A stretch of DNA of 64,000 nt, from positions 186,001-250,000 of the forward strand of contig MKTX01000001.1 of the NCBI GenBank assembly GCA_001898465.1, read 5' to 3'. The notes under the pieces were generated by a model. The model was given only the letters and a program-made list of their open reading frames with translations, ran no database searches and was not told the origin of the DNA. Both the position numbers and the translations under genes were made by a program. Shown in pieces: positions 1 to 64,000 of this stretch (positions within the stretch are counted from its first letter, which is position 1; every line of letters begins with the position of its first letter). Source of the DNA: Sphingobacteriales bacterium 39-19. GTDB taxonomy: Bacteria; Bacteroidota; Bacteroidia; Chitinophagales; Chitinophagaceae.

Positions 1-297
1 ATTACGGATGCCTCATTGACCCAGTTAAAAAACATGGTGGCCATTGCAAAAGCATTTCCCAATGCCCGCTTTAAAGTAGGTGGTTATACCGATAATACAG
101 GTGATGAAGCTAAAAATGTAGCCCTTTCTAAAAACAGGGCAGCAGCGGTTGCTAAAAAAATTGTTGAATTAGGCGCCCCCGCAAGCAGCTTTGTGGGTTC
201 TGATGGATATGGATCACAATATCCCCTGGCAGATAATGCTACAGCCGAAGGAAGGGCGCAAAATCGCAGGGTTTCTGTAAATGTAAAAGCAAAATAA
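1..297 (+). CDS. OmpA-family C-terminal domain protein (5' truncated)
   Basis: The reading frame is open from the first base, so only the C-terminal ~98 residues of the protein are present. They match the OmpA/MotB peptidoglycan-binding fold. The segment beginning GGYTDNTG corresponds to the usual G(H/Y)TD motif that contacts diaminopimelate. It is followed by LSKNRAAAV (the family's LSxxRAxxV helix) and by AEGRAQNRRV near the end (the NRRV motif). The parent protein is probably an outer-membrane or periplasmic lipoprotein that tethers the envelope to peptidoglycan. The N-terminus, and therefore any barrel or signal peptide, lies outside the window. A strong intrinsic terminator follows 23 bases after the stop codon, so this is the last gene of its transcript. 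The domain assignment is secure; the overall role is not. Confidence 0.85.
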   Translation: MTDASLTQLKNMVAIAKAFPNARFKVGGYTDNTGDEAKNVALSKNRAAAVAKKIVELGAPASSFVGSDGYGSQYPLADNATAEGRAQNRRVSVNVKAK

Positions 298-320
298 GCT
301 TTCAAAAGAATACGAATATA

Positions 321-350
321 ATCTCCCGCATTTTACGGGAGATTTTTTTT
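321..350 (+). terminator. Intrinsic terminator after the OmpA-like gene
   Basis: A perfect 8-bp stem (ATCTCCCG at 321-328 pairing with CGGGAGAT at 336-343) with a 7-base loop is followed by a run of eight T. It sits between the OmpA-like stop and ruvB, so ruvB needs its own promoter. Confidence 0.9.
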
Positions 351-388
351 GTTACCCAAACAGGCAGTTTAAATCGTGGGGCATTTAT

Positions 389-396
389 TAACTTTA
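389..396 (+). promoter_or_regulatory. Candidate -7 promoter element of ruvB
   Basis: TAACTTTA matches the Bacteroidota -7 consensus TAnnTTTG at all but the last base. It ends only four bases before the ruvB ATG, so a transcript from it would be essentially leaderless. No clear -33 TTTG was found. Confidence 0.4.
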
Positions 397-400
397 CCCC

Positions 401-1435
401 ATGGCCAACCCCAACTTAAATAAGGAAACAGAAAAATTAAGCCCGGCAGAAAAAGAATTTGAAAACAACATTCGCCCATCTGCCATTGACCAGTTTAACG
501 GCCAGCAACAAATTATTGATAACCTCAGTATTTTTATAAAAGCCAGTAAAATGCGGGGCGAAGCATTAGACCATATTCTTTTTCATGGCCCGCCGGGATT
601 GGGTAAAACTACACTCAGCCGCATTGTAGCCCATGAAATGGGCGTAAACATAAAAGAAACCAGCGGGCCGGTTATTGAAAAACCAGGTGACCTGGCCGGC
701 CTGTTAACCAACCTGGAACCCAATGACGTACTGTTTATTGATGAAATACATCGCCTGAGTACTGTAGTAGAAGAATATCTCTATGCGGCCATGGAAGATT
801 TTAGAATAGACATCATGATAGACAGTGGTCCCAATGCCAGGTCAGTACAATTAAACCTAAATCCTTTTACTTTAGTAGGCGCTACCACACGCAGTGGATT
901 ATTATCCGCTCCTTTGCTTAGCCGGTTTGCCATTAAAAATCGTTTAGAATATTATCATGCTGGCACTTTAGAACAAATTTTACTAAGAAGTGCAAACATT
1001 TTAGGTACTAAAATTACAAGTGATGCAGCTGCAGAAATTGCCCGCCGCAGCAGGGGGACTCCCCGAATTGCTAATGGCCTTTTAAGGCGGGTAAGAGATT
1101 TTGCCCAGGTTTTGGGAAATGGAGTGATTGATTTTGCCATTACCGCACACGCTTTACAGGCACTGCAGGTTGATGCATATGGCCTGGATGAAATGGACAA
1201 TAAAATCTTACTTACCATTATTGATAAGTTTAAAGGAGGGCCGGTGGGAATAACCACTATTGCTACGGCAGTAGGTGAAGAAACCGGTACCCTTGAAGAA
1301 GTGTATGAACCTTTTTTAATACAAGAAGGTTTTATTGTTCGTACTGCCCGGGGCAGGGAAGTAACTGATAAAGCATACAACCATCTCAATAAAAAAAGGC
1401 CTGGCCCGGGAAACTTACCCGGGTTATTTTCCTGA
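401..1435 (+). CDS. ruvB: Holliday junction branch migration helicase RuvB
   Basis: RuvB is the AAA+ motor of the RuvABC complex, which drives branch migration of Holliday junctions during recombinational repair. The 344-residue length is normal. Visible motifs are Walker A GPPGLGKT (63-70), Walker B FIDEIH (112-117), sensor 1 GATTR (160-164), the arginine-finger segment LLSRF (172-176), and sensor 2 in the [12 protein letters not shown] stretch. The C-terminal winged-helix ends in the usual RGREVT/A region (TARGREVT). ruvA and ruvC are not adjacent. The first ATG is chosen because it precedes the conserved N-terminus and sits just behind a promoter-like element. A CCCGGG inverted repeat in the last codons, followed by a T-rich stretch, may terminate transcription. 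Confidence 0.97.
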
Positions 1436-1442
1436 TTTTTTT
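1405..1442 (+). terminator. Possible terminator overlapping the 3' end of ruvB
   Basis: CCCGGG (1405-1410) and CCCGGG (1418-1423) form a 6-bp all-GC stem with a 7-base loop. It is followed by a T-rich stretch (TTATTTT, then TTTTTTT after the TGA stop). The stem lies inside the last codons (Gly-Pro-Gly-Asn-Leu-Pro-Gly), so coding constraint could partly explain it. Confidence 0.4.
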
Positions 1443-1520
1443 CGTTGTTATAACTTTATAAATTCTCCTTTATAGGTATTGGAAATGAGAGTTTGAGCCC
1501 CGTAATTTTATATAAAAAAG

Positions 1521-2465
1521 ATGGCTCGTACCCTCATCCATTTTTTATATTTTACCGCAAAAGAAAGATCAGGCACATTGTTCCTGCTTGCCTTTATATT
1601 ATTGTGCAGTGCATTGCCTTTTATATATGCTGCTATTTCACCAAAACAGGTTTTACAGGAAGAAGAAAAAAAATTAATAAGCACATTCAAAAACCAAAAT
1701 AACTATCCTGGCAAAACTAGCTATGCAAACGAAAGCACTGCGCATGATATACCGTATAATAACGATGCCTACAATCCACCGGGTCTGGCCTCTCATTTTT
1801 ATTTTGATCCGAATACGGCTACCACCGGCGAATGGATGCAATTAGGTATTAAAGAAAAAACAGCCCTTACGATTCAAAAATATGTAAGCAAAGGGGGCCA
1901 TTTTGATGTGCCGGAAGATATCAGCAAAATATGGGGTTTATCAAAACAGGATGTAAACAGGTTATTGCCTTATGTACGCATTGTGCCCAACCACAAAGCA
2001 CCCGGCAAAAATAATTACAGCGCTTATGAGCAAAAGCCTTACCCGAAATGGGAAAAAAAGACCTATCAGAAAGTAGATATCAACTTAGCTGATACCAGCA
2101 TTTTTATTGCATTACCGGGTATTGGAAGTGGTTATGCCCGGCGGATTGTAAATTTTAGAGAAAGGCTTGGCGGTTTTTATGCTGTAGAGCAAGTGGCTGA
2201 AACCTATGGCCTGCCAGATAGTACATTTCAAAAAATAAAACCTTACCTGTTTGTTACCGAAGGAAATATCAAGAAGATAAATATCAATGCAGCCACAACC
2301 GATGAGCTGAAGAAGCATCCATACATTCGGTATCAATTAGCGAATGTAATTGTAAACTATCGTTTGCAGCATGGCGATTACAAACAGGCAGAAGACCTTA
2401 AAAAAATTATGATATTAACAGATGAAGCTTACGAAAAAATAAAGCCTTATATCGCTCTTCAATAG
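1521..2465 (+). CDS. Membrane-anchored helix-hairpin-helix protein (ComEA-like)
   Basis: The 314-residue protein has an N-terminal membrane helix (about 19-38) and a charged, probably periplasmic linker. It then has three helix-hairpin-helix units, around 93-128 (FDPNTATTGEWMQLGI), 185-225 (VDINLADTSIFIALPGIGSG) and 253-290 (ININAATTDELKKHPYI). The last two carry the ININxA..DxxxLPGIG signature of the ComEA/competence type, which binds double-stranded DNA non-specifically. In naturally competent bacteria ComEA captures incoming DNA in the periplasm. Uptake is a family-based inference; no other competence gene adjoins it, although a ComM-like ATPase lies at 18.8-20.3 kb. The second unit has a canonical LPGIG and the third a degenerate hairpin (KHPYIRY). 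The ATG follows a TAATTTTA element at 1503-1510. Confidence 0.8.
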   Translation: MARTLIHFLYFTAKERSGTLFLLAFILLCSALPFIYAAISPKQVLQEEEKKLISTFKNQNNYPGKTSYANESTAHDIPYNNDAYNPPGLASHFYFDPNTATTGEWMQLGIKEKTALTIQKYVSKGGHFDVPEDISKIWGLSKQDVNRLLPYVRIVPNHKAPGKNNYSAYEQKPYPKWEKKTYQKVDINLADTSIFIALPGIGSGYARRIVNFRERLGGFYAVEQVAETYGLPDSTFQKIKPYLFVTEGNIKKININAATTDELKKHPYIRYQLANVIVNYRLQHGDYKQAEDLKKIMILTDEAYEKIKPYIALQ

Positions 2466-2527
2466 CCATTGCTAAATACCATTTATTCCCATATTTCTTT
2501 TATCTTGAGGGCAAACAAAAAATTGCC

Positions 2528-4162
2528 ATGCCAGCCAAACACCCCAAGGCCCTGCCTTATCTTTTTTTTAGCGAAATGTGGGAGCGATTTGGATATTATT
2601 TAATGATCGGTATTTTTTTACTGTATTTAAAAAATGTAGAACAGGGTTTCGCCATGACGAATGCAGAAGCATCGGATCTCTACGGTACTTTCATTGCATT
2701 GGTTTTTCTTACACCTTTTTTAGGGGGCCTGCTGGCCGACCGGTATTTTGGGTATCGCAAATCAATAATTACAGGTGGCATTATGATGGGTGCAGGCTAT
2801 TGCTTAATGGCAATACATAGCCTCCCTATGTTATATATCAGCATGACACTAGTAATTATTGGGAATGGATTTTTTAAACCCAACATCAGTACCCTTTTAG
2901 GCAACCTGTATTCTACTCCCCAATTTATTGACAGAAAAGATGATGGCTACAATATTTTTTACATGGGTATTAATGTGGGCGCATTTATTTGTAATTTTTT
3001 CAGCGCTGCCATCATTATTGTATGGGGCTGGAAGTATGCTTTTATAGCTGCGGGCATCGGTATGTTTATCGGTGTAATCACTTTTATTACAGGTACCCGG
3101 CATTACCGCCATGCCGATGTATTGAAACCCATGAGTAAAGCAGATATGCCCTTTGGTAAAATTATTTTAACGATTTTAGTTCCTTCCATACTGGCGGGTA
3201 TTATAGGTTGGCTCATACCGGGGAATATTTTTAAAAGTGATAGTAATGATGCTTTCATTTTTGCCTGTATCCCGGTAATTTATTTTTTTGCAACATTATA
3301 CTTTAAAGCCGAGGCGGATGAGAAACGCCCCATTGCAGCCTTATTAGCCATTTTTGCAGCAGTAATTATGTTTTGGGCTGTTTTCAAACAAAACGGTACA
3401 GCACTTACTATTTGGGCAGAGAGTTATACAAACCGGCATGTAGAGGGAGCTGCCGGAAATGTATTTCGTAGTGTAAAACTGGCTGCTGATGTGCCTTATA
3501 TAAAAGATAGTATAGAGAAATACGACCACCAGTTCCGGCTACAAAAAACCGCCACCGGCGATGTGATAAAAGAATATGATTACCCGGTATATTTTAAAAA
3601 TGTAAAACCGCAAGACTTGCCCCGTGAAGGGGGTAAAGCCACTTTATGGAGTACCCCGCTTAGCCAATCCATTAACCCGGCGTGGGTCATTTTATTAACG
3701 CCCCTGGTACTTGCCTTCTTTTCATTTTTGCGCAGCAGGAAAAAGGAACCCAGTACAGCAACTAAAATTGCCTTTGGCTTACTCATATCTGCCCTATCAG
3801 TTTTGGTGATGGTAGGCGCTGCTTATATGAGTAATAATGGTGCAGAAAAAGCAAGTGTTTTATGGCTGATCTTTTCTTATGGCGTTATCACCCTGGGAGA
3901 GTTACTTCTTAGCCCTATGGGCTTATCGCTGGTATCGAAATTAAGCCCGGTACGCATTACTTCACTCATGATGGGAGGATGGTTTTTATCTACTTCCATT
4001 GGTAATAAATTATCCGGGCTATTGGCTACCCTATGGGATGGATATGAAAATAAAGCCAATTTCTTTTGGGTAAATTTTGTACTGCTTCTTGTAGCAACGG
4101 GTATTATATTTGCGATGCTAAAATGGCTGAATGCCATTATGAAAGAAAAAGGAGTAAAATAA
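2528..4162 (+). CDS. POT/PTR2-family proton-dependent oligopeptide transporter
   Basis: This is a 544-residue polytopic inner-membrane protein of the proton-coupled oligopeptide transporter family (MFS fold), which imports di- and tripeptides with protons. The N-terminal helix carries the family's ExxERF motif (E16-M-W-E19-R20-F21). It is followed by GGLLADRYFGYRK, the loop-2 PTR signature with the conserved Asp-Arg. A second PTR signature-like stretch, FYMGINVGAF, follows. The C-terminal half has further membrane segments (for example around WVILLTPLVLAFF and GVITLGELLLSPMGLSL). A long soluble insertion between the halves (about 300-385) resembles that of other Bacteroidota POT proteins. It is probably transcribed alone; TATCTTGA at about 2502 is a weak promoter candidate. 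Confidence 0.92.
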   Translation: MPAKHPKALPYLFFSEMWERFGYYLMIGIFLLYLKNVEQGFAMTNAEASDLYGTFIALVFLTPFLGGLLADRYFGYRKSIITGGIMMGAGYCLMAIHSLPMLYISMTLVIIGNGFFKPNISTLLGNLYSTPQFIDRKDDGYNIFYMGINVGAFICNFFSAAIIIVWGWKYAFIAAGIGMFIGVITFITGTRHYRHADVLKPMSKADMPFGKIILTILVPSILAGIIGWLIPGNIFKSDSNDAFIFACIPVIYFFATLYFKAEADEKRPIAALLAIFAAVIMFWAVFKQNGTALTIWAESYTNRHVEGAAGNVFRSVKLAADVPYIKDSIEKYDHQFRLQKTATGDVIKEYDYPVYFKNVKPQDLPREGGKATLWSTPLSQSINPAWVILLTPLVLAFFSFLRSRKKEPSTATKIAFGLLISALSVLVMVGAAYMSNNGAEKASVLWLIFSYGVITLGELLLSPMGLSLVSKLSPVRITSLMMGGWFLSTSIGNKLSGLLATLWDGYENKANFFWVNFVLLLVATGIIFAMLKWLNAIMKEKGVK

Positions 4163-4226
4163 GGTGAAAGACCTTGTAAGGAAATGCTGTTTTTTGTAAG
4201 ATTATTTTTCTCTGTATTTTTTAAAC

Positions 4227-4565
4227 CTAATCCCGCTTCCTTCTTACATAACAAACAATATCCCTGATTTTTTCATCTTGAAGAATTAAAGTATCCTGGC
4301 TGATTTTCAAAATTACATTGACATTATATATTATCCCTTTTGACTTAATAGTGATGATATCGTTATCCACTCTGTAAAATAAACCATAAGCAGTTTTCTT
4401 TGTTGTATCTAAATCCATAAAAAAATAACGAGTATTATCAAAATAAATATTTGGAAGTCCCCTGGTCAGTGGATGCCATTCTCCGAAAAGTCTTGCATCT
4501 CCATGAAATTTATGTGAGCAAGAAATTACTACAGATGTTAAAAGAAAAAAGAGAATAAATTTCAT
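4227..4565 (-). CDS. Small lipoprotein of unknown function
   Basis: The ATG at 4565 is preferred over an upstream TTG because it begins directly with a lipoprotein signal peptide, MKFILFFLLTSVVISC, with the lipid-modified Cys at residue 16. The mature part (~97 residues) is rich in beta-strand-forming residues (YFFMDLDTTKKTAYGLFYRV, then DIITIKSKGIIYNVNV). It resembles small lipocalin-like or META-like folds, but no family is recognised. The gene is convergent with the POT transporter gene, with 64 bases between the stops. It is visibly more AT-rich than its neighbours and may be a recent acquisition. Confidence 0.6.
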   Translation of the reverse strand: MKFILFFLLTSVVISCSHKFHGDARLFGEWHPLTRGLPNIYFDNTRYFFMDLDTTKKTAYGLFYRVDNDIITIKSKGIIYNVNVILKISQDTLILQDEKIRDIVCYVRRKRD

Positions 4566-4685
4566 TTGTCCATCATTCAAATAAAAAAATAAATTGAACT
4601 GTATATTGAGTCTTTACTTTCATGGGTATGTAAGTACTATTTGTAAATACACTTGTTGGCATGTTACCAAAACACTAAATTAATA

Positions 4686-6197
4686 TTACTTCAAAAGCTT
4701 TTCCAAAATTTTCCTGGCATTTTCATTATCTGGATTCAGGCTCAACGACTTTTGATACATTTTTATAGCTTCTTCTTTTTGATCATCTGCTAAAAGCGCT
4801 TCAGCATAACTATCATAAGCATTCCAGCTGTCCGGAAATAATGTTACATTCATTTTAAGTGTTTCTACCGCTTGTTTATACAGGTGCCTTTCGGGCAGGT
4901 GATAAGGGTTACTATTCCCTAAAAAATCGTATCCCAGAGAATTCATTTCGTCTTCACTCAAATAATACTGAGCGGTATCTTTTAATAAAGACTCCAAAGT
5001 TGCTTTGGCAACACGAGCCGTTTTAGTGAACAATAAATTTCCATATATTTTCGCAATGCTTTTTTTGGGCATACCTACTTTTTTACCATTTAAAAGCATC
5101 ATTACTTTAGTGGCATTTTCATGGGCATTAAAATGCATATTGTCAAATAAAATTACCGTTTGCTGTTTGGTAATATTCCTTAAGATATTAGAACTAAGCC
5201 CCATTGCAGCGCCACTATGGTAAACCAGCTTACCCAGCGAACTGTCTTTTTCAATTTCCCAACCTAAGCCAAATGCATCGGGATTAATTTTTCCATTATT
5301 TAATTTTACGGGTACATAAGCGGCTGCTAAAGTTTGTTTATTCAGCAATGTATTATTGTACAAAGCTTCATCAAATTTCCATAAATCACGGGTGGTACTC
5401 ACATAATCTGCAAAGCCGGTAAAGCCATATGAGTGCCAGTATTCCCGCACATAAGGAATGGAACTAGATTTTACCGGCACTGTATCATAAAGATGCAAAT
5501 ACACCTGGGGATATGCATAATTTTTTATTTGGGCTGTGTTAAATTGTTCGGGTAACGGGAAAAGTACTGTATTATACATCCCGGCCGGCCTCAGTATGTT
5601 TTTTTCGATATAGTTTTTATAATCCATACCGGATACTTTTTCAACAACCAGGGCTAATACGATGAAATTAATATTATCATAATTTCCTTTTTCGCCGGGC
5701 TGGTAAATTAAGGGTTGCTTATTGGCCAGCATTCCATGAATAAAATCTTTATTGGTGAATATCTTAGCCGGGTTTTCCTTCCTGTATTTATCAAAAAAAG
5801 CATTGTAAGGCGGCAGGCCGGAAGTATGAGAAAGCAAATGTTTGAGGGTTATGGCGGGATAAGGAAATTCAGGCAGGTATTGCGTAACAGGATCTGTTAT
5901 TGCCAGCCTGCCTTTTTCACTTAATTGCAGAATGGCTGTGGCTGTAAGAATTTTAGTAATACTGGCAATAGGAAAAGTGATCCCAGGCGTAATGGGTGAT
6001 TGGGTGGTATAATCAGTGTATCCGAATGACTTTTCATACACAATTTTATTTTTTTCAATTACCAGTATATTCCCGCTGAATTGCTGATTCTTCGCTAAGG
6101 CTGTAAAGAAAGCATCTATGGCTTTTTGTTTGGATTGACCAAATACAGGAATTGCGATTAAAATTAAAAGACAAAGGTGGAAGATTTTTTTTATCAT
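4686..6197 (-). CDS. Serine hydrolase (beta-lactamase/class C PBP family) with TPR tail
   Basis: This is a secreted serine beta-lactamase-like hydrolase of the penicillin-binding-protein 4* / EstB type. The start at 6197 is chosen because it opens a signal peptide (MIKKIFHLCLLILIAIPVFG, then Gln). The catalytic motifs are complete: SxxK as S79-I-T-K82, YxN as Y173-D-N175, and the third-box equivalent H327-S-G329. The C-terminal ~65 residues add tetratricopeptide repeats (AVETLKMNVTLFPDSWNAYD, then EEAIKMYQKSLSLNPDN), a fusion common in Bacteroidota. Family members act as D-aminopeptidases, esterases or DD-peptidases. The substrate cannot be read from sequence, and true beta-lactam resistance is unlikely. 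About 500 residues, complete. Confidence 0.88.
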   Translation of the reverse strand: MIKKIFHLCLLILIAIPVFGQSKQKAIDAFFTALAKNQQFSGNILVIEKNKIVYEKSFGYTDYTTQSPITPGITFPIASITKILTATAILQLSEKGRLAITDPVTQYLPEFPYPAITLKHLLSHTSGLPPYNAFFDKYRKENPAKIFTNKDFIHGMLANKQPLIYQPGEKGNYDNINFIVLALVVEKVSGMDYKNYIEKNILRPAGMYNTVLFPLPEQFNTAQIKNYAYPQVYLHLYDTVPVKSSSIPYVREYWHSYGFTGFADYVSTTRDLWKFDEALYNNTLLNKQTLAAAYVPVKLNNGKINPDAFGLGWEIEKDSSLGKLVYHSGAAMGLSSNILRNITKQQTVILFDNMHFNAHENATKVMMLLNGKKVGMPKKSIAKIYGNLLFTKTARVAKATLESLLKDTAQYYLSEDEMNSLGYDFLGNSNPYHLPERHLYKQAVETLKMNVTLFPDSWNAYDSYAEALLADDQKEEAIKMYQKSLSLNPDNENARKILEKLLK

Positions 6198-6311
6198 GAA
6201 CGATGATATATATTGAAAATAGTACACTCTTGTGATATTTCACCATTATTAAATTATAAAATAAACACAAAAAAGAATCATTATTTGCATTGTGCCTGGG
6301 GTATTATAGGG

Positions 6312-6833
6312 CTATCCCTTTGGGTTTCCTATCCGTAATCCATAATACACATGACCACATTCTGTTTGATCAAAATCAGCAATATTGGGCAGATGGCCCC
6401 ATTTTTTAAATCCAAATTTACTAACCAGGCTAATACTTTTCTCATTCTTATCTAAAATGATTGCTACCAGTGTTCTATATTTTAATTCCCGGCCTTTTTC
6501 AATTGCATAATTTATTAAATGATTACCCACTCCCTTATGCCTATATTGGGGATGCACATAATAACTAATTTCTATTGTAAATTTTAAAGCTTTACGGCCC
6601 TTCCTGTACGGGCTCAACCCAATCCATCCTGCTACTTGTTCATTTACTTCATATACAAAAATGGGATATTTCTCAGGATTGTGATTCTTAAACCAACTCA
6701 TCCTGTTTCTCCATTTTACCGGTAATGTATCGGCGGTTTCAAATTTTGAATGAACGGCACAATTGTAAATATTTATGATTTCCTCTAAGTCTTGCATTTG
6801 TGCAATGCGGATAATATGTCCTTCGTTCATCAT
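6312..6833 (-). CDS. GNAT N-acetyltransferase, phosphinothricin acetyltransferase-like
   Basis: This 173-residue cytoplasmic GNAT-fold acetyltransferase transfers acetyl from acetyl-CoA to an amino group. The acetyl-CoA pyrophosphate-binding motif A is visible as QYRHKGVGNHLI (the Q/RxxGxG/A pattern). It is preceded by the beta-4 strand FTIEISYYVHP and followed by the SLVSKFGFKKWGHL segment typical of the Pat/Bar-like (phosphinothricin or methionine sulfoximine) branch. Residues 17-40 (LEEIINIYNCAVHSKFETAD) match the N-terminus of that subfamily. The substrate could be methionine sulfoximine or another amino compound; it is not decided by sequence. It stands alone on the minus strand, 84 bases from the serine hydrolase gene. 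Confidence 0.85.
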   Translation of the reverse strand: MMNEGHIIRIAQMQDLEEIINIYNCAVHSKFETADTLPVKWRNRMSWFKNHNPEKYPIFVYEVNEQVAGWIGLSPYRKGRKALKFTIEISYYVHPQYRHKGVGNHLINYAIEKGRELKYRTLVAIILDKNEKSISLVSKFGFKKWGHLPNIADFDQTECGHVYYGLRIGNPKG

Positions 6834-6960
6834 ATTGTATTGCGAATGCTATGTATTAAATTTCACTACATCTTACGAATGGGTTACAATGGATCGTCCA
6901 TTCGGTGGGCCATTCCATTATTATTCTTAACGCCGGCAAATATAAGTGCATTATTCTCTT

Positions 6961-7521
6961 TTATTGCGATACCGGCTGGTAATAGAGAACAATGGCACCT
7001 GAACCCAGGACTTTTGTTTTTAAAAGTTTAAAATAAATCCTGTTGTTTATTTTGTCGAATAAAGACAGGCCCTTTCTTTCTATTAATGGATGAATACATA
7101 ACTGGAATTCATCAACCAGCTTGAGGTTTAGTAATTGAATGATCAGGCTCCTGCTGCCTGCTAAAATATCTTTGCCACCGTATATGGAGGATTGTTTGAG
7201 TTCTGCGATTACCTTTTCTAATTCTTTTGTAGCCAGTGCCGCACTCTGCCATTGGGTATCTTTCAAAGAATGTGAGAATACAATTTTTGGTATTTTGTCA
7301 ATGGCCAGGGCAAAGTTGTCGATTGATTTTTGGCCTGATGGATTTTTTAGCATGGTTTGCCAATATTGCATTAATTGGTAAGTAGTACGGCCATATAAGA
7401 TTACCCCGGCCTGCTGTAAAAGTCCGGTATAATGTGTATGCAAATCTTCATCGGGGATGCCTGCTGTATGATCGCAAATCCCATCAAGCGTCATATTTAT
7501 TGCTGCTATAACTTTGCTCAT
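6961..7521 (-). CDS. Dihydrofolate reductase family protein (RibD C-terminal-like)
   Basis: The 186-residue protein belongs to the RibD_C/DHFR-like family of NADPH-dependent reductases (YwjB/YyaP type). The N-terminus MSKVIAAINMTLDGICD is diagnostic. It is followed by ILYGRTTYQLMQYW (nucleotide-binding region), KIVFSHSL, and the conserved GGKDILAGSRSLIIQLLNLKLVDEFQL block, in which AGS replaces the usual GSA/GGA glycines. The C-terminus (LKTKVLGSGAIVLYYQPV) is intact. The family is widespread and mostly uncharacterised; true dihydrofolate or riboflavin-pathway activity should not be assumed. No neighbour suggests a pathway. Confidence 0.85.
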   Translation of the reverse strand: MSKVIAAINMTLDGICDHTAGIPDEDLHTHYTGLLQQAGVILYGRTTYQLMQYWQTMLKNPSGQKSIDNFALAIDKIPKIVFSHSLKDTQWQSAALATKELEKVIAELKQSSIYGGKDILAGSRSLIIQLLNLKLVDEFQLCIHPLIERKGLSLFDKINNRIYFKLLKTKVLGSGAIVLYYQPVSQ

Positions 7522-7594
7522 TTTTTTAATACGGGCTTTATCTAAAGCTGCGAGTCATTTCCAATTTTACGATTCTTTTTTATTTTTTACAATT

Positions 7595-8005
7595 TTAAAA
7601 GCCAAGTTTTAGAGATAATGTGGGAGTAGAATGCAGAGCCAGCCCTGTGTTTGTGGGAACCCGGTTTAGCTGTATTTTGAAATAGGCAGCAGCATTTTTA
7701 GCTTTTCGTTTATTGCGCCCTGCAGCGATAAATAAAGGAATACTTCCCAGCATTGACGCACACCCGGTAACTATTGCTACAAGATAAGGGGTTTCTGATT
7801 TAGTCCAATCACTACCTACATCCGCCACAGCTGCTCCCGCTGAAAGGACAAAACCAGCACCTAGCAGAATCCAAGCTGTTGTTTTTTGATTTTTACTTTT
7901 TTGTAAATAAGAATTTTGGATTACAGGTTGACCGATATCAGATTGTTGGCAAAATAAACTTGTACTAATTAAAATCAAAATTGTGCTGATAAAAAACTTT
8001 TTCAT
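7595..8005 (-). CDS. Small exported/membrane protein of unknown function
   Basis: The start at 8005 opens a clear signal peptide (MKKFFISTILILISTSLFC, then Gln-Gln), so the in-frame upstream ATG at 8047 is rejected. The mature protein has two hydrophobic segments (about 44-61 and 74-94) separated by a short hydrophilic loop. A basic stretch (RNKRKAKNAAAYFK) and a C-terminal beta-like tail ending in LSLKLGF follow. The arrangement resembles small Bacteroidota envelope proteins annotated only as hypothetical. No catalytic motif is visible. Confidence 0.6.
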   Translation of the reverse strand: MKKFFISTILILISTSLFCQQSDIGQPVIQNSYLQKSKNQKTTAWILLGAGFVLSAGAAVADVGSDWTKSETPYLVAIVTGCASMLGSIPLFIAAGRNKRKAKNAAAYFKIQLNRVPTNTGLALHSTPTLSLKLGF

Positions 8006-8209
8006 AACCGATGCATTTAAGTTTAAAAAAATATGCTCCCCTGGCATTTAGCCGCAGGACCGGTATTTTATAAGGCTCAGCCCGGCATTTGAGGCCGGAA
8101 AAAAAACGATTCTTGAAGTTAGCAACTAAAAGGGAAATAGCCGAACGGGATGAAGGAAATTTGTTTTGGCCCCTATTAGGGCAGCACCGGCAAAATAGTA
8201 CATTTCAAA

Positions 8210-8782
8210 TTACCCTCTCTGCAACTGCCGGGTAATCATTTTTGTAACCTTATTTTTAAAAAATCTTCTCCGGTTCCCATCCGGAGCCCAGTCGCCACAT
8301 TCGTAAAACCTGGTTATGCCCGATTTGTCTAAAATGATATTTGCCGGTTGTACATGAGAAACATTTAAGGTAAAAGACTCCGGCAAAGAAATGGGGTATA
8401 TGTCAAATTCAAGATTTAATTCTTTTTTCAAACTATTTATTTTAGGCAATGAGTCGGTAGTGAGAAAAGCAAAAATAAAATTTGAATCATTCCTGAATTT
8501 AGAATACACTTGATTTAAATAAGGGATTTCTTTCTGGCAATATCTCTCAGCTAATGACCCGAAAAATAAATAAACAACTTTGCCTGATAGGCTGGCACTA
8601 CTTAAAACAGATGATGTATTGCTTATTGAAAATGGTTTAAATGGTTTTCCAACAGATTCCTTTCTTTCTTTATTATAAACTTTTTTACAAGAATCAAAAT
8701 AGCTGCGTTGTAAGTTGCCGGGTGTTTGACAATTACTTTTATAATGTAAAAATAAAATTGTACAAATGAAAAGGTACCGCAT
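8210..8782 (-). CDS. Thioredoxin-fold (TlpA/AhpC-TSA-like) exported protein lacking the N-terminal active-site Cys
   Basis: This 190-residue exported protein has a TlpA/redoxin layout: signal sequence (1-18), then VVYLFFGSLAERYCQKEIPYL (69-89) where the active site should be, and a VQPANIILDKSG segment with the cis-proline (around 146). In TlpA-type proteins the motif is WCxxC. Here only the second cysteine survives (C82), and the first position is Glu79. Ordinary dithiol-disulfide exchange is therefore ruled out. It may be a structural, chaperone-like or single-cysteine protein. Cys32 and Cys162 elsewhere could still form a disulfide. An inverted-repeat cluster lies just upstream (8823-8867). 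Confidence 0.7.
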   Translation of the reverse strand: MRYLFICTILFLHYKSNCQTPGNLQRSYFDSCKKVYNKERKESVGKPFKPFSISNTSSVLSSASLSGKVVYLFFGSLAERYCQKEIPYLNQVYSKFRNDSNFIFAFLTTDSLPKINSLKKELNLEFDIYPISLPESFTLNVSHVQPANIILDKSGITRFYECGDWAPDGNRRRFFKNKVTKMITRQLQRG

Positions 8783-9202
8783 GATTATGATTTTTAAAAT
8801 TGTGGCTACCTGGCGGGTCGGGCGAAATAGAAGATTGTTATTTCGGCCGGCCGGGTAAACCGAAATACAATTTATAATTAAAAATTGAATTTTTTAACTA
8901 ACGATGGTGAGGTTTTCGGTATTAAGTGATCTTCTTGAAATTCTGAACTACTGTTTAGGGATAGGGTTGCTTAGTTAAAGTATAAAAATTATTTTTTTGA
9001 TATTTACACAGTTTAATTTGGCAGCTGGCGTTATGTCTGCAGTGTCAAGTTGTATTATACTATGTTTACACGCTGCACTGTAAAAATGTTATTCTTTCGT
9101 GGCCTGTGAGTATGCAAAAAAAATAAAACATTAAAGATTGGGATTTGCAGAGGTATGCAAATGTTTGTGAGTAATAAAAGGAGTTTATAAAAAACGAGTA
9201 TT
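8783..9202. other. Non-coding stretch with inverted repeats near one end
   Basis: About 420 bases, AT-rich, with no coding frame that resembles a protein. The part next to the thioredoxin-like gene holds three copies of the 7-mer CGAAATA or its complement (8823, 8839, 8861). The remainder shows no promoter or RNA structure that I can defend. Confidence 0.5.
8839..8867. repeat. Inverted repeat upstream of the thioredoxin-fold gene
   Basis: TATTTCGG (8839-8846) and CCGAAATA (8860-8867) are perfect 8-bp inverted arms around a 13-base GC-rich spacer. A further CGAAATA at 8823-8829 can pair with the same central arm. This could be an operator or an alternative RNA hairpin in the leader of the minus-strand gene starting at 8782. 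Confidence 0.5.
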
Positions 9203-9226
9203 AAAAAAGGGGTGATTGTTCACCCC
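9203..9226 (-). terminator. Intrinsic terminator after the DUF1800-DUF1501 operon
   Basis: Read on the minus strand, a perfect 7-bp stem GGGGTGA/TCACCCC (9209-9215 with 9220-9226) and a 4-base loop are followed by six T (the A run at 9203-9208). It lies 24 bases beyond the stop codon of the DUF1501 gene. Confidence 0.9.
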
Positions 9227-9249
9227 CGTTTCATCAACTAAAACCCCCG

Positions 9250-10446
9250 TTAAATAAATTGCAAATAATCGTATTGTTTTTTTAAGATGGCTTTATCATC
9301 GGCGCCCAGCCATTTATGCAAAACCGTAGCATATACATTTTTAAAATCTACCTGGAACTTAAGATCGCCTTCATTGAGGTCGGCCAGGTTGGGCATATCG
9401 TTAATGATTCCCTTTTGTTTTAAATCGCCGCCAATGAAAAACATATTATTGGCTGTGCCATGATCGGTTCCATTGCTTGCATTTTGTGCCACCCTCCTGC
9501 CAAATTCAGAAAAGGTCATGAGCAACACATCATCAAACCGGTTATTCTTCTTTAGGTCATTTGTAAATGATTTTACAGCATCACTTATTTCTGTAAACAA
9601 CCTTTTTTGCTGGCCATCCTGCCCCACGTGGGTATCAAAACTGCCTACCGATACATAATATATTTTGGTATTGATATCGCTCATAATAAGCGAAGCAATG
9701 GTCTTTAAGTTTTTACCCAACTCGGTAGCCGGGTAGATTTCGGATGTGGGATGCAATTTGCTTTGCTTAAAAATATAATCGGCGCTGCTGAGCGTTGCAC
9801 TCATGGTTTTATATAAATAATCTACCGTATCATCGGTAATGGCGGGGTGGGCTTTGTTGAGGTCTTTATAAAATTTTTCGTTGCTGCTACTGTACAAGCG
9901 GCGGGGATCGGTAAAGGCAAATCCTTTTTGCTGCTCTCCTTTCATAGCCAGGCTAAGCATATCATCTAACTCAAGCGCCTGCGTAGGCTTATCGCAACCC
10001 TTGCATTGGGCATCGAGGTAGCGGCCTACCCAACCTGTGTTTATATACTCTTTACTGTCACTGGCGCTTTGCCAAATATCCATACTTCTAAAATGCGAAC
10101 GATCGGGGTTTGGGTATCCTACACTGTTTAAAACAGAGAGATTGCCTTCATCAAACAAGGCTTTAAATGAAGCCAGCGCCGGGTTTATACCTGCATCGGC
10201 AGTTAAGGAAAGGGCATCGGTTTTTTTGATCCCTAAGCGGGGCCTGGCTTTATAATACAAATCGTTGGTAACTGGTATTACGGTATTGAGCCCATCGTTG
10301 CCACCACTTAACTGGAGTATGACCAATACTTTGTTCCCGGGCGGAACCCGCAGAGGTTGTTCAAAAGCTTTCAAAAACTTAGGCATCATTAAAGTGGCAG
10401 AGGCTAAAGAACCTATTTGCAAAAATTCACGGCGTTTAAGGATCAT
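9250..10446 (-). CDS. DUF1501 domain protein with Tat signal
   Basis: This is a 398-residue protein of the DUF1501 family, which is distantly related to the alkaline phosphatase/sulfatase fold. The N-terminus MILKRREFLQIGSLASATLM is a twin-arginine (Tat) signal (R5-R6-E-F-L), so export in folded form is expected. Conserved family blocks are LQLSGGNDGLNTVIP (45-58), YYKARPRLGI, NPDRSHFRSMDIWQSA, SFDTHVGQ and MTFSEFGRRVAQN followed by GTDHG. The GTDHG, DTH and NDG residues are those expected to bind metal in this superfamily. No enzyme activity has been established. It lies 16 bases downstream of the DUF1800 gene, its nearly constant partner across Bacteroidota and Planctomycetota, and the two form one operon. 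Confidence 0.9.
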   Translation of the reverse strand: MILKRREFLQIGSLASATLMMPKFLKAFEQPLRVPPGNKVLVILQLSGGNDGLNTVIPVTNDLYYKARPRLGIKKTDALSLTADAGINPALASFKALFDEGNLSVLNSVGYPNPDRSHFRSMDIWQSASDSKEYINTGWVGRYLDAQCKGCDKPTQALELDDMLSLAMKGEQQKGFAFTDPRRLYSSSNEKFYKDLNKAHPAITDDTVDYLYKTMSATLSSADYIFKQSKLHPTSEIYPATELGKNLKTIASLIMSDINTKIYYVSVGSFDTHVGQDGQQKRLFTEISDAVKSFTNDLKKNNRFDDVLLMTFSEFGRRVAQNASNGTDHGTANNMFFIGGDLKQKGIINDMPNLADLNEGDLKFQVDFKNVYATVLHKWLGADDKAILKKQYDYLQFI

Positions 10447-10462
10447 GATGATAATTTTTAGG

Positions 10463-11926
10463 TCAACACATTTGGTATTCGGGGGTACTCATTAAATTTA
10501 TAACAGCACTTTTTATATAATTTTCACGGTTGCTGTCATCGAGATAAGCTTCAAAAGTATTTTTATTGATCCTGCTTTTTGTTTGCAGCAGGGTATCCAT
10601 AATGGCATCGGTAAGCGCCGGCCTTGGGGTTTTTTCAAAGGCGCTGTTTATTAAATCCCATTTAATATCGGCAGCGCCCCCTTTGTTTATGTATGCTTTA
10701 TTTCGTTCTATCCGCACTATTTTTTCTGTACTCATGCCCATATTTACATCGTCGTCGTTTTTGGGACGAAGCGAAACGGCTTCCTTAGCGGTATATACCT
10801 GTGGTACCTGAAGCCTGAGCATAAGGCTGCTGCTGTCAATCCAACTGCGGCCACCGGGCCAGCCGGCTACATTGGGCGGATAAAATAATATTTGGCCCAG
10901 CATTTTTTCAAAGAGTAATTGAGCGGCATCATTATCTAATTCCATAGGCAGGTAACGGCGTATGCCCACCAGCAGTTCTACCGGCGATTTTATTTTAGCG
11001 CCAATATTTTCTTCATCATAAAACCAGGAGGAAGTATAAATATCTTCGAGCAGTTTTAAAATATCATAATTATTTTTTTGAAAGCGGGTGGCCAGGCCCT
11101 GTATTCTTTCACCGGGTGCCTGCTCATTTACAAAATAGCGATATATTTTTTGGGTTATAAAATAAGCTGTTTGCGGATGTTCCAGAATAATATCCAGCAC
11201 ATCGTCCCCATCAAAATTGCCGGTTTTACCAAGAATTGTTTTTACGCCCGTATCATGTGCCTGCTTGCGAAATATAAATTCGCCCTGGCCATTAAAACCC
11301 CAGCCGGTAAATGCCCTGGCCGCTTCTTTCACATCGGTTTCGGTGTAGTTGCCCCTGCCCATAGTAAAAAGTTCCATTACTTCCCGGGCAAAGTTTTCGT
11401 TTGGATGACTTTTTCGGTTTTGCTGGTTATTTAAAAACTGCAGCATGGTGGGCGATTTACTTACCTCATGCAACATCTCTCTAAAACTCCCCAGGGCATG
11501 GGTGCGTATTACTTGTAATAATTCCTGCTGAAAATAACTATTTATAACCCGGGTGGCAAAATGCCCATGCCAGAATAAACTCATTTTTTCCCGTAACTGT
11601 GCCTCACTATTAATCATCTCATCTAACCACATCAGGTTCAGGTTATTTAATTCATCCCGGTACTGCTTTCTTTTTTCCTTGCGCATTTTCTTTTTGTCTT
11701 CGGCTGAAATTTGTGCCATGGTTACCGCATCGCCAATTCCTTTTACCAACCCATCTACCAGGCCGCTGGAAACCTGTAATTTCTCCGGCGCTTTCCGGGA
11801 TGTTTTTACCAATAAATCCCATAATTTTTTTTGTGAAATACCTTCTAGTTGGGCCACATTTTCTGCCATGGGGCCAAAGGCAGCACGCCATAATAAATGC
11901 TGATTTTTTAACCTGTTACTCGCCAT
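10463..11926 (-). CDS. DUF1800 domain protein
   Basis: The 487-residue protein is of the DUF1800 family. Recognisable blocks are HLLWRAAFGP near the N-terminus, MSLFWHGHFAT, NFAREVMELFTMGRGNYTE, FTGWGF and the late block LGQILFYPPNVAGWPGGRSW. No signal peptide is evident, unlike many family members, so its location is unclear; it might be exported with its Tat partner. It is the first gene of the two-gene operon with the DUF1501 protein. The conserved pairing implies a shared process, but its function is unknown. An unusual charged stretch (DKKKMRKEKRKQYRDEL, about 79-95) looks like a coiled or basic helix. The start at 11926 gives a normal N-terminus. Confidence 0.9.
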   Translation of the reverse strand: MASNRLKNQHLLWRAAFGPMAENVAQLEGISQKKLWDLLVKTSRKAPEKLQVSSGLVDGLVKGIGDAVTMAQISAEDKKKMRKEKRKQYRDELNNLNLMWLDEMINSEAQLREKMSLFWHGHFATRVINSYFQQELLQVIRTHALGSFREMLHEVSKSPTMLQFLNNQQNRKSHPNENFAREVMELFTMGRGNYTETDVKEAARAFTGWGFNGQGEFIFRKQAHDTGVKTILGKTGNFDGDDVLDIILEHPQTAYFITQKIYRYFVNEQAPGERIQGLATRFQKNNYDILKLLEDIYTSSWFYDEENIGAKIKSPVELLVGIRRYLPMELDNDAAQLLFEKMLGQILFYPPNVAGWPGGRSWIDSSSLMLRLQVPQVYTAKEAVSLRPKNDDDVNMGMSTEKIVRIERNKAYINKGGAADIKWDLINSAFEKTPRPALTDAIMDTLLQTKSRINKNTFEAYLDDSNRENYIKSAVINLMSTPEYQMC

Positions 11927-12086
11927 TTATATGAATTTTTATAATGAATGGGGCATGTTGTAAAAGCATGCTTTTAATTGACGCTTTAAAATCGAATTCG
12001 TTTAACGCTTCACTAATATTCCATTTTTTTAAAATAAAAACCTAAGCCCATTCCTCATTTTTTTAATTTATTAACATTACAAGTTC

Positions 12087-12094
12087 GATATTTG
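12087..12094 (+). promoter_or_regulatory. Candidate -7 promoter element of the TonB receptor gene
   Basis: GATATTTG differs from the Bacteroidota TAnnTTTG consensus at its first base. It lies 23 bases before the ATG at 12118, in the divergent intergenic region between the DUF1800 gene and the TonB receptor. Confidence 0.35.
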
Positions 12095-12117
12095 CAACCA
12101 CGTTTCAAATAAAGAAT

Positions 12118-14523
12118 ATGATAAAAATTATTCTTACCTGCTTATTTACTTATTTCAGCAGCATCGTTTTTGCTGGGCCGGCAGAACGGGGAAGCTTTAG
12201 CGGCAGAGTTATAAATGCTGAAACCGGCAAGCCGGTAGTGGGTGCCAGTATTTATATTACCAACCTGAAACAGGGTACCACTACAAATGAAACTGGCTAT
12301 TTTAAATTTAACCAGGTAAGCGAAGGCCAGCAATTGATTGAAGTTTCGCATATAGGATTTAATACCATTGCCCAAACTATTTTAATACAAGGCGATACCT
12401 ACAAAGACTTTAGCCTTACGCCATCTATCGTAGAAAACACAACAGTAGTGGTAACAGGAGTAAGCCATGCCACCACCCTGCGTAAAACACCCTTCCAGGT
12501 AACCGTGATTCAAAAGGATGAATTACAAAAGAGCAGTTCGCTTAATATTATTGATCTCATAAGTAAAAAAGCAGGTATATCAGCTTTGAGTACGGGCCCT
12601 GCTATTTCAAAACCACTCATACGGGGGCTGGGTTACAACCGGGTGCTCACCATTAACGATGGGGTAAGGCAGGAAGGACAGCAGTGGGGAGATGAACATG
12701 GGATAGAAATTGATGAGAGCAGTGTAAGCAAAGTGGAAATTTTAAAAGGGCCGGCATCGCTGATGTATGGCAGTGACGCCATAGCCGGTGTATTAAACAT
12801 TATTACCAATGTACCCGTGCAGGAAGGAAGCATGAAACTAAATGCGGGTGCCGGTTATCAAACCAACAACCACAGCCAGTCAATACATGCCAACTGGGCG
12901 GGTAATAATGGCGTTTTTAACTGGAACTTGTATGGTTCTTTTGCAAAAGCGAGTGATTATAAAAATAAATATGATGGCTATGTATATAATTCAAAATTTA
13001 TACAAAACGCCGCAGGTGGATATGCCGGGATTAATAAATCCTGGGGATATAGCCATCTTATATTCAGCACCTATTATTTACAGCCCGGGTTAATAGAAGC
13101 TGAAAGAGACAGCGCAGGGTTTTTTATAAAACCTCTGCCCGGCGGCGGCAGTACCCGGGCCAGCGAAGCTGATTTTAAAAGCTATGATCCGCAAATCCCT
13201 TTTCAGCATATTCATCACCAAAAAATAGCGCTCGATAATAATTTTAAACTGGGCCAAAACAGGCTGGCACTTATTGTAGCGGCGCAGCAAAATAAAAGAG
13301 AAGAATTTGGTGACATTGATAACCTGCAACAAAGAGAACTGTATTTTAAATTAAGAACATTTACCTACAGCACTCAATTGCATTTGGCCGTACGGAATGG
13401 CTGGAAACCCAGCCTGGGAATTTCGGGCATGCAACAACAAAATAAAAATGAAGGAGAAAATCAACTGATACCGGATTACCGACTTAGCGACCTGGGCGGT
13501 TTTGGTTATATACAAAAAGAATTAAAAAAATTAACCCTCAGCGCCGGTATTCGTTACGATCACAGGAGCCTGCACGCCCGGGCCATACTGGATGGAAATA
13601 CTATTAAAAACACAGCATTCAATAAGCAATATGGAAACATAAGCGCCAGCATGGGCGGCACTTACAGGGCCAGTCAATATATTAATCTGAAAGCCAATAT
13701 TGCCCGTGCTTACCGCACTCCCAGCTTACCGGAGCTGGCAAGTAATGGCGCCCATGAAGGCACCAACCGGTATGAATATGGTGACAGGAACCTGAAAAGC
13801 GAAACCAGCTTACAAAGCGATGTCTCTATTGAATACCAAACTCCGCACTTATTCATAAACCTGGCGGGTTATTATAATCATTTTGATCATTTTATTTTTT
13901 ATAAAAAACTAATCAGTACACAGGGAGCAGACTCTGTATTGGTTGTAAACGGGAAAGCATTAGATGCCTATCAATTTACACAAAGCAAGGCCAACTTATC
14001 GGGCTTGGAACTTACGGTAGATATTCACCCGCACCCCTTAGACTGGCTGCATTTTGAAAATAGTTTTTCGATGGTAAATGCCCGGTTTGTAACTTCCATT
14101 GATGGGTCCCGAAATATTCCGAACATACCGGCGGCCCGGCTGGTAAGCAGCTTAAGGGGAAATTTTAAAAAGGTCAGCAGCTGGCTGAAAAACAGTTATG
14201 CCAGCATTGAGCTGGAAAATACATGGGCCCAAAAACACCCGTTTACGGGCTACCATACAGAAACGGAAACTCCGGGTTATGCATTACTGAACCTGGGACT
14301 GGGAACCGATATTTACAATAAAAAAGATAACCCCATTTTTAGTATTTACTTTTCTGCATTAAATATTACGGATAAAGCATACCAAAGCCATGTAAGCCGG
14401 TTAAAATATGCACCCGTGAATGAGGCCACGGGCAGAACCGGCGTTTTTAATACGGGCCGTAATTTTAGTTTTAAAATAAGGGTGCCGCTTAGCTTTTTGC
14501 TGCCTGCTAAGAAAATTGTGTAG
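12118..14523 (+). CDS. TonB-dependent outer-membrane receptor with CarboxypepD_reg-like domain
   Basis: The 801-residue protein has a signal peptide (about 1-19), a CarboxypepD_reg-like beta-sandwich (25-107; GRVINAETGKPVVGASIYI), a plug domain (about 115-235) and a C-terminal beta-barrel. In the plug, IRGLGYNRVLTINDGVRQEG and VEILKGPASLMYGSDAIAGV are the classic receptor motifs. RIVPLSF-type final strands (KIRVPLSFLL) close the barrel. It imports a scarce substrate using TonB energy. The sequence most resembles receptors annotated for iron-siderophore, haem or metal uptake, but no ligand can be assigned. The gene overlaps the convergent DUF983 gene by 17 bases at its 3' end. It stands alone on its strand, without a SusD partner. 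Confidence 0.92.
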   Translation: MIKIILTCLFTYFSSIVFAGPAERGSFSGRVINAETGKPVVGASIYITNLKQGTTTNETGYFKFNQVSEGQQLIEVSHIGFNTIAQTILIQGDTYKDFSLTPSIVENTTVVVTGVSHATTLRKTPFQVTVIQKDELQKSSSLNIIDLISKKAGISALSTGPAISKPLIRGLGYNRVLTINDGVRQEGQQWGDEHGIEIDESSVSKVEILKGPASLMYGSDAIAGVLNIITNVPVQEGSMKLNAGAGYQTNNHSQSIHANWAGNNGVFNWNLYGSFAKASDYKNKYDGYVYNSKFIQNAAGGYAGINKSWGYSHLIFSTYYLQPGLIEAERDSAGFFIKPLPGGGSTRASEADFKSYDPQIPFQHIHHQKIALDNNFKLGQNRLALIVAAQQNKREEFGDIDNLQQRELYFKLRTFTYSTQLHLAVRNGWKPSLGISGMQQQNKNEGENQLIPDYRLSDLGGFGYIQKELKKLTLSAGIRYDHRSLHARAILDGNTIKNTAFNKQYGNISASMGGTYRASQYINLKANIARAYRTPSLPELASNGAHEGTNRYEYGDRNLKSETSLQSDVSIEYQTPHLFINLAGYYNHFDHFIFYKKLISTQGADSVLVVNGKALDAYQFTQSKANLSGLELTVDIHPHPLDWLHFENSFSMVNARFVTSIDGSRNIPNIPAARLVSSLRGNFKKVSSWLKNSYASIELENTWAQKHPFTGYHTETETPGYALLNLGLGTDIYNKKDNPIFSIYFSALNITDKAYQSHVSRLKYAPVNEATGRTGVFNTGRNFSFKIRVPLSFLLPAKKIV

Positions 14524-14947
14524 GCTTTGTGTTTTCATAATTTTCATCGTACCGCACAAAGAAGCGGATATAAATGCTACGGCCCAGGCGCATGATCCAG
14601 GGTTGTAAAATAATCAATAAAAAAATATCTGCACCCAGCCAGTAAAATACACTGTTATCCTGAATAGAAAACCCCAGTATGCCCCACCATAAAAGAAAAC
14701 TCAGTAAAGAAAGGCCTATACAAACCGCATAACTTACATAACCAGTACCATACCAAAAGCCCACTTCCAGGTGAAACCGTTGTTTACATACCGGGCATGT
14801 ATCATGCATATCCAATATATTTTTCATGGTAAGAGGCACATATGCATTTTTTGACAGGAACATATCTCCTTTGCGGCAACGGGGACAGCGCATGGTAAGG
14901 GTACTCCACAAAAAGCCGGGTTTGGGCTTTCTCACGGTTCTGTTCAA
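14507..14947 (-). CDS. DUF983 family membrane protein
   Basis: This 146-residue inner-membrane protein has two predicted membrane spans (about residues 72-95 and 98-120). It carries two zinc-ribbon-like Cys pairs: CPRC at the N-terminus (MRCPRCRKGDMF) and CPVC (HDTCPVCKQRF), followed by the family hallmark EVGFWYGTGYVSYA. The function is unknown; DUF983 proteins occur near cytochrome oxidase or transport genes in other bacteria. It is the last gene of a three-gene operon. Its start overlaps the SemiSWEET stop by four bases, indicating translational coupling. The 3' end overlaps the convergent TonB receptor gene. Confidence 0.85.
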   Translation of the reverse strand: MNRTVRKPKPGFLWSTLTMRCPRCRKGDMFLSKNAYVPLTMKNILDMHDTCPVCKQRFHLEVGFWYGTGYVSYAVCIGLSLLSFLLWWGILGFSIQDNSVFYWLGADIFLLIILQPWIMRLGRSIYIRFFVRYDENYENTKPTQFS

Positions 14948-15213
14948 TTCTTTATAAATTTTGCGGGTTTAAATTTTATTTTAAAAAAGATCATGATGAG
15001 TACCATGGCTAATACGATGGCATTGGTTACCCATAAGGGGGTGGAATGTATTAAGATGCCGTAACTAAACCATAAGGAAACATTACAGGTAAGTAAGAGT
15101 AATGTAAGCATTGACAAGTCTTCAGCCGATTTGGTTTTCCAGATTTTAATTACCTGGGGCAAAAAAGACAAAGAAGATAACACGCCACCAGCATAACCTA
15201 CGATATCGTGCAT
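14944..15213 (-). CDS. SemiSWEET family sugar transporter (PQ-loop)
   Basis: The 89-residue protein has three membrane helices in the SemiSWEET arrangement. Helix 1 carries the PQ motif in LSFLPQVIKIWKTKSAEDLS, the signature of bacterial SemiSWEETs. It is followed by LLLTCNVSLWFSYGILIHS (with the conserved Trp and Asn lining the sugar site) and a third helix, TNAIVLAMVLIMIFFKIK. SemiSWEETs work as homodimers and pass sugars such as sucrose or glucose by facilitated diffusion. The gene lies five bases downstream of the ABC exporter gene and overlaps the DUF983 gene by ATGA. Confidence 0.92.
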   Translation of the reverse strand: MHDIVGYAGGVLSSLSFLPQVIKIWKTKSAEDLSMLTLLLLTCNVSLWFSYGILIHSTPLWVTNAIVLAMVLIMIFFKIKFKPAKFIKN

Positions 15214-15218
15214 AACCT

Positions 15219-17042
15219 TTATTTTAGTGCGGCAAAATTAACGTTTTTTCTTTCTCCAATTTGTTGCCGCCACATGGCATAATAAAGGCCTTTGTTTTCA
15301 AGCAGGCTTTCGTGGGTCCCTTTTTCTGCCAGCTCGCCTTTTTCCAGTACATAAATCGTATCGGCATGCATTATGGTGCTCAACCGGTGAGCAATTAAAA
15401 TTGTAATTTGATTTTTTAAAGATGAAATGCTCCTGATGGTATTTGTAATTTCTTCTTCTGTGATAGAATCCAGTGCCGAAGTAGCTTCATCAAACAATAA
15501 TAAATGAGGGTTCCGAAGCAGGGCCCGGGCAATGGATAATCTTTGTTTTTCGCCACCGCTTAATTTTAATCCTCCCTCACCAATCATGGTATCTAGGCCA
15601 TTTTCTGCCCGGCTCAGCAATCCATCACAACTTGCTTTATGCAGGGCTGCATACAAATCCTCTACGGTTGCCGATGGGTTTACGAAAACCAGGTTTTCAC
15701 GTATGGTGCCACTAAATAAATTTGTATCCTGTGTTACAAAACCAATTTGCTTACGTAAATCATCAAACCGAATTTTTGTTTCGTCGAGTCCATTATATAA
15801 TATTTTCCCTTCCTGTGGCCGATAGAGCCCTACCAGCAATTTCATTAATGTAGATTTGCCGCTCCCGCTGGGGCCCACAAATGCAATGGTATCGCCCTGG
15901 TTTACGGTAAAACTAATATTATCGATGGCTTTCTGAGATGCAGACCGGTGCTGAAATCCTACATGCTGAAATGCCAATGTGTGAATATTGCCAAGCTTTT
16001 CAGGATAATCTGATTCTTTTTCGGGCACCCTTTGCATCAGGTCTTCAAAATTTTGAAGTGAAGCTTGTGCCTCCCGGTAATTAAGAATAATATTTCCTAT
16101 TTCCTGCAAGGGGCCAAATACAAAAAAGGAAAAAATCTGCATGGTTACTAACTGGCCTGCATCCATACTGTTTTTAAAAATAAGCCACATTAAAATAAAT
16201 AAGATCACCTGGCGCAATGTATTAACCAGGGTACCCTGTACAAAACTAATACTACGGATTCGCTTTACTTTTGTAAGTTCTAAACCTAAAATTTTATAGG
16301 TATTGCGATTCAGCCGCTCTACTTCCTGCTCCGTAAGGCCCAGGCTTTTTACTAACTCTATATTGCGCAAAGACTCTGTGGTGCTGCCCGCCAAAGCATT
16401 GGTTTTAGATACAATGGTTTTTTGAATGGCTTTAATTTTACGGCTTAACACACTGGTGATAGAAGAGAGAAAAATGATACCCACTAAATAGGCAACCGGC
16501 ACCGTCCAATGAATAAATAAGGCTGCATAAATAAAAACGAATGCCACACCTACCAATACGCCAAATAAAATATTGATGAAGCTGATCATGAATTTTTCAG
16601 TATCGGCCCGTACTTTGGTAAGTACCGATAAAGTTTCACCGCTACGCTGGTCTTCAAAATCCTGGTAAGGGAGTTTCATCGCCTGCTTAAGCCCATCCGT
16701 AAAAACCTTAGCCCCAAATTTTTGAATGACTACATTTAAAAAATAATCCTGGAAGGCTTTGGCAATGCGGCTTAGCATGGCTACTGATATAGACAGGATG
16801 ATGATATAAAAGACGCCCAGCTCCCGGTAACTTACGCCTTTTCTTACAATAAGATCATTGCCCCAAAAAAAACGATGATTACTAAAGCCAGCCTGGTTTG
16901 CAATATAATCGCCAGCCAGGTTTACCAGCTTACCAAATAAAATAGGATCAAACAATGAAAAACCGGTATTTAAAGCGGCCAATAATAAAGTAAGGCCCAC
17001 CAACCATTTATGAGGTTTTAAATACTTCCATAATATTTTCAT
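15219..17042 (-). CDS. ABC-type exporter, fused permease and ATPase
   Basis: The 607-residue half-transporter has a six-helix membrane domain (about 1-335) and a nucleotide-binding domain (about 350-595). Motifs are Walker A GPSGSGKST (390-398), a Q-loop in IGFVTQDTNLFSG, signature LSGGEKQ (494-500), Walker B LLLFDEATSALD (about 514-525) and the switch histidine in LIAHRLST. It belongs to the MsbA/multidrug-lipid exporter type and should work as a homodimer; the substrate is unknown. The start at 17042 (MKILWKYLKPHKW) is preferred over one 30 codons upstream because the extension is not conserved-looking and the promoter element TATTTTTG lies inside it. It is the first gene of a tight operon with SemiSWEET and DUF983. 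Confidence 0.92.
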   Translation of the reverse strand: MKILWKYLKPHKWLVGLTLLLAALNTGFSLFDPILFGKLVNLAGDYIANQAGFSNHRFFWGNDLIVRKGVSYRELGVFYIIILSISVAMLSRIAKAFQDYFLNVVIQKFGAKVFTDGLKQAMKLPYQDFEDQRSGETLSVLTKVRADTEKFMISFINILFGVLVGVAFVFIYAALFIHWTVPVAYLVGIIFLSSITSVLSRKIKAIQKTIVSKTNALAGSTTESLRNIELVKSLGLTEQEVERLNRNTYKILGLELTKVKRIRSISFVQGTLVNTLRQVILFILMWLIFKNSMDAGQLVTMQIFSFFVFGPLQEIGNIILNYREAQASLQNFEDLMQRVPEKESDYPEKLGNIHTLAFQHVGFQHRSASQKAIDNISFTVNQGDTIAFVGPSGSGKSTLMKLLVGLYRPQEGKILYNGLDETKIRFDDLRKQIGFVTQDTNLFSGTIRENLVFVNPSATVEDLYAALHKASCDGLLSRAENGLDTMIGEGGLKLSGGEKQRLSIARALLRNPHLLLFDEATSALDSITEEEITNTIRSISSLKNQITILIAHRLSTIMHADTIYVLEKGELAEKGTHESLLENKGLYYAMWRQQIGERKNVNFAALK

Positions 17043-17058
17043 AAGAAAAATTAAGCTG

Positions 17059-17066
17059 CAAAAATA
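17059..17066 (-). promoter_or_regulatory. Candidate -7 promoter element of the ABC exporter operon
   Basis: On the minus strand TATTTTTG is an exact match to TAnnTTTG. It ends 16 bases before the preferred ATG at 17042, which supports that start over the upstream ATG at 17132. Confidence 0.5.
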
Positions 17067-17163
17067 CAGGGATTGAAATTGCCTGACATCATAAATTTTT
17101 GTAATAGGCGGTTTTAAAAAATGGGAAACCAATACCGTTTAAGGTTCCTGGTTTTTAATCTGT

Positions 17164-18702
17164 TTATTCACCCCGGGCTTCCGGCAAGGGTTTGCGGGGA
17201 ATTTTTTCATCCCGGTTTGCCGTGTTAATTACAAAAGCTGCAATAATGGTAGCCGCTTGTTTTAAATCTTCTGGTAACAAATGCTCATAACTATCCATAT
17301 TGGTATGATGGGTTCGGGTATTGTATTCAATAGGATCTTGAATAAACTGAAAGCCCGGAATACCTACTGCATCAAAGGCCAAATGGTCAGTACCTCCCGT
17401 ATTTGAAATGGTAACCGTTGAGGCGCCAAGATCATTAAATGGTTTTAACCATTCTGTAAAAATATTTCGTGCTGCTTCATTTCCTTGTAAATAAATGCCC
17501 CTTATTCTACCCGTTCCATTATCTAAATTATAATAAGCGGATACTTTTTCAAACTCAGGTTTCAATTGCATATTTCCAGGATTTGCAAAATGATTTTTTA
17601 CATAATTACGGCTTCCATATAAACCTTGTTCTTCACCATCCCATAAAGCAATACGGATGGTACGGCGAGGTTGAATACCCAAAGTTTTAATAATTCTCAC
17701 TGCCTCCATCATTACGGCAGAACCGGCGGCATTATCGGTAGCGCCCACGGATCCCTGCCAGCTATCTAAGTGGCCGCCCAGCATTACGATCTCCGATTTT
17801 AATTCAGGATCAGTGCCGGTAATTTCTGCCACTACATTATGCCCGGTAAGATTTTGTGTATTAAATTGAGTAGCGACATCAAGATCTATTTTTACCAAAA
17901 TACCATTTGTTGCCAATCGCTGAAGGAGCATATAATCTTCATAAGAGATCATAAGATCGGTAATATTTTCAGCATCATCTTTTGCATATCCGCCTCCACC
18001 GGATACAAATAAAGTTCCGTCTTTTCCACGGGTAGTCGTACTTAGCAAAGCCAGTGCACCTTCTTGTGTTGCCATCTTTTTAAGTAAACTACTCACACTG
18101 GCCGACTGATTGCCAAACATTTGGCGCCTGCGCTTACGTGCTTCGGCAGTTTCGGGAATAGGGGGTTTTGCATTTTGCATTTTACTTAATTCTTCATCGG
18201 TATAGCGCCTGGCGTCTGCATTAAAAGAAGGGCGTATACTGTCTTTTCTTAACAGGATGATGATCTTATTTTTTAATTTCCCCCGGTAAGTTTCCAGTGC
18301 TGCAGAATCCACCGCATCAATTACCAGCAATTCAGCATTTTTTATACCATGGGTGCCTTTTGTCCATGTTTTTGGAAAGCCAATTAAAGGACGATAATAG
18401 GGCTCCGTCATAGCGATGTACGATTTCTTAAGTTCCCAGCCTTTGCCAAATTCTCCCCAGGGTTCCAAAGCAACATTTGTTAAACCCCATTTTTTTAACT
18501 CATTTACCGCCCAGTTGGCTGCTTTAAAATAACCTGAAGAATTTGTGAGCCGTGGCCCACTGGCATCTGTAAGATGAAATGCAATATTCATCACTTGTGA
18601 GTGAGTTAATCCTTCCGTTTTTATCTTATCAATTTCCCCCTGGGCAAATGATGAAAGACTTATGCCTAACAATAGTGTAAAAAGTAAAAATAAATTTTTC
18701 AA
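17164..18702 (-). CDS. M28-family zinc metallopeptidase with PA domain
   Basis: This 512-residue exported aminopeptidase-like enzyme has a signal peptide (1-20), a PA (protease-associated) insert before the catalytic domain, and a C-terminal M28 catalytic fold. Co-catalytic zinc ligands and catalytic residues are seen in order: GGHLDSW (His, Asp), GATDNAAGSA (bridging Asp), LWDGEEQGLYGSRNYV (catalytic Glu-Glu), the YYNLDNGTG Asp, and the late GGTDHLAFD His. It probably trims peptides in the periplasm or outside the cell. The protein resembles glutamate carboxypeptidase-like M28 enzymes of Bacteroidota. The following gene on the minus strand is YifB, 85 bases away and not obviously related in function. 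Confidence 0.92.
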   Translation of the reverse strand: MKNLFLLFTLLLGISLSSFAQGEIDKIKTEGLTHSQVMNIAFHLTDASGPRLTNSSGYFKAANWAVNELKKWGLTNVALEPWGEFGKGWELKKSYIAMTEPYYRPLIGFPKTWTKGTHGIKNAELLVIDAVDSAALETYRGKLKNKIIILLRKDSIRPSFNADARRYTDEELSKMQNAKPPIPETAEARKRRRQMFGNQSASVSSLLKKMATQEGALALLSTTTRGKDGTLFVSGGGGYAKDDAENITDLMISYEDYMLLQRLATNGILVKIDLDVATQFNTQNLTGHNVVAEITGTDPELKSEIVMLGGHLDSWQGSVGATDNAAGSAVMMEAVRIIKTLGIQPRRTIRIALWDGEEQGLYGSRNYVKNHFANPGNMQLKPEFEKVSAYYNLDNGTGRIRGIYLQGNEAARNIFTEWLKPFNDLGASTVTISNTGGTDHLAFDAVGIPGFQFIQDPIEYNTRTHHTNMDSYEHLLPEDLKQAATIIAAFVINTANRDEKIPRKPLPEARGE

Positions 18703-18787
18703 TGTCTTATCAATTTTATGTTGAATTAAGTTAAGTTATTTTTCTGAGGAGGGTCAGGGAAATTTATTAATGGTAATCTATTCCATT

Positions 18788-20332
18788 TTAAGCGCCCCAG
18801 CCTTCCCGGTCTAAACTGCGGTATTGTATTGCTTCTGCCAGGTGCTCGGGTTGAATTTCTTCTTTACCGGCCAGGTCGGCAATGGTACGGCTCACTTTTA
18901 AAATACGGTCATAGGCACGGGCGCTTAATTTCAGCCGGTTCATGGCGGTTTTAAGCAGGTTTTGGCCGGCATTATTTATTATACATATTTCTTTTAACTG
19001 GCTGCTGCTCATTTGTGCATTGGCATAAATGCCTGCATTATTTTTATACCGTTGCGCCTGTATTTCCCTGGCAGCCATTACCCGTTGCCGTATCGATGCG
19101 CTTTTTTCAAATTCCTGCTTTGATGATAATTCACTAAATGCTACAGGGGTTACTTCTACATGCAAATCAATACGATCAAGCAAAGGGCCGGAAATTTTAT
19201 TCAGGTATTTTTGAACCGCACCGGGCGGGCAGGTGCATTCTTTTTGCGGATGATTAAAAAAACCACAGGGGCATGGGTTCATACTGGCCACCAGCATAAA
19301 ACTTGCCGGAAAATCCAGGGCTACTTTTGCACGGCTAATGGTTACCATGCGTTCTTCCATGGGCTGTCGCATCACTTCTAAAACGGTTCTTTTAAATTCC
19401 GGCAGTTCATCTAAAAATAAAACGCCATTATGTGCCAGCGATATTTCTCCGGGTTGCGGGTTTCCGCCACCGCCTACCAGGGCTACATCTGAAATGGTAT
19501 GATGCGGGCTTCTAAAAGGCCGCCGGTTTACCAGGGTTGCATTTTCCGGTAACTTACCGGCTACGCTGTGAATTTTAGTGGTTTCAAGCGCTTCGGCTAA
19601 ACTCAAGGGTGGTAAAATAGTAGGCAAACGTTTTGCCAGCATGGTTTTACCGGCACCTGGCGGGCCAATAAGAATAGCATTATGCCCTCCGGCCGCAGCA
19701 ATTTCAAGTGCCCGTTTAATATTTTCCTGGCCTTTTACATCGGCAAAATCTATATCGAAATTATTTTGTGCATGAGCAAACTCTTCTCTTGTGTTTACTA
19801 TTACCTGGGGCAAATAATTTTCATCTTCAAAAAATTTTACCACATCATGAATGTGTTCTACGGCATACACTTTTAAATTATTTACCATGGCCGCTTCCCG
19901 GGCATTTGCTTTGGGAAGCAAGAGCCCGTTAAACCCTTCTTTACGTGCTTGTATGGCAATGGGCAGCGCTCCTTTTATTGACCTTACTGAACCATCTAAA
20001 CTCAGCTCGCCCATAATTACATACCGTTCTATTTTTTCGGGGTTTTCTATTTGCTCAGTGGCAGCCAGCGTTCCTATGGCAATGGGAAGATCAAATGCAG
20101 TACCTGATTTTTTGATATCGGCAGGCGCCAGGTTTACCACCAATTTGGTACGGGGCATAAAAAAATTATTGCTTTTTATTGCACTTTCTACCCGTTGCAG
20201 GCTTTCTTTTACTGCATTATCGGGCAGGCCCACTATATAATAATGCTGGCCCTTGGGATCTACATTTACTTCTACTGTAATCGTAATGGCTTCTACTCCA
20301 TATACGGCGCTTCCAAAAGTTTTTACAAGCAT
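18788..20332 (-). CDS. YifB/ComM-family Mg-chelatase-like AAA+ ATPase
   Basis: The 514-residue protein has the ComM/YifB layout: an N-terminal Lon-protease-like S5 fold (about 1-180; [28 protein letters not shown]), an AAA+ module and a C-terminal Mg-chelatase domain. Walker A is GPPGAGKT (223-230), Walker B FLDEL (306-310), and a zinc-binding cluster with Cys354, Cys356, Cys366 and Cys368 (MNPCPCGFF ... CTC) is intact. ComM of Haemophilus and Vibrio is a branch-migration helicase that promotes integration of donor DNA during natural transformation. This fits the ComEA-like protein at 1.5 kb. Competence in this organism is inference. Confidence 0.93.
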
Positions 20333-20474
20333 GGGTACTTTTTAGCTTATGCTAATGTAAGTAAAATAAAGGGCAAAATAATTGACGGCAATTGAAGGCT
20401 GCCCGGTGTGAAAGCCATTTAAAAGGACAACTCATTAATAACTGAATCTTAGCGGGTACATAAAAAAGCAGCGC

Positions 20475-21050
20475 TTAGCCTTTTTTATGCAATACTTCAT
20501 CAGTAAAATGGGCCATTCTATGGGGCTGGCTAAATTTATTTTTATTGAAGCATACTGAAGCGCCCCGTGGAATAGAAAGCGGTTTCCAGGCTTTGCCGCA
20601 AATCATTTTACCCAGTGAAACAATTTGGCCCACATGATATATATAATGAGATTGCTGGCGAAGTATGGCCTCCATTACGGTATGGCCTTCATTGCGGATG
20701 TATACAATGGTTTCAAAATTTTCGTCGTTGATGGTATCTAATGCATGGAACAAACATTGCCATCCTGCTTCCCATTTTTGTAATAACTCTTTTTTATCCC
20801 GGATATCATTTACAAATTCTGCATCCCGGTTCCTCCATTCTTTTTCACCATCGGTTGTTAAAAAATCTGTCCACCTGCTGAGCATATTTCCCCACATATG
20901 TTTTACTAAAATAGCCACACTATTACTCTCCTCATTATATTGCCATTTTATTTGGTCATCATCTAATTGTTCTATTGCTTTTTCACCAAGGAGTTTATAA
21001 TAATCAAACTCTTTTTTTACACTGCTGATAAATTCTAAAACGTATGACAT
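20475..21050 (-). CDS. DinB/DUF1572-like four-helix protein
   Basis: This 191-residue, mainly helical cytoplasmic protein belongs to the DinB-like superfamily (DUF1572 branch). Conserved elements are the N-terminal helix EFISSVKKEFDYYKLLGEKA, the NSVAILVKHMWGNMLSRW segment with its metal-ligand His, and the late QQSHYIYHVGQIV block with His ligands. Family members bind a divalent metal through three His and include thiol-dependent transferases such as bacillithiol S-transferases. Activity here is not established. A CGAAATTA element at 21078-21085 (TAATTTCG on the coding strand) is a likely promoter, about 27 bases upstream of the ATG. Confidence 0.85.
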   Translation of the reverse strand: MSYVLEFISSVKKEFDYYKLLGEKAIEQLDDDQIKWQYNEESNSVAILVKHMWGNMLSRWTDFLTTDGEKEWRNRDAEFVNDIRDKKELLQKWEAGWQCLFHALDTINDENFETIVYIRNEGHTVMEAILRQQSHYIYHVGQIVSLGKMICGKAWKPLSIPRGASVCFNKNKFSQPHRMAHFTDEVLHKKG

Positions 21051-21077
21051 AATTAAGCTTTTAGGAATATAAATTTA

Positions 21078-21085
21078 CGAAATTA
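21078..21085 (-). promoter_or_regulatory. Candidate -7 element of the DinB-like gene
   Basis: On the minus strand TAATTTCG is one base from TAnnTTTG. It lies 27 bases before the ATG at 21050. The surrounding 11-mer TACGAAATTAT (plus strand 21076-21086) is identical to part of the dyad in front of the PDZ gene. Confidence 0.35.
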
Positions 21086-21117
21086 TCTGCAGCTTTGCTT
21101 TTTACCATGGCAGGCAC

Positions 21118-22839
21118 CTAATCTATAAGTATATCCATTTCATTCTGTACAAATTGCATGAGGTTTTTAATTTTTTCCGGGGAAAAATCAAATTCAATAC
21201 CTGCTGCCCGGTAAAGCTGTGGTAACGTGCGGGTACCTCCCAATGCAAGCGCCTGGCAATAATGATCTAATGCCTTTTTTTTATTTTCCCTGAATTGCTT
21301 CCACATTCCTATTGCGCCCAATTGGGCAATGCCATATTCAATATAATAAAAGGGTACTTCGTATAAATGTAATTGCCGCTGCCAGGCATTGCTCCGGTAT
21401 TTTTCAAGCCCGCTGTAATCTACTATATCGTCAGTAAATTCCTGTAACACTTGTACCCAAATTGCTGTTCTTTCTTGATGGGTATGATGTGGATTTTCAT
21501 ACAGTTTATGCTGAAATTTATCGATTGCAGCTATCCAGGGAAAGATGGTGATCACTCTTTCTAACTGGTGAATTTTTGCTCTTTTCAGTTCTTGTTCATC
21601 TTTAAAAAAAGTATCCCATTCGTCCATACTAAAAAGTTCCATGGCCATACTGGCTACTTCGGCCATTTCCATAGGTACTTCTTTAAAACCGGTAAGAGCC
21701 AATGGATGGCTTAAAAAAGAATGGATGGCATGCCCCCCTTCGTGCACCATGGTAGTTACATCACTCATTTGGCCTGATGCATTCATAAATATAAAGGGAG
21801 CGCCACTTTCGGCCAATGGACAGTTATACCCTCCCGGAGATTTTCCTTTGCGGCTTTCCAGGTCAAAATGTTTCATCTGGTCCATTCGTAAAAGGCAGTC
21901 ACCAAAAAATGGATTTAATTTATTAAAACATTCAACCGATTTTTGAAGTAACTCCTTTCCATTTTCAAAAGGATGCAAAGGGTTTGTTCCGGCAGGTTCG
22001 GCATCTAAGTCCCAGGGACGCAAATTTTCTACTCCCAGTTTTATTTTCTTCTGTTCTAATATTTTATTTACTAAGGGTAACACATGCCGTTTTACGGCTT
22101 CATGAAACTGGTAACAATCTTCTTTGCTATAATCAAACCGGCCCAGTTCTTTGAACCGGTAGTCACGATAATTTTTAAAGCCGGCATTGTGTGCTTCCTG
22201 GTTTCGCAGCTGTACCAGTTTATCAAATAAAAGGTCTAATTTTTCTTTATCTTCCAGGCGCCGTTCCTGTATTTGTTCATATACCTGTTGCCGGAGTGCA
22301 CGATCGGGGTTTTCTAAAAATTTAGCTGCTTGCTGTAAAGTATATTCCTGGTCATTTACCCGAATCATCATATCGCCGGTAATTTGCCCATATTGCTGTT
22401 GCAGTACGGATATTTCGGATTGCAGCGGAATATTTTCTTCTCTGAATAAATCAATATTTTTTTGAATGCTGCGCAGGTAAGTAAAATATTCATCGGCGTT
22501 TAACAGATGTAAGGCCTTGGATGCAAGCAGTTTTTTGTTCAGGGCATCGGCGTAAGGCTGAATATGCGGTTGAATTTCAGTACAGAAAAAATTATAAGAT
22601 TCTTCCAGCTCCTTGTTTTCTGTATCGCAGGTCATGCGAATTTGCCGCCAGCACGCATCTTCACTAATAACGGCTTCCAGTTCACTTAAATTTTTTAGCC
22701 ATTTTTGGAGATGATTTAATTGATCAATAGGAGTCGCCACCAGTTGCTCAAAATAAGGAGCCACGGAAGCCCAATCTGTTAATTTAAAATCTTGTGGCAA
22801 AAATTGACGGGACAATCTTTTAATATCTGCTGAGTACAT
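21118..22839 (-). CDS. M3-family oligoendopeptidase (thimet-like zinc peptidase)
   Basis: The 573-residue cytoplasmic metallopeptidase is of the M3 family (oligoendopeptidase F/PepF-like). The zinc site HEGGH is at 366-370 (MVHEGGHAIHSFLSH), with the downstream glutamate ligand in EVPMEMAEVASMAMELFS, and a substrate-binding YIEYGIAQLGAIGMWKQF block near the C-terminus. The N-terminal helical half, with the LNHLQKWLKNLSELEAV segment, is typical of PepF. It degrades oligopeptides released by the proteasome-like and other proteases, or imported peptides. It could cooperate with the POT transporter at 2.5 kb, though nothing links them. No signal peptide. Complete. Confidence 0.94.
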   Translation of the reverse strand: MYSADIKRLSRQFLPQDFKLTDWASVAPYFEQLVATPIDQLNHLQKWLKNLSELEAVISEDACWRQIRMTCDTENKELEESYNFFCTEIQPHIQPYADALNKKLLASKALHLLNADEYFTYLRSIQKNIDLFREENIPLQSEISVLQQQYGQITGDMMIRVNDQEYTLQQAAKFLENPDRALRQQVYEQIQERRLEDKEKLDLLFDKLVQLRNQEAHNAGFKNYRDYRFKELGRFDYSKEDCYQFHEAVKRHVLPLVNKILEQKKIKLGVENLRPWDLDAEPAGTNPLHPFENGKELLQKSVECFNKLNPFFGDCLLRMDQMKHFDLESRKGKSPGGYNCPLAESGAPFIFMNASGQMSDVTTMVHEGGHAIHSFLSHPLALTGFKEVPMEMAEVASMAMELFSMDEWDTFFKDEQELKRAKIHQLERVITIFPWIAAIDKFQHKLYENPHHTHQERTAIWVQVLQEFTDDIVDYSGLEKYRSNAWQRQLHLYEVPFYYIEYGIAQLGAIGMWKQFRENKKKALDHYCQALALGGTRTLPQLYRAAGIEFDFSPEKIKNLMQFVQNEMDILID

Positions 22840-22924
22840 ACCATAAATTTAAAGAGGGTTACAAACACAAATACAGAAGGTTGCCAAACCCCCATACTAA
22901 AAAAGGATAGCGAAAAATGCTACG

Positions 22925-23440
22925 TTAAGCCATCTTACGTGGTGCTGTAATTTTTTTTGCGTGCCCGCTTTTTACCGCTGCTGCTTTTGAGCTGGCTTTA
23001 GCTGCCGTTTTCTTATCAGCGTCAGTATGGGCATCCGTGAGGGTTTCTTCTCCTGAACTTAATTTTATTTCTACTCCGGCTTTTGTTAGTATCTCATACC
23101 ACTTTATCATCTTTTTCATATCACTGGTATACACTCGTTCCATATCCATAGCCGGAAATACTTTTTCAAAATATTTCTTTACTTCATTAGTATCGGCATT
23201 GGATGCCGGCATTTTTTCGCTGCTTTGTTTCATGGCATCAAATACTTCGGCCAGGTTCACATTCTCGTCTTGGGTGTATACTTCTATTCCTTCCAGTTGT
23301 GAAAAACTGTGTATGCGGTTGCTCACAAATTTGGTGCTTTTATCTTCCAGTGAGCGTACAATACCCCCGTCTGATTTTGAGGACATTAATTCATATAAGC
23401 CACTCATTCCTGTTACCGATACAATTTTCCTGTATTCCAT
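22925..23440 (-). CDS. DUF5606-like protein with basic Ala-rich tail
   Basis: The start at 23440 (MEYRKIVSVTGMSGLYELMS) is preferred because it opens the conserved DUF5606 N-terminus; upstream in-frame codons look like leader sequence. Residues 1-130 form the conserved domain (YELMSSKSDGGIVRSLE, then FDAMKQSSEKMP). The last ~35 residues are low-complexity and rich in Ala, Lys and Thr (AAKASSKAAAVKSGHAKKIT), which suggests nucleic-acid contact or a flexible tail. The family is largely confined to Bacteroidota and has no known function. The tail length varies in this family. Confidence 0.75.
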   Translation of the reverse strand: MEYRKIVSVTGMSGLYELMSSKSDGGIVRSLEDKSTKFVSNRIHSFSQLEGIEVYTQDENVNLAEVFDAMKQSSEKMPASNADTNEVKKYFEKVFPAMDMERVYTSDMKKMIKWYEILTKAGVEIKLSSGEETLTDAHTDADKKTAAKASSKAAAVKSGHAKKITAPRKMA

Positions 23441-23631
23441 ATTCATAAAAAATTTAGGGTTGCAATTTATACTTATTACCTCAAATTGTTTCATTATACC
23501 ATCTTGTTATTTTAAAATAGGCATTGTATAGCAAAGAGGCCGGTAAAACCAGGCTACTATTGAGATAGGGTCAATGTATGGAATACCGCCTATTGAACAC
23601 AGGCAGGCTTGTATTGTTTTTTTTAAACTAT

Positions 23632-23647
23632 GTTAAAAAAGTTTAAC
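23632..23647. promoter_or_regulatory. Dyad upstream of the beta-barrel gene
   Basis: GTTAAA (23632-23637) and TTTAAC (23642-23647) are perfect arms around AAAG, and a TTTAAAC sits directly upstream at 23622-23628. The cluster lies 60-80 bases before the ATG at 23708, a suitable place for an activator or repressor site. No regulator is known for it. Confidence 0.4.
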
Positions 23648-23707
23648 AAATACCATCGACGGGTTTAAAGACCTCTTTACGTCAAATGAGCCAGGAAAAG
23701 AAATTTT

Positions 23708-26542
23708 ATGCAGAAATTATTATTGACGATTTGTTTAAGTGTACTCTCTATTTTAGGCTATGGCCAAACTAACCGGGTTACCGGTGTATTGCAGGATAAT
23801 ACCGGGAATGCCCCCATTGTGGGAGCCACAGTAAGTTTATTACTTCAAAAAGACTCATCCACAGTGAGTACAGTAGTATCGAATGCCAGCGGTAAATTTA
23901 CTTTTGATAATGTGCCCAATGACAGTTTTATTGTAACCGCACAAAGTATTTCATACCAGGACCTGGTAACCTTTATTACGCTTAATAACCAAAGCCGTGA
24001 TTTAGGTGTTTTAAAAATGTATATAAAAGGTAAAGACCTGAGTACCGTAACTGTAATAAGTAAGGCGCCGCCGGTATCGAATAAAGCCGATACTTCACAA
24101 TACAGTGCCAGCCAGTTTAAAGTAAACCCCGATGCTACTACCGAAGACCTCATAAAAAAGATGCCGGGCATTACCGTTGCCCGTGATGGTACGGTAACAG
24201 CCCAGGGTGAAACGGTAAAAAAAGTGACCATTGATGGTAAAGATTTTTTTGGTGATGATGCATCAGCTGCCTTAAAAAATCTCCCCAGTGAAGTGGTAGA
24301 TAAAATACAGGTATTTGATCGCTTAAGTGACCAGGCCCAGCTTACCGGGGTTGATGACGGGAATAGTGTGAAAGCCATTAATGTGGTTACGAAAACAGGT
24401 ATTCGCAATGGCCAGTTTGGCCGTATATATGCAGGCACCGGTACCGATGAACGGTACCAGGCAGGTGGTAATGTAAGTTTTTTTAATGGAGACCGCCGTT
24501 TATCGCTGGTAGGAAATTTTAATAATGTAAATCAACAAAATTTTGGTTCCCAGGATTTATTGGGGATTACCGGCAGCGGTGGTGGCCGGGGTGGTGGAAG
24601 AGGGTATGGGGGTGGAAATAATTTTAGTGTAGGCCAAAGTGCCGGCATTAGCAATACCAATGCATTCGGTATAAATTATAATGATAAATGGGGAAGTAAA
24701 ATGACTGTATCGGGCAGTTATTTTTATAATAACAGTAAGAATACGAATATTTCTAAAACCATTGGCCAGTCTTTAGATAAAACCGGGCACTGGTATAACG
24801 ATAACAGCACATCATCTTATACTACGATCAATAATAATAATCGCATCAATATGCGCTTAGAGTATAAACTGGATAGTAATAATACCATTTATTTAATTCC
24901 CAGTTTAAGTTTTCAAACCAATGATGCCAATGGATTTTCTGATGGCCAGGCTTTTTATGGGGTAAATGATTCCTTAAACACATCCAATGCAAAAACAACC
25001 AATAACCGAAACGGGTATAACCTGCGAAACTATTTGATGTACCGGCACAGTTTTGCCAAAAAAGGAAGGACCTTATCTTTTGGATTTAATACCACATTTA
25101 CCCGCAACAGCAATGAGAATATATTAGATGCCAAATATCGTTTTTATGATATTAATAATATAGGCACCGACTCATTACCTAACCAATTTTCTGATAATCT
25201 TTCTACCGGTTATACCTATGGTGGAAATGTGGCTTATACTGAGCCCGTATTTAAAAATGCCATCCTGCAATTTGAGTACAGTCCTTCCATTCAAAAGAAT
25301 AAAGCCGATCAGCAAACTTTTAACTTTGATAATGGTAAGTATAGTTCATTTGATACCAGCTTATCGAACCGGTTTAATAACACAGTAACCAATCAAAGCG
25401 GGGGTATCAGTTTCAGGTATAATCCTACCCGGGATAATATGTTTATGTTGGGTATTAATTACCAGCATAGCCGCTTGCAAAGCGATCGTACATTCCCCAG
25501 CATAACCAATGTAGATCAAACTTTTTCTAACATATTACCCCGTTTAATGTGGCGTAAGAAATTGGGTAGTTTTGGTAACCTGCGATTATTTTACAGGGGC
25601 GGAACCGACTTCCCTTCTGTAACTCAATTACAGGATGTGGTAAATATTTCAAACCCATTGCGGGTGAGTATTGGTAACCCGGAATTAAAACAAGCTTATA
25701 CAAATTTTTTAAGCACCCGCTATAGTTATGCAAATTCAAAAACAAGCAAAAGCTTCTTTGCAAATTTATTTGCACAAACCACATCAAATTATATTACCAA
25801 TGCCACTTATTTAGTAAAAACAGATAGTTTAATACAACATAATGTAACATTAAAAGGAGGCTCGCAATTAAGTAAACCCGTAAACGTAAATGGTTATATC
25901 AACTTACGTAGTTTATTTACCTATGCGATGCCGGTAAAATTCTTAAAGTCGAACCTGAACCTGAATGCAGGTGCCGGCTATTCTAAATTACCGGGTATTG
26001 CCAATTATTTACCGGCGGTTACTCATAATTATACCTATAATGTGGGAGCCGGCTTATCGAGCAACATCAGTGAGTATGTAGATTTTAACATTAATTATAC
26101 CGCCAATTTTAATAATGCCTCTACTAAAAGTTCACTTACCAGTGCAACCAATAATTATGTAAACCAGGAAGCCGGGTTGCAACTAAATCTCCTGAATAAA
26201 AAAGGCTGGTTTATACAAAATGATATAACCAATCAAACGTATAGTGGTCTTTCGGGAGGATTAAACCAAAGCTATTGGTTATGGAATGCCGGTATTGGTA
26301 AAAAGTTCTTAAAGAAACAGGCAGGCGAACTTAAGCTTTCCGTATTTGATTTATTAAAACAAAACCAAAGTATTACCCGTACAGTAAGTGCCATTAATTT
26401 CCAGGATGTACAAACCAATGTACTGCAGCAATATTTTATGCTCACATTTACTTACAGTCTTAAGAATTTTGGTAAAGGCAAGCCAAATTCACGGCCAGCT
26501 TATGGAGGAGGAATGGGAATGCCTATGCATGGGCCAATGTAA
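23708..26542 (+). CDS. Outer-membrane beta-barrel protein (OMP_b-brl / TonB-receptor-like) with CarboxypepD_reg domain
   Basis: The 944-residue protein has a signal peptide (1-19), a CarboxypepD_reg-like domain (about 22-112), a short plug-like region (about 130-250; KKMPGITVARDGTVTAQGET, VTIDGKDFFGDDASAALKNL) and a large barrel rich in alternating aromatic strands. This is the OMP_b-brl family related to TonB-dependent receptors. A glycine-rich loop GGGRGGGRGYGGG lies around residue 296. The extreme C-terminus is unusual: after the last strand it runs into GGGMGMPMHGPM, a Met/His-rich tail of the kind that can bind copper or silver ions. It precedes an ECF sigma operon and may be its target or partner. 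The ligand is unknown. Confidence 0.85.
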   Translation: MQKLLLTICLSVLSILGYGQTNRVTGVLQDNTGNAPIVGATVSLLLQKDSSTVSTVVSNASGKFTFDNVPNDSFIVTAQSISYQDLVTFITLNNQSRDLGVLKMYIKGKDLSTVTVISKAPPVSNKADTSQYSASQFKVNPDATTEDLIKKMPGITVARDGTVTAQGETVKKVTIDGKDFFGDDASAALKNLPSEVVDKIQVFDRLSDQAQLTGVDDGNSVKAINVVTKTGIRNGQFGRIYAGTGTDERYQAGGNVSFFNGDRRLSLVGNFNNVNQQNFGSQDLLGITGSGGGRGGGRGYGGGNNFSVGQSAGISNTNAFGINYNDKWGSKMTVSGSYFYNNSKNTNISKTIGQSLDKTGHWYNDNSTSSYTTINNNNRINMRLEYKLDSNNTIYLIPSLSFQTNDANGFSDGQAFYGVNDSLNTSNAKTTNNRNGYNLRNYLMYRHSFAKKGRTLSFGFNTTFTRNSNENILDAKYRFYDINNIGTDSLPNQFSDNLSTGYTYGGNVAYTEPVFKNAILQFEYSPSIQKNKADQQTFNFDNGKYSSFDTSLSNRFNNTVTNQSGGISFRYNPTRDNMFMLGINYQHSRLQSDRTFPSITNVDQTFSNILPRLMWRKKLGSFGNLRLFYRGGTDFPSVTQLQDVVNISNPLRVSIGNPELKQAYTNFLSTRYSYANSKTSKSFFANLFAQTTSNYITNATYLVKTDSLIQHNVTLKGGSQLSKPVNVNGYINLRSLFTYAMPVKFLKSNLNLNAGAGYSKLPGIANYLPAVTHNYTYNVGAGLSSNISEYVDFNINYTANFNNASTKSSLTSATNNYVNQEAGLQLNLLNKKGWFIQNDITNQTYSGLSGGLNQSYWLWNAGIGKKFLKKQAGELKLSVFDLLKQNQSITRTVSAINFQDVQTNVLQQYFMLTFTYSLKNFGKGKPNSRPAYGGGMGMPMHGPM

Positions 26543-26662
26543 GGTAAAAGAAGTTCTTTATTTTAAGGAAAGGAAAATGAGGTTGCGGTATTGAAAAGTA
26601 GCAAGTATCTGTAGAGAAATGATTAATTTTATTGCCATCATTTGTAAGCACAAAAACTACTT

Positions 26663-27208
26663 TTGGAAAACAATCAGGCAACCCCATCATATCGTGAAAT
26701 TGTAGCCGGGCTGCAAGATATGGTTTATAATACAGCGCTGAGTATTGTGCAAAATGCAGAAGATGCAGAAGATATTACGCAGGAAGTTTTTATAAAGCTG
26801 TATGAAGAACTGGATCATTTTAGAGGAGAAGCAAAATTATCAACCTGGGTGTACCGGATAACCATTAATAAGGCCCTGGATGCAGAAAGAAAACGGAAGG
26901 CAAAAAAGAGAGGGGGATTTTTAAACCGGGTATGGGGTAGCGAAGAAGATCATGAGCCTGCTCATTTTAATCACCCGGGAATTGAATTAGATAAAAAGGA
27001 AGATGCGGCAGTGTTATTTGCGGCTTTACGCAAACTGCCCGATAACCAACGCATCGCTTTTTTATTACACAAGGCCGAAGGATTGGGTTATGCTGAGATT
27101 GCAGACATTATGAAAGTATCGGTAGCAGCAGCTGAATCTTTGCAGGCCCGGGCCAAAACAAACCTGAGATTAGAATTAAATGATTACTACCAAAAACATT
27201 TTAAATAA
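26663..27208 (+). CDS. ECF-type RNA polymerase sigma factor
   Basis: The 181-residue sigma-70 family factor has region 2 (about 8-75; DAEDITQEVFIKLYEELDHF, then STWVYRITINKALDAERKRK) and region 4 (about 120-175; LRKLPDNQRIAFLLHKAEGL, YAEIADIMKVSVAAAESLQARA). The linker is long and acidic. No ATG precedes region 2, so translation must start at TTG (26663) or another rare codon; the first in-frame ATG would cut into region 2.1. It directs polymerase to stress or uptake promoters. The following gene begins six bases later and encodes a single-pass membrane protein of the kind that restrains such sigma factors. Confidence 0.92.
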   Translation: MENNQATPSYREIVAGLQDMVYNTALSIVQNAEDAEDITQEVFIKLYEELDHFRGEAKLSTWVYRITINKALDAERKRKAKKRGGFLNRVWGSEEDHEPAHFNHPGIELDKKEDAAVLFAALRKLPDNQRIAFLLHKAEGLGYAEIADIMKVSVAAAESLQARAKTNLRLELNDYYQKHFK

Positions 27209-27214
27209 AAAGGG

Positions 27215-27547
27215 ATGGATATTAAAAATAAAATAGAAGCTACATTACATAGCCTGGATGGTATGCAGCGGGCTACTGCCTCTCCCTACCTGTTCACCCG
27301 GTTACAGGCACACCTGCAAACCCGGGAACCGGAAAATTTTTGGATGATGACCGGGCGGTTACTGAATCGTCCTGTAGTCGCTATTGGTGCCATGCTTATT
27401 TTAATCTTACTCAATTTTGCCATAGTAGTAAAAAGTGATGTGAGCGATACTGATCTGAAAAGCATAGCCACAGCTACTAATTATGGAAACGACCTTTTAA
27501 GCACAAATATTTTAAGTAATTACGACTTAGAAAGCACACAACCATAG
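27215..27547 (+). CDS. Small single-pass membrane protein, candidate anti-sigma factor
   Basis: The 110-residue protein has a ~50-residue N-terminal cytoplasmic part (MDIKNKIEATLHSLDGMQRA, then PYLFTRLQAHLQT), one membrane helix (about 52-72; VVAIGAMLILILLNFAIVV) and a short periplasmic tail. Size, topology and position directly behind the sigma gene match CnrY-type anti-sigma factors, which hold the sigma factor at the membrane with a short helical N-terminus. No zinc-binding (ZAS) HxxxCxxC motif is present, again as in CnrY. The sequence itself is not recognisably homologous. The anti-sigma role is inference from context. Confidence 0.6.
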   Translation: MDIKNKIEATLHSLDGMQRATASPYLFTRLQAHLQTREPENFWMMTGRLLNRPVVAIGAMLILILLNFAIVVKSDVSDTDLKSIATATNYGNDLLSTNILSNYDLESTQP

Positions 27548-27548
27548 T

Positions 27549-28010
27549 ATGAGCACAACAGCAAAATATAAATTTTTATTACTTCTTACGGGTTTGCTTT
27601 TTATAACCAATATTATTTTATTGTCTTTATTGTTTAAGCAACACAATAACCCGCATAGGGACCGGAGTGCTAAAATGCAGCAATATTTAAAAAATACACT
27701 GGGCTTTTCACCGGCACAGATAGCCGCTTATGATAAAGTAAGTGAATTAAACCGTAAAGAAGTAAGGGCTATGTTCGATAGTATGAATATGCAAAAAGAG
27801 ATCAGGCTGCAAGCCTTAGCCCAACAGGGTTTTAGTGATAGCGCCATACTGGCCATGACACAAATATCATCTAATAACCAGCAACTCATAGAACGAAAAA
27901 TACTGGAACGCTTTAAAAAGCTCAGGGATATTTGTACAGCAGCCCAGCGAAATATATTTGATACCAGTATTTATAAAATAATGCAACGTAAACCCCCTCA
28001 TAAAGATTAA
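27549..28010 (+). CDS. Membrane-anchored Spy/CnrX-like periplasmic protein
   Basis: The 153-residue protein has one N-terminal membrane helix (about 8-29) followed by a periplasmic all-helical domain resembling the Spy/CnrX/ZraP fold: LGFSPAQIAAYDKVSELNRK as the first LTxxQ-like helix, then QLIERKILERFKKLRDICTA and QRNIFD helices. CnrX-type sensors bind Ni or Co between the first helices and relieve anti-sigma inhibition. Potential ligands here are His32, His36 and Cys129, not obviously the CnrX set. The start lies one base after the preceding stop codon, so co-translation is likely. The sensor role is inferred. Confidence 0.65.
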   Translation: MSTTAKYKFLLLLTGLLFITNIILLSLLFKQHNNPHRDRSAKMQQYLKNTLGFSPAQIAAYDKVSELNRKEVRAMFDSMNMQKEIRLQALAQQGFSDSAILAMTQISSNNQQLIERKILERFKKLRDICTAAQRNIFDTSIYKIMQRKPPHKD

Positions 28011-28039
28011 TTTTTTTTGAACTTTTTAAATATTAAAAA

Positions 28040-28417
28040 ATGAAAAAACAATTCCTCATGCTGGCTGCCGCTCTTTTACTGGGCATTACCAGTTTATTTG
28101 CCCAGCAAAATTACCAGCGGCAAACACCCGAAGAAAGAACCAAGGCCACCATGGAAAAATTAGGCCCGCTCAATTTAACCGAAGAACAAACGCCAAAAGT
28201 ATCGGCCATTTTTTTAGCGAGCTACCAGGCCCAGGAAAAATCAATGGAAGAAATGAGGGCTTCAGGAAGTTTTGACAGGGATGCCATGCGTGCCAAAAGA
28301 ACAGAACTGAATGATAGCCGGGACAAAGCTTTGAAGGCCATATTAACCGAAGAGCAAATGAAAAAATGGAAAGATGAAGTAGAGCCTTCCTTACGCCCAC
28401 AAAGAAGGGGGCAGTAA
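28040..28417 (+). CDS. Secreted LTxxQ (Spy-like) periplasmic protein
   Basis: This 125-residue exported protein has a signal peptide (1-21, cleaving near FAQQ) and two LTxxQ motifs (LTEEQ at 46-50 and at 102-106), the hallmark of the Spy/CpxP family. The intervening helices are charged (EEMRASGSFDRDAMRAKRTE). Spy is a periplasmic ATP-independent chaperone induced by envelope stress; CpxP uses the same fold to restrain a sensor kinase. As last gene of the sigma operon it probably acts as effector or feedback regulator. A stem-loop terminator follows. Confidence 0.75.
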   Translation: MKKQFLMLAAALLLGITSLFAQQNYQRQTPEERTKATMEKLGPLNLTEEQTPKVSAIFLASYQAQEKSMEEMRASGSFDRDAMRAKRTELNDSRDKALKAILTEEQMKKWKDEVEPSLRPQRRGQ

Positions 28418-28440
28418 TAATTTGTAAAGACTTTTATAAT

Positions 28441-28464
28441 ATCCCGGTAATACCGGGATTTTTT
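28441..28464 (+). terminator. Intrinsic terminator after the sigma/Spy operon
   Basis: ATCCCGG (28441-28447) and CCGGGAT (28453-28459) form a perfect 7-bp stem with a 5-base loop, followed by six T. It lies between the convergent Spy-like and DsbA-like genes; the last T bases run into the stop codon of the latter. Confidence 0.88.
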
Positions 28465-29110
28465 ATGCCTCTTTTATTTTATACAACACGGTGTTTAATC
28501 TTAATGCAACCGTTTCATAATCCGTATATCCCCGGCTAATAGCAATAAATTCATGAGCCGTTTTTTTAAGAAACAACATGGGGAAACCCGTTACTTTTAA
28601 TTGTTTTACCATTTCGAAATCCCGGTAAGCCTTCTCTTTATACAACGGGCTATGCAGTTTTTTATAAAAATCATTTTCCGGTAACTGGTAATCCGCCAGT
28701 AAATGGCGGTAAGCTTCATCATCTGTAAGATCCCGCCCTTCAGCATGTAAAGCATACTGAAGGCTAGTGGCAAAATCCAAAGCCCTTTGCGGGTTTATTT
28801 CTTTTACAATACTTAAAGCAATGGCCGGTTTCTCTGAATGGGGATACCAATCGCTATCATCCGGGTTTTCTATATGCCATAAATAATCTTTGCCAAATTT
28901 TACACCTGTAGTTTCTTCTACCGTTTTATATGCTGAGCGTATATAAGCTGCGGTAGCGCTGATGTGCACCGGTTTTGCCGGAAGGATCATACCTCCACTC
29001 AATACATCTACCGGTATTATTTCTTTAAAAGAAGTGGCTATTCTTTTTATTACCCCGCTAAATCCGAAGCACCAGCCGCAATAGGCATCATAACAATATA
29101 CTAAGTTCAT
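28463..29110 (-). CDS. DsbA-family thiol-disulfide protein (FrnE-like)
   Basis: The 215-residue DsbA-fold oxidoreductase has active site C11-G-W-C14 (YCYDAYCGWCFGF), a helical insert (about 60-150) and a late VTGFPMLFLKK segment with the cis-Pro. It has no signal peptide, so it acts in the cytoplasm. The sequence resembles the FrnE/2-hydroxychromene-2-carboxylate isomerase-like branch rather than the periplasmic DsbA branch. It begins 12 bases downstream of polA and is likely co-transcribed. The start ATG is 29110. Confidence 0.88.
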   Translation of the reverse strand: MNLVYCYDAYCGWCFGFSGVIKRIATSFKEIIPVDVLSGGMILPAKPVHISATAAYIRSAYKTVEETTGVKFGKDYLWHIENPDDSDWYPHSEKPAIALSIVKEINPQRALDFATSLQYALHAEGRDLTDDEAYRHLLADYQLPENDFYKKLHSPLYKEKAYRDFEMVKQLKVTGFPMLFLKKTAHEFIAISRGYTDYETVALRLNTVLYKIKEA

Positions 29111-29122
29111 TTTATCTTTTTT

Positions 29123-31933
29123 CTAATGTGCTTCTAACCAATTTTGGCCAAGGCCCAGTTCGGCAACTACGGGTACATCATGCGGCAGTAACATCGCTGT
29201 TTGCATACAGGACAGTATAACGGGTTTTACTTTCTCTAACTCTGATTTTAATACATCAAATACAAGTTCATCATGTACCTGTAACAGCATTTTAGATTGA
29301 AAACTATTTTCCCGGAACGCTTTATCTACTTTTATCATGGCCAGTTTTATCATATCGGCAGCAGTACCCTGTATAGGTGAATTAATGGCATTCCTTTCTG
29401 CAAAACCTCTTACGGTAAAGTTTGCACTGTTTATATCTTTCAACCAGCGCTTACGCCCCATGAGGGTTTCAACAAATCCATTTTTCTTTGCAAAAGCAAT
29501 GGTATCCTCCATAAATTTTTGAATGCCGGAAAATTCCTTTTTATAGTTATCAATAATCTCTTTTGCTTCGGTACGGCTTATCCCCAGGTTTTCTGCCAAA
29601 CCAAATGCACCCTGGCCATAAATGATTCCAAAATTTACACTTTTTGCTTTGTACCGCATTTCTTTTGTTACATCTTCTTCTGCTATCGAAAAAACTTTAG
29701 CGGCAGTGGCTGTATGAATATCTTTTCCTTCTTTAAAGGCCTGGGCCATATTTTCATCGGCACTCATTGCCGCTACAATACGCAATTCTATTTGTGAATA
29801 ATCTGCTGATACCAGCACATGATCTTCATCCCGGGGTATAAATGCTTTTCTTATTTCTTTTCCCCGGTCGGTACGTATGGGAATATTTTGAAGATTGGGA
29901 TTATTACTGGCCAGACGGCCGGTAACGGCAACAGCCTGCCCATAAGTAGTATGCACCCTTCCTGTTTTGGGATTGATCAATTGGGGTAAGGCATCCACAT
30001 ACGTACTTTTCAGTTTTGTAAGTTCCCGAAAAGTAAGAATATCGTCACAAATAGGATGTTCGGCAGCCATTTTTGCCAATACATCTTCACCGGTTGCGTA
30101 CTGGCCGGTTTTAGTTTTTTTTGCTTTATCGTTTAATTTTAGCTTATCAAATAAAACTTCGCCCAGTTGCCTGGGTGAAGCCAGGTTAAACCGCACACCG
30201 GCTCTTTCGTAAACAGCTTCTTCTGCTGTTTTGGCCTCGGTTTCTAATTGTGATGAGTAATCATTTAGAAATTTTTCGTCAATACGGATTCCTTCAAACT
30301 CCATACTGGTAAGTACTTTTACCAGGGGGTTTTCAACCTGCTCAAAAACTTTTTCTACCTGGTATTGTTTTATTTTAGGAACAAAAATATTTTTTAATTG
30401 CAGCGTAATGTCCGCATCTTCCACGGCGTATTCTTTTACCTCTTCTATATCCACGTCCCGCATATTGCCTTGCGTTTTTCCTTTTTTTCCAATTAATTGC
30501 TCAATGTGTACCGGGTCGTAACCCAGGTAACGTGCGCTTAATACATCCATACTTTTTTTACCTTCGGGATCTATTACATAATGGGCCAGCATGGTATCAA
30601 ATATTTTTCCTTTTATATCTACCCCATACCATTTTAGCACCAGCATATCATATTTAAGATTGTGGCCCACCCAATGTTTTGATTCATCTTCAAAAACAGG
30701 CCTGAGTGTTTCGATGATCTTTTTAGTTTCTAAAGGATTGGCGGGGCATGCAATATAATAACCACTGGCCGGCCTCACTGAAAAACTCATTCCTACCAAT
30801 TCGGCATTATTGGCATCCAGGCTGGTTGTTTCGGTATCGAAGCAAACTTCAGGGTAGTCTTTTAAAATGACTGCCAATTTTTCTGCTGTTATTAATTCAT
30901 ACTGGTGGGGCGTATTGAGGATATTTTTTTGCGGTTCCGGTGGTATGGGGTTTAATACCTCTTCGGATTGGATAGTATCTTCTGTACCCGGTGCCGCTTC
31001 TCCAAATAAATTCATTTGGGCACCTGTAACCGGCAGCGCTTCTTGCCGGGTAATTTTTATTTCTTCGCCTAAAATGCGCCGGGCCATGGTTTTAAATTCT
31101 AACTTCTCGAATATGTCTTTCAGTGCTTCTTTATTTATTTCTTTGATGCTGAAATCTTCTTCATGAAAAGTTACCGGCACATCCAGGATAATAGTAGCGA
31201 GTTTTTTGCTCATGATGGCATCTGCTTTTCCATTCCTAATTTTATCGCCCATGGAGCCTTTAATCTGATCGGCATGTTCTAAAATATTTTCGAGCGTATT
31301 ATATTCTTTAAGCAGTTTTGCAGCCGTCTTTTCGCCAATTCCTTTAATGCCGGGAATATTATCTACTGCATCGCCCATAAGGCCCAGCATATCAATCACC
31401 TGGTCTACTCTTTCGATACCCCATTTTTCACATACTTCCTGTGGACCTAAAATATCTACACTGCCTCCCTGGAAGCCGGGTTTGTAAATTTTAATTTTTT
31501 CACTCACCAATTGGCCATAATCTTTATCTGGAGTAACCATATACACTTCGTAACCCGCCTTTTCTGCTTGTTTTGCTAAAGCGCCAATAACGTCATCCGC
31601 TTCATAACCATCTACAGCTAATATGGGAATATTAAATCCTTCGATAATTTGTTTGATATCCGGCACGGCAGAGCGAATATCCTCGGGGGTTTCCTGCCTG
31701 TTAGCTTTATAATCTGTAAAATCAGTATGCCTTTCCGTAGGCGCTGCCGTATCAAAGCAAACCGCCATATGTGTGGGTTTTTGATTGTTCAGTAAATCGG
31801 TGAGGGTATTGGTAAACCCAAACTGGGCATTGGTATTCCTGCCCTGGCTGGTCATCCGTGGGCTGCGTACCAAAGCATAATAAGCCCTGAAAATAAGGGC
31901 ATAAGCATCTAATAAAAAAAGCTTTTTTTGCAT
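29123..31933 (-). CDS. polA: DNA polymerase I
   Basis: The 936-residue protein has all three domains of DNA polymerase I, which removes RNA primers and fills gaps in repair. The 5'-3' flap nuclease (1-290) has YEADDVIGALA and GLMGDAVDNIPGIKGIG. The 3'-5' proofreading domain (about 340-530) is complete, with DTE at 366-368, HNLKYDMLVL and DADITLQL. The polymerase domain (about 560-936) has motif A DYSQIELRIVA, motif B RYKAKSVNFGIIYG and motif C QVHDELVFD. Many bacterial PolI proteins have lost proofreading residues; this one has not. TAATTTTA just upstream on the coding strand may be its promoter. Confidence 0.97.
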   Translation of the reverse strand: MQKKLFLLDAYALIFRAYYALVRSPRMTSQGRNTNAQFGFTNTLTDLLNNQKPTHMAVCFDTAAPTERHTDFTDYKANRQETPEDIRSAVPDIKQIIEGFNIPILAVDGYEADDVIGALAKQAEKAGYEVYMVTPDKDYGQLVSEKIKIYKPGFQGGSVDILGPQEVCEKWGIERVDQVIDMLGLMGDAVDNIPGIKGIGEKTAAKLLKEYNTLENILEHADQIKGSMGDKIRNGKADAIMSKKLATIILDVPVTFHEEDFSIKEINKEALKDIFEKLEFKTMARRILGEEIKITRQEALPVTGAQMNLFGEAAPGTEDTIQSEEVLNPIPPEPQKNILNTPHQYELITAEKLAVILKDYPEVCFDTETTSLDANNAELVGMSFSVRPASGYYIACPANPLETKKIIETLRPVFEDESKHWVGHNLKYDMLVLKWYGVDIKGKIFDTMLAHYVIDPEGKKSMDVLSARYLGYDPVHIEQLIGKKGKTQGNMRDVDIEEVKEYAVEDADITLQLKNIFVPKIKQYQVEKVFEQVENPLVKVLTSMEFEGIRIDEKFLNDYSSQLETEAKTAEEAVYERAGVRFNLASPRQLGEVLFDKLKLNDKAKKTKTGQYATGEDVLAKMAAEHPICDDILTFRELTKLKSTYVDALPQLINPKTGRVHTTYGQAVAVTGRLASNNPNLQNIPIRTDRGKEIRKAFIPRDEDHVLVSADYSQIELRIVAAMSADENMAQAFKEGKDIHTATAAKVFSIAEEDVTKEMRYKAKSVNFGIIYGQGAFGLAENLGISRTEAKEIIDNYKKEFSGIQKFMEDTIAFAKKNGFVETLMGRKRWLKDINSANFTVRGFAERNAINSPIQGTAADMIKLAMIKVDKAFRENSFQSKMLLQVHDELVFDVLKSELEKVKPVILSCMQTAMLLPHDVPVVAELGLGQNWLEAH

Positions 31934-32138
31934 GCGATAAAATTACAGAAAGGGATTCTTATCCTCATTAAAATTTTCATGGCAAACAAATGTGGAAATC
32001 TGGCCACCAAATATGTATAAGTTGTTGAAAAGACTGGATTGCAGCCCCTGAAATTTAGATATCTTAGAACCCTCAAATTTACCGGGAAAAAACTGTAAAA
32101 TATACTACAAAAGTAAAAGTGTAAGAACTACACATTTA

Positions 32139-32146
32139 TAATTTTG
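32139..32146 (+). promoter_or_regulatory. Candidate -7 promoter element for a short transcript
   Basis: TAATTTTG is an exact match to TAnnTTTG. A transcript from it would start near 32153 and meet the terminator at 32165-32196 within about 45 bases. No convincing -33 element was found. Confidence 0.4.
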
Positions 32147-32164
32147 AATGGCGAAATTTGCAGC

Positions 32165-32196
32165 CTGAAATATCTATTGGTATTTCAGTTTTTTTT
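32165..32196 (+). terminator. Orphan intrinsic terminator / attenuator
   Basis: CTGAAATA (32165-32172) and TATTTCAG (32181-32188) form a perfect 8-bp stem with an 8-base loop followed by eight T. There is no plus-strand gene upstream (polA runs the other way), so it ends either a small RNA or a leader of the gene at 32338. Confidence 0.8.
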
Positions 32197-32337
32197 AACA
32201 ATCCCCACCTTACAGAAAGCGAAAGTTTTTCCAATTGCTATATTGAGAATAAAAACGTTCTATTATCCATTGTTGGAAAAAGAGCATTATCGTTTAAGCA
32301 AAATTATTAAAAACCAGATCCAAAAGTTATCTTAAGC

Positions 32338-35300
32338 ATGAAAAGATCGTTCAAGCAGTTCTTTATTTTACCCATTTTAATTTTATCCGGATTTTTACAA
32401 GATGCTACTGGCCAGCAAAGTTTGATTAATGTAAGTGGATGGAATGCCTATGTACATGTTCCTGCAAGCTATTACAGCAATCCTACGGTGAGCTATCCTA
32501 CCATTATTTTCTTTCCGGGTATAGGAGAAGTAGGTACCAACCCGGCCTCCGTAATTTCTAATGGGCCCGGCGCATACATAGCCCAGGGCTGGAACGGTAA
32601 TGTAACTATTGACGGCCGTGTAGTGGAATTTATTGTAATTAGTTTGCAAACGGCAACTGCCTACCCGAATGAGGATGTAATGAATGCAAAAATTCAGCAG
32701 CTTAAAGGCCTTTACCGGATGGATCCCAACAGGCTTTACTTAACCGGCCTCTCTCATGGCGGCTGGTGTGCTACCACTTTTGTAAGTGGCGATAATTATG
32801 GCGGACCTTATACCTATGCCGGCCAGGTAGCTGCTGTAGTTTCAGTAGAAGGTGTAACGCCAAGAGATAATGCTCCTTACCCCAATATGTTCGACAATTT
32901 TGCCAATGCCGGGGGCCGTTACCTGGGTTTTGAACAAGTGAATGATTTCAGGGATACCAAGACGGTGGTAGATAGAATGAATTTAACCAAACCCAATTCG
33001 GCCATTTATGTACAAACTAATTTTAATGGCGGATGGCATTGCTGCTGGAATTCATTTTATGGTGGACAAAGCCAGGAACCCGTAAAATTTAACCTGGATG
33101 GCATTAACCAAAATCTGTATGAATGGTTAGCCCGCCAAAGTAAAGGCACGGTATTACCCCCCACTAATATGGCGCCCAGTGCCAATGCAGGTACCGATCA
33201 AACCATTTATCTTCCTACAACCAGCACTTCTTTGAGTGGAAGTGGTTTTGATGCGGATGGAAGTATAGTATCTTATGCCTGGACCAAAGTTTCTGGCCCT
33301 GCAGGTGGTACCATAAGCTCTCCCAATACAGCATTTACTACGATACAAGCTCTGCAACAAGGCGTTTATGAATATAAACTTACAGTTACCGACAATGCTG
33401 GCGCCACCGGCAGTTCCAATGTAAAAATAACAGTGAACCCGGCTATTAATATCCCTCCTGTGGCTATTGCCGGGCCAGACCAAACCATTACGCTTCCTGT
33501 AAATATTGTAACGCTTAATGGCTCGGCTTCTTATGATCCGGATGGCGTCATAACAGCCTATAACTGGAAATTAATAAATGGCCCCGGCACTGTAAATATT
33601 GCCAATGAATGGTTGGCAGTTACCACTGCTAGCTTTAGCACCGCAGGCACGTATTCATTCAGGTTAGATGTAGGCGATGCCGGTGGACTCATCGGAAGAG
33701 ATACCATAATTGTTACAGTATTAAACCAAAACCCTGTTCCTCCCCCGCCTCCGCCTCCATCACAGACCAATACAGCACCTATTGCCGTTGCCGGCCCCGA
33801 TGCACAAATCTTTTTGCCCCGGGATACCCTTACCGTTGACGGCTCGGGATCTTACGATCTGGAAAATAATATTGTTGCTCATAATTGGAAATTTATAAGC
33901 GGACCCGGTACTGTTACTTTCGATAATGAATGGGTTGCAAAAACGGTAGCCCATTTTCCCGGTGCCGGAATATATACTTTAAGATTGGATGTTGGTGACA
34001 GCTTTGGCCTTATTTCATCTGACTTATTAGTAGTAACCGTATCGCAGGCAATTGTAAACAATCCCCCGGTGGCCAATGCAGGACCTGATAAAAACATTCA
34101 ACTTCCTGCCAATTCAACTACTCTCAATGGCTCCGGTACCGATACCGATGGAACAATTGTAAGCTATAGCTGGACAAAAATTTCAGGCCCTAACGGCAGT
34201 GCATTATCAGCGCCCAATAGCGCTACTACCAATGTTACCGGCTTAACCGCAGGGCAGTTTGTGTATCGCCTTACCGTAACTGATAATGCCGGCGCCACTG
34301 CTTTTGATGATGTTACTATTAATGTAAGCAGGGCTGCCAATATTCCCCCGGTGGCCAATGCAGGACCCGATAAAAACGTTCAACTTCCTGCCAATTCAAC
34401 TACATTAAATGGTTCGGGCACCGATACCGATGGAACTATTGTAAGCTATAGCTGGACAAAAATTTCAGGCCCTAATGGCAGTGCATTATCAGCGCCCAAT
34501 AGCGCTACTACTAATGTTACCGGCTTAACCGCAGGGCAATTTGTTTACCGGCTTACCGTAACCGATAATGCAGGCGCAACTGCTTACGATGAGGTAACCA
34601 TTACAGTATCCAGCGCAGCAAATATTCCCCCGCTGGCCAATGCGGGGCCCGATATAAATGTTCAACTCCCTACCAATTCAACTACACTTAATGGCTCCGG
34701 TACCGATGCCGACGGCACTATTGTAAGTTATAGCTGGACAAAAATTTCAGGGCCTAATGGAAGCACCTTATCTGCAGCCAATAGCGCTACCACGCAAGTG
34801 AACAACTTAATAGAAGGGCAGTATGTATATCGCTTAATGGTAACAGATAATAATGGGGCAAGCAATTACGACGATGTTACGATAAAAGTAAGTGCCGCAT
34901 CAAATTTAGCACCTATAGCGAATGCTGGCAATGATATTACTATTCAACTGCCCACAAATACCGTAAGCTTAAGTGGCGCAGGTTCTTCAGATGCCGATGG
35001 AACAATCACCAGTTATCATTGGACCCAGGTTACAGGAACAGCTGCTACCATTGTTTCGCCCACAGCCATGAATACAACGGTTAGTTTTTCATTAGCAGGA
35101 AACTATACTTTTAATTTACAAGTTACTGACAATGCGGGCCTCACTGCAAACGACCAGGTGGTTGTTACCGTATTAGCTGCCCCGGTAGTTACAGGTAATA
35201 AACAAATTAAAGTAAACATTTTTGATGCTGAAAACAGTTTTAATAATACGCAATGGAATAACTGGAAGCCCGAGGCCTGGATGGTAAGCAAACCATTTAA

Positions 35301-36030
35301 GTATAGCGATGGCAGTTTAAGCCCGGTAACCGGCATGTTAACTTCGGCACCCCGGTTTGTAGATAATGGGGTGAATTATGCCAGTGGTTCTACTGCATGC
35401 CCTTCGGATGTTTTAAGAATTAATTCAATTGATGCAGGAAAAAGATATTTAATATTATCGAACCTGGTACCTAACCATTTCTATACCCTTGAATTTTATG
35501 CCAGCAGGGCATATACCGGCAATCAAACAACCATTACGGTGGGTGCAAAATCTGATACGATCAATACAGATTATAATGTAAATGATTTTGCCCAATTTGT
35601 AAGAGTGATGCCATCCGGCGACGGAACCATACGGGTAACAATTAATAATATTGCCGTTTATAATTACCTGGCTGGCTTTATGATTACCGATGAAACCCAG
35701 GTAATACAACCCCCGGTTTCGGATGGTACGCTGGTTAGTAAAAACACAGGGGTTACCGGTACGGTACAGGATGAACAGGAAGCAAAGATCCTGGCTTTTC
35801 CGAACCCTTTTGGGGATCAACTATCTGTTACTTTAGATAAAAACATATCCGGTAATTATAAAATTTCACTGGTTGCTATGAATGGAACAGTAGTGTGGAG
35901 TAAACAGGGTACAAAACAAAATTCAGTAAGCCGTGAAAACATATCTACGGCTCATTTACCGGTAGGTATTTACATTATGCAAGTGCAGAATAATCAAAAA
36001 AACTATTCTTACAAATTGATGAAAAGATAG
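32338..36030 (+). CDS. Giant secreted hydrolase with seven PKD-like repeats and T9SS type-A sorting domain
   Basis: The 1230-residue secreted protein starts with a signal peptide (1-25) and an alpha/beta-hydrolase domain (about 28-272). This has the nucleophile elbow G-L-S139-H-G and a late GGWHCCWN with the likely catalytic His; it resembles polyhydroxybutyrate depolymerase or feruloyl-esterase-like enzymes. Seven PKD/K-type beta-sandwich repeats follow (about 278-953; each begins P(V/I)ANAGPD). Repeats 4-6 are nearly identical. Next comes a malectin- or CBM-like domain (about 955-1110). The C-terminal ~75 residues (AFPNPFGDQLSV ... LPVGIYIMQVQ ... KLMKR) are a type-A T9SS sorting domain. 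It probably degrades an ester-containing polymer at the cell surface or outside. Confidence 0.88.
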   Translation: MKRSFKQFFILPILILSGFLQDATGQQSLINVSGWNAYVHVPASYYSNPTVSYPTIIFFPGIGEVGTNPASVISNGPGAYIAQGWNGNVTIDGRVVEFIVISLQTATAYPNEDVMNAKIQQLKGLYRMDPNRLYLTGLSHGGWCATTFVSGDNYGGPYTYAGQVAAVVSVEGVTPRDNAPYPNMFDNFANAGGRYLGFEQVNDFRDTKTVVDRMNLTKPNSAIYVQTNFNGGWHCCWNSFYGGQSQEPVKFNLDGINQNLYEWLARQSKGTVLPPTNMAPSANAGTDQTIYLPTTSTSLSGSGFDADGSIVSYAWTKVSGPAGGTISSPNTAFTTIQALQQGVYEYKLTVTDNAGATGSSNVKITVNPAINIPPVAIAGPDQTITLPVNIVTLNGSASYDPDGVITAYNWKLINGPGTVNIANEWLAVTTASFSTAGTYSFRLDVGDAGGLIGRDTIIVTVLNQNPVPPPPPPPSQTNTAPIAVAGPDAQIFLPRDTLTVDGSGSYDLENNIVAHNWKFISGPGTVTFDNEWVAKTVAHFPGAGIYTLRLDVGDSFGLISSDLLVVTVSQAIVNNPPVANAGPDKNIQLPANSTTLNGSGTDTDGTIVSYSWTKISGPNGSALSAPNSATTNVTGLTAGQFVYRLTVTDNAGATAFDDVTINVSRAANIPPVANAGPDKNVQLPANSTTLNGSGTDTDGTIVSYSWTKISGPNGSALSAPNSATTNVTGLTAGQFVYRLTVTDNAGATAYDEVTITVSSAANIPPLANAGPDINVQLPTNSTTLNGSGTDADGTIVSYSWTKISGPNGSTLSAANSATTQVNNLIEGQYVYRLMVTDNNGASNYDDVTIKVSAASNLAPIANAGNDITIQLPTNTVSLSGAGSSDADGTITSYHWTQVTGTAATIVSPTAMNTTVSFSLAGNYTFNLQVTDNAGLTANDQVVVTVLAAPVVTGNKQIKVNIFDAENSFNNTQWNNWKPEAWMVSKPFKYSDGSLSPVTGMLTSAPRFVDNGVNYASGSTACPSDVLRINSIDAGKRYLILSNLVPNHFYTLEFYASRAYTGNQTTITVGAKSDTINTDYNVNDFAQFVRVMPSGDGTIRVTINNIAVYNYLAGFMITDETQVIQPPVSDGTLVSKNTGVTGTVQDEQEAKILAFPNPFGDQLSVTLDKNISGNYKISLVAMNGTVVWSKQGTKQNSVSRENISTAHLPVGIYIMQVQNNQKNYSYKLMKR
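34063..34908 (+). repeat. Tandem 282-nt repeat array within the hydrolase gene
   Basis: Three consecutive units of exactly 282 bases (94 codons) begin near 34063, 34345 and 34627; a diverged fourth follows in the same period from about 34909. Units one and two differ at only a few scattered, mostly synonymous sites over most of their length. Recent in-frame duplication or gene conversion is the simplest explanation. Confidence 0.9.
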
Positions 36031-36050
36031 TAGCGAATATTCAGAAAAAA

Positions 36051-36083
36051 GAAAGGGCGGCCCATGGGTCGCCTTTCCTTTTT
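36051..36083 (+). terminator. Terminator after the giant hydrolase gene
   Basis: GAAAGGGCGGCCC (36051-36063) pairs with GGGTCGCCTTTC (36066-36077), with one bulged G and one G-T wobble, followed by CTTTTT. It lies in the convergent gap with the esterase gene. Confidence 0.7.
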
Positions 36084-36120
36084 AAATAACCTCCTTCGCA
36101 GGGCTTATTTTATATGCATT

Positions 36121-36852
36121 TTAAAACCTGGTTTGCAGGTAATGAGGCAGTACGGCACGCCAGGTAGGCCAATCATGTTTCCATTCAGGCCCCCAAATAT
36201 CCAGTTCATGGGGAATTCCTTTATTATGCAATACAGCAGAAAAATCCCGGGATGCCTGGGGGTCTTCATAATCTCCACTACCACTAAAAATATGGATATG
36301 ATTACTACGCCTGATATTATTCAAATACCATTCATCCTGCAGGTTGGGAATATAATGTGCCGGGCTATTAAAATAAACCTGGTCATCATAAAACCCTTTA
36401 CTATACTCTTCCAGGTTATATACACCGCTCATGGCTATCACACCATCAATAAGATCCGGCCGCTTTAAAAATAAGTTCATACTATGTAATGCACCAAATG
36501 AAGCGCCACAGGTAATAATGGGTGTTTCGGCCGATGTGTTTGTTTTTAAGAAGGGGATAACTTCATTAAAAATGTAATTATTAAACTGGTTATGGCGTAT
36601 GGCCTTATGGGCCCCTTCCATTTCATCATTCAACCAACTTTCTTTATTTACACTATTTACAGAAAACACCCTTAGTTTTCCTGCTTCAATAAACGGCTCC
36701 AATTCAACCATCAGCTGAAAGCGCTCGTACTCCAGGTAGTCTGCCCCGGCTGTGGGAACCAATAATAATGAAAAACCATAATGCCCGTAACCTACAATGG
36801 GCATATCTGCACCTAAAGAAGGGCTGTACCAGCTGGATAAATCTCTGCGCAT
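36121..36852 (-). CDS. Esterase-family alpha/beta hydrolase
   Basis: The 243-residue protein has no signal peptide and belongs to the putative-esterase (esterase D/Fes-like) family. The nucleophile elbow is G-A-S118-F-G (ITCGASFGALHSMNLFLKRP), the acid is probably the Asp in FSGSGDYEDP, and the His is in WKHDWPTWRAVLPHYL. The N-terminal MRRDLSSWYSPSLG and MPIVGYGHYGF segments match cytoplasmic esterases of this group from other bacteria. It is convergent with the secreted hydrolase at 32.3 kb and could process its products, which is speculation. Complete at normal length. Confidence 0.87.
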   Translation of the reverse strand: MRRDLSSWYSPSLGADMPIVGYGHYGFSLLLVPTAGADYLEYERFQLMVELEPFIEAGKLRVFSVNSVNKESWLNDEMEGAHKAIRHNQFNNYIFNEVIPFLKTNTSAETPIITCGASFGALHSMNLFLKRPDLIDGVIAMSGVYNLEEYSKGFYDDQVYFNSPAHYIPNLQDEWYLNNIRRSNHIHIFSGSGDYEDPQASRDFSAVLHNKGIPHELDIWGPEWKHDWPTWRAVLPHYLQTRF

Positions 36853-36908
36853 ATAATTTAATTTAATATTGCCGAAAGTAGGAATAGTTTCCTACTTTTA
36901 AAAAAAAT

Positions 36909-37610
36909 ATGAAAAATAGAATGAAAAATATATTCTTAATCCTTTTGTGTGGTTGCCTGGCCATTTCCTGCCAAAAAGAACTAGACTTTGGCTCGGGAGA
37001 TATTACGCCCCCAAATGATTTTCCTGTAAATGACACTTGTTTTGCTTGTGATTATTCTCCCATATGTGATAGTTCACAGTTTAATTATATTGATACTGTA
37101 AACGGGGTAGCACAAGCCAAGAGTTTTTTATATGATGTAAAATCAGATACAGTTGTAAATGCCGTTACTTTTAAAAAAATACTGGAATTAAATAGTAATA
37201 CCATGAACTATTTTTCCTGTTCTAATAATGTATTAAAGATTTATGCTCCATCTGCTACAAGTACGGGTGGAACGCAATTGAGTAATATTATACAAACCCC
37301 GCTTAAATCAAATGAGCCGGCAGGCACCCGCTGGAAAGATGTGATCCAGGTAACTGGCGGAAGTATTGAATACCGCTATACCATTATTGAGAAAGGCATT
37401 ACTTACCCTGTATTGGATAGTAATTATACCAATGTGATTTTTGTACGGGATACCGCTGTTTCGATTGTACCGCTCATGGGTGAAATTCCTTTTGCAGTAC
37501 GTGAATCGTATTATGCAAAAGGTATTGGTATGGTAAAAGTTATTTTAAAAGATTTAATAATTGGGCAAACACAAATGGTTAGCCAATTAAAATCATACCA
37601 TTTCAGGTAA
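36909..37610 (+). CDS. Lipoprotein of unknown function
   Basis: This is a 233-residue lipoprotein with a signal peptide ending in GCLAISC and the lipid-attached Cys at 21, followed by QKELDFGSG. A four-Cys cluster lies near the N-terminus (DTCFACDYSPICDSS). The remainder is beta-rich (YRYTIIEKGITYPVLDSNYT). No family is recognised. A second in-frame Met at codon 5 would also keep the signal. Its stop lies one base from the stop of the convergent ParA gene. Confidence 0.7.
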   Translation: MKNRMKNIFLILLCGCLAISCQKELDFGSGDITPPNDFPVNDTCFACDYSPICDSSQFNYIDTVNGVAQAKSFLYDVKSDTVVNAVTFKKILELNSNTMNYFSCSNNVLKIYAPSATSTGGTQLSNIIQTPLKSNEPAGTRWKDVIQVTGGSIEYRYTIIEKGITYPVLDSNYTNVIFVRDTAVSIVPLMGEIPFAVRESYYAKGIGMVKVILKDLIIGQTQMVSQLKSYHFR

Positions 37611-37611
37611 T

Positions 37612-38355
37612 TTATTCTAACACGCCCTCTTTTATTTCGGTCCATAATTCCCGGTAACATTTAGCGGCATAGCTGCTATTGGCATATTCCATAATGGGTG
37701 CTTTATGGATGCCCATTTTTTCAACATCACTCAGGTAAGGTACATAATTTTGAAAGAAGCGTTTGTCTTTATACAGCTCTTCCATAATTTCATTATGCAT
37801 GTTTTTTCGTAAGTCAACCATAGTAAAAAAGCACATCATGCGGCTTAGGTCCAAATCTTTTTCCTTAAAATAATCTTTCACCATATTATAAGTACGTATA
37901 GAAAGTGTAGTGGGAATTACCGGCATCAAAACGATATCAGCAGCATGAAATACATTTTCGCTCAGGGCGCTAAAACCGGGAGGGCAGTCAATAAAAACAA
38001 AATCGTATTCTTTTTCCAATTGTTTCAATACATTTTTTAAACGGGTCTTATTGCCTTTCATTTCTTCCAGCATCACATCAAAACTCTTAATGGAATTATC
38101 GGCAGGTATCAGGTCCAGCATTTCAAAATCGGTACTCATGATCGCATTTTCTAACTGGGCATCTTTGGTAACTAATTTTTTAATACCCGGGTGTACTTTT
38201 GCCTTTACCTTATAATAAAAAGTAGAAGACCCCTGCGGATCAATATCCCATAATAAAGTTTTAAACCCGTCTGCCGCTGCCAGGTAAGCAAAATTTACAC
38301 AGGATGCCGTTTTCCCTACACCTCCTTTTAAATTATATAAAGCAATTGTAATCAT
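37612..38355 (-). CDS. ParA/Soj-family ATPase (orphan)
   Basis: The 247-residue ParA-type P-loop ATPase has a deviant Walker A KGGVGKTA (10-17; signature Lys10 and catalytic Lys15), switch I around LWDIDPQGS (37-45) and Walker B FVFIDCPPGFS. It lacks the N-terminal DNA-binding helix-turn-helix of plasmid ParA proteins and so resembles the short Soj/MinD-like group that positions cargo on the nucleoid. No parB or cognate cargo gene adjoins it, and no parS-like site was seen. It is probably an orphan positioning ATPase; the partner is unknown. It lies 153 bases from the divergent uvrB. Confidence 0.9.
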   Translation of the reverse strand: MITIALYNLKGGVGKTASCVNFAYLAAADGFKTLLWDIDPQGSSTFYYKVKAKVHPGIKKLVTKDAQLENAIMSTDFEMLDLIPADNSIKSFDVMLEEMKGNKTRLKNVLKQLEKEYDFVFIDCPPGFSALSENVFHAADIVLMPVIPTTLSIRTYNMVKDYFKEKDLDLSRMMCFFTMVDLRKNMHNEIMEELYKDKRFFQNYVPYLSDVEKMGIHKAPIMEYANSSYAAKCYRELWTEIKEGVLE

Positions 38356-38508
38356 ACCATTTGTATTTATAAGTTAAGATAACAAATTATTTTTCAATAT
38401 AAAATTAATTTCATATTCTATCGGCGGTATCGGTCTTTTTAAGTGACAAATTAAAGATCAAGCAAAACTTTTGATTAATTTTATAGGCTCAATCATAAGG
38501 TATCTTTT

Positions 38509-40551
38509 ATGGCTTTTCAATTACATGCGGATTATACACCCGCCGGTGATCAACCGGAAGCCATTTCACAATTGGTAAACGGGATTTTGCAGGGTGAACA
38601 ACACCAAACCCTACTGGGTGTAACGGGTAGCGGTAAAACCTTTACAATGGCCAATGTGATACAACAGGTGCAAAGGCCCACGCTGATATTAACCCATAAC
38701 AAAACTTTGGTAGCCCAATTATATGGTGAGTTTAAACAGTTTTTCCCGGATAATGCGGTAGGGTATTTTGTAAGTTATTATGATTACTACCAGCCTGAAG
38801 CATATATTCCTACCAGTAATACTTATATAGAAAAAGACCTGAGTATAAATGAGGAATTAGATAAACTCAGATTGCAGGCCACAGCCCAGCTCTTAAGTGG
38901 CCGCAGGGATATAATTATTGTGGCGAGTGTAAGTTGTATTTATGGTATGGGCAACCCTACTGAATATGAAAACGGCATCATCAGGATTCAGCAGGGCCAG
39001 GTAATAAGCCGGCAAGGTTTTTTACATAGTTTGGTAAACTCATTATACCATCGTAGCCAGGGCGATTTTGAAAGGGGGAGTTTTAGGGTAAAAGGTGATA
39101 CCGTAGATATTAATTTACCGTACGTGGATTTTGGTTACCGCATCAGTTTTTTTGGTGACGAAATTGAAAGTATAGAAACTCTTGAATTAAGTTCCGGCAA
39201 AAGAATCAGTTCCGTAGAAAATGCAGCGATTTTTCCAGCCAACTTATACCTGGCACCAAAAGATATGCTTACTACCGTAATTCATGAAATACAGGATGAA
39301 TCTGCTGCACAACAGGAATATTTTAAAAAAGTAGGAAAATATATTGAAGCGCAACGCATTGGTGAAAGAGTGAATTACGATTTGGAAATGATCCGGGAAC
39401 TGGGTTATTGCAACGGGATTGAAAATTATTCCCGCTTTTTTGACCGCCGCTCTCCCGGAACCCGCCCTTTTTGCTTATTAGATTATTTTCCGAAAGATTA
39501 TATCACATTCCTGGATGAAAGCCACCAAACCATTCCGCAAATCAGCGGTATGTATGGCGGAGACAGAAGCCGTAAATTAGTATTGGTTGATTATGGCTTT
39601 CGTTTGCCCTCTGCAATGGATAACCGGCCCTTAAATTTTCATGAATTTGAAAACATGACCAACCAGGTTATATATGTATCAGCAACACCTGGCGATTATG
39701 AATTAGATAAATGCGAAGGCATTGTAATAGAACAAGTGGTAAGGCCTACCGGTTTATTAGACCCTCCAATTGAGGTACGCCCTTCCGTAAACCAAATTGA
39801 TGATTTACTGGATGAAATAGATAACCAAATAAAAAAAGGAGGAAGAGTATTGGTAACCACACTTACCAAGCGCATGGCCGAAGAAATGGACAAATACCTG
39901 CATCGCATCAATATAAAAAGTAAATATATACACAGTGAAGTGGATACCCTGGAAAGAGTAGAAATTTTAAGGGAATTAAGGCTGGGGGTGATAGATGTAC
40001 TGGTAGGCGTAAATCTTTTAAGAGAAGGGCTGGACCTGCCGGAAGTAACCCTGGTGGCTGTATTAGATGCCGATAAAGAGGGGTTTTTAAGAAATGAACG
40101 CAGCCTGACTCAAACAGCAGGGCGTGCAGCAAGAAATGTAAACGGGTTTGTAATATTTTACGCCGATAGCATTACTCAAAGCATGCAAAAAACAATTGAC
40201 GAAACAAACCGGCGCCGTGAAAAACAATTGGCATTTAATGCCCATCATCACATTACCCCGCAAACCGTAATGAAAACCCGGGACCAGGTAATGGCCCAGG
40301 GCAGTGTGCTGGACGTAAAAGGATACGACCCCTCTAGACCTTATTCCATTGCTGCCGATGAAGACATTGTTCCTACTGCTGCTGAAGAACAAGAAACGTA
40401 TAGTAGCATACCACAATTAGAAAAGGCGATTGCAAAAAATAAAAAACAAATGGAAAAAGCGGCCAGGGACCTTGATTTTATGGAGGCCGCCCGGTTACGG
40501 GACGAAATGTTTAAAAAACAAAAACAATTAGAAGAAATGAAAATGGCATAA
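38509..40551 (+). CDS. uvrB: Excinuclease ABC subunit B
   Basis: The 680-residue protein is the damage-verifying helicase of nucleotide excision repair, which takes over from UvrA and recruits UvrC. Walker A is GVTGSGKT (37-44), the beta-hairpin is YYDYYQPEAYIP, the Walker B-like motif is FLDESHQTIPQ, helicase motifs V/VI are VGVNLLREGLDLPEV and QTAGRAARNVNG, and the C-terminal UVR domain (about 640-680; DLDFMEAARLRDEM) binds UvrC. Length is normal. TATCTTTT is directly before the ATG; if it is the -7 element, the message is leaderless or the true start is downstream. uvrA and uvrC are not nearby. Confidence 0.97.
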   Translation: MAFQLHADYTPAGDQPEAISQLVNGILQGEQHQTLLGVTGSGKTFTMANVIQQVQRPTLILTHNKTLVAQLYGEFKQFFPDNAVGYFVSYYDYYQPEAYIPTSNTYIEKDLSINEELDKLRLQATAQLLSGRRDIIIVASVSCIYGMGNPTEYENGIIRIQQGQVISRQGFLHSLVNSLYHRSQGDFERGSFRVKGDTVDINLPYVDFGYRISFFGDEIESIETLELSSGKRISSVENAAIFPANLYLAPKDMLTTVIHEIQDESAAQQEYFKKVGKYIEAQRIGERVNYDLEMIRELGYCNGIENYSRFFDRRSPGTRPFCLLDYFPKDYITFLDESHQTIPQISGMYGGDRSRKLVLVDYGFRLPSAMDNRPLNFHEFENMTNQVIYVSATPGDYELDKCEGIVIEQVVRPTGLLDPPIEVRPSVNQIDDLLDEIDNQIKKGGRVLVTTLTKRMAEEMDKYLHRINIKSKYIHSEVDTLERVEILRELRLGVIDVLVGVNLLREGLDLPEVTLVAVLDADKEGFLRNERSLTQTAGRAARNVNGFVIFYADSITQSMQKTIDETNRRREKQLAFNAHHHITPQTVMKTRDQVMAQGSVLDVKGYDPSRPYSIAADEDIVPTAAEEQETYSSIPQLEKAIAKNKKQMEKAARDLDFMEAARLRDEMFKKQKQLEEMKMA

Positions 40552-40678
40552 TTCATATTCAGCCCTGTTTCCTGAAACAATATCATTATAAAAACGTTAA
40601 CCTCTACAATCAACCATAAATCTTTCAATTTAAACGACATTTGCAATTGAAATACCTGTTTGGTTTTATTGCACAGAA

Positions 40679-42535
40679 ATGAAATATTATTTTTTGATAT
40701 GGGGAGTCCTGATTTTGAATGTAAAGGCCAATAGTCAGTGCACTACTCCCATTAGTAGTTTTCCATACCAGCAGGATTTTGAACTGACGGATGGGGGATG
40801 GCAGCCGGGTGGTACGGCATCGGACTGGGCATGGGGAAGCCCTGCAAAACCCGTAATCAATAGCGCCGGGCAAGGTGCAAAATGCTGGGTAACGGGTGGC
40901 CTTACCAATTCTTCTTATAACAGTGCAGAAAAATCCTGGATACAAAGCCCCTGTTTTGATTTTAGTTCATTGGCTTACCCTCAAATTCAATTCAAAATCT
41001 TTTGGGAAACAGAAAAAACTTACGATGGTGCTAACCTGCAATATTCAGTAGATGGCGGAAGCAGTTGGGTAACTATCGGTTCTGCAGCCGAAAGTTCATG
41101 CACAGCAGAAAACTGGTATAATACATCTAACATAAATTTTTTAGGAAGCAGTGGATGGTCTGGAAATATACAATCTACCAGTGGGAGTTGCCAGGGGGGT
41201 GGCGGTAGTAATGGGTGGCTTACAGCAAAACATAGTTTACACTTTTTAGCCGGCAAATCCAATGTCATTTTCCGGTTTGGCTTTGCAGCAGGTACTACCT
41301 GTAATGCTTTTGACGGTTTTGCCATAGATGATGTTCACATTGAAGAATCACCGGCACAGGATTATACCATTGCAGCGGCCTGCATAAATAGGAATAGCCT
41401 GGCATTTTCAATTATAAGTTCATGTGCAAAAACATTTAGCTGGGATTTTGGCGACCCCGTTTCCGGCGCCAATAACACCTCGTCTGATGCCGCACCCAAT
41501 CATCAATATAGCAGTGGAGGTACCTATACAGTAAGCGTAACAGTAGGCTTCGACTGGGGGCCACCCGCTACAAAAACTTATGTAGTAAACATACTTGAGT
41601 TACACCCTCAAATAAACTGGCCGGGAGCCTGTACCAATATTGCGGATGCAACCATTACAGTAAATACCAGTGGTGCACCCGGACCTTATTTTTATAACTG
41701 GAATACAAGCCCGCCACAAAACACGGTTTCTATCGGATCATTAGGCGCCGGAAATTATACCGTTACCGTAAATGCCAATAATGCCTGTACCGCTACTGCT
41801 ACTTATACACTTACCGCACCTACACCCATACAAATAAATACTTTGGCCGGTAAAGCCGCCTGTAAAAAAGATAACGGCAATATTGTAAGTACCATACAAG
41901 GAGGTGTACCGCCCTATCAATATATGTGGAGCAATGGAGATCTTACGGCAAATCCCATAAACCTGGCGCCGGGCATCTATAGCCTGCAGGTTACGGATGC
42001 AAATGGTTGCAAAGCAAATGCTAACAATATAAATGTAGGATACGAAGAATATGAAGTTCCGGTAAACCTGGGGCCCGATCTTGATATTTGTCCCGGCCAA
42101 ACAGTTACTTTATCTCCCGGCATATATTCAACCTATTTATGGCAGGATGGAACAACGCTTCCTGCATTCACTTTACAAACCGCCGGCCAATACAGTGTAC
42201 AGGTAACAGATAATAAAGGTTGCGGGGGAGCAGATACTATACAGGTTCGTGCAGATTGCCCGGATATTTATTTCCCTACTGGCTTTACGCCAAACAATGA
42301 TGGAGTAAACAACCTTTTTGGTCCCTTAGGCAACCTGGCTGCTTTGAAAAATTATCGCCTGCAAATTTATAACCGGTATGGTCAATTGGTTTTCTTTAGT
42401 ACCAATCCTTTTGAAAAATGGGATGGAAGAATGAAAGGGGCAGATAATAACACGCAGAGTTTTGTATGGCAATGCCATTTTGAATTTAAAGGGAAAAAAG
42501 AATTCAGGAGGGGAAGCCTGGTATTGCTTAGATAA
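40679..42535 (+). CDS. T9SS type-B sorted surface protein with PKD domain (gliding-motility C-terminal domain)
   Basis: The 618-residue exported protein has a signal peptide (1-20) and a jelly-roll/MAM-like region (about 25-222) with several Cys. It then has a PKD-like domain (about 240-308; FSWDFGDPVSGANN, YSSGGTYTVSVTVG), two SprB-like repeats (about 315-465; PYFYNWNTSPPQNTVSIGSL, PYQYMWSNGD) and the C-terminal gliding-motility domain (about 530-618; FPTGFTPNNDGVNN, RLQIYNRYGQLVF, SFVWQCHFEFKGKK). The C-terminal domain is the type-B T9SS sorting signal, so the protein is surface-attached or released. It is probably an adhesin; no partner gene adjoins it. The stop is 20 bases from the convergent lysS stop. 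Confidence 0.9.
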   Translation: MKYYFLIWGVLILNVKANSQCTTPISSFPYQQDFELTDGGWQPGGTASDWAWGSPAKPVINSAGQGAKCWVTGGLTNSSYNSAEKSWIQSPCFDFSSLAYPQIQFKIFWETEKTYDGANLQYSVDGGSSWVTIGSAAESSCTAENWYNTSNINFLGSSGWSGNIQSTSGSCQGGGGSNGWLTAKHSLHFLAGKSNVIFRFGFAAGTTCNAFDGFAIDDVHIEESPAQDYTIAAACINRNSLAFSIISSCAKTFSWDFGDPVSGANNTSSDAAPNHQYSSGGTYTVSVTVGFDWGPPATKTYVVNILELHPQINWPGACTNIADATITVNTSGAPGPYFYNWNTSPPQNTVSIGSLGAGNYTVTVNANNACTATATYTLTAPTPIQINTLAGKAACKKDNGNIVSTIQGGVPPYQYMWSNGDLTANPINLAPGIYSLQVTDANGCKANANNINVGYEEYEVPVNLGPDLDICPGQTVTLSPGIYSTYLWQDGTTLPAFTLQTAGQYSVQVTDNKGCGGADTIQVRADCPDIYFPTGFTPNNDGVNNLFGPLGNLAALKNYRLQIYNRYGQLVFFSTNPFEKWDGRMKGADNNTQSFVWQCHFEFKGKKEFRRGSLVLLR

Positions 42536-42555
42536 TAAATTACAGGTACTGGTTG

Positions 42556-44076
42556 TTAGCTTATATTTTCCGGGCGCATCATGGGGAAGAATAATACATC
42601 CTGTATAGATACCTGGCCCGTAAGTAACATACACAAACGGTCGATACCAAAGCCAATACCACTGGTAGGCGGCATACCATATTCCAAAGCCCTTAAAAAA
42701 TCATGATCAATAAACATTGCTTCATCATCACCCCTTTCCATCAGTTTTGTTTGTTCTTCAAAACGGGCCCTTTGCTCAATCGGGTCATTTAACTCGCTAT
42801 AAGCATTTGCAATTTCTTTCCCGTTTATGATAAGTTCAAAACGCTCTACCAGCCCGGGTTTACTACGGTGTTTTTTGGTAAGGGGGCTCATCTCTACCGG
42901 GTAATCGGTAATAAAAGTAGGTTGCACATAAAATTGTTCGCATTTGCCACCAAAAATTTCATCTATCAATTTTCCTTTACCCCATTTCGCATCGGCATGA
43001 ATTCCCAGTTTGCTGCATACTTCCCGTATACCCGCTTCATCCATGTTACTTATATCAAAGCCGGTATGTTCCCGGATGGCTTCATAAATGGGTATTCTTT
43101 TATAAGGGGCTTCCAGGTTTATTTCTTTTCCATCAATATGGGTAATCGTATTCCCGTTTGTTGCTATTGCGGTTGATTCAAGCAATTGTTCTGTAGTATC
43201 CATCATCCATTCATAATCTTTATAGGCAGCATAAAATTCCAGGATGGTAAACTCCGGGTTATGTGTCCTGTCCATACCTTCATTTCTAAAATTACGGCTG
43301 AACTCATATACAAAATCAAAGCCACCCACTATCAGTCTTTTCAAATAAAGTTCATTGGCAATCCGCATGTACATAGGCACATCCAGTGCATTATGATGGG
43401 TAATAAATGGCCGGGCTGCTGCCCCGCCGGGTATCACCTGTAGCACCGGGGTATCTACTTCCAGTGCCCCCCGGTCATTTAAAAAACTACGAATGGCATT
43501 TACCATTTTGGTACGCTTAATAAATATGTCTTTTACAGCCGGGTTTACAATTAAGTCGGCATAACGCTGGCGGTAACGAAATTCCGGGTCCGTAACTTCA
43601 TCAAAAGCTTCGCCGTCTTTTTCTTTCACAACAGGCAAAGGCCTTAAAGCCTTGGTAAGAAGGGTGAATTCTTTTACATGCACAGAAGTTTCGCCGGTTT
43701 TTGTTGTAAATACATATCCTTTTACACCCATGATATCACCTATATCAATTAGTTTTTTCCATACCGTTTGGTAAAGTGTTTTATCCTCGCCGGGGCATAC
43801 ATCATCCTGTTTTATATAACATTGAATTTTACCTGTAGCATCTTGTAAAACAAAAAAGTTTGCTTTACCCATATCCCGGATACTCATGATTCTGCCGGCA
43901 ATGCATACATCTGAAAAGGAGGCTGCGTTTTCATCTCCTTTAAAATTTTCTTTTATAGCTGCTGCTGTTTGGTTTACCGGGTACAATGGCGCCGGGTAAG
44001 CGTCAATTCCTAATTTTTGTAAATCAGCCAATTTTTGCCGCCGGATCATTTCCTGCTCAGATAAATGTGTACTCAT
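42556..44076 (-). CDS. lysS: Lysyl-tRNA synthetase, class II
   Basis: The 507-residue enzyme charges tRNA-Lys. An N-terminal OB-fold anticodon domain (about 45-150) is followed by the class II catalytic core with motif 1 (about 195-225; [20 protein letters not shown]), motif 2 ([17 protein letters not shown]) and motif 3 ([19 protein letters not shown]). The ATG at 44076 ([15 protein letters not shown]) is chosen over an upstream TTG, because the promoter element TAACTTTG (44095-44102, minus strand) lies 18 bases above it. Complete at normal length. Confidence 0.97.
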
Positions 44077-44094
44077 ATTTAATAATTCGGGTTG

Positions 44095-44102
44095 CAAAGT
44101 TA
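44095..44102 (-). promoter_or_regulatory. Promoter of lysS
   Basis: On the minus strand TAACTTTG fits TAnnTTTG exactly. A TTG (minus strand, 44125-44127) lies 22 bases upstream, within the spacing reported for flavobacterial promoters. The ATG follows 18 bases below the element. Confidence 0.55.
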
Positions 44103-44262
44103 ATGTTTTGTGATGCTATTCATACAAGTAATTAAAAGCCCGTTAAACCAACTCATGTTTTATACGTCTTCGTTATATAGGACTCATCCTGTTTTAAAAA
44201 GGGAATTAACTTCATTTTATTACATTTAAACCTTAGCTTTTGTATCATTGTAAAAATTTAAT

Positions 44263-44976
44263 ATGAAAAATCTGTTTACCTCCTTGTTTTTTAGTGGAAG
44301 TATTTTATTACTTAGTTGTGAAACACTCCAAAATTTACCAGGTACCGGTACTGCACAGGGCATCAGCCAGGCAGAAGCTGCCCAGGGCATAAAACAAGCA
44401 CTGGACCAGGGTTTGGGAAAGGCTGTATTACAATTAAATACCACCGATGGTTTCTTTAAAGATGCTTTTTATAAAATCCTGTTACCACCGGATGCCGCAA
44501 AAATTGAAAAAACATTACGTTCTATTGGCCTTTCCAGCATGGTAGATAAAGCTATTTTACAAATAAACCGGGGTGCAGAAGATGCTGCCGGCATGGCCAA
44601 ACCTATTTTTATGGATGCTGTAAAAAACATGACGATACAAGATGCCATTGGCCTGGTGAAAAATGGCGATACCAGTGCCACCCACTTCTTTAGAGAAAAA
44701 ACAACGGCTAAATTAATCGCTGCATTTACACCCGTAATTCAAGCTTCTTTAGATAAAGTGGATGCCACCAAATATTATGGCGACCTGGTAAATAAATACA
44801 ATCATTTACCCACTACTTTTAAGCAAATTAACCCCGATCTTACCGGTTATGTTACCCTGAAAGCAACCGATGCCATGTTTGATTTAATTGCGAAGGAAGA
44901 AGTAAATATCCGCACCAATTTTACGGCCCGTACTACTGATATCTTAAAAAAAGTATTTGGAGGAATAATCAAATAA
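44263..44976 (+). CDS. DUF4197 lipoprotein
   Basis: The 237-residue lipoprotein has a signal peptide ending ILLLSC (Cys19) and is a DUF4197 family member. The conserved blocks are AAQGIKQALDQGLGKAV, DGFFKDAFYKILLPPDA, LSSMVDKAILQINRGAEDAA, DAIGLVKNGDTSATHFFREK and DGLF-like MFDLIAKEEVNIR near the end. The protein is almost all helical and is expected at the periplasmic face of a membrane. The function of the family is unknown. A perfect terminator follows, so it is transcribed alone. Confidence 0.87.
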   Translation: MKNLFTSLFFSGSILLLSCETLQNLPGTGTAQGISQAEAAQGIKQALDQGLGKAVLQLNTTDGFFKDAFYKILLPPDAAKIEKTLRSIGLSSMVDKAILQINRGAEDAAGMAKPIFMDAVKNMTIQDAIGLVKNGDTSATHFFREKTTAKLIAAFTPVIQASLDKVDATKYYGDLVNKYNHLPTTFKQINPDLTGYVTLKATDAMFDLIAKEEVNIRTNFTARTTDILKKVFGGIIK

Positions 44977-44995
44977 ATAGGCAACCCTTACCTGG

Positions 44996-45022
44996 AAGCA
45001 GCTTTTAATAAGCTGCTTTTTT
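44996..45022 (+). terminator. Intrinsic terminator after the DUF4197 gene
   Basis: AAGCAGCTT (44996-45004) and AAGCTGCTT (45010-45018) form a perfect 9-bp stem with a 5-base loop, followed by further T bases. Confidence 0.9.
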
Positions 45023-45061
45023 ATTGGGCAGCCCAACATTTGTTAAGAAAAAATAAATATT

Positions 45062-45077
45062 TGCGAAATATTTCGTA
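45062..45077. promoter_or_regulatory. Operator-like dyad 1 upstream of the PDZ gene
   Basis: TGCGAAATATTTCGTA is a near-perfect 16-bp dyad with the core palindrome CGAAATATTTCG. It overlaps the presumed -33 element (TTTCG at 45071-45075). Confidence 0.5.
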
Positions 45078-45095
45078 TTTCAAATTTTCCTTTCC

Positions 45096-45103
45096 TATCT
45101 TCG
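45096..45103 (+). promoter_or_regulatory. Candidate -7 promoter element of the PDZ gene
   Basis: TATCTTCG is one base from TAnnTTTG. A TTTCG lies 20 bases upstream, and the two dyads (45062-45077, 45107-45122) flank it symmetrically. Confidence 0.45.
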
Positions 45104-45106
45104 ATG

Positions 45107-45122
45107 TACGAAATTATTAGTA
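45107..45122. promoter_or_regulatory. Operator-like dyad 2 at the presumed start of transcription
   Basis: TACGAAATTATTAGTA is a 16-bp imperfect dyad inside outer 5-bp arms TGTAC/GTACA (45105-45124). It shares the TACGAAAT half-site with dyad 1; centres are 45 bases apart. Confidence 0.5.
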
Positions 45123-45132
45123 CATAAAAATC

Positions 45133-46140
45133 ATGCACATGAAAAAGGTAATTGCATTTAGTATCGTTTCCTGGTTTTTTGCCCTGGCAGGTTATAAAGC
45201 AGTAGCACAAAACCAGCCACAGCCCGATAAAAAAGTAAGCCAGGAAATAATCATTAAAAAAAAGGGAGACAAAGATGAAAAGCTCACCCTTGAATTTAAA
45301 GAAAATCAAGTGCTGATTAATGGCAAACCCCTGGTTGAATTTAAAGACGATGAAATCAGTATCAACAATCGTACAATTATAATTAATGGGAAAAAATTAG
45401 AAAGCGATATTGATCATATGATGCAGAACTTCAATTTTAACCCTGATTTCGACATTCAAATAGATTCCTTGTATGGAAATATGAGTTCGGGTCCTTACCT
45501 GGGTGTTTCTTTTGAAAATGTAAAAGAAGGCGCTAAAATATTAAACGTAGTAAAAGGCAGCCCGGCTGAAAAAGCAGGCTTACAAAAAGATGATATCATT
45601 ACAAAATTTGGCAGCATCAAGCCGGATGATGAAGCCAATAACCTGGCTGCCCTGGTAAAAAAAATGAATGTAAAAGATGAGGTTAAAATTGAATACCTCC
45701 GGAATGGAAAAAAGAAAAAGACAAAAGCAGAAATAGAGGCAAATAATGAATTTTCATTCAGAGGCTTTACCACCGCACCTCCCCAGGCAAGGGGGCAAAT
45801 GTTACTCCCCCCTCAACCACCGGCATTTCCGCCAGATAATTTTTGGTTCAATAATACGAAACGAAAAAAAATAGGATTAAAAATTCAGGATACAGATGAT
45901 GGCAAGGGTGTGAAAGTAATAGCGGTAGAAGACAGCACCGCAGCGGCCACTGCCGGTATTCTAAAAAATGATATTCTTCTTGAAATTAATGGAGTAAAAA
46001 TTAATAATACCGATGATGCCCGGGAAGAATTACGCAGCAGCGATGATACCTTTACCTACCCGGTGAAAGTATTGAGAAATGGCACGGAAATGAATATCAC
46101 TATAAAAGTTCCCAGAAAGTTAAAAACGATTGACTTATAA
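45133..46140 (+). CDS. Exported twin-PDZ protein
   Basis: The 335-residue exported protein has a signal peptide (about 1-25). A strand-rich N-terminal region follows (KKKGDKDEKLTLEF, VLINGKPLVEFKDDEISINN, 38-80) that recalls the C-terminal extension of Bacteroidota M56/BlaR1-like proteins. PDZ 1 (about 115-195; GPYLGVSFENV, VVKGSPAEKAGLQKDDIITKFG) and PDZ 2 (about 240-330; IGLKIQDTDDGKGVKVIAVE, AATAGILKNDILLEINGVKI) are next. No protease domain is present, so it is not a DegP-type enzyme; it likely binds protein C-termini in the periplasm. The promoter is embraced by two operator-like dyads, suggesting tight control by a dimeric repressor. Confidence 0.85.
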   Translation: MHMKKVIAFSIVSWFFALAGYKAVAQNQPQPDKKVSQEIIIKKKGDKDEKLTLEFKENQVLINGKPLVEFKDDEISINNRTIIINGKKLESDIDHMMQNFNFNPDFDIQIDSLYGNMSSGPYLGVSFENVKEGAKILNVVKGSPAEKAGLQKDDIITKFGSIKPDDEANNLAALVKKMNVKDEVKIEYLRNGKKKKTKAEIEANNEFSFRGFTTAPPQARGQMLLPPQPPAFPPDNFWFNNTKRKKIGLKIQDTDDGKGVKVIAVEDSTAAATAGILKNDILLEINGVKINNTDDAREELRSSDDTFTYPVKVLRNGTEMNITIKVPRKLKTIDL

Positions 46141-46158
46141 CCTAAATTATAATTTAAC

Positions 46159-46185
46159 AAAACGCCACTAAACAGTGGCGTTTTT
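46159..46185 (+). terminator. Intrinsic terminator after the PDZ gene
   Basis: AAAACGCCACT (46159-46169) pairs perfectly with AGTGGCGTTTT (46174-46184) around a 4-base loop; T continues at 46185. Confidence 0.92.
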
Positions 46186-46211
46186 ACATTTTACACCCCT
46201 CAATTTTTTGC

Positions 46212-46219
46212 TACCTTTG
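46212..46219 (+). promoter_or_regulatory. Promoter of gatB
   Basis: TACCTTTG matches TAnnTTTG exactly and ends seven bases before the ATG at 46227. A start of transcription at the usual distance would give a leaderless message. Confidence 0.5.
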
Positions 46220-46226
46220 CCCACCG

Positions 46227-47672
46227 ATGACAAGCAATAAATATGAAGTAGTAATCGGGCTGGAGGTACATGCCCAATTACTAACCAACAGTAAGTTATT
46301 TTGTGGCGACCCTACCCGTTTTGGCGCCGATGCCAATACCCAGGTAAGCCCCCTCACGCTTGCCCACCCGGGTACCCTGCCGGTAATGAACGAAGCTGTA
46401 ATCTATCTTGCCTTACAATTGGGAATGGCGCTTAAATGCGAAATTGTTCAGGACAATTTTTTTGCCCGTAAAAATTATTTTTATCCTGACCTGCCAAAAG
46501 CCTACCAGGTAAGCCAGCACACAGCGCCTATTTGCAGGGGTGGGCACCTGTCAATTAAAAGTGATGATGGATATAAAGACATTCATTTAAACCGCATCCA
46601 TATTGAAGAAGATGCCGGCAAGAGTATCCACGACCGGGATGCTGAATTTACCTGCATAGATTTAAACCGGGCAGGTATCCCTTTATTGGAAATTGTAACA
46701 GAACCCTGTATCCACTCTGCCCGTGATGCCTATTCTTTTTTAACTGAATTACGCCGATTGCTCCGCTGGCTACAGGTATGTGATGGGAATATGGAAGAAG
46801 GAAGTATGCGTTGCGATGCCAATATTTCTATTCGCCCTACCGGAAGTAAAACATTGGGTACCCGGGTAGAAGTAAAAAACCTCAACAGCATCCGCAATGT
46901 GAAACTGGCTATTGAAATTGAAATAAACCGGCTTATTAACATAACAGAAAAAGGGGAAAACATTGTTCAGGAAACAAGGAGTTTTGATGCCGATAAAGCC
47001 AGTACATTTAGCCTGCGAAATAAAGAAGAGGCAGAAGATTACCGGTATTTTCCTGAACCTGATTTACCACCGTTTAAAATTACCGATGAGCAATTACAAA
47101 ATATAAAAAATAGTTTGCCTGAGCTTCCTTACGAACTTATAAAAAAATATACAACAAATTATGGTCTATCATTGTACGATGCCGAAATGATTTGCAGTGA
47201 TAAAGACGATATGCTTTATTTTGAATCTATTATTGCTCTTTGTCCCAAATATAAAGCGGTTGCCAATTGGCTGCAAGGGCCCATACGCAGTTATTGCAAC
47301 GAACAACAACTTTCATTAAACCGGTTTCCTTTACCGGTACCTGCTTTATGCTCATTAATAGAGCTGAATGAAACAGGGAAAGTGAGCTTTAGCAATGCAG
47401 GCAATAAAATACTTCATGCCCTTATTGCCAGCCCGGTAACACCGGCTTTAGAGATAGCAACACAATTAAACCTGTTGCAGGAAAATAATAGCGATGCCAT
47501 TGATGAATGGGTGAACCAGGTACTTGAAAACTTACCCGATAAAGTGAAAGCATATAAAGCCGGTAAAAAAGCGCTCCTCGGCCTCTTTTGCGGAGAAGTA
47601 AAAAAAATCAGCAAAGGGAAAGCCGATATGCAGCTGGCGCAACGCATATTACTTGAAAAATTAAGTCATTAA
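46227..47672 (+). CDS. gatB: Aspartyl/glutamyl-tRNA amidotransferase subunit B
   Basis: The 481-residue GatB binds misacylated Glu-tRNA-Gln or Asp-tRNA-Asn and performs the kinase and transamidation steps within GatCAB. The N-terminal signature YEVVIGLEVHAQLLTNSKLF, the catalytic-cradle motifs TLAHPGTLPVMNEAV and KNYFYPDLPKAYQVSQ, LLEIVTEPCIHS and GSMRCDANIS, and the EDYRYFPEPDLPP block are all present, as is the C-terminal YqeY-like helical tail. gatA and gatC are not adjacent. The next gene starts 18 bases downstream and may share the transcript. Confidence 0.97.
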   Translation: MTSNKYEVVIGLEVHAQLLTNSKLFCGDPTRFGADANTQVSPLTLAHPGTLPVMNEAVIYLALQLGMALKCEIVQDNFFARKNYFYPDLPKAYQVSQHTAPICRGGHLSIKSDDGYKDIHLNRIHIEEDAGKSIHDRDAEFTCIDLNRAGIPLLEIVTEPCIHSARDAYSFLTELRRLLRWLQVCDGNMEEGSMRCDANISIRPTGSKTLGTRVEVKNLNSIRNVKLAIEIEINRLINITEKGENIVQETRSFDADKASTFSLRNKEEAEDYRYFPEPDLPPFKITDEQLQNIKNSLPELPYELIKKYTTNYGLSLYDAEMICSDKDDMLYFESIIALCPKYKAVANWLQGPIRSYCNEQQLSLNRFPLPVPALCSLIELNETGKVSFSNAGNKILHALIASPVTPALEIATQLNLLQENNSDAIDEWVNQVLENLPDKVKAYKAGKKALLGLFCGEVKKISKGKADMQLAQRILLEKLSH

Positions 47673-47690
47673 AATCTTTTATAAAACAAT

Positions 47691-48848
47691 ATGAATATGA
47701 AAAAAATCATTCTCTCGGTTTCCCTGGTTGCATTAATATTTTCGTGCAAAAGCAAAACCGATGCAAACCAATTTGTAATTGAAGGCAATCTTCGTCATGT
47801 ACCTGACCAAAAAGTATATTTAGAGCAAATGTTCTTTAGCAGTAAAGACCCTGAAGTAATAGACACTGCCGAGATGAAAAACGGTAAATTTGAAATAAAG
47901 GGATCTGCGCCGGAAGAAGGTTTATTCCGCATCCGTTTAGAAAAATCACCCAGCGGATTTATCTTCATCAACGACCAGCCTAACATTTCGTTTATTGCCG
48001 ATTTAAATGATACCAGCATTGATGGTCCCGTTTTTAAAAGCCCGGCCAACCAAATGTTTAAAAATTTTATTAAAGTAATAGATAGCCGGGGGCGTGAATT
48101 GGAGCAGGCCAGCCGGGCTTTAGATAGTATGCAAAAACAAAAAGGAATGGATAGTGCTATTGCCGTGCAAACCCAATCCATCCTTGCTATGCAACATAAC
48201 TTTAGTGATTTCATAAATAAATATTTAGATACGGTAAGCAACCCGGTAATGGCCATGTTTGCCCTGGGATACAGCCAAAGTGTGGAACCCGAAGCATTAA
48301 AAGTTACGATCCCTAAATTAGTAACCCGTTTTCCAAAACACCAGGGCATTGCTGCATTAAGCGCCCAGTTCAATGAAGCCATGGCAAAGATAAATCAGCC
48401 CTCTGCCCCCAATGCAAAACCGGGCATACCCGGCATTGGCGATTTAGCGCCTGATATTACCATGAATGATGAAACCGGGAAGCCATTCAGCTTAAGTTCT
48501 TTAAAAGGCAAATATGTATTGGTTGATTTTTGGGCAAGCTGGTGTGCGCCCTGCCGTGGAGAGAACCCGAATGTGGTAGCGGCTTATAATAAATACAAAA
48601 ATAAAAATTTCACCATCCTGGGCGTATCATTAGATGAGAATAAAGAAGCCTGGCAAAAAGCCATTGATAAGGATGGCCTGCAATGGAAACAGGTGAGTGA
48701 TTTAAAAGGTTGGGAAAATGCGGCTGTTGCCTTGTACGGATTTGATGGAATTCCATACAACGTATTGTTAGATCCCAGCGGGAAGATTATTGCCAAAGAA
48801 TTAAGAGGAAGCGCATTACAAACAAAACTGGCAGAAGTATTAAAGTAA
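47691..48848 (+). CDS. TlpA-type thioredoxin lipoprotein with DUF4369 domain
   Basis: The 385-residue lipoprotein has its signal peptide ending ALIFSC (Cys19). An N-terminal DUF4369 beta-sandwich (about 26-120; FVIEGNLRHVPDQKVYLEQM), a helical linker (about 130-240) and a C-terminal TlpA/AhpC-TSA thioredoxin domain (about 250-385) follow. The active site is intact: FWASWCAPCRGENP. The cis-Pro is in FDGIPYNVLLDPSG. It acts as a periplasmic thiol-disulfide reductase; DUF4369-TlpA fusions are a Bacteroidota speciality. The gene lies 18 bases downstream of gatB. A bidirectional terminator follows. Confidence 0.92.
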   Translation: MNMKKIILSVSLVALIFSCKSKTDANQFVIEGNLRHVPDQKVYLEQMFFSSKDPEVIDTAEMKNGKFEIKGSAPEEGLFRIRLEKSPSGFIFINDQPNISFIADLNDTSIDGPVFKSPANQMFKNFIKVIDSRGRELEQASRALDSMQKQKGMDSAIAVQTQSILAMQHNFSDFINKYLDTVSNPVMAMFALGYSQSVEPEALKVTIPKLVTRFPKHQGIAALSAQFNEAMAKINQPSAPNAKPGIPGIGDLAPDITMNDETGKPFSLSSLKGKYVLVDFWASWCAPCRGENPNVVAAYNKYKNKNFTILGVSLDENKEAWQKAIDKDGLQWKQVSDLKGWENAAVALYGFDGIPYNVLLDPSGKIIAKELRGSALQTKLAEVLK

Positions 48849-48868
48849 ATTGAATAGCGCTCATCATA

Positions 48869-48903
48869 AAAATGCCGTATCAAAAAAATGGATACGGCAT
48901 TTT
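48869..48903. terminator. Bidirectional terminator between TlpA-like and SusCD operons
   Basis: AATGCCGTATC (48871-48881) pairs with GATACGGCATT (48891-48901) around a 9-base loop, flanked by A-rich sequence on the left and TTTTCTTTTTT on the right, so either strand can use it. It lies in the convergent gap. Confidence 0.9.
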
Positions 48904-48924
48904 CTTTTTTAGAATTATAAAGTT

Positions 48925-49818
48925 CTACCTGTTTAAAATCACCCGGTACACATCAGAAAAATAACCTAACCCACCAACTCCCAATTGCATATACAATGTG
49001 AAAGTTTGTGTGCAGCCCGAAAATGAGCCAAAAGGTGTAGTGGCATGTGCCCTCACTACAACAGGTAAACCTGCATAAGCACTATTTAAATCACCGGCAT
49101 CGGCACCCGGTACAGTTCCTGCGATCACCGTTGTTTTTAAAGCAGCCGGATTGGACCAGTCTAAAGTAAAATCAATGGGGCCCCAGCCTGTATCATAAAT
49201 ATTAGAAACTGAAATTTTAGCAGTAGTGGCTGTTAAGGGAACAGGCACACCCATTGTGGTGGTGTAGGGACCGTAGGCACCCGTACCAAAAAGTTCATTG
49301 GTATGTGCATAGGTACCAGCAAACATTGAAAGGACAGGGGAGCTTTCATCGCAGAATTGCCTTAAATATATGGTAATCTTGGTAGGCAGGATATAAGCTG
49401 TGGAGGGTGCTGCCCCCTGGTCAGTAATCCGAATCACAACCGTATCTATTTGCGATGCAGAAGAAAACCCACCAAATAATCCTGTCAGGCGCAGGGTATC
49501 TAATGCCTTACCAGCAGGGATGGTAACACTTGCCGGGGCCTGGTATTGTACACCCGCAGTGGCATCGGTAGAGGTATAGCTAAATGTAATTTTCCGATCC
49601 TCGTTAGAAACCGTTGTAAATCCTACCGGTATTTTGTAATCTCCATTATTGGCAGGAATAAAAAATGTTTTTGTTGAATCGGTTAGCCGGGCAAGAACAA
49701 AGCGTGCCACTTCCCGGGGAACTAATGGATCTTTATCGATGCTTAAATTTTCTTTTTTGCAAGCAACCAGGCTTATCGAAAAAAAAGCAAGTATGAAATA
49801 AAAAATTGACTTTCTCAT
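48925..49818 (-). CDS. SusCD-associated surface lipoprotein (Calx-beta/DUF4843-like)
   Basis: The 297-residue lipoprotein has a signal peptide ending SISLVAC (Cys20) followed by KKENLS. The middle (about 60-140; KITFSYTSTDATAGVQYQAP, SVTIPAGKALDTLRLTGLF) resembles a Calx-beta/DUF4843 beta-sandwich; the C-terminal half has a DUF1735-like feel (FTLDWSNPAALKTTVIAG). It is the third gene of an operon with SusC and SusD. In such loci the third lipoprotein commonly binds the substrate at the surface. The ligand is unknown. Confidence 0.8.
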   Translation of the reverse strand: MRKSIFYFILAFFSISLVACKKENLSIDKDPLVPREVARFVLARLTDSTKTFFIPANNGDYKIPVGFTTVSNEDRKITFSYTSTDATAGVQYQAPASVTIPAGKALDTLRLTGLFGGFSSASQIDTVVIRITDQGAAPSTAYILPTKITIYLRQFCDESSPVLSMFAGTYAHTNELFGTGAYGPYTTTMGVPVPLTATTAKISVSNIYDTGWGPIDFTLDWSNPAALKTTVIAGTVPGADAGDLNSAYAGLPVVVRAHATTPFGSFSGCTQTFTLYMQLGVGGLGYFSDVYRVILNR

Positions 49819-49839
49819 TTGTATCTTTTTTAAATGATA

Positions 49840-51336
49840 TTATGGGTTTTGATCAGCGGGTGTAAGTGCGGCATTATTATCCAGTTCTGCCTGTGGAATC
49901 CTCATCAGGAACTTAGGATCCTCCGCAGGAGTAGTATAAACTGATGGATTGTAGTTAGGGGCGCCATGATTACCCGGTCCTGAAGGCCTGTTTAAACCTT
50001 GTTTTAAGCGCTTTACATCTATCAGGCTAAACCCTTCTCCCCACAATTCAATTCTCCTTTGTTTTAAAATTTCATCCAGCAATGCTGACCCGGTAAGGCC
50101 AGAGGCATCATAAGCCGGATCCCGAACCGTAATTAAAGAATTTAACATGGCACTTGCAGGCCCATCCTGGCCTTGCCTGGCCAATGCTTCCGCTTGTATT
50201 AAATACATTTCAGAAGCCCGCATGTATAAATAATCGCCGGCCCATGATCCTGCAACCGGAACCTCGTGTTTTAATTGATTATAATCAGGGTTGGTAGAAG
50301 TACCGGTTCCGGGAGTTCTGAAAACAGTTTTTCTTACATCGGTGGCAGCAATTTGATCATACAAGCTTTTAGTGATTTTCTTTTGGCCTCCCAATGCGGC
50401 ATAGCCACCGGTCCTAATGTCCATATGCGACCAGAATGATGCATAAATAGTGGCCTGGTCTTCGGGTATTAAAGAACCCCACATCCATTCGCTATTAGAT
50501 AGAGAAGAAAAAGCATTGGTAGCCGGATACTGGGCTGCTGTCATTAAAGTATATCCTTGTTTTGCCAGGTTCGCATAATTAGCTGCGGTGGGCCAGTCTT
50601 CCATTAATAATGCTACACGAGCCCTGAAACCTCTTACCACACTCACATCAATATACTGTTTGCCGGCACGTGGTTTCCCATTTAGCAGGGTTTCTGCATT
50701 GGATAAATCACTTATGATTTGGTCATAAACTTCCTGAACGGTTCCCCGGGGTTTACCTTCGGTAGTAAGCTCTGTATAAATGGGGACACCCGGTTTTGTT
50801 TCATTTCCTTTATAGGTTTGCTGAAACAGGTTTATTAAGTAATAATAAGCATAAGCCCTTAAGCCCAGTGCCTGGCCTTTAAGAACATCTTTTTGTTGCT
50901 GCGAAGCATCTGTAACATTATCTGTATTCAAATAAATGGCGTTAGCCTGCTTAATGATATCATAATAAAAATACCAGGCATTAGAACTTTGCCTGCCCGA
51001 AGTAGCCACAGAGAATTCGGTATAATTATAAGAAGCATTAAACCAGCCATAGCCCTGGCTATGCACTACCATATCGTTACCCATTAAATCCATTGAAAGG
51101 TCCCAGGCTTTTTGTCCAAAATTATCATGGCGGGTAATTCCATTAGAGGCAAATGCAAATTGTGCCTGCACTGCGCCATCTAATGCTGCATAAATTGCAT
51201 TTACTTTACCCAAAATATCGCTTAAGGGCACTGCATTCGACGGTTTCGTTTCCAGGTAATCTTTTTTACATGCTGTAATTGACAGCATCAAGATGGAACT
51301 GAAAATTATTAATATTTTTTTCATATTAAGTTTCAT
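49840..51336 (-). CDS. SusD/RagB-family nutrient-binding lipoprotein
   Basis: The 498-residue lipoprotein (signal peptide ending LSITAC, Cys23) belongs to the SusD/RagB family, which forms the lid of the SusC channel. Signatures are the N-terminal KKDYLETKPSNAVPLSDI, the TPR-containing centre with GQALGLRAYAYYYLINLFQ, and the C-terminal SEMYLIQAEALARQG and ILKQRRIELWGEGFSLIDVKR. The pairing with SusC (eight bases upstream) is standard. No glycoside hydrolase or peptidase accompanies it, so the substrate (glycan or peptide) cannot be deduced. Confidence 0.95.
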   Translation of the reverse strand: MKLNMKKILIIFSSILMLSITACKKDYLETKPSNAVPLSDILGKVNAIYAALDGAVQAQFAFASNGITRHDNFGQKAWDLSMDLMGNDMVVHSQGYGWFNASYNYTEFSVATSGRQSSNAWYFYYDIIKQANAIYLNTDNVTDASQQQKDVLKGQALGLRAYAYYYLINLFQQTYKGNETKPGVPIYTELTTEGKPRGTVQEVYDQIISDLSNAETLLNGKPRAGKQYIDVSVVRGFRARVALLMEDWPTAANYANLAKQGYTLMTAAQYPATNAFSSLSNSEWMWGSLIPEDQATIYASFWSHMDIRTGGYAALGGQKKITKSLYDQIAATDVRKTVFRTPGTGTSTNPDYNQLKHEVPVAGSWAGDYLYMRASEMYLIQAEALARQGQDGPASAMLNSLITVRDPAYDASGLTGSALLDEILKQRRIELWGEGFSLIDVKRLKQGLNRPSGPGNHGAPNYNPSVYTTPAEDPKFLMRIPQAELDNNAALTPADQNP

Positions 51337-51344
51337 TTAATCAT

Positions 51345-54300
51345 TTAAAAGTTAATTGTAGTACCTACACTGGTAGTTCTAAATGGAGTATAGGTGGCAT
51401 CGGCCGTACCATTAAAAGCTCTTTGGGGATCAGCCCCTTTTTTAGCTGTAAACAGCCATGCATTATCTACGTTTACAAAAAATTGCAATCCTGTAACATG
51501 CAGCCTGTTTGATAAGTCTTTAGGCAAATTATAGGAAAGCGTTACGTTCTTAATATTTAACCAGGATCCGTCAATCAACCAGCGTGAAGAAGCGCCATCC
51601 TGGTTGGCTACAGCAACTTCCACCCGGGGTACATTGGTTATATCCCCCGGTTTTTGCCAGCGGTTCAATATATCTGTACTCCATGCAGTACCCGGAGAAC
51701 CCCGGTGCATGATACTGGCATAGTTACCATCGTAAAATTTACCTCCGTAAGAGAAAGTTGCAAGTACTGATAATTCCAGACCTTTATATGAAAATGAGTT
51801 TGTGATACCACCTGAAAATTTAGGAAGAGCGCTTCCAAATTTCCGTAAAGAAGTACTTGCTTTATTATATTGGTTGGTGATTTCAGACCCGGTTATATTT
51901 CCATCAGCATCTTTTATATCCACATAATATAGCGCATCGCCAGTAGCGGCATCTACCCCAGCAAATTCAGGAAGCCAAAAATCGTAAATACCGCCTCCTT
52001 CCAGGAGTTTTTTAGTACCGTTAATGATACCTGTTTTTTGCTGCTTAGGAGGCAATTTTGTGATCTTATTTTTAAATGTAGTCATATTTAAATCTACCCT
52101 CCAGGTAATATCCTGGTTGCGTACCGGCACCAGGCCTAACTGGAATTCAACACCTGTATTTTTCATACTACCGATATTTTGCCAAATACTGGCAAACGCG
52201 GTAGAAACAGGTAAGGGCACATCAAATAATAAATTATCCGATTTACGGTTAAACCAATCAATCGTTCCGGTAATGCGATTATTCAAAATACCAAAATCTA
52301 CGCCCACATTTAATATAGAGTTAGATTCCCATTGCAGGTCAGGGTTTGCTTTACGGCTGGGAGACGGAGGTGTATATCCGCCTGTTCCATTTGCATAATA
52401 ATAATCAGTATAGGCATAATACAAACCAATATCTTCATTCCCTTGTTCTCCATAGCTGCCTCTCAGTTTTAGTTCATTTAACCAGTTAATATTTTTTGCA
52501 AATTTCTCTCCTTTTATTCTCCAGCCTAAGCCTACAGAATAAAAATCGCCCCAGCGAACATCGGGTGCAAACCGGGAAGAACCATCTGTACGGAAACTGG
52601 CAGACAATAAATACCTTCCATCATAGTCATAATTCAGGTTAGAAAAATAGCTTTCAATACGATGGTTATCTTCATAAGAAGTTGCGGGGTTTGTTGCTGT
52701 TGCCCCGTTATCTAATTCAGTATATCCGGGGAATACAAAACCAGATTTGTAAGCGGCCAGGTAATTATACTGGTACCTGTAATTTTCATGGCCTACCAAT
52801 GCCCTGAAATTATGAACATCTTTTATCATTTTTGCCCACGATAAAACCTCGTTGCCTGTTAATGAAATAGCTCTTTCATTTGATTTTGTAGAACGGCCAC
52901 CATCTACACCACCTGGTGTGCTGGGAGCAGCATCGCCATATTGATTATTTTGATAGCTGGTACCATTTGTATTGTAATAATTTAAACCTAAGGTTGCTTT
53001 AAAAGAAAAATCCTTTAAGAATTTAATTTCACCAAAAGTATTCACATTCCCGTTAAATATTTTCGTTGACCTGTCATCAAGCGATAATGTACCTGCGGCA
53101 TTTGAACGGCCGGCATAAGGCCGTGTACCCATTTGTTCGGGCACTCCAAAATCATATTTTGGCTGGCCGGTTATGCTATCATATACATAAGATCCATCCG
53201 TAAGATTGTGCTGGTAAACTGGGTAAATGGGACCCATTTGACGGGTATAATAAAATGGGTTTGTAGTAGATGTTCCGCCACTGGGTACGTCCTTACGGTT
53301 TGCAAAACCACCATCCAGATTAATACCGGCATTAAACCACTTTTTAGGGGATACGTTAACGTTTAACCGGGTGTTATATAATTTATAACCGGAAAAACGG
53401 GCAATCCCATCTTCATTTAAATAACCGGCAGAAAAATAATAATCGGCTCCTTCGCCACCACCTGAAAAACTCAGGCTGGCATTGGTTCTGGAGGCAGTTC
53501 TAAACATGGCATCTTCCCATGATTCATCCCATAATAATTGTGCATTGGGATTTATTTTACCGGTTGTAGGGTCAATAAGCTGGTTACCCGGAACATTGTA
53601 AGCATTATATACTAACCCATTATTCGTAGTAAGTACATTGGATGCAGATACACCCGCTGCAGATGTGGATTGTCCCTGGGCCAGGTATTGGTTTCTATAA
53701 GCTTGCCAAAAAACTTCATAATAATCTTTAGCGCCTATTCGGTCATATTCCGGAATCAGTCTTGTCATAAATCCCTGACGCAGGCTGGCAGTCATTTTGG
53801 GCAGCCCTTTTTTCCCTTTTTTAGTGGTGATCATAATAACACCATTGGCAGCCCTGGAGCCGTATAATGCGGCCGCTGCTGCATCTTTTAATACAGTGAT
53901 AGATTCTATATCATCATTATTTAATGCAGAAATAGACCCGTCATAAGGGATCCCATTTAAAACATACAGTGGCCCGCTGGTTGCATTAATTGAACCCACA
54001 CCCCGTATCAGCACACCGGCACCAGAACCGGGAGCACCGCCCCCATTGGTTGCGATAATACCGGAAACCTGGCCTTCTAAAGCCTTTGTAATACTGGTAA
54101 CTTGTTGTTTTTGCAGCGTAGCGCTGGTTACTGTATTTTCAGCACCCGTAAAGGCTTTCTTTTTCACCGTACCATAAGGCACAGTTACCACTATATTTTC
54201 TAAGTCGTTCATAGTGGATGAAAGACTTACATTATAGGTATTGCCTGCATTAATTGCAATTTCTTTCTCCATCATATTAATTGAAGAAATAATGATAGCT

Positions 54301-54503
54301 TTAGCGGAGGCAGGTATTTCTATAGAATAAATACCTTCACTATTAGTGGCAGTTCCTATGGTTGTACCTTTTACAAGTACAGAAGCGCCGGCTACCGGTT
54401 TACCGGATTCATCAGTAACCCTACCGGAAATGGTTCGATTTTGCGCAATAGCAAAAAACGCTATTAGTTGAAATAGCGAGAGCAGCATTACAAGTTTTCT
54501 CAT
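51345..54503 (-). CDS. SusC/RagA-family TonB-linked outer-membrane protein
   Basis: The 1052-residue protein has a signal peptide (1-20), CarboxypepD_reg-like domain (22-100; ISGRVTDESGKPVAGASVLV), plug (about 110-225) with the family marks LEGQVSGIIATNGGGAPGSG, IRGVGSINATSGPLYVLNGI and VLKDAAAAALYGSRAANGVI, and a barrel ending in Phe (TTSVGTTINF). It imports the ligand captured by the SusD and third lipoprotein with TonB energy. It is the first gene of the operon. An exact TAnnTTTG lies 24 bases upstream. No ECF sigma/anti-sigma pair adjoins it and it has no N-terminal STN signalling domain. Confidence 0.96.
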   Translation of the reverse strand: MRKLVMLLSLFQLIAFFAIAQNRTISGRVTDESGKPVAGASVLVKGTTIGTATNSEGIYSIEIPASAKAIIISSINMMEKEIAINAGNTYNVSLSSTMNDLENIVVTVPYGTVKKKAFTGAENTVTSATLQKQQVTSITKALEGQVSGIIATNGGGAPGSGAGVLIRGVGSINATSGPLYVLNGIPYDGSISALNNDDIESITVLKDAAAAALYGSRAANGVIMITTKKGKKGLPKMTASLRQGFMTRLIPEYDRIGAKDYYEVFWQAYRNQYLAQGQSTSAAGVSASNVLTTNNGLVYNAYNVPGNQLIDPTTGKINPNAQLLWDESWEDAMFRTASRTNASLSFSGGGEGADYYFSAGYLNEDGIARFSGYKLYNTRLNVNVSPKKWFNAGINLDGGFANRKDVPSGGTSTTNPFYYTRQMGPIYPVYQHNLTDGSYVYDSITGQPKYDFGVPEQMGTRPYAGRSNAAGTLSLDDRSTKIFNGNVNTFGEIKFLKDFSFKATLGLNYYNTNGTSYQNNQYGDAAPSTPGGVDGGRSTKSNERAISLTGNEVLSWAKMIKDVHNFRALVGHENYRYQYNYLAAYKSGFVFPGYTELDNGATATNPATSYEDNHRIESYFSNLNYDYDGRYLLSASFRTDGSSRFAPDVRWGDFYSVGLGWRIKGEKFAKNINWLNELKLRGSYGEQGNEDIGLYYAYTDYYYANGTGGYTPPSPSRKANPDLQWESNSILNVGVDFGILNNRITGTIDWFNRKSDNLLFDVPLPVSTAFASIWQNIGSMKNTGVEFQLGLVPVRNQDITWRVDLNMTTFKNKITKLPPKQQKTGIINGTKKLLEGGGIYDFWLPEFAGVDAATGDALYYVDIKDADGNITGSEITNQYNKASTSLRKFGSALPKFSGGITNSFSYKGLELSVLATFSYGGKFYDGNYASIMHRGSPGTAWSTDILNRWQKPGDITNVPRVEVAVANQDGASSRWLIDGSWLNIKNVTLSYNLPKDLSNRLHVTGLQFFVNVDNAWLFTAKKGADPQRAFNGTADATYTPFRTTSVGTTINF

Positions 54504-54526
54504 AATTCAGTGTTGTTAGTATTAAA

Positions 54527-54534
54527 CAAATATA
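54527..54534 (-). promoter_or_regulatory. Candidate -7 promoter element of the SusCD operon
   Basis: On the minus strand TATATTTG is an exact TAnnTTTG match, 23 bases before the SusC ATG at 54503. A -33 TTTG at usual spacing was not found; the nearest (54562-54565) is 27 bases up. Confidence 0.45.
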
Positions 54535-54590
54535 ACTCAAATATTAATTTAAAGACATTTGCAAAAGAAAAACGCTGCATGATAATATTT

Positions 54591-56912
54591 TTAAATACGT
54601 TTTTCCTTTTTTCCCATCAGCAAAACCGGTAACAGCATTAAATTAGTTGCAGTGGCTACTATTAAGGTAAGTGAAGTAAGCCAACCCAAAGCAAAAGTGC
54701 CTCCAAAACTACTGGCACAAAAAATAATAAACCCGGCAATTAATACCATTGATGTATAAAGGATACTTAACCCGGTATGACGAATACTGTATTTCACGGT
54801 TGTATTTACATCGTTATCATAGGCCGGCAGTTCTTGCCTGTAATTTACCAGGAAACGGATACTGATATCTACGGCTATTCCTAAAGCCACACTAAATACC
54901 AGTACGGTACTGGGTTTTAAGGGTACCCCCAGCCAGCCCATGGTTCCTGCTGTTACCATTAATGGAATCATGTTTGTAATTAATGAATACGATAAAATAC
55001 GGCCGGAGCGAAATAGCCAAAGCATACATAATGCAATAAATAAAAAGGCCCAGAATATACTTTCCTTCAACCCATTTATGATGTACTTGCTTCCTTCTAA
55101 AAAAGTAATGCTGGTCCCGGTAAGTTTTACCGAATAACTACTATCAAAGAGTGTATGCGCTTTTGTTTCTATTCCCTTTAATATGTCCGGTAATTGCCGG
55201 GTACCTACATCGGCCATGCTCACACTAATGCGGGTACTTTGCCTGCCGCTGTCAATAAATGACAAAAGCATCCGGGAAAGTTGATTATTGCTGTTTGAAT
55301 CTCTTTGTGGCCTTAAATATTCACCCACAAAAGCACCATCAAATGCATTCGGTAACATATAATTTGCTGAATCTCCTTCATAAAAAGCCTGTTTGGCAAA
55401 TTTTAATCCTTCTGCCAGGCTTAATGGCCTGTTCATTTGTGGCTGTGCTGCAATATACTGAGCCAGTGAATCTACTTTTTGAAAAATTCCGAGCGCCCTG
55501 GAGCCGGTAATACCATGTGGTTTTTTTGTAGATACCACAATTTCCAGCGGCATTACACCTTTAAAGTTATTTTCAAAAAATTTAAGGTCTGTATATATTT
55601 TATCCGTTTGTGGCAAATCATCTACTATATATCCTACTCCTTTCAATCGCAACATCCCAAGCAGGGAAAACAAAACCAACAATGCCGTAATTCCCAATAC
55701 AAGCCTGCGATGGTTTAAAACCAGGTTTTCAATTTTTTGTAACACCGATGTTATCCAGTGACTATGTAAATATTTTAATTGGGGCGACCTGGGCGCAGGC
55801 AAATAACTTAAAACGGAAGGAAGCAGGATAAATGAAATAACAAATACCATCATAATGCTTAACCCTGCAATAATGCCAAATTCTTTTAAGATGGCGCTTT
55901 GTGTAAATGCAAATACCCCAAAACCAATGGCTGCCGTGAGGTTACAAAAGAAAGTAACCACTCCCATTTTACTTACCATACCTACAAGGGCCTTTTCTTT
56001 ATGATGCTCCTGTAAATAAAGGGTATGGTATTTATTAATAAAATAAATGCAATTGGGAACGCCAATTACAACGACCAGCGGAGGCGCTAATGCCGTTAAT
56101 AAAGAAATTTTAAATCCAAATAAATACATAAGGCCCACCGTCCAAATAACGCCTATGATAACCACCAGTAAAGACAGGAGTGTGGTACTACCCGATCTGA
56201 AAAACAATAAAAGTATACAGGCACTTAATAGTAATGAAGCGATAAGGAAAAATCGCATTTCTTTTTGAATACGGTCAGAAACTGCCGTACGAATTAAAGG
56301 CAACCCACTTATATAAGTTTGTATTCCTGTTTTCTTTTCAAATAAGTGAGTGGCGGCTGTAATGTTATTTACAATTTGGGTTCTTTTGGGAGAATTGAGG
56401 GAATCTTTATTGATACGCACAGCCATTAAATAGGCATGGGTAGCGGGGTTATATAATAAGGAGCGATAGAAAGGAAGATTTTCAAAAACTAACCGGGCAG
56501 AATCTAATTGCGCCTGGGATTGAATGGCTGGGCTAAATATTTTAACGGCATCTAACTTGTCGGTTTCTTCATTCTTTACCAGGTTCACTGCCGATGGCAA
56601 ACTCATTACATCTGCTACATCGGGCACTTTTTTTAATTGCTGCTGTAAATGGCTGTAGGCGGTAAAATTTTTTAAATTAAAAAGATTGTTGCTTTGAATA
56701 CCAACTACCAGGATATTTCCATCATCTCCGAATTGTTTCCTGAACGCCTGGTAGTCCTGGTATTTAGAATTGCCGGATGGAATTGCTTTGGCAAATTCAT
56801 AGCTTAGTTTTACCTGGCTGGCAAAATAACCCATTATTCCGGTAAGCATACTGAGTATAATAATAAGAAGAAGCCGGTTTTTAATAACCAGCTTTGCCAA
56901 ACGTTGCCACAT
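54591..56912 (-). CDS. RND/MMPL-family exporter
   Basis: The 773-residue inner-membrane protein has the two-fold RND layout: TM1 (about 12-30), a large periplasmic loop (about 31-215), five TMs, TM7 near 408-428, a second loop and five TMs. SSD/MMPL-type motifs are AIGFGVFAFTQSAILKEFG and TVLVFSVALGIAVDISIRFL. It lacks the GxxxD motif of multidrug AcrB types; this shorter class exports lipids or hopanoid-like molecules or works with unknown partners. No membrane-fusion or outer-membrane component adjoins it. Transcription is separate from the SusC operon, which starts 88 bases away. Confidence 0.9.
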   Translation of the reverse strand: MWQRLAKLVIKNRLLLIIILSMLTGIMGYFASQVKLSYEFAKAIPSGNSKYQDYQAFRKQFGDDGNILVVGIQSNNLFNLKNFTAYSHLQQQLKKVPDVADVMSLPSAVNLVKNEETDKLDAVKIFSPAIQSQAQLDSARLVFENLPFYRSLLYNPATHAYLMAVRINKDSLNSPKRTQIVNNITAATHLFEKKTGIQTYISGLPLIRTAVSDRIQKEMRFFLIASLLLSACILLLFFRSGSTTLLSLLVVIIGVIWTVGLMYLFGFKISLLTALAPPLVVVIGVPNCIYFINKYHTLYLQEHHKEKALVGMVSKMGVVTFFCNLTAAIGFGVFAFTQSAILKEFGIIAGLSIMMVFVISFILLPSVLSYLPAPRSPQLKYLHSHWITSVLQKIENLVLNHRRLVLGITALLVLFSLLGMLRLKGVGYIVDDLPQTDKIYTDLKFFENNFKGVMPLEIVVSTKKPHGITGSRALGIFQKVDSLAQYIAAQPQMNRPLSLAEGLKFAKQAFYEGDSANYMLPNAFDGAFVGEYLRPQRDSNSNNQLSRMLLSFIDSGRQSTRISVSMADVGTRQLPDILKGIETKAHTLFDSSYSVKLTGTSITFLEGSKYIINGLKESIFWAFLFIALCMLWLFRSGRILSYSLITNMIPLMVTAGTMGWLGVPLKPSTVLVFSVALGIAVDISIRFLVNYRQELPAYDNDVNTTVKYSIRHTGLSILYTSMVLIAGFIIFCASSFGGTFALGWLTSLTLIVATATNLMLLPVLLMGKKEKRI

Positions 56913-56996
56913 ATAAAGCTAAACACTGTTTAATTTTGCAAAGAAAGATTATTTAAGCGGTATTTTTATTAAAAACATCAACTGGTGGCGGCATAA

Positions 56997-57749
56997 ATGC
57001 ATCGTTATACTATGATTTATAAAACAAAAGGCATCATATTACGCAGTATCCGGTATGGCGACACAAGCCTTGTAGTTACTGCCTTTACCGAACTATTCGG
57101 CATACAAACTTATATGGTAAATGCAGCCCGTTCGGCAAAAAAAACAGCGGCGAAGGCAATTCTGTTTCAACCATCAGCCCTGTTAGAAATGCAGGTATAT
57201 CACCAGGAGCAAAAAGCCATGAACCGTATTAAAGAATCTAACTGGGCATTCTTATACCGGCACATTTTATCGGATGTGGTGAAAAACAGCATTGCTTTAT
57301 TTATGATTGAAGTTTTGCATAAAACCCTCAAGCAGCCTGAACAAAATACTGACCTGTTTTATTTTTGCGAAGATGCCTTACAACAACTGGATGATGCCCC
57401 GCCGGGTGTGGCGGCAAATTTTCCTTTGTATTTTATTTTACAGCTACCCCACTTTTCGGGTTTACGGCTGCAGGATGATTACATGCCCGGTAAAAGAGAA
57501 ATATTAGACCTGCAGGAAGGGCGTTTTGTTGCCACGGTACCGCAACATGCCCATTATATAGAACATGAGTATGCCCGAATTACAGCCGAATTATTAAGAA
57601 TCATGCAACCCCATGAACTGGCTGATATTAAGCTTAACAAACAAATGAGAAGATTTTTGCTATCCCGTTATGTAAGCTATTATCAATTGCACATCCAGGA
57701 TTTTGGAAATTTAAAAACATTACCGGTAATACAAGAAGTACTTGAGTGA
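56997..57749 (+). CDS. recO: DNA repair protein RecO
   Basis: The 250-residue RecO is a recombination mediator that helps load RecA onto SSB-coated DNA within RecFOR. The N-terminal OB-fold (YKTKGIILRSIRYGDTSLVV, FGIQTYMVNAARSA, about 8-80) and the helical C-terminal domain are intact. The zinc-ribbon cysteines of other RecO proteins are missing, which is common in this phylum. Either ATG (56997 or 57012, MIYKTKG) could be used; the second opens the conserved domain. recF and recR are not nearby. Confidence 0.92.
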   Translation: MHRYTMIYKTKGIILRSIRYGDTSLVVTAFTELFGIQTYMVNAARSAKKTAAKAILFQPSALLEMQVYHQEQKAMNRIKESNWAFLYRHILSDVVKNSIALFMIEVLHKTLKQPEQNTDLFYFCEDALQQLDDAPPGVAANFPLYFILQLPHFSGLRLQDDYMPGKREILDLQEGRFVATVPQHAHYIEHEYARITAELLRIMQPHELADIKLNKQMRRFLLSRYVSYYQLHIQDFGNLKTLPVIQEVLE

Positions 57750-57799
57750 TGCCCTGGCAAATAAAAAGAAGGCATTAAAATGAATCCAATAAATTCGGT

Positions 57800-57807
57800 T
57801 AACTTTA
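57800..57807 (+). promoter_or_regulatory. Candidate -7 element of the DUF4126 gene
   Basis: TAACTTTA is the same sequence as in front of ruvB, 21 bases before the TTG start at 57829. It supports a TTG start close downstream. Confidence 0.35.
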
Positions 57808-57828
57808 ATACCCATAAAAAGAACTTAC

Positions 57829-58386
57829 TTGGAAATTTTTTTATCCATCTGTGTAGGCCTGGGAATTGCAGCTGCAACCGGGTTTCGTATTTTTTTACCC
57901 ATGCTGGTGGGTAATATTGCTTCCCTGCTGGGCTGGTATCATTTTTCAGATAGCTTTCAATGGATGGGAAGCTGGACTGCATTTGCAATTTTAAGTACCG
58001 CAACTGTTGCTGAAATTGTAGCCTACTATGTTCCCTTTTTAGATAATTTATTAGATAAAATTGCACTTCCCTTAGCGATAGGCGCCGGCACCCTGGTGAG
58101 TACTTCTGTAATGAGTGACCAAATGGCTGAACCCCTTAAATGGGGACTTGGTTTAGTAGCCGGCGGGGGCGCTGCCGGGCTAATACATGCGGCCATGGGT
58201 ATGCTTAGGCTCGGCTCCAGTGCCGGTACAGCGGGTACTGCAAACCCCATTGTTACGACGGGTGAAAATGGCGCTGCGGCCACTGTATCTATATTATCTT
58301 TTATTATCCCCATAGTAATGGCAGGTTTGGTATTGCTACTTCTTTATTTTATCCTAAAAAAGATGGGGAAATATTTTAGTAAATGA
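57829..58386 (+). CDS. DUF4126 family membrane protein
   Basis: The 185-residue polytopic membrane protein (DUF4126) starts ISICVGLGIAAATGFRIFLPM-like (SICVGLGIAAATGFRIFLPM) and continues with several membrane segments including GLVAGGGAAGLIHAAMGMLR and a final FIIPIVMAGLVLLLLYFILK. There is no ATG before the conserved N-terminus and the frame is closed 12 codons upstream, so TTG (57829) is the most likely start. The function of the family is unknown. It follows recO by 79 bases on the same strand. Confidence 0.87.
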   Translation: MEIFLSICVGLGIAAATGFRIFLPMLVGNIASLLGWYHFSDSFQWMGSWTAFAILSTATVAEIVAYYVPFLDNLLDKIALPLAIGAGTLVSTSVMSDQMAEPLKWGLGLVAGGGAAGLIHAAMGMLRLGSSAGTAGTANPIVTTGENGAAATVSILSFIIPIVMAGLVLLLLYFILKKMGKYFSK

Positions 58387-58417
58387 AAGAAAAACCCGGG
58401 GTATAAATAAACTTTCG

Positions 58418-58457
58418 AACCTTATATCATGTACGAAGGTTGCCAAAAATGATATAA
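58418..58457 (+). promoter_or_regulatory. Mutually exclusive stem-loops upstream of a CarboxypepD_reg gene
   Basis: AACCTT (58418-58423) can pair with AAGGTT (58436-58441), while the overlapping TTATATCAT (58422-58430) pairs perfectly with ATGATATAA (58449-58457). The two structures cannot both form. The leader sits 19 bases before the ATG at 58476. Confidence 0.35.
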
Positions 58458-58475
58458 AAATAAATCCGCCTCCTA

Positions 58476-59336
58476 ATGAAAATATTTTTATTCCTCTTTT
58501 TCCCTTGTATTACCTACGGCCAGGTTGTATATAAAGGAAATATTATTAACAAGCAATCAAAAGAAAAGATTCCATATGCATCGGTGGGCCTGGTAAAAGA
58601 AAATACAGGGATAAATGCCAATGAAGACGGGGCGTTTGTATTGGTTTCTGATTTAAACCCGAATGATACATTAATTATTTCATGCGTAGGATTTGAAACA
58701 ACCCAGTTTCCTGTAAACCAATTACCGGCAAATCATGTTTTTGAAATTGCAGAAAAGCCATTGGTATGTAATCCCATCACTCTAAAAAACCATTATACAA
58801 AATCCGTAATCCTGAATGATTATAATGATTGCGGTAAGAATGACTATGCCTCTGCGGGTGCCGTTTTCCAAATAGCCCAACATTTTAAAACGCCCGAAAC
58901 AAACAGCTTGTTAAGCGAAATTAATATCTGTAAGCGTGATGAAAATTCCCGTTTCAGAATCAGGATTTATAATAAGGACACTTTATCAGGAATGCCCTCC
59001 GCTGACCTGGTGGATGCTATTATTGAAATAAAATCAGCGAAGAAATATGTAAGGCTAAACTTAGAAAAATATAATATCATAATTCCCGAAAAAGATTTTT
59101 TTGTAGCTATTGAATGGTTGTTTATCCCTTATAATGAGAAAAATATTCAATACAAAACAAGGGGTAAAAAACAAAAAAACACGTATTATAAACCCGTAAT
59201 TTATATTCATAAAACAGAAGGCTACCAGAGCCATTTAAAAAAAGAGCCAACTACATGGATGATGGACTACCGGGGCAAATGGAGACCCATAAATATTGAA
59301 TTTAATTTCTTAATTTCTGCAAAGGTAAAAATTTAA
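58476..59336 (+). CDS. CarboxypepD_reg-like exported protein
   Basis: The 286-residue exported protein has a signal peptide (1-15, cleaving near YGQ) and an N-terminal CarboxypepD_reg-like beta-sandwich (about 18-92; GNIINKQSKEKIPYASVGLV, GAFVLVSDLNPNDTLIISCV). The C-terminal two thirds are unlike known receptors: basic and beta-rich (FRIRIYNKDTLSGMPSADLV, YVRLNLEKYNIIIPEKDFFV). It has no barrel or plug, so it is not a TonB receptor. This domain is often seen on outer-membrane proteins with unknown roles. Visibly AT-rich against the neighbours. Confidence 0.72.
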   Translation: MKIFLFLFFPCITYGQVVYKGNIINKQSKEKIPYASVGLVKENTGINANEDGAFVLVSDLNPNDTLIISCVGFETTQFPVNQLPANHVFEIAEKPLVCNPITLKNHYTKSVILNDYNDCGKNDYASAGAVFQIAQHFKTPETNSLLSEINICKRDENSRFRIRIYNKDTLSGMPSADLVDAIIEIKSAKKYVRLNLEKYNIIIPEKDFFVAIEWLFIPYNEKNIQYKTRGKKQKNTYYKPVIYIHKTEGYQSHLKKEPTTWMMDYRGKWRPINIEFNFLISAKVKI

Positions 59337-59385
59337 AAAAGCATACACTCAATTAAAAAAATGAATGATGCCAGGATATGATTTC

Positions 59386-60528
59386 TTAAATCACTCTTTT
59401 GCTTTCGCCATTATGTAAAATAACCAGCCCGGGAAATTTCTTTTTTTCAAAACTTCCCAATTGATCTGACAAACCCAATGCAGAAGCGCCCCCACTGGTT
59501 GCCCAGCGTAAAATATATTCTTCCTCAATTCCAGGAAAATATTTTTGTAAGGTTTTTATTTCTTCATACATATTTAATGTGTGGTTGCTTGCGAGGCTAT
59601 CGGTACCTATTACCAATTGCATATTTTCAGATAAGAACATTTCAATAGGCGGTAGTGTATTTTCTATAAACAAATTCGCATTGGGGCAAATACAAAAAAA
59701 TATTTTTTCTTTTTGAGCAGCCGTTAAACCCTGTATATCCTGCAGGCTGGTAAACGTATTGTGAACTGCAATAATGGTTTGCTGATGATTAAAAAAAGGT
59801 AGCCAACTGCAAAAGCTGGATTTACCGGCAGGAATAAAATGAGAAATATCAATCCCCATCTCATGATAAAATTGGATAAAAGCGCCGGTACCAGATCGGA
59901 ATAATTCATTTTCTGCTCCTGTTTCCTGGTTATGGATGGATATGATTTCATTTTTAGTAACGGCATCTATTTCTCCCAGTAAAGTTTTTGAAACTGAATA
60001 AGGGGCATGAGGAACAAAGGTAGCCGGCAGCCCTGACTCTTCAAATGCTGATTTTACCGGCTGCATATCTACCATCCGTTTTTTAGCTACTGCATCCGCA
60101 AAGCCGGTAATTTCAATAAAGTTTTTCCAGTACAATTGGCTGTTTCGCTTTAAGGGAATACTATCGGGTGTATTACAGATATCACCTATAGCTACCGTAC
60201 CGGATTCCCTTAACTGCTTTTCAGCGGCTGCCATTGCTTCCCCCTTCTGCTGGGTTGTTGCCGCTCTTTTTTGCATTACTCCTTTTACAAAATCTACTAA
60301 ACCGGTATGCATCGGGATCTTATTAAGCATGTGGCTTAGTTCTATATGGCAATGCACATTTACAAAGCCGGGACATAAAGTGCCTTGTAATACTTCAATA
60401 TCCGTACCCGCTACGGCCTCAGGCAATAAATCTATAATTTCACCTGCTGCAGTAGTGATAAGTACTGAATGTGGCGGGGCAAAATTATCTCCATTAAAAA
60501 TTCTGTCTGCTTTAAATTTTCTAAACAT
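59386..60528 (-). CDS. Metal-dependent amidohydrolase (nucleoside/aminofutalosine deaminase-like)
   Basis: The 380-residue cytoplasmic amidohydrolase has the TIM-barrel metal ligands: HxH-type NVHCHIELSH (about 59-68), PHAPYSVS (about 175-182), SIHNQETGAE (about 197-206) and the late TDSLASNHTLNM Asp. The motif HxHxELS and PHAPYSVS are those of the cytosine/chlorohydrolase branch that includes aminofutalosine deaminase of the futalosine menaquinone pathway. No other menaquinone gene is present, so the substrate is open. Its ATG is one base from the stop codon of the upstream DUF3298 gene; the two are co-transcribed. Confidence 0.85.
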   Translation of the reverse strand: MFRKFKADRIFNGDNFAPPHSVLITTAAGEIIDLLPEAVAGTDIEVLQGTLCPGFVNVHCHIELSHMLNKIPMHTGLVDFVKGVMQKRAATTQQKGEAMAAAEKQLRESGTVAIGDICNTPDSIPLKRNSQLYWKNFIEITGFADAVAKKRMVDMQPVKSAFEESGLPATFVPHAPYSVSKTLLGEIDAVTKNEIISIHNQETGAENELFRSGTGAFIQFYHEMGIDISHFIPAGKSSFCSWLPFFNHQQTIIAVHNTFTSLQDIQGLTAAQKEKIFFCICPNANLFIENTLPPIEMFLSENMQLVIGTDSLASNHTLNMYEEIKTLQKYFPGIEEEYILRWATSGGASALGLSDQLGSFEKKKFPGLVILHNGESKRVI

Positions 60529-60529
60529 A

Positions 60530-61744
60530 TTATGGCAGGCCCATTCTTTTTTGAAAAATGGGATTTAAATAACCTTTCAAATCTGTAAATGGGATCCCAA
60601 TATCAATTTGCCCATATACATAGGCAGCTATTTCATAAGGCTGATAAGAAAAGATAAGTTCATTACCCGAAAAGTAAAAATTCTTATTGGGCTTTAAAAA
60701 ATTATCAAATAGAATCGTATTTAATTTTTCATTGGGCTTCAGGCCTGCTCTTTTTTTAAAATTTTCTTCGAGCAGTTTTTGTAATAAAAGGGTATCGGCA
60801 CTGGTAATGTCGCTCAATCGCATCCTTTTTTTCTCAGCTACATTATAACAATAAAAAGTTGCTCCATAATTGCCGTGAGCGCCACCGGCATAACTATAGC
60901 CGAAATGGCTTAGCACCAGGTAGCTTTTATCGTTCCAGTAAATTTTTATGTTTTGTTCCAAATCATAATTCATGTACGTCAAGCTTTCTGCCTCTTTTTC
61001 ATCCAGGTTCTTACCCTGCTCGTGGTAATCTGTAAAAAAGGAATGGTGAATGCGGTTTATCAAGGAATCGTAAGAAAGCGCCATCGTGCTTTTATACGTG
61101 TCATCCAGCATTTTCATAATTTCGGTATTGAGCCAGGTGCCTGCACTATAATTGCCGGCAGGAATCACAAAATCTTCCCGGGTATGAGCCTGCGATGAAT
61201 TCTTATGCCCCGGGAATAAGCGGGCAGAATCAGAATAAGAAAGTACATTAAACGTGTAAGAAGTAAGATCGTATTGTTCTCTTAAAGCAAGGGGATATCT
61301 ATTGCCATGAGCGTCCACCCATACACCTTCTATGGCATGACCTGCATATGTAAAAATCCATTTACCGGGTAAAGATGGCTGTTCATTCCGATTATCAAAT
61401 TTTTCTGATGTAAATTCTTCCAGCACAATACTATCTCCTGCCTTTTTATTTTCAGGCGAGGCAGGCCCTAGTTCAATAAACGAGCCTACTTGGGTAAAAT
61501 AATAAATTCCTGAAAACTGGTGGCCGGCTCTTTGCAAATTTAAAACTACGGGTTTGCCAGCTACTGTTCCCACCATTCTTTTATAAAAATTACCGGAATC
61601 AGTGAGGGGAATATTTACTACGGGTTCTGTTACTTTCACAATCGTATCCACTACGACAGGCGCTTCTCCTGTATTTTTAGGATTATTACAACCATATAAA
61701 ATAAAGCCTGTAATAAATAAAAAGCCGGCATGGGTTATCCTCAT
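60530..61744 (-). CDS. DUF3298/RsiV-like lipoprotein
   Basis: The start at 61744 opens a lipoprotein signal (MRITHAGFLFITGFILYGC, Cys19); in-frame upstream codons would bury it. The mature part (~385 residues) has an N-terminal beta region (about 50-190) and a C-terminal DUF4163/DUF3298 pair (about 200-400; YAGGAHGNYGATFYCYNVAE, LLEENFKKRAGLKPNEKL). RsiV, a lysozyme-binding anti-sigma factor of Bacillus, carries the same domains, and many Gram-negative members are cell-surface lipoproteins of unknown role. No sigma factor adjoins it. The amidohydrolase follows one base on. Confidence 0.8.
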   Translation of the reverse strand: MRITHAGFLFITGFILYGCNNPKNTGEAPVVVDTIVKVTEPVVNIPLTDSGNFYKRMVGTVAGKPVVLNLQRAGHQFSGIYYFTQVGSFIELGPASPENKKAGDSIVLEEFTSEKFDNRNEQPSLPGKWIFTYAGHAIEGVWVDAHGNRYPLALREQYDLTSYTFNVLSYSDSARLFPGHKNSSQAHTREDFVIPAGNYSAGTWLNTEIMKMLDDTYKSTMALSYDSLINRIHHSFFTDYHEQGKNLDEKEAESLTYMNYDLEQNIKIYWNDKSYLVLSHFGYSYAGGAHGNYGATFYCYNVAEKKRMRLSDITSADTLLLQKLLEENFKKRAGLKPNEKLNTILFDNFLKPNKNFYFSGNELIFSYQPYEIAAYVYGQIDIGIPFTDLKGYLNPIFQKRMGLP

Positions 61745-61871
61745 CAATAAAATTTTGATTAAAATTACTAAAATAGAAACAGGTACAGGGTTAAAACCCA
61801 AATCCGGGAATATTTTATACTCAATTCCTGTAATTAAAAATGAAGGATTACCATTTTCGGAAATTAGAAAA

Positions 61872-61879
61872 TATCTTTG
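61872..61879 (+). promoter_or_regulatory. Promoter of prfA
   Basis: TATCTTTG is an exact TAnnTTTG, 35 bases before the prfA ATG at 61915. Confidence 0.5.
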
Positions 61880-61914
61880 CACACGGTAAAAAAAATACCC
61901 GCCTGTAATAAACG

Positions 61915-62976
61915 ATGTTAGATAAATTAGATGCCATTAAAGCCAAGTTCGACGACCTGGCAGTTGCCCTTACCAACCCCGAAATTGTAAGCGATAATAA
62001 GCGGTTTACAGCATTAAGCCGTGAATATCGCAGCCTTGAGAAGATAGTAAATGCAAGAAATGAGTATGTAAAATTGCTGGAAGATATTGAATTCAATAAA
62101 GAAGTATTACAATCGGATGATGATGAAATGAGGGAAATGGCCAAAATAGAATTACCGGGACTGGATGAAAAGAAAACAGACCTGGAAAAGCAACTCCGCA
62201 ACCTACTTATTCCTAAGGATCCCTATGATGAAAAGAATGCAATTTTGGAAATACGGGCAGGTACCGGTGGCGATGAAGCATCCTTATTTGCCGGGGATTT
62301 GTTCAGGATGTATTTAAAATATTGTGAAAAACAAGGTTGGAAAACCGCTTTGCTGAGTGAAAGTGAAGGTACGGTAGGGGGCTATAAAGAAGTACAATTA
62401 GAAGTAACGGGTGAAGATGTATATGGTATTTTAAAATTTGAGAGTGGCGTACACCGGGTACAAAGAGTACCAGATACTGAAGCCAGTGGCAGGGTTCATA
62501 CCAGTGCAGCAACTGTGGCCGTAATGCCCGAAGCCGATGAGGTAGACTTTGAATTAAAAGACAGTGATGTAAAAATGGAAACAGCCCGAAGTGGCGGGGC
62601 GGGTGGCCAAAACGTAAATAAAGTAGAAACAAAAGTATTTTTAACCCATATACCCACCGGCGTAACCGTAGTGTGCCAAACAGAACGTACCCAATTGGCT
62701 AACCGTGAAAAAGCGATGGAGATGCTACGAACCAGGTTGTATGATGAACAAGTGAGAAAACAGGAAGAAGAAATTGCCCGCAGAAGAAAAAGCCTGGTGA
62801 GTACGGGAGACAGGAGCGCTAAAATAAGAACTTATAATTTTCCGCAGGGCAGAGTAACGGATCACCGGATAGGGCTTACCGTTTATAACTTAGATGCCGT
62901 ACTCAATGGAGAGTTACAAGAATTTATAGATGCATTACAGTTTGCAGAGAATGCCGAAAAGCTCACAAATCCTTAA
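61915..62976 (+). CDS. prfA: Peptide chain release factor 1
   Basis: The 353-residue RF1 ends translation at UAA and UAG. Domain 3 has the GGQ motif ([17 protein letters not shown]), whose Gln triggers peptidyl-tRNA hydrolysis. The decoding loop reads [19 protein letters not shown], where the tripeptide PDT fits the RF1 PxT class (RF2 has SPF). The N-terminal coiled domain (about 1-100), the [16 protein letters not shown] block and the C-terminal [15 protein letters not shown] segment are intact. No frameshift site is present, as expected for RF1. The 5' region has TATCTTTG (61872-61879). Confidence 0.97.
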
Positions 62977-63097
62977 GTTGGCTGCAAGTTTTATTGACCA
63001 CAACATTTTTAAAGAAAATATTTAATTCTGCATTTGTTTTTTTGACTTTGTGCAATGTTTTTTACCTTATTTCTTATCTTCATTAAAATACAATGTT

Positions 63098-63487
63098 ATG
63101 AAACATTTACTCCTTATTATACTTTTAGCAAATAGTTTAGTAGGACTAAATTCTTGTAAGAAGGATTCTTCAGAAAGTAGGATTTTAATAAATTTTATTA
63201 ATAAAACTGGCTCAGAAATTCAAAGTGCAACAGCAGACAATATTCAAATTGGAAATATTGCAGACAATGAGCAAACTGGGTTTATAAGTTTTGATCACTT
63301 TAGAACCGACACTCAAATGCCAGATTGTGATTTTATTGGGATACTTCAAAATGATACTTTGAATAGTACAGCAAAATTCTATTTTTGTGGAACTGAGAAA
63401 TCTCAATTAAAAGCTGGACAATATAATATTGAAATTAAACTTTCCACAATTGGATCTAACAAATATTTTGACTTACATTTTAGGTAA
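63098..63487 (+). CDS. Small AT-rich lipoprotein of unknown function
   Basis: The ATG at 63098 opens a lipoprotein signal peptide (MKHLLLIILLANSLVGLNSC, Cys20) followed by KKDSSES; the upstream in-frame ATG at 63050 would spoil it. The mature 109 residues (SRILINFINKTGSEIQSATA, TLNSTAKFYFCGTEKSQLKA) are beta-rich and unrelated to any family I know. Codon use is strongly AT-biased against prfA next door, suggesting a laterally gained or fast-evolving gene. Confidence 0.6.
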   Translation: MKHLLLIILLANSLVGLNSCKKDSSESRILINFINKTGSEIQSATADNIQIGNIADNEQTGFISFDHFRTDTQMPDCDFIGILQNDTLNSTAKFYFCGTEKSQLKAGQYNIEIKLSTIGSNKYFDLHFR

Positions 63488-64000
63488 ACCTGCAGCCAAC
63501 ACGAGGGTTTTATGCAAGTGTGGCTCATTGGAATTATAACCAACCACATAATCTTTTCTGTACTTCGGTTCGGGACATGAAGAATAATCCTGAACTTTTG
63601 TACTTAATATATAACTTTATCAAAAAGCCAGGCATCTGTTCTAGGCAGTAGGAATTCTAATTCCACACCTGTATAAAGCCCTGACCGTTTAAAAAAACAA
63701 CCCGGATTTTATCCCACTTATTTATTCATTCTTCTTGTTTACAAATTTTTAACAGACAGGCCAAAACTTGGCATCTCTTTTGTTCGTATATATATACTAC
63801 ATAAATAGTAAATTTTCTCATAAGCAGTTAGTTTTGGTAAACGGCTCCTGTTTCTACAGGAGCCTTCTCATAAGATCTGAACTTATTCTAAATAAAATAA
63901 GTTTTATCACATGAGTCGCTTACTTAACTTCGCATTTTTAAAAACATGTAGTGAATACCTCCGCCGAAAAAGAGAGGAAAGCCCTCTTTAAAAAAATAAA
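63488..64000. other. Non-coding tail of the window
   Basis: About 510 bases with no convincing coding frame on either strand. It holds a perfect 9-bp hairpin (63843-63864) and a TATATATATAC stretch (63787-63797) that could be part of a promoter for a gene beyond the window. No tRNA clover-leaf was recognised. Confidence 0.5.
63815..63874. repeat. Direct repeat flanking a perfect hairpin
   Basis: TTCTCATAAG occurs at 63815-63824 and again at 63865-63874, exactly 50 bases apart. Between them GGCTCCTGT (63843-63851) pairs with ACAGGAGCC (63856-63864). There is no T run after the stem, so it is not a standard terminator. Confidence 0.45.

Follow-up and report, generated by a model that had tools for sequence, protein, structure and literature searches.

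To our knowledge, gene pairs encoding a BlaI repressor and an M56 protease are mostly named after antibiotic resistance, and few of their targets are known outside that role. Such PF03965/M56 pairs, together with paired operators, are described for BlaI, MecI and CopY in the available portion of PMC7253601. The system considered here resembles BlaI-BlaR1 and MecI-MecR1 of staphylococci in that a PF03965 repressor is encoded beside an M56 membrane protease, and its two predicted operators per promoter follow the layout known for BlaI and MecI (PMC7253601, same portion). Unlike BlaI-BlaR1, no beta-lactam-binding domain was found on the M56 protein and, unlike BlaI/MecI, the predicted target is a PDZ protein encoded in another locus and the half-site is TACGA rather than TACA.

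PetR-PetP of Synechocystis, the plastocyanin/cytochrome c6 copper switch, likewise combines a BlaI-like factor with a BlaR1-like protease and serves a purpose other than beta-lactam resistance; its regulon is very small, comprising four proteins according to the accessible text of PMC7896320. The present system differs from it in its targets and phylum, and here the only hint of copper is a multicopper-oxidase-like gene (L208). The copper repressors CopY and CopR belong to the same superfamily; where two operators are present, these are mostly 24-39 bases apart (PMC7253601, as far as its available text goes). Unlike them, the BlaI protein studied here lacks Cys-X-Cys, and its operator core differs.

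What sets the circuit apart from the known systems is its operator code, its PDZ target and a half-site rule. Among the papers listed by literature searches of incomplete coverage, none describes such an operator in this group, judging by title and abstract opening, and PMC12565901 uses neither the word operator nor the word palindrome. Because sequences from many genera reveal a target, an operator code and a strict rule for the half-sites, the circuit is directly testable, and in bacteria that are harmless.

The PDZ promoter and the blaI locus

The window is the whole 64-kb stretch of DNA that was analysed (C1:186001-250000 of G000, a 3.32 Mb draft genome in 18 contigs). Two related dyads had been proposed, in a sequence-only reading, to bracket the promoter of a PDZ gene in this window, and both dyads as well as TATCTTCG were confirmed in place (Table 1). 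Arms of the form TGTAC...GTACA (45105-45124) enclose dyad 2. The Bacteroidetes sigma-ABfr promoter consensus is given as TAnnTTTG at -7 and TTTG near -33 in the accessible sections of PMC7366714 and PMC2483708, from which TATCTTCG and TTTCG deviate once each. The promoter flanked by the two dyads appears to be of the Bacteroidetes type, and from the consensus we infer a transcription start at about 45108-45112. Some 20 bp 5' of dyad 1 there is a TTGTTAAAG-like block, which most genus-level promoters keep and which is replaced in the Sediminibacterium group.

Table 1. Features of the PDZ promoter and of the blaI locus (positions are those of the window unless a contig is named)
Feature	Position	Strand	Remarks
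Dyad 1, TGCGAAATATTTCGTA	45062-45077		Predicted BlaI operator; right half perfect, left half imperfect (position 2)
Dyad 2, TACGAAATTATTAGTA	45107-45122		Predicted BlaI operator spanning the putative transcription start; left half perfect, right half imperfect
-33-like element TTTCG	45071-45075	+	Within dyad 1; likened to the consensus TTTG at -33 (PMC7366714, available sections)
-7-like element TATCTTCG	45096-45103	+	Between the dyads; TAnnTTTG in most homologues
TGTTAAG	45041-45047	+	Matches the TTGTTAAAG-like block conserved 5' of dyad 1 in the genus-level set (alignment)
BlaI-type repressor gene	C3:29737-30117	minus	Sole PF03965 match of the genome (C3:29755-30093), directly downstream of the C3 dyad pair
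Exported two-PDZ-domain protein	ORF 45133-46140	+	Start at 45133 or, more likely, 45139; C-terminal tail conserved

Allowing up to two mismatches, TACGAAANNTTTCGTA is matched in the 64-kb window by these two dyads only. Shuffled windows contain a mean of 0.36 matches, with 5 of 100 shuffles reaching two. Two such dyads are therefore not rare within a window, which alone is suggestive only, and the case relies on conservation and on the match before blaI.

When the 3.3 Mb genome was searched with the dyad 2 pattern, allowing one mismatch, only three places were found: the site itself, C3:30147-30162 and C17:51873-51888. The C3 place has one mismatch and lies about 30 nt upstream of blaI, with a second dyad (two mismatches) beside it at C3:30124-30139. 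This search was carried out before BlaI was sought, so that the earlier suggestion of a BlaI/MecI-type regulator encoded elsewhere was borne out independently of the answer; it is strongly supported, since the only blaI of the genome is directly preceded by a site that, with one other, matches dyad 2 most closely in the genome. Matches with up to two mismatches were fewer genome-wide than in the control (37/39 vs 53/61) and, given this lack of excess, single weak matches mean nothing. The third place found, C17:51873-51888, likewise has one mismatch and reads TACGATATAATTGGTA.

The repressor scores 85.4 bits against PF03965 (cut-off 22.6). After 5 nt, blaI is followed by the ORF of the M56 protease, the sole PF05569 match of the genome (116.9 bits, cut-off 31), in which HELAH is present. 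The blaI promoter itself carries a dyad pair, the distal dyad agreeing at 9/10 positions. Pfam matches to the M56 protein up to E 0.1 included no beta-lactam sensor domain, and the BlaR1 model covers residues 85-321 only (99.7 bits vs a cut-off of 400). BlaI aligns to the S. aureus BlaI and MecI structures from residue 1 or 2 to residue 117 or 118 of its 127, and the M56 protein aligns to BlaR1 across residues 137-311. The region of what we take to be the Asn-Phe proteolysis site of the S. aureus repressors also aligns, the residues here being Gln-Ala. The best NCBIfam match of BlaI is CopY_TcrY, at 49.8 bits far below the cut-off of 121.95; no Cys-X-Cys motif occurs in the BlaI sequence, and its single cysteine is in the N-terminal half.

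Because the dyads match sites before the sole BlaI-type gene and recur in many relatives, it is very probable that the PDZ gene is switched by BlaI and its M56 partner. Both dyads would then be operators of the genome's single BlaI/MecI-family repressor. Our high confidence applies to the core of this reading, namely operators of this BlaI and repression; what the data show directly is the sequence, its conservation, clade-specific operators and covariation of the recognition helix. A BlaI dimer on dyad 1 would cover the -33 region and another on dyad 2 the transcription start, and the PDZ gene would thereby be repressed. The M56 protein may sense an envelope signal, leading to loss of BlaI and so to derepression of both blaI-M56 and the PDZ gene. 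We infer that BlaI binds and represses, that it is lost by proteolysis, which kind of signal acts and in what order the genes are induced; the named families are the guide to cleavage by M56, to the signal and to what the PDZ protein does.

The same dyads could conceivably serve activation, BlaI acting as an activator throughout or as activator and repressor at different targets, in the manner of PetR, which is reported to repress petE and activate petJ (PMC7896320, in its accessible text). This we regard as unlikely, as the placing of dyad 1 over the -33 region and of dyad 2 over the predicted start is a repressive geometry and is kept in most of the family sample. In its main points, the proposal of paired operators for a dimeric repressor, clipping the site of the polymerase, is upheld.

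Conservation of the dyad pair

The first set comprised 39 distinct PDZ homologues, of which 38 have enough upstream sequence (L029, with 3 nt upstream, was dropped); the 39 do not include PDZ matches that were weak or partial (L034, L039-L041 and others not listed) or that covered a single PDZ domain (L107-L112). The dyads are kept upstream of orthologous PDZ genes, an outcome on which the sequence-only reading had staked its proposal: both precede 33 of the 38 homologues (32 identified by script, L104 by eye), several rows being near-identical, so that these and the following counts are not independent. Dyad 2 alone is found before L031 and L033, which are close kin, and neither dyad before L028, L096 and L098, all from genomes without an own-type BlaI. 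In the counts over 244 family genomes given below, own-type BlaI stands for the matches left after 14 weak matches, with E values of 3e-9 or weaker, were picked out by hand and set aside. In 32 promoters the spacer between the dyads measures 24-29 bp (27 in 22 of them, 29 in the window), and the TAnnTTTG within it keeps a near-constant distance from dyad 2. Among shuffled upstreams, a dyad-1 score of at least 12/14 was reached in 4/3800.

A second set was drawn from 244 family genomes, with a pair threshold of 22 of 28. The pair was present in 36/40 promoters from genomes with own-type BlaI (28/29 best-scoring and 8/11 low-scoring homologues) and in 1/9 from genomes without it, these nine being those of 16 PDZ-only genomes whose PDZ place was listed. 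Its absence from eight of the nine BlaI-less genomes represents few independent losses. In the 36 promoters the pair scores 22-26 of 28, whereas none of 980 shuffled upstreams exceeds 20. It is thus scarcely credible that the dyads are chance or by-products of the promoter consensus with no regulator behind them, even with the five shuffled windows that reach two matches.

A follow-up set, its loci picked in part because of exceptions in genus g29, contained the pair in 8/11 further loci, and all three exceptions again belong to g29. In that genus, all five PDZ genes examined (L262, L267, L270, L271 and L272) are without dyads though own-type BlaI is present, as if the g29 PDZ gene had left the BlaI regulon. 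Altogether the pair is missing from 6/80 promoters whose genomes have own-type BlaI, namely five from g29 and L266; L245, which has an odd dyad arrangement, was left out of this count and of the tree test. Within genus g106, L252 (genome without own-type BlaI) has no pair and L268 and L269 (genomes with it) have one. Dyads are also present in four genomes in which no own-type BlaI was found (L094, L022, L097 and L255). Assembly gaps may explain some of these, completeness being 77% for the genome of L022 and 98% for that of L255.

Across the 244 family genomes, the PDZ gene and own-type BlaI occur together in 154, the PDZ gene only in 16, BlaI only in 35 and neither in 39 (Fisher p 9e-13, a statistic that ignores kinship). 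The co-occurrence is phylogenetically clustered, and kinship explains much of it. The PDZ tree shows at least five changes in the presence of dyads. In seven independent pairs differing in own-type BlaI, the dyads differ the same way in two, the opposite way in none and not at all in five; with so few independent events, this tree-based test of dyads against BlaI, in which L031 and L033 (dyad 2 only) were left unscored, was not significant.

Operator code and half-site rule

Two clades of BlaI paralogues can be told apart, each with an operator and a recognition helix of its own. Genes of the own clade have TACGA-N6-TCGTA just before the start codon, with all 10 positions present at the proximal dyad in 33/37; among the rows filed under this clade 37/38 score at least 11/14, the exception being L049 (27% identity). 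The operator of the other clade is AACTAA-N4-TTAGTT, with 12/12 positions in 24/37 rows. Y42, T43, T45, L46, K47 and Q50 of the recognition helix are common to 37/37 own-clade proteins, and N, V, A, T and K occupy positions 43, 45, 46, 47 and 50 in 31-34 of 37 rows of the other. Between the clades the helix thus differs in accord with the operator, which, as far as sequences can tell, points to a code and not merely a motif.

The dyads of the window are variants of TACGA-N6-TCGTA and, like the own-clade blaI operators, do not have a TACA/TGTA core. The available portion of PMC7253601 gives TACANNTGTA as the core for BlaI, MecI and CopY; its absence from this operator counts against the BlaI reading. 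Some other dimeric regulator, encoded elsewhere, could recognise this half-site in the PDZ dyads, the likeness to the blaI operator being due to shared site ancestry or coincidence. Such a regulator would accommodate the 6/80 promoters that lack the pair despite own-type BlaI, the four dyad-bearing genomes showing none and those independent pairs, five out of seven, in which BlaI differs and the dyads do not. It is nevertheless improbable, given that 33/37 own-clade loci have this half-site immediately at blaI and that the genes of the paralogous clade carry a different one.

In all 70 PDZ promoters whose pair was recognised, exactly one half of dyad 1 and exactly one half of dyad 2 is a perfect TACGA, the other half being imperfect. 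For dyad 2, scored in 78 PDZ promoters, the right half is perfect in 51 and the left in 27, with both or neither in none, and a quick PDZ tree shows at least five switches of the perfect side. The consensus used to find the dyads leaned to the observed forms for the first 33 promoters; for the 37 of the second set it was fully symmetric, a bias toward two perfect halves.

The imperfect half of dyad 2 is TACTA in 45/70 sites, which resembles the half-site AACTAA of the other clade and might suggest that dyad 2 is a mixed site, bound by a heterodimer with one BlaI from each clade. This is very improbable, as the genome of the window has own-type BlaI only and yet carries a TACTA half, and 25/70 dyad 2 sites have other imperfect halves.

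At the blaI promoter, the proximal operator has both halves perfect in 33/37 genes and the distal one is often imperfect. Compared with this proximal operator, in which both halves are mostly perfect, the half-perfect PDZ operators would be held more weakly, and the PDZ gene would accordingly be derepressed before blaI as BlaI falls. It is possible, and we put it forward tentatively, that throughout the family a BlaI/M56 pair with an operator specificity of its own, TACGA-N6-TCGTA, controls the exported two-PDZ protein, and that selection keeps both of the operators concerned at half strength. If so, an envelope-stress circuit unrelated to beta-lactams would have a built-in order of induction, effector before sensor.

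Further candidate targets and the PDZ protein

Two genome profiles, R1 for the PDZ promoter and R2 for the blaI operator, were built mostly from the places they then found; recovery of those places is therefore by construction, and only the scarcity of other strong matches is a result. The candidates scored per genome numbered 74 (R1) and 109 (R2), of thousands at first look. With R1, E < 1e-13 was obtained in 23/59 genomes, always at the PDZ gene, and all but G032 are training rows or duplicates. The 24 best matches of R2 are all at blaI; the next one lies in G027 (E 5.5e-4), away from any known blaI. In the window's own genome the other matches are weak, the best among those listed having E 0.018 outside the PDZ promoter (R1) and 0.21 outside blaI (R2). 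Three R1 places of this genome, L211, L212 and L213, did not resemble the pair on inspection and were rejected.

An 11-mer of dyad 2 had been noted to recur at 21076-21086. The recurrence stands (two matches in the window, 0.06 expected by chance); a role as operator does not, the 16-mer at 21076, TACGAAATTATCTGCA, having one good half only, and the site is absent among the listed matches of either profile.

Among 13 weak places inspected in relatives, L208 and L215 resemble further operators, and some of the others look like chance. The former, L208:1232-1303 in G011, is a similar promoter (E 1.3e-4) before an exported protein, multicopper-oxidase-like as named from sequence, and hints at copper or oxidative stress. 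In G013, L215 has a TACGA-N6-TCGTA dyad before a protein of 266 residues, whose C-terminal LEYRKGRLFIDGREQ stretch recalls the N-terminal part of the PDZ protein. In the close relatives G005 and G011, where the PDZ genes keep dyad 2 only, the best R1 match is another promoter (E 8e-7). This promoter (L166:1501-1586 and L167:1501-1587) has a clear dyad 2 only and precedes genes for a PqqD-like protein of 80 residues and an ATP-grasp protein, a possible extra target.

For the PDZ protein itself, an MKK corresponding to 45139 is the beginning of most homologues in the alignment. In its predicted structure, two PDZ domains are modelled confidently and the remainder with low confidence (mean pLDDT 63.2). 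Its N-terminus had been thought to recall parts of M56/BlaR1-like proteins, a likeness that was not recovered: profile comparison with the cognate M56 family, made for the whole families and for the PDZ N-terminal and M56 C-terminal regions, gave no similarity. The tail PKKLKTANL, or near variants of it (46111-46137 in the window), is strongly conserved, with a final Leu or Phe in complete aligned homologues, and could be a C-terminal PDZ ligand for the protein itself or for another PDZ protein.

The 15 named records of full-length PDZ relatives are from Chitinophagaceae (including Ferruginibacter, Sediminibacterium and a record labelled Chitinophaga pinensis) and unspecified Bacteroidota, with one labelled Sphingobacteriales; six further records match a single PDZ domain only. 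The PDZ-promoter pattern is found across many genera, including Sediminibacterium strains DSM 22335 and DSM 28323.
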